Made by a program: the position numbers and the translations under genes. A stretch of DNA of 27,566 nucleotides, taken from the IMG/VR virus record IMGVR_UViG_3300038701_001483, positions 1 to 27,566 of that record; one strand, written 5' to 3'. Below, piece after piece: positions 1-27,566 of the stretch. The notes beneath the pieces were generated by a model. The model was given only the letters and a program-made list of their open reading frames with translations, searched no databases and was not told the origin of the DNA. Each line of letters begins with the position of its first letter. The stretch's first letter is position 1. This DNA is from a virus.

Positions 1-772
1 AGACCACGACGGGATCAGTCTCGTCGGCCTTCATGTATTCGGCCTCGACCTTGCCTAGATCGGCCAGCGTCTCGCAGGCGTCGATCCGGCCCTTCCAGTC
101 AGTGTTGGAAGGCGGCGGGGCTTCTTCGTCCTCCCGCCCGCTTGCGCCGCCTTCCTGGGCGAACGGGTCATCGTCGTCCCATTCGCTTCGTTTCTTCGAC
201 AGGGCAGCGTCGAGCTTCGCCGCCAGGTCGGGGCGGTTCGCGCGCGCGTCCGAAATGGCCGCCGATGCATTGCCCGCCAGATATGCGTCCAGTTTTGTCG
301 CATCAGGCGCGCGGGCGATGTTGGCGATGATCTTGCCCACTGCCTCGGCCAGCGTGTCTTTTTCGGGTTCGGCTTCCAGCTTTTCGATGCGGTAAACCTT
401 CACCGCGCCGCGCCGCTCCTTCACGGGCGCTTCAAAGCTAGCCGGGATGTGGCTCATCCCGGCGATGCGAACGCCGCCGACCTTCGCGCCCCCGAACATC
501 GCATCGGGGTCGCGGAACAGCTTCACGGTCTTTCCGATCCACTTTTTCGCGTCCGGCCCCCATTGCGACATGAGAACGCGCGCCATGCCCTTGCAGGGAC
601 GCCACGGCCGATCTTTGCCGCCGGGGTAAAACAGCCGCACCTTCTTCTTTTCCGCGCCCTTGTCGTCGACGTCGGTGATGGTGATCGTCTTCGGCCCGCC
701 AAGCAGATCGTCGCCGACCAGTTCGTCGCTTTCCGGCGCGACCAGCGGTGAAATGTCCAGAACATCGCTCAT
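1..772 (-). CDS. Probable phage DNA-binding/recombination partner protein (3' end outside window)
   Basis: I translated this from the ATG at 772; it stays open for 257 codons to the left edge, so the C-terminus is missing. Its start overlaps the stop of the upstream exonuclease gene (ATGA, 769-772), so the two are translationally coupled. Residues about 40-115 carry a stretch with WRP, WGPDAKKWIGKTVKLFRD and GGVRIAGMSHI. This resembles, from memory, small OB-like domains of phage proteins encoded beside recombinases. A variable acidic region (DDDDPFAQEGG) follows near residue 200. By analogy with exonuclease/annealing-protein pairs it could bind ssDNA or pair with the exonuclease. No annealing-family motif (RecT, Erf, Rad52) is visible, so function is inferred from context only. 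Confidence 0.72.
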   Translation of the reverse strand, partial: MSDVLDISPLVAPESDELVGDDLLGGPKTITITDVDDKGAEKKKVRLFYPGGKDRPWRPCKGMARVLMSQWGPDAKKWIGKTVKLFRDPDAMFGGAKVGGVRIAGMSHIPASFEAPVKERRGAVKVYRIEKLEAEPEKDTLAEAVGKIIANIARAPDATKLDAYLAGNASAAISDARANRPDLAAKLDAALSKKRSEWDDDDPFAQEGGASGREDEEAPPPSNTDWKGRIDACETLADLGKVEAEYMKADETDPVVV

Positions 773-1461
773 ACGTAAATCTCCATTTCAATGCGCCGCT
801 CGGTCGGGATCAGGCCCGGCTTTCCAGAAACAGCGGCCTCGAAATCGCCCACGATTTGGGCAATCTTGCTTTCGGCATCCTCGCAGGCAGCAAGGATCGC
901 CTCCTGCACTTCCCCGTCGGCAGCGATCCGCATCGGGATCATCGGCAAGCCACCGCTGAAACTGATCAGGTCGCACCAGCGCCGCTTGCACACCATCAAC
1001 CCGGTCTGGACCTGCAGCACGAAGTCGTCGGGCACGGATCCATCGCGCCAGTGCTCGACGATTGTCTGCACCTGGTATTTCTGCATCCTCGACTTGCACT
1101 CGATCATGCCGTCATCGCCGACCAGTCCATCCGGCGAACAGCCCAGAGTGAACCCGAACTCGTCATTGGTGACGAAGCCGCATTGATGAACCGGCGCGTG
1201 ATGTTGCGAGTAGAGGCTGCGCGCCTCGATCTCGTCCTCATGGCCGCGCAGCATGGCATCGCTGACATAGGACGGCTCGACGTATCCAGTGATCCGCTGC
1301 GCCGCCAGCTCCCACAGATGCGACCGGCTCTTGTCGTTGTTCGTGCGCTTGAGGGTCGGAGTCAGCAGCAGCTTGACCTCGCTGGCGGTGATGAGCCCGC
1401 ACCGAGCGGCGTGCCACTCGTCGCTGCCCTGAACGAGATTGTCGTGATAGGTTACGGTCAT
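769..1461 (-). CDS. YqaJ/lambda-exonuclease-family viral recombinase
   Basis: A 230-residue PD-(D/E)XK nuclease of the YqaJ viral recombinase family, the type that resects double-stranded ends in phage recombination. The N-terminus has the family signature QGSDEWHAARCGLITAS (about residues 11-27). GHEDEIEARSLY follows at 73-84, the catalytic aspartate lies in SPDG (109-112) and the E-x-K pair in ECK (121-123), as expected for lambda Exo relatives. The reading frame opens further upstream (to 1542), but the extra N-terminus is basic and unlike the family. ATG 1461 overlaps the preceding stop (ATGA), so I chose it. It lies between a small unknown gene and the probable DNA-binding partner in the leftward early operon. 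Confidence 0.92.
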   Translation of the reverse strand: MTVTYHDNLVQGSDEWHAARCGLITASEVKLLLTPTLKRTNNDKSRSHLWELAAQRITGYVEPSYVSDAMLRGHEDEIEARSLYSQHHAPVHQCGFVTNDEFGFTLGCSPDGLVGDDGMIECKSRMQKYQVQTIVEHWRDGSVPDDFVLQVQTGLMVCKRRWCDLISFSGGLPMIPMRIAADGEVQEAILAACEDAESKIAQIVGDFEAAVSGKPGLIPTERRIEMEIYV

Positions 1462-1634
1462 GCTCCCCACTCCTCCTCCAGCTTGGCCCGACGTTCGGGC
1501 CAGTCGGCGGGCAGCCTGCCCTGCCAGTCCATCGCCTCCCACTCCGCGTCAGCGAGGGCCTTGATCTTGGCCGACGAGTGGCGGCGCATATCGGTGTGGA
1601 GGTCTTCGTCGGGGCAGATGTCTTCGGGTTCCAT
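1458..1634 (-). CDS. Small hypothetical protein (58 aa)
   Basis: A 58-residue, acidic, Trp-rich protein (MEPEDICPDEDLHTDM at the N-terminus, EWEAMDWQGRLPADWPERR in the middle). ATGs also exist at 1640 and 1652. I prefer 1634 because GGGAG sits 7 bases upstream and the codon overlaps the previous gene's stop as TGATG. The 3' end overlaps the exonuclease start by ATGA. The E/W-rich helix resembles many short phage early proteins, but I recognise no family. The tight coupling to the exonuclease suggests an accessory early role, which is inference only. Confidence 0.7.
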   Translation of the reverse strand: MEPEDICPDEDLHTDMRRHSSAKIKALADAEWEAMDWQGRLPADWPERRAKLEEEWGA

Positions 1635-1924
1635 CACCATTCTCCCGTCCATGTCTTGATGCGGTGGCGCAGGACTTGGTCGCGGTCGCGGCGGTCGCGG
1701 CGCGCACGGTCAACGGCCTTACGGTAGGTTGCGGCGATGCGTTCGAGACGCAGGTGCTCGTCGCGGTCGGCGCAGTGCTGGCAGTGATCGCCGTCGAAAT
1801 AGGCGCGTTCGGCGTAGTCGGCGCTGGCGTTGAACTGGCGCAGCATCTCTGCGTCTTCGCGCTGCTCGCGCCAGTATTCGGCGCGCTCGGCCACGGCTTC
1901 GGGGTCATACATGGGCGCGCTCAT
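1634..1924 (-). CDS. Hypothetical protein with a CxxC pair (96 aa)
   Basis: A 96-residue charged, probably helical protein. It has a single HCQHC motif near residues 47-51 within DGDHCQHCADRDEHLR, possibly a minimal metal site. A strongly basic stretch (RRDRRDRDQVLRHR) lies near the C-terminus and could contact nucleic acid. The start ATG overlaps the upstream pentapeptide gene's stop as ATGA. The stop shares one base with the next gene's ATG. I recognise no family, and the open antisense frames here look like GC-rich shadows. Confidence 0.7.
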   Translation of the reverse strand: MSAPMYDPEAVAERAEYWREQREDAEMLRQFNASADYAERAYFDGDHCQHCADRDEHLRLERIAATYRKAVDRARRDRRDRDQVLRHRIKTWTGEW

Positions 1925-2436
1925 GCTGCGTCCTCCTGCTTGAATGCTTTGGGAAAGTGCCGCCTCGCCTGCTTTTCGAGGAAGTCGAGAATGTCAGCGG
2001 TTTCGTCGGCAAGCGCCTTTCTGGGGCAATCAGGCGAACCCCAATGCGCGCGGGCCTCAGCCCATGTGAAATAGCGGCAACCCGCTGCGATCTTCGCACC
2101 GTTGTCGTTCAGGGTGAAAATATACCCGTCGCTGCGCTGCGCGGTTATGCCGCCCCGGAACGTGCCGCCTTGGAACGTGCCGCCCCGGAACTCGCCGCCC
2201 CGGAACTCGCCGCCCCAGAACGTGCCGCCCCAGAACTCGCCGCCCCAGAACTCGCCGCCCCAGAACTCGCCGCCCCAGAACTCGCCGCCCCGGAACGTGC
2301 CGCTGTAAATCCGCAGCAGTTCATTGTTGTAAAAGCGCGGTCCTTCGCCCGGGTGGCGGCTGGCGTCTTCACACCAGCCATCGCCGTGATCGCGCAGCTT
2401 GAGCGTCGGGTGGTTGTTGATGATGCGGATGGTCAT
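1921..2436 (-). CDS. Pentapeptide-repeat-like protein
   Basis: 171 residues in three parts. The N-terminus (1-44, [19 protein letters not shown]) is followed by about eleven five-residue repeats at roughly residues 46-100, and then by a domain with [26 protein letters not shown]. The repeats read G-[T/E]-F-[W/R/Q]-G. This matches the pentapeptide register of small residue, D/N-like, L/F centre, S/T/R-like and G, with glycine replacing the usual alanine. Such repeats fold as right-handed quadrilateral beta-helices, and some family members mimic DNA. The start at 2436 overlaps the upstream stop (ATGA). The repeat is almost perfect at DNA level, so unit number may vary. Function is unknown. Confidence 0.82.
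2150..2299 (-). repeat. 15-bp tandem repeat, 10 units, coding
   Basis: Ten head-to-tail 15-bp units with plus-strand consensus ccgccccRgaacKYg lie inside the pentapeptide-repeat gene. Units at 2225-2239, 2240-2254, 2255-2269 and 2270-2284 are identical. The others differ mainly at two sites: agaa/ggaa and ctcg/cgtg. The near-identity suggests recent slippage-type expansion that preserves the frame (15 bp gives 5 codons). It is not a CRISPR array because there are no spacers. Confidence 0.97.
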
Positions 2437-2705
2437 GCTACACCTCCCGCAGGAACGTAGCTTTCCGCAGGCCGAGCGTTTTCTACATCGCACACCGAGC
2501 AATCGTAAGCCGGATGGGGTTCGTCATTGCCGCAAGTCAGGCACGGGAAATGCCCGTCGCCATCGCAAGCGTCGCAGTTGATGAGCCAGTTATCGGGATC
2601 GTTCGCGCTGGCATACGCCTTGCGCGGCACGCGGCCCGTGCCGTCACATTCGCGGCAGGGGCGAACCCAACCGTGACCGCTGAAATTGAGATGTGCGCAG
2701 GTCAT
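2433..2705 (-). CDS. Small DnaJ-type zinc-finger protein
   Basis: 90 residues with paired-cysteine motifs of the DnaJ central-domain type: CRECDGTG (17-24), CDACDGDG (44-51), CLTCGN (55-60) and DCSVCD (68-73). Four CxxC pairs could bind two zinc ions. There is no J domain, so this is a stand-alone zinc-binding module, not a co-chaperone. Small phage proteins of this kind are common and mostly uncharacterised. The start overlaps the previous stop (ATGA, 2702-2705) and the stop overlaps the pentapeptide gene start (ATGA, 2433-2436). A role in nucleic-acid or protein binding is inference. Confidence 0.8.
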   Translation of the reverse strand: MTCAHLNFSGHGWVRPCRECDGTGRVPRKAYASANDPDNWLINCDACDGDGHFPCLTCGNDEPHPAYDCSVCDVENARPAESYVPAGGVA

Positions 2706-2941
2706 GCCGCCGCACCCCCAACAAAGTCGCAGGGGCTGTCCGCTCCATCACCGCGCGCGCGGCCCGAATTGTCGAGAAGCCATACTGTTCCCGGGGACAT
2801 GCCGGTGGAAATGTGGTCCTTAACGCGATGGCGGCCAATGTTGACTTCGGACGGACCAAGGTATGTCGCGGGTCGCCCGTCCCGCAAAACAAGCTCGCGC
2901 CCGACTGCTGGCCATTTCGCGTTTGTGGTGGTGATCTTCAT
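2702..2941 (-). CDS. First gene of the leftward early operon, hypothetical (79 aa)
   Basis: A 79-residue protein starting MKITTTNAKWPAVG, with a beta-rich look (RELVLRDGRPATYLGPSEV). An in-frame upstream extension to 3001 exists, but ATG 2941 has a good ribosome-binding site (AAGGAG, 7 bases upstream). The extension would also run through the promoter and operators. The gene sits about 20 bases after the predicted transcription start of the repressor-controlled leftward promoter, so it is the first cistron of the recombination operon. I recognise no family. Confidence 0.72.
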   Translation of the reverse strand: MKITTTNAKWPAVGRELVLRDGRPATYLGPSEVNIGRHRVKDHISTGMSPGTVWLLDNSGRARGDGADSPCDFVGGAAA

Positions 2942-2966
2942 TGCCGTCTCCTTCGTTGTGGAGACG

Positions 2967-2995
2967 GTTATGCATTTTGCGTTATGCGCTGTCAA
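2967..2995 (-). promoter_or_regulatory. Leftward early promoter (PL-like)
   Basis: On the minus strand the -35 hexamer TTGACA (2995-2990, perfect consensus) is separated by exactly 17 bases from CATAAC (2972-2967, 4/6 to TATAAT). Transcription would start near 2960, just upstream of the ribosome-binding site and ATG 2941. One operator-like copy fills the spacer and touches the -10 box, and another lies directly upstream of -35. Repressor binding here would plausibly block RNA polymerase. Confidence 0.75.
2972..2986 (-). promoter_or_regulatory. Operator-like site O-L1
   Basis: On the minus strand this reads CATAACGCAAAATGC. It is one of four copies of a 15-bp motif clustered around the repressor gene, and it lies between the -35 and -10 boxes of the leftward promoter. 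With the following bases it forms two GCATAAC half-sites 14 bp apart. Confidence 0.65.
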
Positions 2996-2997
2996 AC

Positions 2998-3012
2998 GCA
3001 TTTTGCATTATG
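2998..3012 (-). promoter_or_regulatory. Operator-like site O-L2
   Basis: On the minus strand this reads CATAATGCAAAATGC, 14/15 identical to O-L1. It lies 26 bp from O-L1, just upstream of the -35 box, which suits cooperative repressor binding. Confidence 0.6.
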
Positions 3013-3026
3013 GAGTCGATTTTTTG

Positions 3027-3350
3027 CTAATCTGCGCCTTCAAGCCCTCGAAGCATGGCGAGTGCGGCCTGCTTTTTCGTCCAAGGGAGCGAATCGACGA
3101 TGCGCGCTATTTCGGCTGCGTGATCGACTTCATCGCCAGGGGCGCGGCCTGTCCCGTAAAGCAGCCATTGCTCGGTGACGTGGAAGCGCCTTGCGTAAAT
3201 GCTGGCTCTTTTCGCGGGGATACCTCGTGATCCGTTCTCGTGCCCTAGATACGTGCTTACAGCTATCCCCATGGCCTCGGCAGCATCTTTGGCGGTTTCA
3301 AAGCCCGCTCGCACACGAGCGCGTTTCAATCTGGCAGCTGGTGTAGGCAT
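3027..3350 (-). CDS. CI-like phage repressor, XRE/HTH family
   Basis: 107 residues starting MPTPAARLKRARVRAG. An XRE-type helix-turn-helix spans about residues 8-55: FETAKDAAEAMGIAVSTYLGHE is the recognition region and RGIPAKRASIYARRFHVTEQWLLYGTG the end of the domain. The short C-terminal helix (about 80-107) could dimerise. There is no LexA/S24 peptidase domain, so RecA-triggered self-cleavage is unlikely. The frame is open much further upstream, but that part is low-complexity basic sequence crossing the divergent promoter region. ATG 3350 has no Shine-Dalgarno sequence. Instead a TATAGT -10 box lies six bases upstream, suggesting a leaderless mRNA. Divergent to a Cro-like gene and flanked by operators on both sides. 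Confidence 0.87.
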   Translation of the reverse strand: MPTPAARLKRARVRAGFETAKDAAEAMGIAVSTYLGHENGSRGIPAKRASIYARRFHVTEQWLLYGTGRAPGDEVDHAAEIARIVDSLPWTKKQAALAMLRGLEGAD

Positions 3351-3356
3351 GGCTGC

Positions 3357-3362
3357 ACTATA
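3357..3362 (-). promoter_or_regulatory. -10 box of the repressor promoter
   Basis: On the minus strand this reads TATAGT (5/6 to consensus). It ends six bases before the repressor ATG, so transcription would begin at or beside the A of the start codon. No convincing -35 is seen at 16-18 bp. The operator-like copy at 3371-3385 lies where an activator or autoregulating repressor could act. Confidence 0.45.
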
Positions 3363-3370
3363 AATCGCAC

Positions 3371-3385
3371 CATAACGCAAAAGGC
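3371..3385 (+). promoter_or_regulatory. Operator-like site O-R1
   Basis: Plus strand CATAACGCAAAAGGC, 14/15 identical to O-L1. It sits between the divergent repressor and Cro-like starts, immediately upstream of the repressor -10 box. Confidence 0.6.
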
Positions 3386-3387
3386 GC

Positions 3388-3416
3388 TTGCATTGCTGTA
3401 ACGCATTATGCATAAC
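3388..3416 (+). promoter_or_regulatory. Rightward early promoter (PR-like) with operator O-R2
   Basis: TTGCAT (3388-3393, weak -35) is 17 bases from CATAAC (3411-3416, the same -10 as in the leftward promoter). The spacer includes a degenerate operator copy (3397-3411, TGTAACGCATTATGC, 11/15 to O-L1). Over TAACGCAWWATGCATAAC the leftward and rightward promoters agree at 16 of 18 positions. Transcription would start near ATG 3423. Confidence 0.5.
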
Positions 3417-3422
3417 GGATGC

Positions 3423-3614
3423 ATGATAAGCCACCGCGACATTATCCGAAGCGTCGGCCATGCAGAGGTTGCCGAGGCGACTGGCAGGCCGATCACGACC
3501 GTGCGCTCGTGGGCGCAGCGCAACAGCATCCCTGTTAGCGAATGGCCTGTTTTCGTGGAGCGTGATTGGGCAACTGCCGACGCTTTGCTCGCCTCGCGCG
3601 GGGAAGCCGCATGA
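3423..3614 (+). CDS. Cro-like HTH protein
   Basis: 63 residues beginning MISHRDIIRSVGHAEVAEATG. A helix-turn-helix runs from about 8 to 40 (HAEVAEATGRPITTVRSWAQRNSIPVSEWPVF), resembling the small Cro/YdaS-type or 'carph-isopro' HTH proteins of alphaproteobacterial phages. It is divergent from the repressor and is the first gene of the rightward operon, the classic position for Cro. An in-frame ATG at 3408 would add five residues. I prefer 3423 because it lies six bases after the putative -10 box, but neither start has a clear Shine-Dalgarno. The stop overlaps the next start (ATGA). Confidence 0.8.
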   Translation: MISHRDIIRSVGHAEVAEATGRPITTVRSWAQRNSIPVSEWPVFVERDWATADALLASRGEAA

Positions 3615-3757
3615 TCCGCCCGCACCGCCTCGCGTGGCTCTACGTGCCGACGATTGCGACCTTCCACCGCATCGACCGCGCTCATGATCTGCGACCGCAG
3701 TCGCGCGACTGGCGCGGGCTGAACGACAACGCCGCGTCGCCGCAGGGTGCGGCATGA
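3611..3757 (+). CDS. Small hypothetical protein (48 aa)
   Basis: 48 residues (MIRPHRLAWLYVPTIATFHR...), basic and aromatic at the N-terminus. It overlaps the Cro-like stop by ATGA (3611-3614) and the next gene start by ATGA (3754-3757). This double coupling is the main support. No family recognised. Confidence 0.5.
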   Translation: MIRPHRLAWLYVPTIATFHRIDRAHDLRPQSRDWRGLNDNAASPQGAA

Positions 3758-3963
3758 GCGCGCGGCGCGTCCTCTACGATTTCCTGTGCAGCGCCTTTTA
3801 CGGCCAGCACATGCAGCGCGCCGGATGCGATGCGCGCGCACCTGAATGCAGCAGCGACAGGTCGCCCCCTGTCGGTCAATCCGCTGCACGCGAGGCGGGG
3901 TCTGTTCCCTTTGGCTCCGCCTCGCAACTCAAGTTCGATCCCCTCCATATCCCCAACCAATAG
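3754..3963 (+). CDS. Small hypothetical protein (69 aa)
   Basis: 69 residues starting MSARRVLYDFLCSAFYGQHMQRAG, with two cysteines in the middle (AGCDARAPECSS) and a Ser/Pro-rich C-terminal half without obvious fold. It is coupled to the preceding small gene by ATGA. The ribosome-binding site of the next gene directly follows its TAG. I see no recognisable domain, and the second half could be disordered. Confidence 0.5.
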   Translation: MSARRVLYDFLCSAFYGQHMQRAGCDARAPECSSDRSPPVGQSAAREAGSVPFGSASQLKFDPLHIPNQ

Positions 3964-3975
3964 CAGGAGCCGCGC

Positions 3976-4827
3976 GTGTTTCGTGATCCGCAAATGTCCG
4001 AGTGCCGCGATGGGACGTTTACCACGTCTGGTAATCATGAGCGCAAAAAACGGCGGTCGATCCCGTCTGGAGGGCCGCAGCATCGCATTCCGAAGCTAGT
4101 CCATGGCCGCAAGACGCAGCGATCGGGGCTCACACTCGGCTCCGGCCACGATGCGGTTCGTGAAGGCCGGACGCTCTTCCCGTCGACGGTCGTCAACGCT
4201 GACGAGAGCCCGCGGTTGCTTGTCTCTGGCGTGAACCAACGCAAGGTCGGGCGACTGGTCACGAAAGGCGCGTGGGCCGGGATGCCGATTTACACGCTCA
4301 CGCTCGAAGAGCGCGCGACGTGCCCGCGATCCTGCAAGCAATGGCAGTCCTGCTATGGCAACAACATGCACTTCTCGCGCCGCCACCGGCTCGACGAGGA
4401 CATGATTGTCCATCTCTATGAAGAGATTGAGGCGAAGGCTTCCGAGCACCCCGGCGGCTTTGTCGTCCGCGCGCACATTCTCGGCGACTTCGGGTCGCCA
4501 GATAATGCCGAACTTGCCCTGACCTACATTCGCATGTGGCGGCTGGCGCTGACCGAGTTTTCGGCGCTGCGCATGTGGTCCTACACCGCCCATCATCCGG
4601 ACAGCGAGATCGGCCAAGTGATCCGCTCGCTCAACGCGACATTCCCCGACCGCTGCCGCGTTCGCTTTTCCGGCCACGCGCTCGGCGGAGAGGGCGCTGT
4701 CGTGATCGACCGCCCCGAAGACAGCGAGCACGTCGTCTGTCCCGCGCAAACCGACGGCACCGACTGCTGCGCCACCTGCGCGCTTTGCTGGTCGATGGAC
4801 CGCACGGTCGAATTTCTCAAGCACTAG
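3976..4827 (+). CDS. Cys-rich phage protein, Gp88-like
   Basis: 283 residues from a GTG start with AGGAG six bases upstream (3965-3969). The core [21 protein letters not shown] is followed by [17 protein letters not shown] and a cysteine cluster at about C116, C120 and C126. A second cluster at the C-terminus has about five cysteines (C255, C264, C265, C268, C271; [10 protein letters not shown]). The layout resembles, from memory, the mycobacteriophage 'gene product 88' type of proteins, whose function is unknown. Eight clustered cysteines could bind zinc or an iron-sulfur centre. It is the gene immediately before SSB in the early operon, so a DNA-metabolism role is plausible but unproven. 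Confidence 0.75.
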
Positions 4828-4835
4828 GAGCGCTC

Positions 4836-5306
4836 ATGTCTAGCCTCAACAAAGTCATGCTGATCGGCAATCTCGGGGCCGACCCCGAAGTCCGGTCTTT
4901 CCAAAACGGTGGCAAGGTCGCCAATTTCCGCATCGCTACCAGCGAGACGTGGAAGGACAAGAACACCGGCGAGCGCCAGGAGCGCACCGAGTGGCATTCG
5001 GTCGCGGTGTTCAATGAGGGTCTTGTCGGCGTCATCGAGCGCTACATCAAGAAGGGCTCCAAGGTCTACATCGAGGGCCAACTGCAGACCCGCAAGTGGC
5101 AGGACCAAAGCGGCAATGACCGCTATTCGACCGAGGTGGTCCTGCGCGGCTATGGCGGCTCGCTGGTGATGCTCGGCGACAGGAACACGGGCGGCGGTGC
5201 GGAAGGCGGCGGTTACGGCGCGCCGACGCCTAGCCCCTCGCCGAGCCCGAGCCCTAAACCGAGCGGCGGCTACGACGACCTCGACGACGATATCCCTTTT
5301 GATTGA
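4836..5306 (+). CDS. ssb: Single-stranded DNA-binding protein
   Basis: 156 residues and a typical bacterial-type SSB. The OB-fold spans about 1-110 with [19 protein letters not shown] at the start, [21 protein letters not shown] and [15 protein letters not shown]. It is followed by a Gly-rich then Pro/Ser-rich linker (PSPSPSPSP) and an acidic tip reading [10 protein letters not shown]. The usual tip ends in DDDIPF; here one aspartate follows the phenylalanine. It binds and protects ssDNA and recruits partners through the tip. ATG 4836 has GGAG seven bases upstream. A longer frame upstream (from 4536) is the shadow of the preceding gene. Confidence 0.97.
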
Positions 5307-5389
5307 CGGCGAGCCTCCACGAAAGCCGCGCAAGCGGTGAGGTTCGTCGCGCGGAGAATAACCCGGCATCAATTCAACAGGGGACGCAC

Positions 5390-5563
5390 ATGGCGCGACG
5401 TTACGGATCCAAGCAGCAGACGAAACAGGCGAAGCGGACAGCGGCGCTGCAGATGGTTGTCATGTCGGATCGGTCCGACGAGGACAAGGTTCGCGCGCTG
5501 GTCGCTTCGTATGGGTTCAGCGAGCCCGAGGCGACGTTCTTTGTGGCGGAGCATTCGTCGTGA
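5390..5563 (+). CDS. Small hypothetical protein (57 aa)
   Basis: 57 residues with a basic N-terminus (MARRYGSKQQTKQAKR) and a short helical C-terminal part (DEDKVRALVASYGFSEPEATFFVAEH) that looks like a UBA-like three-helix unit. That likeness is structural guesswork. AGGGG lies upstream of ATG 5390. The frame opens earlier (5303) but would cross the 83-base gap after ssb. That gap otherwise holds only a small CCGC-GCAA-GCGG hairpin. The stop overlaps the resolvase GTG start. Confidence 0.6.
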   Translation: MARRYGSKQQTKQAKRTAALQMVVMSDRSDEDKVRALVASYGFSEPEATFFVAEHSS

Positions 5564-5958
5564 ATGACTTCGCCCACCTCGACACGCCGCCCGATCCCTG
5601 CACCATCGTGCTGCCGTTTCCGCCTGCGACCCTTTCCGGCCATGCGAAGGGGCACTGGCGGTCGAAGCATGGGCCGACCAAGCAATGGCGCGAGCGTGCT
5701 GCGAAAAAGGCCGCTGCGCTTTGCCTGCCCGATCTGGGCGATGCGAAGCCCTACGAGCCGGGCGGCGACATTCGGCTGCGGATTACGTTCGTGCCGCCCG
5801 ACCGGCGCGGTGATCGGGTCAACTTCCCGAACCGCATGAAGCCGATCTTCGACGGCATTGCCGACGCGCTGGGCGTGAACGACGCGCGGTTCGTTCCAAT
5901 CCTCGACTATCGCCCGCCGCAAAAGCCGGGCTGGGTTGCAATCGAGGTGATCCCATGA
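5560..5958 (+). CDS. RusA-like Holliday junction resolvase
   Basis: 132 residues of the RusA family, which cuts Holliday junctions during phage recombination and replication. The diagnostic block is at about 82-111, RRGDRVNFPNRMKPIFDGI then ADALGVNDARF. It has the expected acidic residues (D85, D98, D108) and the basic residue of the active site (K94). The usual D-x-D-N motif reads D-R-V-N here, so the second aspartate appears replaced. GTG 5560 is in frame with GGAG eight bases upstream and overlaps the previous TGA; ATG 5564 is out of frame. The stop overlaps the next gene by ATGA. Confidence 0.88.
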   Translation: MNDFAHLDTPPDPCTIVLPFPPATLSGHAKGHWRSKHGPTKQWRERAAKKAAALCLPDLGDAKPYEPGGDIRLRITFVPPDRRGDRVNFPNRMKPIFDGIADALGVNDARFVPILDYRPPQKPGWVAIEVIP

Positions 5959-6623
5959 GCGAGCCTGTAATCATCGGCAACGCGACCCTGTATTTGGGCT
6001 CGTGCGAGGACATTCTCCCGACGCTGCCCCGCGCTGACGCGGTTGTTACCGACCCGCCTTATGGGATTGGGGCGTATTCTAGCGGCACAATGGGCGGGGG
6101 GGTGTTGGCTGCCCAATCAAAATATGACGCAACCAGTTGGGACAGTAACCCGCTTGCGCCTGAATTGCTCGCCTTGGTTCGCAATTCGGCCCATTGGCAG
6201 ATAATCTTCGGTGGCAACTATTACGATTGTCCCGCTGCAAAGTGCTGGCTGATTTGGGATAAGGTCAACGGCAACAACAACTTCGCCGATTGCGAAATGG
6301 CATGGACAAACCTGCCAAAAGCCGCCCGCCTGATCCGGTATATGTGGCACGGGATGCTGCGGGAAAAGGGCGCACAACGCGGCGACCATCCCACGCAAAA
6401 GCCTGTCGAGGTCATGAAGTGGTGCATCGGCCACCTGCCAAACCCCGCCGAGACAATCCTAGACCCCTTTATGGGCTCCGGCACCACTGGTGTCGCCGCG
6501 CTTCAGATTGGCCGCAAGTTCATCGGCATTGAGCGCGAGCCGAAGTATTTCGAGGCAGCCTGCCGCCGCATTCGCGAAACGTCCGGCGAGGACGCTGGCC
6601 CACTGTTCGGGAGCGCCGCATGA
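5955..6623 (+). CDS. DNA adenine (N6) methyltransferase, DPPY type
   Basis: 222 residues of a site-specific amino-methyltransferase. The catalytic motif DPPYGIG (33-39) precedes the SAM-binding motif DPFMGSGTTG (170-179), the permuted beta-class order. HPTQKPVEVMKWCI lies just before the SAM motif. DPPY favours N6-adenine over N4-cytosine, but the target sequence cannot be read. At 222 residues it is compact, with a short target-recognition region between motifs. It probably modifies phage DNA against host restriction or alters regulation. No cognate nuclease is adjacent. Coupled by ATGA on both sides. Confidence 0.94.
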   Translation: MSEPVIIGNATLYLGSCEDILPTLPRADAVVTDPPYGIGAYSSGTMGGGVLAAQSKYDATSWDSNPLAPELLALVRNSAHWQIIFGGNYYDCPAAKCWLIWDKVNGNNNFADCEMAWTNLPKAARLIRYMWHGMLREKGAQRGDHPTQKPVEVMKWCIGHLPNPAETILDPFMGSGTTGVAALQIGRKFIGIEREPKYFEAACRRIRETSGEDAGPLFGSAA

Positions 6624-6781
6624 CCGCCCGCCCCTTCATCGACCCGGCGCGCGCGCTGATCCGGGCAATCGTCGATGCGCAGCCGACGCCGGAAAAGCGG
6701 CTTGAGTTCGCAGAGATCGCGCACCAGCACGGGCACATCGGCGACGACACGCTGGCCCGGTATGAACGGGAGGTGGCATAG
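6620..6781 (+). CDS. Small hypothetical protein (53 aa)
   Basis: 53 residues: MTARPFIDPARALIRAIVDAQ, then PTPEKRLEFAEIAHQHGHIG and DDTLARYEREVA. A compact helical protein, coupled to the adenine methyltransferase by ATGA. Its TAG (6779-6781) shares the G with the GTG of the next gene. The end of this gene also carries the GGGAGG that serves the two overlapping downstream starts. Family unknown. Confidence 0.65.
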   Translation: MTARPFIDPARALIRAIVDAQPTPEKRLEFAEIAHQHGHIGDDTLARYEREVA

Positions 6782-6785
6782 TGTG
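6768..6785 (+). promoter_or_regulatory. One ribosome-binding site serving two overlapping GTG starts
   Basis: GGGAGG (6768-6773) is followed by TGGCATA and then GTGTGG. The first GTG (6781) opens the MWLYVP frame and the second (6783) opens the methyltransferase frame, at 7 and 9 bases spacing. The preceding gene's stop shares base 6781. Confidence 0.6.
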
Positions 6786-8097
6786 GCTCTACGTCCCGAA
6801 CATCGCGTGCGAAACATCCTGTCCCTGTGCGCAGGCGTCGGAGGGCTTGAACTCGGCGTGCAGCTCGCTCTCGACCGTCTCGGAGAGGCTGGCCGAGGGG
6901 TCTGTTACGTGGAGAGGGAAGCCGCAGCCGCCGCAAGCTTGGTCGCGTCGATGGAAGCAGGGTGGTTTCATCCGGCTCCTGTCTGGTCTGACATGCTCAC
7001 CTTCGACGCTCGACCGTGGCGTGGCCTTGTTCATATCCTCGCTTCGGGAGACCCATGCCAAGACAATTCCGTCGCCGGAAAGCGCGCCGGGGCCGATGGT
7101 GAGCGCTTTCTCGCCGCCGAGGTCTGCCGGCTTGCCGCCGAGTGCCGGCCTGATGTTGTGTTCAGAGAGAACGTGCCGGGGAACGCGGACGGACAGCTCG
7201 GAGCCATCGTCCCGGCACTGGAAGGACTGGGCTACCGCGTTGCGAGCGGAATATTCTCGTCGGCCGAAACCGGCAACACCATGCGGCGCGAGCGACTGTT
7301 CATCATGGCCGAGCGCGTCGACGCGCGACTTCCACGCGCAGGGGGCGACCTGCAACAAAGAAGCGTCGGCGGAGAGCTTGGCGAGCTTTGTGCAGAACCA
7401 ATGGGCCGCGCCGAGATGCAACGACCCGGAGAAGCGGGGGCAGATTTCGGACGATCCGCGCAACGGACTGGCGGGGCAAGGCGAGCATCGGGAAGCCCCC
7501 TCGGTCGCGGTGACGGACGGCACCCGGATGACGCGCGGCGGGGCGAGGTCGGACGAATTGCTTCTGACCGGGCAGGCAGTGGAGACTTCGCAGAAGTGGT
7601 CCAGCCCGAAGGCGTCGGGCCCGGAGAAGGCTGGCCCGAACATGCGGGGCAGCAAGGGCGACGTGCCGTTGCCGGGACAGGCGGCGAGTTGGCCGGGGCC
7701 GGATGCGAACGTGATGAACGACGGGGAAGACCCGGCGACATGGAAAGCGCGGGCAGCGCGGTTGAAGGCCAAACATGGCAACGGCAACGGAGCGGGGATG
7801 CCGCTGGCAGTGGCCTCGGCGGATTGGGTCGACCATTGCCTCCCGCCGTCATCCCCGGCCCCAGCGACCTTCGATGGATCGAAGTCCTCGACCGCTTCCC
7901 CGAACTCCAACCAGCCCTCAGCCAAGAGGAAGCTGAATCCCATCTTCGTAGAGGCATTGATGCGATGGCCCACAGGGTTGAGCGGCTTCGAGCGACAGGA
8001 AACGGCGTGGACCCGGTGGTGGCAGCTACAGCGTTCCTATCTCTCGGCGCTCGATTGGGGATCATCCGAGGAGGCGCAGCATGACCTCTTCGCTTAA
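6781..8097 (+). CDS. Overlapping-frame phage protein (MWLYVP... ...QHDLFA), nested with the C5 methyltransferase
   Basis: 438 residues from GTG 6781, reading in a different frame across the whole C5-methyltransferase gene. It begins MWLYVPNIACETSCP. The first half is Ser/Arg/Pro-rich (SERTCRGTRTDSSEPSSRHW, EYSRRPKPATPCGASDCSSWPS). The middle is ordinary-looking and G/C-third-position rich (WPGPDANVMNDGEDPATWK, HGNGNGAGMPL). The end reads KLNPIFVEALMRWP (384-397) then EEAQHDLFA. From memory this architecture recurs in alphaproteobacterial phage proteins annotated as hypothetical or methylase-related, arguing that it is translated. Between about 7330 and 7830 this frame looks more gene-like than the methyltransferase frame. 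GGGAGG lies seven bases before the GTG. Function unknown. Confidence 0.72.
   Translation: MWLYVPNIACETSCPCAQASEGLNSACSSLSTVSERLAEGSVTWRGKPQPPQAWSRRWKQGGFIRLLSGLTCSPSTLDRGVALFISSLRETHAKTIPSPESAPGPMVSAFSPPRSAGLPPSAGLMLCSERTCRGTRTDSSEPSSRHWKDWATALRAEYSRRPKPATPCGASDCSSWPSASTRDFHAQGATCNKEASAESLASFVQNQWAAPRCNDPEKRGQISDDPRNGLAGQGEHREAPSVAVTDGTRMTRGGARSDELLLTGQAVETSQKWSSPKASGPEKAGPNMRGSKGDVPLPGQAASWPGPDANVMNDGEDPATWKARAARLKAKHGNGNGAGMPLAVASADWVDHCLPPSSPAPATFDGSKSSTASPNSNQPSAKRKLNPIFVEALMRWPTGLSGFERQETAWTRWWQLQRSYLSALDWGSSEEAQHDLFA
6783..8084 (+). CDS. DNA (cytosine-5) methyltransferase
   Basis: 433 residues from GTG 6783. Motifs in order: SAM loop CAGVGG (16-21), CYVERE (41-46), catalytic PCQ in SGDPCQDNS (88-96), ENV (129-131), RRERLF (168-173) and the C-terminal RATGNGVDP (403-411). 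These are the C5-methyltransferase motifs I, II, IV, VI, VIII and X. The region between VIII and X, where the target-recognition domain sits, is Gly/Arg/Ala-rich and low in complexity. It appears dictated by the overlapping frame. ATG 6762 is an alternative start without a Shine-Dalgarno. GTG 6783 uses GGGAGG nine bases upstream. The stop overlaps the primase-helicase start (ATGA). Likely protects phage DNA. Confidence 0.85.
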   Translation: MALRPEHRVRNILSLCAGVGGLELGVQLALDRLGEAGRGVCYVEREAAAAASLVASMEAGWFHPAPVWSDMLTFDARPWRGLVHILASGDPCQDNSVAGKRAGADGERFLAAEVCRLAAECRPDVVFRENVPGNADGQLGAIVPALEGLGYRVASGIFSSAETGNTMRRERLFIMAERVDARLPRAGGDLQQRSVGGELGELCAEPMGRAEMQRPGEAGADFGRSAQRTGGARRASGSPLGRGDGRHPDDARRGEVGRIASDRAGSGDFAEVVQPEGVGPGEGWPEHAGQQGRRAVAGTGGELAGAGCERDERRGRPGDMESAGSAVEGQTWQRQRSGDAAGSGLGGLGRPLPPAVIPGPSDLRWIEVLDRFPELQPALSQEEAESHLRRGIDAMAHRVERLRATGNGVDPVVAATAFLSLGARLGIIRGGAA

Positions 8098-10471
8098 GCC
8101 CGACATCGGCCAGGAATGGCACGGTCGCGCAATCGTGACCTTTGCAGGTGCGCGCGATACACACGCGGTTACGATCAGGCGCGACGGGCAGGACGCGCCG
8201 AACCCGCACTCATCCGCCGGGCAGCCCTACGACACGCTCGCCCTGCGCGACATCTTCACGATGGAGCCGGGCGCTGCCTCCAAGATGGAGGGATTGGCCT
8301 GCATCCCGTCGATCTATGCCGAGCACGACGCGCGCGCTCACAAGGTCCAGCAGGAGCATGGTGCATTCGTCGCGCTTGCGGCCGACATCGACACCGGCAA
8401 CGCCTCGCTCGACACGGTGCGCGGCGTCGTCGAAGGCGTGGTCAAGGACGCGGCGTGGCTGGTCTATTCCAGCGCGCACGCCTGCCCCGGCGACATGCGC
8501 TGGCGCGTCATCATCCCGACGCACCGCTATTTGCCGTTCGAAGTCTGGAACGATGCGCAGAACGCGCTGTTTCGCATCCTCGAACGGTTCGGGCTGGAAT
8601 GCGACCGCGCCCTCGAACGAGCCGGGCAGCCGGTCTACCTGCCCAATGTCCCCGATCATCACGAGAAGACCGGCGAAATGCTGCGCGATGAAAGCGGCAA
8701 GCCCCGCTTCTTTGCGCGCGCCACGTCCGGCCTCGACAAGCCCGCGCTCGACATCGCTGCCGGAATCTTCGCCGAGGAGATCGCCCTCATCAAGCGCGAG
8801 CGCGAAGCCGACGAACGCGAGCGGGCAAGGCTGCGCGCCGAGGCCGAGCAGCGCCGGACGAACCGCGCGCACAGCGACGGGGGCTCGATCATCGACGAGT
8901 TCAACCTGAACAATTCCGTCGCCGACCTGCTCCAGCTTTACGGCTACGAGCAGTGCCCGCGCAACGGCGACGACTGGCGATCCCCGATGCAGACAAGCGG
9001 TTCCTATGCGACCCGCGTCATCGGCGACAAGTGGGTCAGCCTGTCGGCTTCCGACGCTGCATCCGGCGTCGGGCAGTCCTGCCGTGCCGGGTGCTATGGC
9101 GATGCCTACGACCTGTTCCTGCATTTCGAGCACCAGGGCGACCAGAAAAGCGCATTTCGCCAGCTCTACGCCGAGCGCCGCGCGACTGCGCCCACCCCGC
9201 CCCCGCCGCCCGTGCAAACGGATGACCCGGGCTGGACCGAGCCGCCCGAGGGGCCCGACCCCGAACAGGAGCCGGAGATCGTGCCGGATTTCATCGACGA
9301 GCCTGAAAGCGAGACCGACCCGCTCGGATTCGACATCACCGAATGGTCATCCGACCGGTTCCAGGGCAGCGCCCCGCCAATCGAGTGGCTGTGCCAGAAC
9401 ACCATCCCGCAGGGCGTCCCGGCGCTGTTTGCGGCGCTTGGCGGCATCGGCAAGAGCTTCATCGCGCTCGATCTTGCGCTGGAGATAGCAGCCGAGATCA
9501 CCAGTGGTTCATCGCGGCGCATCCTTGGCGGCGAAGTCGTCGCGCGCGGTTCGGTGGTCGTCCTGAGTGCCGAGGACAGCAAGGACAGCATCCATCGCCG
9601 CTTGGAAAAGATCGACCCGGGCGGGCGGCGCGAAGCCGCACAAGGCCGCGTGTTCGTCGTGCCGCTGCCCGAAGTCGGTGGGCCGATGCCGCTGGTATCC
9701 GGCGACCGCGGGGAAATGCGCCGGACCGACAAGTTCGACGCGCTGCTCAACCAGCTTCGCCGCATCCCCGACCTGCGCCTTGTCATCATTGATCCGCTGC
9801 AGGCGTTCGTCACTGCCGACATCACCAAGGATCCGGCCGCCGGGCAGTTCATGTGGTCGTCGTTCGCGCAGATATGCGCCGAAACCGGGGCCAGCGTGAT
9901 TGCCTGCCACCACATGCGCAAGGAAGGCATGTCGAAGATCGACAGCTCCGACGCGGCACGTGAGGCAATCCGAGGCTCGACCGCCCTCATCGACGGCGCA
10001 CGTGCCACCTATGCCCTGTGGGGCGCAGGCGAGGACGACAGCCGCCGTATCTGCCAGGAGCTTGGCGTCGAACACCAGCCCAAGCGGGTCATAAACGGCG
10101 CGGTCGTCAAGTCGAACGACGAGCACGATTGGGAGGTTCACACCTACCTGCGCGCCGAGTCCGGCCTGCTCGAGGATTGCAGCGAAGGCGTGCGCGAATT
10201 GAAGAATGCGACGGGCAGGCTGACCGCTGCGCAGGAAGGCGAAGTGTTCGAGGAAATCGCCCGGCGGTGGGAGCAGGGCAACCCGTTCAGCGCCTCTGCC
10301 AATGCGCGCGCACGGTTCCTTCCAAACTGGCTCCGACAGGAGTTCGGCATCGGCAAAAAGGCCGCGTCAGACCACCTCGACGAATGGATGATTGGCGGAA
10401 AACTGGCCTCCGAAATGTGCGACAAGCACCGCAATCTGATCGGGTTGAAGGTGGCAAAATGGCCGAATTAG
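8081..10471 (+). CDS. Primase-helicase (AEP-like/zinc-finger N-terminus, RecA-like AAA ATPase C-terminus)
   Basis: 796 residues, the main replication protein. The N-terminal part (about 80-210) has ALAADIDTGN and DMRWRVIIPTHRYLPF, features of phage archaeo-eukaryotic-type primases. Around 285-365 is a CHC2-like region (EQCPRNGDDWRSP, CRAGCYGDAYDLFLHF). A Pro/Glu-rich linker follows (370-420). The C-terminal RepA/AAA_25-type ATPase has Walker A GGIGKS (454-459), Walker B LVIIDPL (about 568-574), then ACHHMRKEG and RGSTALIDGARATYAL. The last about 90 residues look like a winged-helix DNA-binding tail. ATG 8081 overlaps the methyltransferase stop. A cluster of iteron-like repeats follows directly and could be its origin. 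Predicted role: origin opening, unwinding and primer synthesis. Confidence 0.88.
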   Translation: MTSSLKPDIGQEWHGRAIVTFAGARDTHAVTIRRDGQDAPNPHSSAGQPYDTLALRDIFTMEPGAASKMEGLACIPSIYAEHDARAHKVQQEHGAFVALAADIDTGNASLDTVRGVVEGVVKDAAWLVYSSAHACPGDMRWRVIIPTHRYLPFEVWNDAQNALFRILERFGLECDRALERAGQPVYLPNVPDHHEKTGEMLRDESGKPRFFARATSGLDKPALDIAAGIFAEEIALIKREREADERERARLRAEAEQRRTNRAHSDGGSIIDEFNLNNSVADLLQLYGYEQCPRNGDDWRSPMQTSGSYATRVIGDKWVSLSASDAASGVGQSCRAGCYGDAYDLFLHFEHQGDQKSAFRQLYAERRATAPTPPPPPVQTDDPGWTEPPEGPDPEQEPEIVPDFIDEPESETDPLGFDITEWSSDRFQGSAPPIEWLCQNTIPQGVPALFAALGGIGKSFIALDLALEIAAEITSGSSRRILGGEVVARGSVVVLSAEDSKDSIHRRLEKIDPGGRREAAQGRVFVVPLPEVGGPMPLVSGDRGEMRRTDKFDALLNQLRRIPDLRLVIIDPLQAFVTADITKDPAAGQFMWSSFAQICAETGASVIACHHMRKEGMSKIDSSDAAREAIRGSTALIDGARATYALWGAGEDDSRRICQELGVEHQPKRVINGAVVKSNDEHDWEVHTYLRAESGLLEDCSEGVRELKNATGRLTAAQEGEVFEEIARRWEQGNPFSASANARARFLPNWLRQEFGIGKKAASDHLDEWMIGGKLASEMCDKHRNLIGLKVAKWPN

Positions 10472-10475
10472 GGTT

Positions 10476-10650
10476 TGCGAAAGTGCGAAAGTGGGTCTCG
10501 TAAGTCATTGAAAACACTAGATATGGGACTTTGCGAAAGTGATGCGAAAGTGCGAAAGTGACATGAGTAAGTGCTTGAAATCATTGATGCGAAAGGTTGC
10601 GAAAGGTTGCGAAAGTGAACCCCCCCATACCCCCCTGCGCTACTTTCGCA
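10476..10650 (+). repeat. TGCGAAAG iteron-like cluster, candidate replication origin
   Basis: Eight direct copies of TGCGAAAG start at 10476, 10484, 10532, 10543, 10551, 10588, 10598 and 10608, and one inverted copy (CTTTCGCA) lies at 10643-10650. They occur in pairs or triplets with 8-11 bp spacing, near helical phase for the 10-11 bp steps. The surrounding DNA is AT-richer than the rest of the window (for example 10501-10530). C tracts follow at 10620-10635. The block lies directly after the primase-helicase gene and carries no convincing gene. It could alternatively be an operator cluster. Confidence 0.7.
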
Positions 10651-10716
10651 GCGCGCTGGCGCTGGATGCGCCGCGTCTGCGAGTAGCGTTGGCATGATCG
10701 GAAAGGATCAATCGTA

Positions 10717-10854
10717 ATGGCTAAACGGTCAGGATCGGAAACCACCGTTCGCGATGCGGACATCCGGCGAGCAGCCAATGCGCTGCGCAAGGCCGGGCGC
10801 AAGGCAGAGGCGTCGCGGCTCGAACGAAACCTTCCGGCAAAGGACAAGCGATGA
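10717..10854 (+). CDS. Small basic hypothetical protein (45 aa)
   Basis: 45 residues: MAKRSGSETTVRDADIRRAA, then NALRKAGRKAEASRLERNLP and AKDKR. Strongly basic and helical; it could bind nucleic acid. ATG 10717 has AAGGA upstream (10703-10707) and the stop overlaps the next start (ATGA, 10851-10854). It is the first gene after the iteron region. The bases 10651-10716 before it hold only a GGCGC-TGGAT-GCGCC hairpin without a T tract. Confidence 0.62.
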   Translation: MAKRSGSETTVRDADIRRAANALRKAGRKAEASRLERNLPAKDKR

Positions 10855-11072
10855 GACACGATTATCGAAGCTGGGGCCCTTGGGTGAAGGACCGGCATGA
10901 ACGGCGCATCATGAAACTGGCGCAAGAGGAGGCGCTCCTCGCGCAGGCACAGGCTCTCGAACGAGCGAGCCAAGACCTCATGCGACTACGGAAGCCCGAA
11001 GAGAACGGTTGCGTCGAAGTCTTTGTCGGGCTGACCCCCCGAAAGCGTCCGTGGTGGAGGTTCTGGCAATGA
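10851..11072 (+). CDS. Small hypothetical protein (73 aa)
   Basis: 73 residues, with a helical middle (RRIMKLAQEEALLAQAQALERASQDLMRLR) likely to form a coiled coil. The short C-terminus ends KRPWWRFWQ, and such an aromatic/basic tail could touch a membrane or protein partner. Coupled to both neighbours by ATGA. No family recognised. Confidence 0.6.
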   Translation: MRHDYRSWGPWVKDRHERRIMKLAQEEALLAQAQALERASQDLMRLRKPEENGCVEVFVGLTPRKRPWWRFWQ

Positions 11073-11401
11073 ACACCCAGGCCGGAACCATCGCTGTTCG
11101 CACCGAGATCGTCACGCGCTGGCTCGATGAGCTTTCCCGCCAGCGCGCCCTGCGTGACGAGGAAACCGACATCCTCGAAACCATCATTCAGCGCCGCGCT
11201 CATTCCCGCGTCTACGTCAAGTGGACACCCGCGCTCGATCGGAAGCTTATCCGCGCCGCTCACCGCAAATCCAGCATCCGCGCATTCGCACAACGCGAAG
11301 GCATGACGGCCAAAGCCGCCTACGATCGCCTATCCAAGCTGCGACTGCGCAAGGCTGGAAAAGCGAAATCGACCATCCCCGATCAGAGGTTTAAGGATTG
11401 A
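11069..11401 (+). CDS. Small HTH-like protein (110 aa)
   Basis: 110 residues starting MNTQAGTIAVRTEIVTRWLDE. The first half is a charged helix (LSRQRALRDEETDILETIIQ). The second half (about 55-98) reads WTPALDRKLIRAAHRKSSIR then AFAQREGMTAKAAYDRLSKLR, a homeodomain/Myb- or sigma-region-4-like helix-turn-helix. ATG 11069 has GGAGG eight bases upstream and overlaps the preceding stop. The longer frame from 11009 is the previous gene's shadow. Position just before the terminase genes suggests a late-gene regulator or packaging helper; both are inference. Confidence 0.65.
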   Translation: MNTQAGTIAVRTEIVTRWLDELSRQRALRDEETDILETIIQRRAHSRVYVKWTPALDRKLIRAAHRKSSIRAFAQREGMTAKAAYDRLSKLRLRKAGKAKSTIPDQRFKD

Positions 11402-11406
11402 ACGCT

Positions 11407-11820
11407 ATGGCAACCCGATCGGCAAAATCGACAGATCGCGCGCGTGAAACTTTCCTCGCTGAATTGCGGGCGACGGGAAACATCTCGCATTCGGCGCGCG
11501 CGGCGGGGATGAACCGGCAGACGTTCTACAATTGGAGGGATGCCGACCCGGATTTTGCCGCAGCTTGGGAGGACGCCGAGGAGGAGGCAATCGACGAGCT
11601 GGAGAAGGTCGCGCGGGACCGCGCAATCGACAGCAGCGACCGAATGCTCGAAATACTGCTCAAGGCGCATCGCCCTCACAAATACGTGGAGCGACGGCTG
11701 CTCGGATCCGACCCGGCCAATCCCATGCCGACACCCGTCACGCTCGACCCCACGGCCCTGTCCGAGGCCGCGTTGAAAGAGGTCGTCGAAGCCAAGCGCA
11801 GGCAGGAGGCGGGTGAATGA
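11407..11820 (+). CDS. Probable terminase small subunit (HTH protein)
   Basis: 137 residues. The N-terminal HTH (about 8-45) reads ARETFLAELRATGNISHSAR then AAGMNRQTFYNWRDADPDFA, a pattern typical of phage small terminases and Terminase_5-like HTH proteins. A helical oligomerisation segment follows (EEAIDELEKVARDRAIDSSDRMLEI), with LLKAHRPHKYVERR after it. It would recognise packaging sites on phage DNA and present them to the large subunit. ATG 11407 has AAGGA nine bases upstream; the TTG at 11398 is in frame but less likely. Two small genes separate it from the large terminase. It could instead be a transcription regulator. Confidence 0.72.
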   Translation: MATRSAKSTDRARETFLAELRATGNISHSARAAGMNRQTFYNWRDADPDFAAAWEDAEEEAIDELEKVARDRAIDSSDRMLEILLKAHRPHKYVERRLLGSDPANPMPTPVTLDPTALSEAALKEVVEAKRRQEAGE

Positions 11821-12023
11821 CTGAAGCCGAAAAAGAGCGCGCGGCTGTGGTGGCTTGGCTTAAACTGCCACGCCGCGCGCCCACAGCGACATTTTCGCTG
11901 CGGCTTAGTTTAGGAATCATGGCGATTTTCAGGCCCGCTACCTTGGTAGAGTGGATGAATGAGGTCGCAGCCGACGCCATCGAACGCGGCGACCACCTAA
12001 CCGACAAGGGGGAAGGCGAATGA
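11817..12023 (+). CDS. Small hypothetical protein (68 aa)
   Basis: 68 residues: MTEAEKERAAVVAWLKLPRR, then a short hydrophobic stretch (FSLRLSLGIMAIFRPATLVEWM), then AADAIERGDHLTDKGEGE. The hydrophobic segment is too short and mixed to call a membrane span with confidence. It is coupled by ATGA to the small terminase and to the next gene. No family recognised. Confidence 0.58.
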   Translation: MTEAEKERAAVVAWLKLPRRAPTATFSLRLSLGIMAIFRPATLVEWMNEVAADAIERGDHLTDKGEGE

Positions 12024-12220
12024 GCGAGGAGTTCGCCTTGTTCGCAGTCGCTGTCCTCGGCGCGCTGACCGTCTGTGCGTCGGACATAGAAAGGTTCTGG
12101 GTGCATTGGCGATATTTGCGCGACGCGCGACGCCATGCTGCCCGTGTCCAGCAAAGAGCGAACGCCGCCGCCCGGGAGCTTCGCCGCGAACTTGAAGTGA
12201 CGCGCGGTGATCCTGACTGA
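12020..12220 (+). CDS. Small protein with N-terminal membrane segment (66 aa)
   Basis: 66 residues. EEFALFAVAVLGALTVCA (about 3-20) is a plausible single membrane helix, followed by a strongly basic helical tail (HWRYLRDARRHAARVQQRAN...). The type resembles small phage membrane proteins, including spanin- or holin-like accessory proteins, but no lysis gene is adjacent. ATGA overlap upstream. It overlaps the large terminase GTG by 14 bases. Confidence 0.58.
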   Translation: MSEEFALFAVAVLGALTVCASDIERFWVHWRYLRDARRHAARVQQRANAAARELRRELEVTRGDPD

Positions 12221-13658
12221 AGCTGACATCCTCGCCTGCGAAAAGGAACTGTGCCGCCGCAGCCTCGCCGAGTTCGCCAAGGCGTGCTGGCACGTCCTCG
12301 AACCGGCCACCGATCTCAAGTGGGGATGGGTGCTCGACCTGATCTGCGCGCATCTGGAAGCGGTGACGCACGGCGAAAGCAAGCGCCTGCTGATGAACGT
12401 CCCGCCGGGTTCCATGAAATCGCTGCTCACCGGCGTGATCTGGCCCGCCTGGGAGTGGGGGCCGCAGGGCAGGCCGAACCTGCGCTACCTCGCCACTGCG
12501 CACAAGCAGGAACTGGCCGTCCGCGACAACATGAAATGCCGCCGGCTGATCCAGTCCGCGTGGTTCCAGGAGCGCTGGCCGATCGCGCTCACCAGCGACC
12601 AGAACGCCAAGACCAAGTTCGAGAGCGATGCGACGGGATTCCGCGAAGCGATGGCCTTCACCAGCATGACCGGCAGCCGCGGCGACCGCGTGATCCTCGA
12701 CGACCCGCACAGCGTGGACGACGCGAACAGCCGGGCCAAGCTCGAAGCCGACCTGCTGACCTTTCGCGAAGCCTTGCCGAGCCGGGTCAATAACGACGAT
12801 TCCGCAATTGTCATTATCATGCAGAGGCTGAACGAAGCGGACGTCTCGGCAATCGCGATAGAGCTCGGTTATGACCACTTGTGCATCCCGATGCGCTATG
12901 AGCCGGGCCGGTCGAAATGGGCATTCGGCGAAGGTGATCCGCGCACCGAGGACGGCGAGCTGATGTTCCCCGAGCGCTTCCCCGAACAGCAGGTGCGCGA
13001 CCTTGAGGCGACGATGGGCAGCTATGCGGTCGCAGGCCAGTTGCAGCAGCGCCCGACCCCTCGCGGCGGCGGGATCATCAAGGGCCAGTGGTTCGGAACT
13101 TACGAGCAGGCCCCGGCGCTGGAATGGCGCGCGATCTATGCCGATACGGCGCAGAAGACCGGGCAGGAAAACGACTATTCCGTGTTCGAGCTATGGGGCC
13201 GCTCGACGACGGGCCAGGCCGTGCTGCTCGACCTGCACCGGGGCAAGTGGGAGGCTCCCGAACTGCTTTCCGAAGCGCGCGCGTTCTGGCTCAAGCACAA
13301 GGACACGGCAGGCGCGCCGCTGCGGGCGATGAAGGTCGAGGACAAGGTAAGCGGGACCGGGCTGATCCAGACGCTGCGCCGCGAAGGTGTGCCGATCCTG
13401 CCGATCAAGCGCGACCGCGACAAGGTGAGCCGCGCCTTCGATGCAGCGCCGTTCATCGAGAGCGGCAACGTGCTGCTGCCGCGCTGGACGCCGTGGCTTG
13501 AGGCGTTCGTGACCGAGGCCGAGGCGTTCCCGTCCGGCGCGCACGACGACCAGCTCGACCCGATGTTCGACGCGATCCACGACGTGCAGTTCGCGCGGGC
13601 CGAGCGGCAGTCAGCGCCCGTCCGCGTGCCGCCGACCGTGACAGCGTTCCGCAGATGA
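12207..13658 (+). CDS. Terminase large subunit
   Basis: 483 residues: the packaging motor ATPase plus nuclease. The Walker A variant NVPPGSMKS lies at 64-72, Walker B VILDDPHS at 162-169, and SAIVIIMQRLNEAD (199-212) is the coupling motif. The RNase H-like nuclease has YADT (311-314), E378 in KVEDKVSGTGL, and HDDQLD (446-451). Length and motif spacing are normal. The start is GTG 12207, inside the end of the previous gene, with only a weak ribosome-binding site. Translational coupling through the 14-base overlap probably compensates. It pumps DNA through the portal encoded downstream. Confidence 0.95.
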   Translation: MILTEADILACEKELCRRSLAEFAKACWHVLEPATDLKWGWVLDLICAHLEAVTHGESKRLLMNVPPGSMKSLLTGVIWPAWEWGPQGRPNLRYLATAHKQELAVRDNMKCRRLIQSAWFQERWPIALTSDQNAKTKFESDATGFREAMAFTSMTGSRGDRVILDDPHSVDDANSRAKLEADLLTFREALPSRVNNDDSAIVIIMQRLNEADVSAIAIELGYDHLCIPMRYEPGRSKWAFGEGDPRTEDGELMFPERFPEQQVRDLEATMGSYAVAGQLQQRPTPRGGGIIKGQWFGTYEQAPALEWRAIYADTAQKTGQENDYSVFELWGRSTTGQAVLLDLHRGKWEAPELLSEARAFWLKHKDTAGAPLRAMKVEDKVSGTGLIQTLRREGVPILPIKRDRDKVSRAFDAAPFIESGNVLLPRWTPWLEAFVTEAEAFPSGAHDDQLDPMFDAIHDVQFARAERQSAPVRVPPTVTAFRR

Positions 13659-13672
13659 GGTAAGGGAAAACC

Positions 13673-14068
13673 ATGGACCGCATTCCCAGGAACTACCCAG
13701 CGATCAAGCGCAGCCTCGGTTGCGAAACGATGAGCACGCGGCTGATGAACTGCACCCTGAACCGCGGCATGACGAGTGTATGGGATTTTGCCCATATGAC
13801 GAAAGCGGATGTGCTGCGCACGCAAGAACTGGGGAGAAGGACGATGAACGAATTGAAAGCCATACTTGCGTCGCGAGGACTTGCTTTTTCTGGGGAGCGG
13901 CCCCTTTCGTTTCGCGAGCGAGCGATGAGAGGCTTTTCCGATCTGTGCGACGAGTTGTCAGAAGACCTGGCTTCTGGCGTCGAGCTTGGGGCCACCCTTT
14001 CAATCGAAGGGCCATCTGGTCCGATCGTTCTCAAGACCACCTTGCATGCGCTAGAAAAGGCGAAATAG
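13673..14068 (+). CDS. RNA polymerase alpha-CTD-like helix-hairpin-helix protein
   Basis: 131 residues. Residues about 19-72 (LMNCTLNRGMTSVWDFAHMT, KADVLRTQELGRRTMNELKA, ILASRGL) follow the bacterial RNA polymerase alpha C-terminal domain closely. In particular they mirror the 'LRTPNFGRKSLNEIKEVL' block, including the R and K/N positions used to contact DNA in alpha-CTD. There is no alpha N-terminal assembly domain. The C-terminal part (about 80-131, SDLCDELSEDLASGVELGAT...) is unrelated. TAAGGG lies upstream of ATG. Located between large terminase and portal. It could bind promoter UP-like DNA or modulate host polymerase for late genes, as an inference. The stop TAG lies inside the first copy of a repeated 15-bp element. 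Confidence 0.72.
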   Translation: MDRIPRNYPAIKRSLGCETMSTRLMNCTLNRGMTSVWDFAHMTKADVLRTQELGRRTMNELKAILASRGLAFSGERPLSFRERAMRGFSDLCDELSEDLASGVELGATLSIEGPSGPIVLKTTLHALEKAK

Positions 14069-14069
14069 C
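14054..14069 (+). repeat. AAAAGGCGAAATAGC element, copy 1
   Basis: GAAAAGGCGAAATAGC overlaps the last codons and TAG stop of the alpha-CTD-like gene, 33 bases before the portal ATG. The 34-base gap after the stop also holds CCCTG-TCCG-CAGGG, a short hairpin. Copies 2 and 3 lie at other structural-gene junctions. Confidence 0.8.
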
Positions 14070-14102
14070 GCGCGGCCCTGTCCGCAGGGTAAACCGGCGC
14101 TC

Positions 14103-16157
14103 ATGCCGCTGGATCACGACACCGCGCTCGACGAGATCGACACCGACGAAGACCGTCTCGGCGAAGTCCATCGCCGCGCCATGCGCCGGTTCGACGACGT
14201 TGCATGGGACCAGCAGGAACTCCGCACCAAGTCGCTTGAAGCGCGGCGGTTCGTCTCCATCCCCGGCGCGCAATGGGACGGCGAGTGGGGCGAGCAGTTC
14301 GAGAACGCGATCAAGATCGAATCCGACAAGCTGCGCCGCGCCGTGCGCAAGGTCGAAACCGATTACCGCGAAAACCGTATCGTCCCCGATTTCCGCCCCG
14401 ACGGCCCCGATGCCGACAAGGAAACCGCCGACACGCTCGACGGGATGCACCGCGCCGACTCCTATCGTTTCAAGAGCCAGCAAGCCCGCGATAACGCCGT
14501 GTTCGAGGCAGTCACCGGGGGCTTTGGCGCGTATCGCGTGACGAACGAATGGGAGGACGAGAGCAATCCCGAGAACGACCACCAGCGCATCAACCCTGCG
14601 TCGGTTATCGTCGACGCCGACCAAAGCGTGTTTTTCGATACGAACTCGCGCCTCTATGACAAGTCCGACGCCCGCTTTGCCTTCATCCGGGTTGCATTGT
14701 CGCGCGATGCGTTCGAGGAAATGTATCCCGACGCCAGCGCCGTAGAATGGCCCGAAGGCACGACCTGGCGAATGCGCGACTGGTTCCAGCCCGACACGGT
14801 GGCGGTCGCGGAATATTACGAGATCGAGGAAGTCACCGAGACGCTGCACGTCCTCACGCATTCGATCAGCGGCGAGCAGAAGCGCGTCTTTGCGTCCGAC
14901 CTGATGGAAGGCGAACTGGCCCGCTTTTCGCGCGACGGATACGTTGACAAGCGCCAGCGCAGGAAGCGCCGCCGGGTGCACAAGTATATCATGAGCGGGG
15001 CCGAGGTGCTGGAGGATCGCGGCTATATCGCGGGCGATCAGATCCCGATTATCCCGGTCTATGGCAAGCGCTATTTCGTCGAGGGGATGGAGCGCTGGGA
15101 AGGCATCGTGCAGCCGCGCATGGACGACCAGCGCCTGCACAATACCAGCGTTTCCAAGCTCGCCGAAATGAACAGCCTGTCGCCGCGCGAGGTTCCGATC
15201 TTCGCGCCGGAACAGATAACCGGCCTCCTGCCCGACATTTGGGCGCGCGCAAACATCGACCGCAGCCCCTACCTTCTCGCCGAGCCGCTGCGCAACGAGG
15301 ACGGATCGATCGCGGCGCAAGGCCCGCTCGCCTATCTCAAGCCGCCCGACCTTCCGCCTGCGCTTGCGGCGATCATCCAGTATACCGGGCAATCGCTGGC
15401 CGAGGATGCGCAGGACGGGGCCGACGAAATCCGCGCCAACACCAGCGCCGAGGCGATGGAACTTGCGGCAACCCGCGTCGATGCGAAATCAGGGATCTAT
15501 CTCGACAACATCGCGCAGTCGGTGAAGCGCGAGGGCGAGGTCTATTTCGGCATGTCCCGCGAGGTCTATTCCGAGAAGGGCCGCAAGGTCGAACTGATGA
15601 CCGAGGACGGCGATGACGGCGTTGCGGTTCTCAAGAAGATGGTGACCGACAAGGACACGGCGAAACAGCGCGTCGTCAACGATTTTCAGGGCGCGCGCTA
15701 CAAGGTCATCGTGTCCGTCACCGAGGCAACCGCGACGCGCCGGGACAAGACCGTGCGCGCGATGATGAACGTGGCAACGGCGGCCGGGACGATTGGTGAC
15801 ACCGAACTGGCGCAAGCCGCGCTTCTGACGGCCGTGATGAACACCGACGGCGAAGGCTCCGACGACTTCATCGCATGGGCACGGCAGCGCGCACTTTCGA
15901 TTGGGCTGGTGCAGCCGACCGAGGACGAAATCGCAGCGGCGCAAGCGGCGTCCGAGAACCAAGAGCCAGACCCGACGCAGCAGCTTGTCGAGGCGGAAAC
16001 GGCGGCGCGGCTTGCCGACGTCAAGAAGACCGAAGCGGAGACGATCGAGACGCTTGCCGACGCCGAGAACACCGCCGCCGACACCGAGAAAACGCGCGCG
16101 GAAACGGCGGAAACGATGGTCAAAACGATCCTGATGCGGGGCCAGAACGCAGCCTGA
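14103..16157 (+). CDS. Portal protein, P22 gp1-like
   Basis: 684 residues, close to the P22 portal in length. The N-terminus (DEDRLGEVHRRAMRRFDDVAWDQ) and WDGEWGEQFENA near residue 58 fit P22-like portals. So do the central blocks DKSDARFAFIRVALS, RDWFQPDTVAVAEYYE and IPIIPVYGKRYFVEGMERW, with MDDQRLHNTSVSKLAEMN. The last about 65 residues (QQLVEAETAARLADVKK... to MVKTILMRGQNAA) are a long Ala/Glu/Thr coiled coil, like the internal barrel extension of the P22 portal. Twelve copies would form the DNA channel and tail connector. ATG 14103 has only weak ribosome-binding bases. Confidence 0.9.
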   Translation: MPLDHDTALDEIDTDEDRLGEVHRRAMRRFDDVAWDQQELRTKSLEARRFVSIPGAQWDGEWGEQFENAIKIESDKLRRAVRKVETDYRENRIVPDFRPDGPDADKETADTLDGMHRADSYRFKSQQARDNAVFEAVTGGFGAYRVTNEWEDESNPENDHQRINPASVIVDADQSVFFDTNSRLYDKSDARFAFIRVALSRDAFEEMYPDASAVEWPEGTTWRMRDWFQPDTVAVAEYYEIEEVTETLHVLTHSISGEQKRVFASDLMEGELARFSRDGYVDKRQRRKRRRVHKYIMSGAEVLEDRGYIAGDQIPIIPVYGKRYFVEGMERWEGIVQPRMDDQRLHNTSVSKLAEMNSLSPREVPIFAPEQITGLLPDIWARANIDRSPYLLAEPLRNEDGSIAAQGPLAYLKPPDLPPALAAIIQYTGQSLAEDAQDGADEIRANTSAEAMELAATRVDAKSGIYLDNIAQSVKREGEVYFGMSREVYSEKGRKVELMTEDGDDGVAVLKKMVTDKDTAKQRVVNDFQGARYKVIVSVTEATATRRDKTVRAMMNVATAAGTIGDTELAQAALLTAVMNTDGEGSDDFIAWARQRALSIGLVQPTEDEIAAAQAASENQEPDPTQQLVEAETAARLADVKKTEAETIETLADAENTAADTEKTRAETAETMVKTILMRGQNAA

Positions 16158-16171
16158 AAAGGCGAAATAGC
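16157..16171 (+). repeat. AAAAGGCGAAATAGC element, copy 2
   Basis: The element begins at the last base of the portal TGA and runs through AAAAGGCGAAATAGC. The 90-base gap that follows, up to the scaffold gene, contains a TAATAT (16188-16193) that could be part of a -10 box, and otherwise no gene. Confidence 0.8.
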
Positions 16172-16247
16172 CCCGGCCGTTTCCCCCTAATATCCTGCCA
16201 CCTGTCGGCAACCGCTGCGCCGTGAAGCAGTGAGGCAGGAGTAGAGC

Positions 16248-17054
16248 ATGGCAGACGAAGCCGAAGACGTGCTGGAACTGGAAGACGAACTCGAAATCGA
16301 GGACGAGCCCCAGGAGCCCGACGACGAGGCAGCCGAGCCCGACGAGGACGAGGAAGGCGAGGAAACCTTCATCGGATTCGAGGGCGAGGAATACGAGGCA
16401 GCGCCAGCCTCGGAGAGTGACAACAGCGTCATCCGCGATTTGCGCAGGGCGAACCGGGATCAGGCAAGGCGCATCGCCGAGCTTGAACGCGGGAAACAGC
16501 CCGAAACGATCAACGTCGGACCCGAGCCCACACTTGAGGGCTGCGAATACGACGAAGACAAGTTCAAGGCCGAATGGAAAGCCTGGAACGAGCGCAACGC
16601 CAAGGCCGAAGCGCAGAAGCGCGAGGTCGAGGAAGCGGACAAGCGCCGGCAGGAAGAATGGCAGACGAAGGTTCAGTCCTACGAAGCCGACAAAACCTCG
16701 CTGGGCGTGGAGGGTTACGACGAAGCCGAGGCGGAAGTGTTCTCGGCCCTGTCGAACGAAACCCAGGCGCTGATCCTGATGACCGAGAAGCCCGCGGCGC
16801 TCGTCTACGCGCTGCATCGCTCCCCGGCCAAGCTGGAAGAACTCTCGAAGCTCAACCTCGCGCAAGCCGCTCTCAAGCTCGGCGAATGGAAAGGGCAACT
16901 CAAGATGACGAAACGAGCGAAGCCCGCTCCCGACCGTGACATTCGGGGCAAGACCCCCGCGAGCAGCGGCAATCTCGAACGGCTGCGAGCCAAGGCGCAA
17001 AAGACCGGCGATTACTCCGAGTATTTTGCAGCGAAGCGAGCAGCCGGACTCTGA
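16248..17054 (+). CDS. Scaffolding protein
   Basis: 268 residues lying between portal and coat, the scaffold position in P22-like phages. The N-terminus is extremely acidic (residues 1-48, mostly D/E). A long charged coiled coil spans about 60-145 (RRANRDQARRIAELERG, KAEAQKREVEEADKRRQEEW). The C-terminus is basic and helical (NLERLRAKAQKTGDYSEYFA), matching the coat-binding helix-turn-helix of scaffolds. It would direct procapsid assembly and then leave. AGGAG lies upstream of ATG 16248. Sequence identity to P22 gp8 is not obvious, so the call rests on position and composition. Confidence 0.85.
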   Translation: MADEAEDVLELEDELEIEDEPQEPDDEAAEPDEDEEGEETFIGFEGEEYEAAPASESDNSVIRDLRRANRDQARRIAELERGKQPETINVGPEPTLEGCEYDEDKFKAEWKAWNERNAKAEAQKREVEEADKRRQEEWQTKVQSYEADKTSLGVEGYDEAEAEVFSALSNETQALILMTEKPAALVYALHRSPAKLEELSKLNLAQAALKLGEWKGQLKMTKRAKPAPDRDIRGKTPASSGNLERLRAKAQKTGDYSEYFAAKRAAGL

Positions 17055-17077
17055 ACCCGATTCACGGAGCTTGAAAA

Positions 17078-18307
17078 ATGGCAAACTCGCTTGCGAAAGA
17101 CCTCGAAATCATGTTCGAGGAATACATCGAGGGTTACGACGCGTCCTGCGTCATCTCGATGGAAGCCGAAACGTCCTACCCCTCGCCGCAGGATATGCAG
17201 CGGGCCGGTGATACGTTCTACAAGATGCAGAACTACCACGCCGATGTCGTGACCGGCCTCGACGTGTCCGGTGCGACCAAGACCGACGTGATCCAGCGCA
17301 TGGTCCCGACCGTGTTCCGGCAGCCGGACAACGTGGTATTCCAGCTCGACGCCAAGGAAATGCGCGACCCCGAGCACAAGGCTCGCATGGGGCGTGCGGC
17401 TTCGCAGCGTCTCGCCGCCGAGATCGACAAGAACCTCTATTCGACCATCGCATCGCAGGCGGGGGTCGTCGTCAAGAAGACCGGCGCGCTGACCTGGGAC
17501 GACGGTGCACAGGCTGAGGCATTGATGATCTCGCGAGGGATCGGCGCGGGCCGTGACCGCAAGCTGTTCCTCAATCCGTTCGACCACAAGGACATCGCCA
17601 AGGATCTCGGTAACCGTGCCTATCTCGGCGATACCAACCTGTCGGCGTATGAGCGCAGCAAGGTTCCCGACATTGCGGGCTTCCGCACGTTCCGCACCGA
17701 CAACGTGGCGAACCTCACGGCGGCTGGCACTGTGGCAAGCACGCTCGTCAACGGCGCTTCGCAGGCACTGACGGTCGCGGCGATGGACGGCGATCTGCCG
17801 CAGGACAACCGGCGCATGGTGCTGAACGTCGATGGGGCGAACGTCGCCAACATCAAGGCGGGCGACACCTTCACCATCGAAGGCGTCAATGCGGTGCACC
17901 AAATCGACAAGAGCGACACCGGGCAGCTCATGACGTTCCGGGTCGTGTCGGTGGCTGGCAGCGGGGCGAACCTCACGATCACCCCTGCGATCATTGACGA
18001 CGGCCCGTATCAGAACGTGACGGCGGCCCCGGCCGACAATGCCGCGCTCACGTTCCTGAACACCGCGACCAAGCCGATCAACGCTTTCTGGGCGCAGGGC
18101 GCGGTTTGCCTCGACTACGGCAAGCTGGCGTTCCCGCAGAACGAAGGCGCGCTGGTCAAGACGGCGAACACGAAAAACGGCGTGCCGCTCATCATGTCGT
18201 ATTCGTTCGACCACCTTACCGGCATCACCACGGTTCGGTTCACGACCCTGTATGCGACCACGGTGCTCGACCCCGAGCAGTGCGGTCTCATCATCGCGAA
18301 CCAGTGA
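17078..18307 (+). CDS. Major capsid (coat) protein, P22 gp5-like
   Basis: 409 residues, near the P22 coat length. Support: N-terminal MANSLAKDLEIMFEEYIEGY, GDTFYKMQNYHADVVTGLDVSG, TDVIQRMVPTVFRQPDNVVF, and LFLNPFDHKDIAKDLGNRAY. The beta-rich middle (NVANIKAGDTFTIEGVNAVHQ...) corresponds to the region where the P22 inserted domain sits. The end reads SFDHLTGITTVRFTTLYATTV. It forms the icosahedral shell (HK97 fold expected). GGAG is nine bases before ATG. A strong terminator follows five bases after the stop. Confidence 0.92.
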   Translation: MANSLAKDLEIMFEEYIEGYDASCVISMEAETSYPSPQDMQRAGDTFYKMQNYHADVVTGLDVSGATKTDVIQRMVPTVFRQPDNVVFQLDAKEMRDPEHKARMGRAASQRLAAEIDKNLYSTIASQAGVVVKKTGALTWDDGAQAEALMISRGIGAGRDRKLFLNPFDHKDIAKDLGNRAYLGDTNLSAYERSKVPDIAGFRTFRTDNVANLTAAGTVASTLVNGASQALTVAAMDGDLPQDNRRMVLNVDGANVANIKAGDTFTIEGVNAVHQIDKSDTGQLMTFRVVSVAGSGANLTITPAIIDDGPYQNVTAAPADNAALTFLNTATKPINAFWAQGAVCLDYGKLAFPQNEGALVKTANTKNGVPLIMSYSFDHLTGITTVRFTTLYATTVLDPEQCGLIIANQ

Positions 18308-18311
18308 CATT

Positions 18312-18347
18312 GAGGGCGGGGGCTTCGGCTCCCGCCCTCCCCCTTTT
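18312..18347 (+). terminator. Rho-independent terminator after the coat gene
   Basis: A 12-bp stem (18312-18323 with 18328-18339, one G-U pair) is closed by a TTCG tetraloop and followed by CCCCTTTT (18340-18347). It is the clearest terminator in the window and should lower expression of downstream head and tail genes relative to coat. Confidence 0.85.
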
Positions 18348-18362
18348 CTGAAAGGCAAGGCG

Positions 18363-18692
18363 ATGCAAGCATTCGACCCCGGCGAATCGACCACGATCAT
18401 CCAGGCGAACGCAACGGGCAGCGCGGGTGGGTCTCTGCCCGACTCCGTCGCGCAGGTCGTGCTCTACAATTCCAGCGCGACCGCGACCGTTTACTGGACG
18501 TGCCGCAAACTGAACGGCCCCGCCGACACCGGCCCGACCGCGGCGATCCCGACCAGCGGCAATCCCGGCGCAATGCCCATTCCGCCCGGCGACATGATCC
18601 GCATCACCGTGGGCCGCGGTCCGAAGAAATACGCCACCATCGCCAGCGCGGCGGATGGCGACCTGTTCATCACTCCCGGGGAGGGCATCTGA
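18363..18692 (+). CDS. Small beta-rich head protein, possible decoration/head-fiber protein
   Basis: 109 residues starting MQAFDPGESTTIIQANATGS. Rich in G, A, P, T and V, with alternating hydrophobics (AQVVLYNSSATATVYWTCRK, DMIRITVGRGPKKYATIAS), typical of small beta-sandwich virion proteins. AAGG lies just upstream of ATG 18363. The frame opens earlier (18252) but that part overlaps the coat gene and terminator. Its place directly after the coat gene suggests a capsid decoration or head-stabilising protein; this is inference. Confidence 0.65.
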   Translation: MQAFDPGESTTIIQANATGSAGGSLPDSVAQVVLYNSSATATVYWTCRKLNGPADTGPTAAIPTSGNPGAMPIPPGDMIRITVGRGPKKYATIASAADGDLFITPGEGI

Positions 18693-18889
18693 TGCAGTTT
18701 CCGCGAATGCTTTATCGCGCGGCCAAGGACGGCCATGTCACGCTCGCCGACGCGACGTTCGAAACGCTGACCGTCGCCGACAAGGAGGAGGCCGAGATCG
18801 CCGCAACCGATGGCTGGCAGGAGGCCGACGACATCCTTGCGCCGAAGCCCAAGCGGGGGCGGTCGCGCAAGAGCAGCGACGGCGAATGA
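18692..18889 (+). CDS. Small hypothetical head-region protein (65 aa)
   Basis: 65 residues: MQFPRMLYRAAKDGHVTLAD, ATFETLTVADKEEAEIAATD, GWQEADDILAPKPKRGRSRK... The pattern of 'VADKEEAEIAATDGWQEA' followed by a basic tail recurs in short phage proteins encoded after coat genes. Coupled upstream by TGATG and downstream by ATGA. A virion or head-completion role is guessed from position only. Confidence 0.65.
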   Translation: MQFPRMLYRAAKDGHVTLADATFETLTVADKEEAEIAATDGWQEADDILAPKPKRGRSRKSSDGE

Positions 18890-19350
18890 CCACCACGATC
18901 CCCATCCCTTCCGGCCCGACGAACCGCGAGATCATCGATCGCGCCTATCGTTCGCTCGGGCTCAAGGACTCCATGTTCGCTCGCACCGAGGAGGAATATG
19001 CGACGGGGGTCGAAATCCTGTCCTCGATGATGCTCGAAAGTCCGTTCGACAAGCTCGGCTATGTCCAGCAGGACGGCGGCGAAGGCAACCGCGTCGAGGC
19101 GGAAAGCGGGATCGACCGGAAGTGGCTTGAGGCTGTCGGGCTGATGCTCGCCGAACGCCTCGCCCCGACCATCGGCAAGACGCTTTCCCCGCACACCATG
19201 AAGGCGCGCAATCGGGCCTATTCGCAGCTTTGCTCTGCGGTCGTCACCATCCCGGCGGCAAAATACGCTGACGGCACGCCGCGCGGGGCCGGGGCGCGCT
19301 ATCGCAACTCCATCGGATACGGACCCTTTTTCGACAATACGAGCGACTGA
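18886..19350 (+). CDS. Head-completion/tail accessory protein, P22 gp4-like
   Basis: 154 residues, close to the P22 gp4 length. It begins TNREIIDRAYRSLGLKDSMF, then EEYATGVEILSSMMLESPFD, and has a helical core (WLEAVGLMLAERLAPTIGKT) as in the gp4 family, which binds the portal and closes the filled head. It is directly followed by a gp10-like gene, as in P22. ATG 18886 overlaps the preceding stop. The longer frame to 18655 is a shadow of the previous gene. Confidence 0.82.
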   Translation: MTTTIPIPSGPTNREIIDRAYRSLGLKDSMFARTEEEYATGVEILSSMMLESPFDKLGYVQQDGGEGNRVEAESGIDRKWLEAVGLMLAERLAPTIGKTLSPHTMKARNRAYSQLCSAVVTIPAAKYADGTPRGAGARYRNSIGYGPFFDNTSD

Positions 19351-20708
19351 TGCAGGTTCCGATCCAGACAGGCGTGAAGCTGCAGGACGGCGGCTTTGCC
19401 ACGTCCTACCCGACCAACCTGGAGCACCGCGTCGTCGAAAGTGGCGTCTCGCAGGGGCAGCTTGTCTCGACGCGCGGCGTGTCCGTTCTCGCCACCGGCC
19501 CGGGCATGGACCGCGGCGGCATCTACTGGAATGGCGTGCATTATCGCGTGATGGGCACAAAGCTGGTCACGGTCGCGGGATCGACCATCACCACGCTCGG
19601 CGATGTCGGCGGCTCGTCGCTGGTGCGCATGGCATACAGCTTCGACCGGCTCGCTATCGTCAGCGACGGGCGTCTGTTCTATTGGGATGGCAGCGCGCTG
19701 ACCGAAGTGACTGACCCCGACCTTGGCACGGTCGAGGACGTGGCGTGGATCGACGGCTATTTCGCGTTGACCGATGGGGAGTTCCCGATCGTCACCGACC
19801 TGCTCGACCCGACATCAATCGACCCGCTGCGCTATGGCAGCGCGGAGACCGACCCGGATCCCGTCACCGGGGTGGAAAACATGAACGAGGAAATGGTCGT
19901 CGTCGGGCGGCACACCATCCAGTTCTTCCAGAATGCCGGCACGCAGGGCTTTCCGTTTCGCAATGTGCGCGGCTCGGCCATCCCGTTCGGCTGCGTCGGC
20001 CCTAACGCGAAATGCCAGATCGGCGGCACGCTTGCCTTTGTCGGCAGCGGCAGGATGGAACCGCTTGGCGTGTTCGTCGTCTCGGGCGGCACGGCGGTGC
20101 GGATCAGCACGCGCGAGATCGAGGAGCTGTTCGAGGGGGTTGACGAGGCGCTGATCGAGGTCGAGGCGCGGCGGTTTGGCGAGGACGACCACCTGATCGT
20201 TCACACGCCCGACGCCTCGGCAATGATGAAGATTCGCACGACGGTGCAGGCGCAGACGCGGCTTTGGACGATCCTTCACTCGGGACGGTTCGACGGCTAT
20301 CGCCCGCGGCGCGCAGTGTGGGACGGATCGCGCCATGTCGTCGGCGACTGCGAAAGCAGCGCGCTCGGCGTGCTGTCCGATAGCATCACCGAGCATTTCG
20401 GCGAGATCGCGGAATGGCAGTTCGACGTCGGGCTGCTTTACAACGCCGGGACCGGCCTGGTGCTGGAGGAAATCGAGCTGACCGGGCAATTCCCGCTTGA
20501 CCGCGAAAGCACGGTTTTCCTGTCGGTGACGCGTGACGGCGAGGTGTGGTCGAACGAGGTTGCGCGGCGGATGCAGGGCTATCGCGGGGAGCGTTGCCTG
20601 TGGCGGCCGCAGGTTCGTATGCCCGCGATGAGTGGCGCGCGGTTCCGGGGCAATGGGCGCGTGTCAATCGCGCGCTGCGACATCAACGGGGAGGCGCTGA
20701 CCGCATGA
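19350..20708 (+). CDS. Packaged-DNA stabilisation/tail hub protein, P22 gp10-like
   Basis: 452 residues, against about 470 for P22 gp10. It is rich in beta-propeller-like repeats: GIYWNGVHYRVMGTKLVTV, DRLAIVSDGRLFYWDG, VEDVAWIDGYFALTDG and NMNEEMVVVGRHTIQFFQNAG. RGSAIPFGCVGPNAKCQIGG and LAFVGSGR lie in the middle. In P22, six gp10 copies attach below gp4 and carry the needle and tailspikes. The start forms a TGATG junction with the gp4-like gene. Confidence 0.86.
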   Translation: MQVPIQTGVKLQDGGFATSYPTNLEHRVVESGVSQGQLVSTRGVSVLATGPGMDRGGIYWNGVHYRVMGTKLVTVAGSTITTLGDVGGSSLVRMAYSFDRLAIVSDGRLFYWDGSALTEVTDPDLGTVEDVAWIDGYFALTDGEFPIVTDLLDPTSIDPLRYGSAETDPDPVTGVENMNEEMVVVGRHTIQFFQNAGTQGFPFRNVRGSAIPFGCVGPNAKCQIGGTLAFVGSGRMEPLGVFVVSGGTAVRISTREIEELFEGVDEALIEVEARRFGEDDHLIVHTPDASAMMKIRTTVQAQTRLWTILHSGRFDGYRPRRAVWDGSRHVVGDCESSALGVLSDSITEHFGEIAEWQFDVGLLYNAGTGLVLEEIELTGQFPLDRESTVFLSVTRDGEVWSNEVARRMQGYRGERCLWRPQVRMPAMSGARFRGNGRVSIARCDINGEALTA

Positions 20709-21223
20709 GTGACCAGACCTTCTTCATCACGCGCGACGTGCTACACGGGGTGTTCGACGGCAATATGCGGGCGGTCAAGCAGTTCGAGACCATTCAGGAT
20801 CGCGTTGCCGATACCAGCGAGGCGGTGACTGCAAATGTGGCGGCGACCGGACGGCTTGAGAACGCGGCCTTTGTCACGCTGTCGGCTAATGCGGAACTGC
20901 CGAACGAGCGCGTCCTCGCCTTGGGGCCGGGATTGGAGATCGACACCAGCGAGGACGGCATCGTGAAGCTGTCCGCAGCCGTGGCGGCGACGGGCGGGCA
21001 CCAGGTGCAGCTTTCGACCGCAGGGCCGACCGTGCTGGCGCTTCCGACTGTCGGAACACTGGCGACCCGCGCGCAGGCAGAGACGCTGGAGAACAAGACC
21101 CTCGACGCGCCGAATCTGTCCGGGCTCGGTGATTATGCCGACGACGCAGCGGCAGCGACGGGCGGAGTGCCGATCGGCGGGGTTTATCGCGACGGCTCCG
21201 ATTTGCGCGTAAGGATCGCGTAA
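20705..21223 (+). CDS. Virion protein in the tail-needle position
   Basis: 172 residues. The N-terminal part is helical (MSDQTFFITRDVLHGVFDGN, then QFETIQDRVADTSEAVTANV). The C-terminal half is beta-rich and resembles tail-fibre segments (ERVLALGPGLEIDTSEDGIVK, TRAQAETLENKTLDAPNLSG). In P22 the gene after gp10 encodes the tail needle gp26, a trimeric coiled coil that plugs the head. Position and a helical-then-beta layout suit a shorter needle or plug, but there is no clear sequence match. The start overlaps the gp10-like stop. TAA is followed at once by copy 3 of the repeated element. Confidence 0.6.
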   Translation: MSDQTFFITRDVLHGVFDGNMRAVKQFETIQDRVADTSEAVTANVAATGRLENAAFVTLSANAELPNERVLALGPGLEIDTSEDGIVKLSAAVAATGGHQVQLSTAGPTVLALPTVGTLATRAQAETLENKTLDAPNLSGLGDYADDAAAATGGVPIGGVYRDGSDLRVRIA

Positions 21224-21237
21224 AAAGGCGAAATAGC
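21223..21237 (+). repeat. AAAAGGCGAAATAGC element, copy 3
   Basis: The element begins at the last base of the preceding TAA stop and reads AAAAAGGCGAAATAGCC with flanks. It lies 57 bases before the first ejection-protein gene. The gap 21238-21294 holds no other obvious signal. Confidence 0.8.
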
Positions 21238-21294
21238 CGCGCGCTGCAAGGGGTGCGAAAACCTGTCCTGCGATCGCAGCAACATGGGCAGGAC

Positions 21295-21921
21295 ATGGGC
21301 CTTCTATCAGCAATCGGAAGCGTAGTCGGTGGGCTTTTCGGGGGTGGTTCCTCGAAGAAGGCAAGCCGCGAGGCTGCGCGCCTGCAGTATGAAGCCGAGC
21401 TCAAGGGCATCGAGGAAAACGCGCGCCAGTTCGACCTGACCCGCGCTGACTTCGCCAGCGAGCAGCAGCTTGGCGAGGATGCGATTGGCGGCTTTCGCGG
21501 GCTTATCGGTCTCGACGGCAACGATGCGCAGGCAGAGGCTATCTCCGCCTTGCGCGAAAGTCCGCTCTATCAGTCCCTGATGCGCAACGGCATGGAGGCA
21601 ACGGGCGCGGCATTGAGCGCGACTGGCGGCCTGCGCGGCGGGAATGGACAGCGCGCGTTTTTCGATGTCGGGGAGGACGTGCTTTCGGACGTGATCCGCC
21701 AGCAGATCAGCGATTACAGCGGGGCCATCGGGATCGGAATGGGATCCGATCAGGCGCTTGGCAATTTCGGCGCGCAGTCGGTTCGGGATCAGAACGCGCA
21801 GCGCAATCTCGGGGCCGGGGCGTTTGCGCAGGACGCGCTCATTCGCGGCGGGGTGAACGCGCAGAACTATCAGAACTTGGGGACCGCGTTCGGCGAACTC
21901 CTCGGAAAGATCAAGTTCTGA
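21295..21921 (+). CDS. Probable DNA ejection protein, P22 gp7-like
   Basis: 208 residues. The N-terminus is Gly-rich and hydrophobic (MGLLSAIGSVVGGLFGGGSS), then comes a charged helix (AARLQYEAELKGIEENARQF). The rest is Gly/Ala/Gln-rich and helical (GIGMGSDQALGNFGAQ). This is typical of the first of the three P22-type ejection proteins, which leave the virion and help build the trans-envelope channel. ATG 21295 has AGGA almost adjacent. GTG 21253 is an in-frame alternative. Followed at a TGATG junction by the second ejection-type gene. Confidence 0.72.
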   Translation: MGLLSAIGSVVGGLFGGGSSKKASREAARLQYEAELKGIEENARQFDLTRADFASEQQLGEDAIGGFRGLIGLDGNDAQAEAISALRESPLYQSLMRNGMEATGAALSATGGLRGGNGQRAFFDVGEDVLSDVIRQQISDYSGAIGIGMGSDQALGNFGAQSVRDQNAQRNLGAGAFAQDALIRGGVNAQNYQNLGTAFGELLGKIKF

Positions 21922-22880
21922 TGCAGCTTGATTACGCCAACATCATTCGCGCGGGGCAAGGCCTTGTCCCCGACCTGCGCCAGCAGATGATCGAGGACGC
22001 CTTCCTGCAGCAGCAGCAGGCCGAGACCGAACTGCGCCAGAACGCCGCTGCGCAGCAGCAGCAGATGGCGGAAGTGCAAGCCCGCCAGCAGGCCGAGTTC
22101 GAGGACGCGCGCGACCGGGCGTTCCTGTCGGGCAATCCGCGCCAGATTCTCGCGCTGCGCGATCGGTTCCCCGAAATGTCGAAAGGCATGAAGGACACGT
22201 TCGACAGGCTTGAGGAAGACGAGCGGCGCGACGTCCTGACCGGGCTCGGGACGGTCTACGCCCGCGCGCAGGCCGGTGACGAGGAGGGAGCTGCGGCCTA
22301 TATGCGCGAACGGGTGCAGGCCGACCGCGAGGCTGGCATGGCCGACCCGCAGGACGAAGCGATCCTTGCTGCGCTGGAAAGCGACAACCCCGCCGAGCGC
22401 AAAGCGGCAACGGGCATGATCGCGTTCGTGCTGGCCAGCCTGCAGCCCGACAAGTTCGCCGAGACCTATGGCAAAGTCGCGCCCGACGACAAGACTACGG
22501 CCCTGCAGTCCAAGGTCGATTATCTCCGGTCGATTGGCCGCGACGACCTGGCCGAGCAGGTGCTTGCCAATGAAGGCGCGCCCGATCTCGTCACGGTCGA
22601 TGCGGGCGGCGATGTTTATCGCAAGAGCGATTTCGCCACGGGCGGTCGCTCCAACACCAGCCAGAGGGGAGGTGATCCTAACGGTTCGCGGGCGGGGCCG
22701 ACCAGCCTCATGCCGTTTGAACGATACATGGAGATCGCCCGCCAGAACGGCGCTGACGAGGCCGACGCGGTGATCCGCGCAACCGGGTCGACCGTGCGCG
22801 TGAGCACGCCCGAACAGGCGCAAATGCTGCCCCCCGGCACGCGCTACATCACGCCGCAGGGCGAGGAGTATGTGCGATGA
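21921..22880 (+). CDS. Probable DNA ejection/internal virion protein (319 aa)
   Basis: 319 residues. A Gln-rich helical N-terminus (about 25-65, QQQQAETELRQNAAAQQQQ then MAEVQARQQAEFEDARDRAF) is followed by mostly helical, charged sequence, and the C-terminal region ends PPGTRYITPQGEEYVR. It takes the place of the second P22 ejection protein (gp20). The Q/A-rich helices are in keeping with proteins that unfold for passage through the portal. Coupled to both neighbours (TGATG upstream, ATGA downstream). Family assignment is positional. Confidence 0.65.
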   Translation: MQLDYANIIRAGQGLVPDLRQQMIEDAFLQQQQAETELRQNAAAQQQQMAEVQARQQAEFEDARDRAFLSGNPRQILALRDRFPEMSKGMKDTFDRLEEDERRDVLTGLGTVYARAQAGDEEGAAAYMRERVQADREAGMADPQDEAILAALESDNPAERKAATGMIAFVLASLQPDKFAETYGKVAPDDKTTALQSKVDYLRSIGRDDLAEQVLANEGAPDLVTVDAGGDVYRKSDFATGGRSNTSQRGGDPNGSRAGPTSLMPFERYMEIARQNGADEADAVIRATGSTVRVSTPEQAQMLPPGTRYITPQGEEYVR

Positions 22881-25801
22881 GCCAGCAATGGCCCGGTCAG
22901 AAAGTTACAGCACCTGCGCAGCCGACGCGCCCCGCGCCCGCGCCGCAAAGCGGCCCGCCGCGCCCGGTGCTGTCGCTGCCCGATCCCGAACAAGGCCAGC
23001 GCCTTGCGCTTGAGGCCGAGCGGGTCAGGCTTGCTCAAGAGGCAGAAGCGCGGGCTGCGCGAAAAGAGCAGCGCGACCTTGAGGAAACCGAACGCAAGAA
23101 CCTGGGGCGTCAGGAAGCGTATCAGCGCGCCGGGCAGACGGTTCTGCGCTCCACCACCCGCGCGCTCGATTACCTTGACCGCATGTCCCAAGGCGAGGGG
23201 ACCATGCCTGCGGTTGCGCGCCTTGCGCAGTCCAAGGTGCCGGGGACCGACGAATACAATTTCACGCGCCAGATCGAGGACTTGAAGCGCAATATCGGCT
23301 TGGACCGCCTGCAGGATATGCGCGACAACTCCCCCACCGGCGGCGCGCTTGGTCAGGTGCCCGTTCAGCAGCAGGCGATGCTTGAGGATACGCTCGGCTC
23401 GTTCGACATCACGCAGTCGGGCGAAATCCTGCGCGAGAACCTCAGCCAACTGAACAACATCTATCTCGACATCATGTTCGGCTCCCCTGCCGAGCGTCAG
23501 GCTGCGGTCGAGGCGGGGCGCTTGACGCCCGAGGAAGCCGCCGAGGTCGAACAGTATTACCGCGACACGCAGTTCAATATGTTCGGCCGCAAAGAGGACG
23601 ACGACCCCGAAGGCGCGCTTCCCGGAGGCGACATCGCCAGCCCGGGCGATCCGACCATCACCGACGAGGACATTGCCGTCACGCAGCGGGTGCAGTCGGC
23701 ATGGGACCGTGGCGCTTCGCTTGACGAAATCGACGCGCTGCTGCGCGAGGCGGGCAAGCAGCCCCTTTCGGCAATGGAGGGAATCGACGACCTGTTGCGC
23801 AGGCGCGAGGAGGGCGCACCGGTTCAGTGGACGCCCAGCCCGAGCGGCGACACCGGCGCGCTTGGCGATGCCGCCAATGCGGTGCGCGGCGCGATCGGTG
23901 ACAGCGGCGCGGCCTATGCGGTGGGCGCTGCCAATGCGCTCACGGCGGGCACGCTCGATGAACTAGCGGGCGGAAACAGCCAGAACGCGCAGGCGGTGAA
24001 GGACAGGCTGCGCGAGACCAATCCGGTTGCATCCTTCGCCGGCGAGGTGACAGGAGGCGCGCTGGCAATGGTTCCCGCGGCCCGCGCGGCGCAGGCGCTT
24101 GGGCGCGGAGCTCTCGCGGGCGAGGTCGGCTATGGCGCGGCCTACGGTGCGGGGGAGGGCAACGAGAACCGCGCTGCTGGCGCGCTCGGCGGCGCTGCGG
24201 GCGCTTATGTGGGCAACAAGATCGGCGGCGCGATCGTGGAGCGGTTCCGGCGCGGCGGCGCAGGCAATGCTGCGGACGCGGCCACGGAAAATCTCACCCC
24301 GGCGCAGAAAATGGAGCGCGCCCAGCGCTACGGCATTGATCTGTCGATCGGTGACACGCGCGGGCGCGGTGCCAAGGCAATCGAGCGCGGGCTGGACAGC
24401 CAGCTTGGATCTGCGGGCGTGATGGAGCAGGCGCGCAACCGGACGCGCGACCAGGTCACCGGCGCGCTTGATGACGTCGCTTCGACTTTCGGAGGTGCTG
24501 GCTCGGACGAGGTGACCGGCGAGGCGCTGCAGCGCGGCGCTCGGCGCTGGATTGAGCGCGCCAAGGGTCAAAAGGGCAACTCGCTGGATCGCGGCGTAGT
24601 CGGCAAGGCTTACGACGCCATCCCGATCGGCAAAGACACACCTGCCAGCGTGAACAACACTGTCTCGGCGCTGGAAGAGATCAACGCGCAGTTCTCAAGC
24701 AATCCGAAGCTTGCCGCGCTAATGCAGGACACGAAAGCGCAGCGGATGCTTGACGCGCTCGGCGATGCGGGCGGCGGACTGTCCTGGTCGGACCTCAAGG
24801 CTCTGCGCAGCGCAATCGGCGAAGACATGGGGCCGATGCGCATTGCCGCGCAGGACAGCCGCCAAAGCACGCTCAGTCGGCTTTACGGCGCTCTGAGCGA
24901 GGACATGCGCGAAACGGCCCGCCTGCGCGGTGACAAGGCCCTGCGCGCGTTCGAGCGGGCGAACACACTCAACCGGAATGTCGAGGAGCGCATTTCAGGC
25001 GCTCTGGAAACCATCCTTGGGCGCGACGGGATGCAGTCACCGGAGCGCGCGGCGAGCAAGCTGCGCAACATGATCACGAGCGGCAAGGCTGGATCGGACA
25101 TCAAAACGCTGGCCGAAATCCGCAAGTCCATGCCCGCAGCGCAATGGAGCGAAGTGGCGTCGGGCCTGATCCGGCTTGCGGGGCAGCCCGCCAAGAGCGA
25201 AGGCCGCGAGTTCGTGCCCGCCGTGTTCGCGCGCACGTTCAAGGACATGACGCCCGCGGCGAAGAACCTTCTGTTCGGCAAGGCCGACAATCCGCTTCGC
25301 AAGAATCTCGACGAGTTCGTCAAGGTGATGGACGACATCGCGGCGTCGGATGGCACGCGCAACACGTCGAACACAGCACTGGCCCAAGGTATGACGCTTT
25401 CGGGCCTTGGTGGGGGCGCGACGGGTTTTGTCGTCGGTGGGCCTGTGGGGCTTATCGCTGGCCCTGCGGCAACCCAGCTCGGCGCAAACGTGATGGCGCG
25501 CATCTGGACCAACCCGGGCTTCGTGCGGTGGGCGACGGGGTTCGCCCGGATGCAGCGCGGCGCACAGAAGGCGGGCGCGCAACCGTCGCAGGCGAACATT
25601 GAAAAGCAGATCGGCTTGCTCGACAAGGTGGCGAAGGGGCAAGGGCCGGTCAGCGCCGACATCATCCTGTTCCGCGACTATCTGCGCAACGCGACCGCCC
25701 AATCCCCCGAACGCCTCGCCGCAGAGCCTACGGGAGAAGCCCTCCCGTCAGCAGATACGCGACGGTCGGAAGATACCACCACAGCACAGGTGCCGCGATG
25801 A
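22877..25801 (+). CDS. Large DNA ejection/internal virion protein (974 aa)
   Basis: 974 residues. The Pro-rich N-terminus (residues 10-40) leads into a charged coiled coil (about 44-80, LEAERVRLAQEAEARAARKE). A long Ala/Gly-rich segment (about 334-460) has hydrophobic helices such as SFAGEVTGGALAMVPAARAA and GALGGAAGAYVGNKIGGAIV. A second hydrophobic Gly-rich segment lies near 834-876 (MTLSGLGGGATGFVVGGPVG). No lytic transglycosylase motif is visible. Size, composition and position match the largest P22-type ejection protein (gp16-like), which inserts in the inner membrane. It could alternatively carry a hidden enzymatic domain in the middle. Confidence 0.72.
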   Translation: MSQQWPGQKVTAPAQPTRPAPAPQSGPPRPVLSLPDPEQGQRLALEAERVRLAQEAEARAARKEQRDLEETERKNLGRQEAYQRAGQTVLRSTTRALDYLDRMSQGEGTMPAVARLAQSKVPGTDEYNFTRQIEDLKRNIGLDRLQDMRDNSPTGGALGQVPVQQQAMLEDTLGSFDITQSGEILRENLSQLNNIYLDIMFGSPAERQAAVEAGRLTPEEAAEVEQYYRDTQFNMFGRKEDDDPEGALPGGDIASPGDPTITDEDIAVTQRVQSAWDRGASLDEIDALLREAGKQPLSAMEGIDDLLRRREEGAPVQWTPSPSGDTGALGDAANAVRGAIGDSGAAYAVGAANALTAGTLDELAGGNSQNAQAVKDRLRETNPVASFAGEVTGGALAMVPAARAAQALGRGALAGEVGYGAAYGAGEGNENRAAGALGGAAGAYVGNKIGGAIVERFRRGGAGNAADAATENLTPAQKMERAQRYGIDLSIGDTRGRGAKAIERGLDSQLGSAGVMEQARNRTRDQVTGALDDVASTFGGAGSDEVTGEALQRGARRWIERAKGQKGNSLDRGVVGKAYDAIPIGKDTPASVNNTVSALEEINAQFSSNPKLAALMQDTKAQRMLDALGDAGGGLSWSDLKALRSAIGEDMGPMRIAAQDSRQSTLSRLYGALSEDMRETARLRGDKALRAFERANTLNRNVEERISGALETILGRDGMQSPERAASKLRNMITSGKAGSDIKTLAEIRKSMPAAQWSEVASGLIRLAGQPAKSEGREFVPAVFARTFKDMTPAAKNLLFGKADNPLRKNLDEFVKVMDDIAASDGTRNTSNTALAQGMTLSGLGGGATGFVVGGPVGLIAGPAATQLGANVMARIWTNPGFVRWATGFARMQRGAQKAGAQPSQANIEKQIGLLDKVAKGQGPVSADIILFRDYLRNATAQSPERLAAEPTGEALPSADTRRSEDTTTAQVPR

Positions 25802-25845
25802 TCCAGCGCGTTGCCTTTGACCTCATGCCGGGAGCTTACTCATGA
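25798..25845 (+). CDS. Possible 15-codon micro-ORF coupling two genes
   Basis: MIQRVAFDLMPGAYS is joined by ATGA overlaps to the ejection-protein stop (25798-25801) and to the tailspike-head gene start (25842-25845). It exactly bridges the 40-base gap between them. CCGGGAG near its end also serves as ribosome-binding site for ATG 25842. It may carry ribosomes across rather than encode a functional peptide. Confidence 0.35.
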   Translation: MIQRVAFDLMPGAYS

Positions 25846-26444
25846 GCCAGCGCGTCGGCAATCCCTTTGCGCCGTTCCTCGATCGCAACGGCCTCCCGCT
25901 CACGGGTGAGCTGTTCCTCGGCATCGAGGGCCAAGACCCGGAGGCAAGCGGGCAGGCGGTCGATGCCTTCTTCGATTCCGCGCTATCGGTTGCCGCTCCG
26001 CAGCCGATCAAAGTGGTCGGCGGCTTTCCCCGCAATGCCGGAAACCCCGCGCTCGTCTATGTCGCGGAGAACACGTTTTCGATGCGCACGCGCGACGAGG
26101 ACGGCGGCGAGGTTTTCTATGCCGCCAACGCCGCGGTTGACAGCGACCAGTTCCAACCCCTCGACAGCGACCTGACGGCCATTGCCGCGCTTTCGACGAC
26201 GACGTTCGGGCGATCCTTGCTCACCCTTGCCAATGCAGCGGCAGGGCGCACGGCGCTCGGCATCGTGGACAGCCTACCCCTGACCGGCGGCACGATGACC
26301 GGATCCATCCTTCGCAGCAGTGCGGGCGCGCATCCCTACATGGCGGACAGCGACTATACGACCGCCCGCATTTTCGTGACCGATAACGGCGCGACCGATC
26401 CCCGCACGCAGGCGGGCGACATCTGGCTTGAGAAAGAGCCATGA
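25842..26444 (+). CDS. Stand-alone tailspike head-binding protein
   Basis: 200 residues. The N-terminal about 95 residues match the P22 tailspike head-binding domain: NPFAPFLDRNGLPLTGELFL, GIEGQDPEASGQAVDAFFDS, then PQPIKVVGGFPRNAGNPALVYV. A short linker with repeat-like text follows (FQPLDSDLTAIAALSTTTFG, SLPLTGGTMTGSILRSS), and the protein ends at GDIWLEKEP. The receptor-cleaving beta-helix of P22 gp9 is absent. This protein would bind the gp10-like hub and present an attachment platform. GGGAG lies upstream of ATG 25842. Its stop overlaps the next gene by ATGA. Confidence 0.85.
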   Translation: MSQRVGNPFAPFLDRNGLPLTGELFLGIEGQDPEASGQAVDAFFDSALSVAAPQPIKVVGGFPRNAGNPALVYVAENTFSMRTRDEDGGEVFYAANAAVDSDQFQPLDSDLTAIAALSTTTFGRSLLTLANAAAGRTALGIVDSLPLTGGTMTGSILRSSAGAHPYMADSDYTTARIFVTDNGATDPRTQAGDIWLEKEP

Positions 26445-26917
26445 TCGGCGTTCAGGACGCCTCCGGCAAGGCTGGCATTGCGCGGGTCGGAGTGCAGGAC
26501 GCATCCGGCACGGCAGACATCGCGCGCGTGTCGGTTCTGCTCCCCGGCGGAGGGGATTACGTCGTGTTCGACAGCGCCGCATCGGGCGGATCGCTTTCGG
26601 TCTCGGTCAACCCGCCCGCCGCGCGCGGTGCGGAAGGCAGCGCGGCCGACATTATCGTCAGCACGAACATTGTGAGCGTCACCGCGACAGGCGGGGCCGA
26701 GCCCTATTCGTATGCGTGGACGCAGACTGCCGGGACGCCTGCGGACTGGTCGATCGAGACGCCCCTTGCGCGCACAACGCGCTTTACGTGCGTCGGCGGC
26801 GTCCCCGCAGGTTCGACGCTGACCGCAACATTCCGATGCACAATCACCGATGCGCGCGGCCGCGCTGGCACAGTTGATGTGGAAGCCTTTGCCACGAATT
26901 ACGGGAGCATTTTCTGA
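26441..26917 (+). CDS. Probable Ig/PKD-like tail protein (158 aa)
   Basis: 158 residues. It opens with an imperfect duplicated unit (VQDASGKAGIARVG / VQDASGTADIARVS). A beta-rich domain follows at about 50-158 with VTATGGAEPYSYAWTQTAG, TTRFTCVGG and LTATFRCTITDARGRAGTV, the layout of a PKD/Ig-like fold as found in phage tail and adhesion proteins. Coupled to the head-binding protein (ATGA) and the next tail gene (TGATG), so probably part of the same adsorption assembly. It could be a chaperone or a spike decoration. Confidence 0.68.
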   Translation: MIGVQDASGKAGIARVGVQDASGTADIARVSVLLPGGGDYVVFDSAASGGSLSVSVNPPAARGAEGSAADIIVSTNIVSVTATGGAEPYSYAWTQTAGTPADWSIETPLARTTRFTCVGGVPAGSTLTATFRCTITDARGRAGTVDVEAFATNYGSIF

Positions 26918-27566
26918 TGTCGCTTTATATCGCCCGCAACGTAGTCGATCAGAACCAGGTGCCGGTGGTCGGTGCCGAGGTTTATATCCGCGCGGGCGGC
27001 GTCAATGCCAGCCTTGAGGACGCCAGCGGCGGCACAATTACGCAGCCGGTCGTGACGGTCGCGAACGGGTTTTTCGAGGTGTATTCGACCAGCGCCGGCA
27101 CGCATGTCCTAGAGTTCTATTGGGGCGGCAAGCTGCGCTATATCGAGACGGTTTCCGAGATCGATCGCCTGCAGGCGATCGCAGACGCGGCAGAGGCAAG
27201 CGCGCAGGCCGCTGCGGCGTTTTCCGGCCCGCTCTATGCGAACATTGCGGACGGCCTTGCAGGGACCAGCGACGGTGACGAGTTCCTGGTCGATAACGGC
27301 GACGGAACCGGCACGATCTACCTCAACGACGCCGGGACCGAGAGCGAGGTCCGCACGATCATCCTCAATCCGTCAAACAGCGGAGCGGCTGCGCTGATCG
27401 GCGCAAGTGGCGGCGTCACGGTCCAAGCCGCGCTGAACGCCCGCCCGACGTCCGCAACGCTTGCAGGCACCGGCGGCGCTGCCTTGGTCGGGACGAGCGC
27501 AAGCAGCACGGTTCAGGCGGAACTGGACACGGTGGTCGGCAAGCTGGTCGAGCCGGATGCGACCGA
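26917..27566 (+). CDS. Tail fibre/spike protein (3' end outside window)
   Basis: 216 codons are visible before the right edge. It starts MSLYIARNVVDQNQVPVVGA. An N-terminal beta domain (about 1-85: AEVYIRAGGVNASLEDASGG, FEVYSTSAGTHVLEFYWGGK) is followed by an Ala-rich helix (LQAIADAAEASAQAAAAFSG) and then a repeat-rich fibre region (YANIADGLAGTSDGDEFLVD, LIGASGGVTVQAALNARP). This order of adaptor, collar helix and shaft start is common in tail fibres and spikes. The receptor-binding part would lie beyond the window. The start overlaps the preceding stop as TGATG. Confidence 0.8.
   Translation, partial: MSLYIARNVVDQNQVPVVGAEVYIRAGGVNASLEDASGGTITQPVVTVANGFFEVYSTSAGTHVLEFYWGGKLRYIETVSEIDRLQAIADAAEASAQAAAAFSGPLYANIADGLAGTSDGDEFLVDNGDGTGTIYLNDAGTESEVRTIILNPSNSGAAALIGASGGVTVQAALNARPTSATLAGTGGAALVGTSASSTVQAELDTVVGKLVEPDAT

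Follow-up and report, generated by a model that had tools for sequence, protein, structure and literature searches.

A phage C5-cytosine methyltransferase most likely split between two overlapping reading frames, with the predicted specificity subunit overprinted on the catalytic subunit

Introduction

How can two long reading frames share 1.3 kb of the same DNA strand, and what would such a pair encode? The question is raised by a window of 27,566 nucleotides (27.6 kb; the whole stretch of DNA analyzed here) from the virus record IMGVR_UViG_3300038701_001483, which carries tailed-phage genes (terminase, portal, head, head closure, primase/helicase and RusA). Between the genes at 5955-6623 and 8081-10471 lie two long + strand open reading frames (ORFs) in different frames, here called F0 and F1. 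The initial annotation had described them as two long same-strand frames with starts two bases apart, and both are open as described. In our view, the pair most likely encodes a split anti-restriction methyltransferase, probably with several specificities, in which the specificity subunit, with its target-recognition domain (TRD) cassettes, is overprinted on the catalytic subunit. The genes concerned are:

5955-6623: amino-methyltransferase-like gene (PHROG_67), just upstream of the F0/F1 pair
6620-6781, + strand: short ORF ahead of the pair, with its stop overlapping the F1 start
6781-8097, + strand: F1, predicted specificity subunit (N-terminal extension, TRD cassettes, motif IX, C-terminal helix), in the +1 frame
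6783-8084, + strand: F0, predicted catalytic subunit of a C5-cytosine DNA methyltransferase (motifs I-VIII, linker, motif X; PF00145, Foldseek)
8081-10471: primase/helicase gene, downstream of the F0/F1 pair

Results

F1 runs from a GTG at 6781 to a stop at 8097 (438 aa), whereas the F0 frame can be opened from as early as 6675, with GTG 6783 as its likeliest start, judged from homologues, and its stop at 8084. Read in the +1 frame relative to F0, F1 begins before F0 and ends after it, and so encloses it completely. The median overlap of the two frames across distinct loci is about 1.1 kb. At the downstream end (8081-8097), the ATG of the next gene (8081) precedes the ends of both F0 (8084) and F1 (8097), and a few bases are read in three frames. 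The two starts lie within one feature:

6768-6785, + strand: shared initiation site (sequence, and a survey of start codons and Shine-Dalgarno sequences in 150 distinct loci)

Here GGGAGG (6768-6773) is followed by TAGTGTG, such that the TAG stop of the upstream ORF (6779-6781), the GTG of F1 (6781-6783) and the GTG of F0 (6783-6785) all overlap one another (GGGAGGTGGCATAGTGTGG), and translational coupling of the short upstream ORF to F1 is possible. Of the 150 distinct loci surveyed, 142 have an F0 start codon between -7 and +8 nt from that of F1, typically as ATGTGG (F1 ATG, with the F0 GTG two bases later) or as ATGACNTGG (F0 five bases later), and 101 show a Shine-Dalgarno-like sequence ahead of the F1 start, vs 25 of 150 at control sites.

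Homologues were collected separately with F0 and with F1 as the query, and profiles of both ends of each frame (F0N, F0C, F1N, F1C) were used to assign the frames at each locus. F0N and F0C shared one frame, with F1N and F1C together in the +1 frame, at 219 of 230 loci. After removal of duplicates, 151 of 155 distinct loci had no stop in F1 across the F0 core (open fraction 0.974), when permutation of synonymous codons within each F0 predicts an open F1 in 10.6%; the +2 frame of the same loci averages 10.8 stops. The overlap is thus the long case of same-strand overprinting proposed in the initial annotation. A search for homologues whose second frame is regularly broken, the pattern that would speak against it, yielded none, with F1 being stop-free in 99 of the 101 distinct homologues chosen by F0 alone (+2 frame, 0/101). 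Over the catalytic-domain part only, F1 was open in 153/154 loci vs 28% expected by permutation, and in 23/23 vs 5-8% among loci below 62% GC. For this window by itself, the +1 frame stays open in 1.0% of permutations of the synonymous F0 codons (mean 3.3 stops), a figure that taken alone would be no more than suggestive, because permuted codons in the middle of F0 never yield a +1 stop.

Selection is also visible in the pattern of divergence. Third positions of F0 are the most variable in 6813-7316, and those of F1 in 7317-7835 and 7917-7991, which bears out the earlier view of F1 as the constrained frame at about 7330-7830; constraint on both frames at both ends of the overlap, also claimed then, is supported as well. 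In the F1 N-terminal region, the +1 translations of distant relatives are more similar (BLOSUM 0.94) than those of permuted codons (0.24), with the excess concentrated in motifs such as RLSGL and WISSL. The +2 control of the same region is likewise in excess (0.44 vs 0.08), so that shared ancestry accounts for some of the F1 N-terminal signal, the +1 excess being about twice that of +2. Compared with neighboring genes, synonymous change was modestly suppressed, a result given little weight because the control set was contaminated by spurious frames. The F0/F1 overlap is real and under selection, and F1 is almost certainly a genuine coding sequence. A frame error or frameshifted pseudogene was also considered and rejected, with both frames intact in some 150 distinct loci. 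Two loci, L016 (2468-3641) and L107, were set aside as exceptions: a mid-gene indel shifts both of their frames, in L016 such that the F1 N-terminus runs on into the frame of motif X, and could be either an assembly error or a real rearrangement.

F0 comprises the following parts:

6813-7313, + strand: motifs I-VIII, SAM-binding catalytic domain (F0N HMM, residues 11-177)
7338-7829, + strand: linker, residues 186-349, no TRD (AlphaFold2 pLDDT about 40 throughout)
7986-8057, + strand: motif X (RLRATGNGVDP...) and C-terminal helix (sequence, AlphaFold2)

Its match to PF00145 (E=7e-20) covers the N-terminal part only (profile positions 2-166 of 324), and includes the core of a C5-methyltransferase, i.e. 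motif I, PCQ (IV), ENV (VI) and RxR (VIII) in one fold, an assignment supported further by invariant columns; the TRD and motif IX, which a complete enzyme would have in the same chain, are both located in F1. The AlphaFold2 model is confident at residues 8-185 (pLDDT mostly >90) and again at the motif X helix (residues 411-425, pLDDT about 95), where GNGVDP at about 7998 agrees with the motif X already recognized near the F0 end, and the intervening 164 residues of linker are predicted to be disordered. The best PDB matches of the model by Foldseek are M.HhaI and M.HaeIII (E~1e-12). From sequence and model, F0 is a predicted C5-cytosine DNA methyltransferase catalytic subunit, with a linker that we regard as a by-product of the F1 cassettes. 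The initial annotation had placed a specificity region in F0, as the by-product of another gene, and had made F1 a separate gene that writes it; neither part is supported, as F0 has a predicted disordered linker there instead of a TRD, and F1 itself carries the TRD cassettes and motif IX.

F1 can be divided into four parts:

6781-7308, + strand: N-terminal part, overprinted on the catalytic domain (excess +1 similarity over synonymous permutation)
7402-7830, + strand: array of four cassettes, aa 208-233, 240-270, 272-305 and 304-350 (cassette HMM and family-wide cassette analysis)
7927-7983, + strand: motif IX (RKLNPIFVEALMRWPTGLS; motif IX HMM, 1e-11)
7996-8058, + strand: C-terminal helix over F0 motif X (AlphaFold2 helix 406-426, block pLDDT about 69-82)

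Searches of F1 against Pfam gave no match, and it matches PHROG_27243 (4e-11), with relatives that match PHROG_1008, labelled 'DNA methyltransferase'. Modeled alone with AlphaFold2, F1 is poor (mean pLDDT 56), and is confident only in motif IX, the C-terminal helix and one N-terminal helix; Foldseek found no fold with this poor model, and the TRD assignment therefore rests on sequence homology and position. For a subunit that folds on its partner, a poor monomer model would come as no surprise, yet it is no evidence for such folding. Conserved motifs mark the N-terminal part (MWLYVP, WRGK, RLSGL, PSTxxxGVAxWISSL), whose 176 residues have no counterpart in single-chain methyltransferases. It may serve as an assembly tether, act as an independent domain, or largely reflect the cost of starting F1 at a shared site, although the last reading leaves these motifs unexplained. 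Two other likenesses were rejected. A profile comparison of F1 with F0 gave no match that would make F1 a duplicate of F0. A stretch at about 6980-7080 (residues ~67-100; PSTxxxGVAxWIASLRASRA) resembles MS2-type coat proteins (APSNFANGVAEWISSNSRSQA) in a PDB search with the F1 profile, via this one short motif, scoring E 1.4e-5 against a duplicated chain and about 0.02-0.08 against the majority of single copies; this likeness is probably due to chance.

Between the N-terminal part and motif IX, F1 proteins carry repeated cassettes with the consensus WPTPrAsDG....RGG...G..L..QA, with a median length of 31 aa and mostly 3-5 per protein across the family. In the F1 of this window only the third cassette is individually strong with the cassette HMM (6e-5), and the first is marginal (0.16). 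Family-wide, 44 cassette types occur in at least three loci, and 36 of the 44 at two or more ordinal positions. Shared cassettes are often closer in DNA than the catalytic regions of the same phages (nucleotide identity 0.84 vs 0.71 for type I; no difference for type F). F1 thus has several tandem, exchangeable units between the positions of motifs VIII and IX, where recognition units would be expected, and the simplest reading of these sequences is a shuffled set of target-recognition cassettes. Phages differ in their cassettes and in cassette order, hence the enzyme probably methylates several targets.

The conserved motifs of a single enzyme are divided between the two frames. The motif IX pattern was found in F1 at 148 of 154 loci and in F0 at none (0/154), and the motif X pattern in F0 at 135 of 154 loci and in F1 at none. 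In addition, Mycobacterium phage McProf gp6 is a single-chain relative with all pieces in order: F0N (6-184), a cassette (288-312; 1e-3), motif IX (391-407; 1e-9) and motif X (410-438; 2.5e-5), so that parts of F1 are homologous to parts of a single-chain enzyme. Variants move the borders between the chains. In L136/L141 (51% GC), eight stops interrupt F0 from motif VIII to motif X while F1 remains whole, and an ATG preceded by AGGAGG opens the motif X segment separately, giving three chains rather than two; the stops show that the middle of F0 is dispensable. In L028, F0 ends before motif X, which F1 carries right after motif IX (C-terminus at PF00145 positions 273-313 of 324, 2.6e-4; TIGR00675 277-319). 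These variants shift the borders yet keep the full motif set, as is expected if the pieces form one enzyme. A different change was seen in two loci (L002:3715-4212 and L017:3754-4212), where an HNH homing-endonuclease-like ORF is inserted inside F0 motif X, which gives F0 a replacement C-terminus (ITAAYAFL / VTAAYAYL), and F1 reads across the insertion without a stop (615 aa); a displaced F1 tail was considered for this segment and rejected in favor of the inserted ORF.

The ends of the second frame had been attributed to alphaproteobacterial phages, which is right as far as it goes, and too narrow, because the host range found is wider. Other carriers of the pair, either phages or genomes, come from Acidovorax, Synechococcus, Microcystis, Paenibacillus, Acinetobacter, Escherichia and Mucilaginibacter. 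Distant low-GC members keep the +1 pair, e.g. Paenibacillus phage Leyra (46%), Acinetobacter phage ABMM1 (49%), an A. baumannii plasmid (45%), Mucilaginibacter (46%), and the Escherichia phages ESSI2_ev129 and K1ind1 (54%), and in these distant members (45-54% GC) a stop closes the F1 frame a few codons before its start. A survey of 198 Bacteroidota genomes with PHROG_1008 matched the seed genome only, meaning that either the profile is too narrow or the system is rare in Bacteroidota. Public records treat the pair unevenly. Synechococcus phage Ssp-JY39 has F1 alone annotated and its relative Yong-M2-251 F0 alone; OM868082.1 and PP438429.1 (L244, L031) are inconsistent as to which frame is called. 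In Acidovorax phage Alfacinha3 (OP131587.1, L029), F1 is named a cytosine-specific methyltransferase and the catalytic frame is unannotated. Both ORFs are annotated, as overlapping 'DNA methyltransferase' pairs, in Paenibacillus phage Leyra (gp61/gp62) and Escherichia phage K1ind1 (gp32/gp33).

Discussion

Taken together, F0 and F1 very probably constitute one split methyltransferase, with F1 as its recognition half, and other explanations have to account for the same conserved frames, divided motifs and cassette mosaic. That F1 is a spurious GC-rich ORF and F0 the sole gene has some initial appeal, as long +1 ORFs arise easily at 65-70% GC, and codon permutation in mid-window, as noted, never closes the frame. 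Nevertheless, F1 is open in nearly all loci chosen by F0, is also open in members with 45-54% GC, and is the intact frame in L136/L141, where F0 is the broken one, which leaves this explanation a negligible probability. A separate F1 protein, e.g. a methyltransferase partner or an anti-defense protein unrelated to target recognition, would fit an N-terminal part that has conserved motifs and no single-chain counterpart, together with the lack of a known fold. Yet motif IX and the cassettes are homologous to the single-chain enzyme and are exactly what F0 lacks, and we consider such a protein very improbable. Only slightly less improbable is a programmed frameshift, in which translation would start in F0, shift to F1 after motif VIII and produce one long chain, with the F1 start unused. 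Motifs I-VIII from F0 followed by cassettes and motif IX from F1 would give a near-canonical chain comparable to McProf gp6, and the motif borders suit a switch near 7313-7330. Such a switch does not need F1 to be open over the catalytic domain, as it is at all but one locus, nor a conserved F1 start with its Shine-Dalgarno-like sequence; moreover, F1 of the distant members has its own start just past an in-frame stop, and the fused chain would lose motif X. As the sole mode of expression, frameshifting is therefore disfavored.

Within the split-enzyme reading, the array probably confers several specificities, and a sub-case in which the cassettes form one composite recognition surface, or are mostly non-specific, is unlikely. 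The TRDs of Bacillus phage enzymes are about 38-40 aa long, and the shorter cassettes of F1 speak for this sub-case. Against it, phages differ in how many cassettes they carry and in what order, a shuffling that independent units would be expected to show, and phage enzymes with tandem TRDs are known (PMC8936443).

Under the split-enzyme model, F0 would provide SAM binding and catalysis (motifs I-VIII), and would deliver motif X via its long disordered linker, while F1 would recognize DNA through target-recognition cassettes of ~31 residues followed by motif IX. One Shine-Dalgarno site would load ribosomes, which could initiate at either of the adjacent start codons, so that both chains would come from one message and could assemble as they emerge. 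The F0 sequence beneath the cassettes would have no recognition role, and need only remain open to reach motif X. Methylation of several targets would protect phage DNA from host restriction, and the amino-type methyltransferase gene at 5955-6623 next to the F0/F1 pair suggests a phage anti-restriction cluster. A broader proposal is more tentative: that this is a widespread phage class in which exchangeable recognition cassettes overprint the catalytic gene, specificity evolves by shuffling, and the F1 N-terminus is a functional domain tying assembly to twin-start translation; as a whole we lean slightly towards doubting it.

Split C5-methyltransferases are already known, namely M.EcoHK31I and M.AquI, of which M.EcoHK31I (YGGCCR) is the nearest known kind. 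Its small-subunit gene reportedly lies inside the large-subunit gene in another frame, an arrangement that F0 and F1 share. Its large subunit carries motifs I-VIII and X and its small subunit motif IX, which is the division found here, but its TRD is predicted in the large subunit (PMC3404938), in contrast to the cassette array in our second frame. With the cassettes in F1, the pair is a variant of the M.EcoHK31I type and not a plain member. Here, the second gene also covers the whole first gene, starting two bases before it, and belongs to a phage, whereas M.EcoHK31I is a host restriction system. M.AquI (CYCGRG) is an alpha/beta split C5-methyltransferase with its motifs divided between two subunits (PMC3404938); L028 is divided likewise, its second chain holding both IX and X, but the large subunit of M.AquI also contains some of the variable region, and its small subunit carries X. 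Multi-specific C5-methyltransferases of the Bacillus phages SPR, SPbeta, phi3T and H2 contain tandem target-recognition domains (PMC8936443). These are single chains, unlike the present array in a second frame and chain, for which multi-specificity is predicted. The pairs of Leyra and K1ind1 have the same +1 nesting and the same motif division as F0/F1, but a shorter F1 that begins inside F0 (184 and 88 nt in, respectively).

The literature searched contained no account of a phage overlap or double coding of the F0/F1 type. What is new is the complete overlap with overlapping starts, the recognition array in the second frame, the shuffled cassettes, the variants in which motif X changes place, and the wide range of phages. 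To our knowledge, the F0/F1 overlap is among the longest same-strand overlaps outside small viruses, and the deep record of phage alignments makes frame-specific selection measurable on it. Since databases call one frame or the other, half of the enzyme is routinely missed, and such one-frame annotation makes many phage methyltransferases look as if they had no recognition domain. A split, cassette-built specificity subunit would help to reprogram cytosine methylation, and for the phages themselves the F0/F1 design suggests an economical route to change their protection from restriction.
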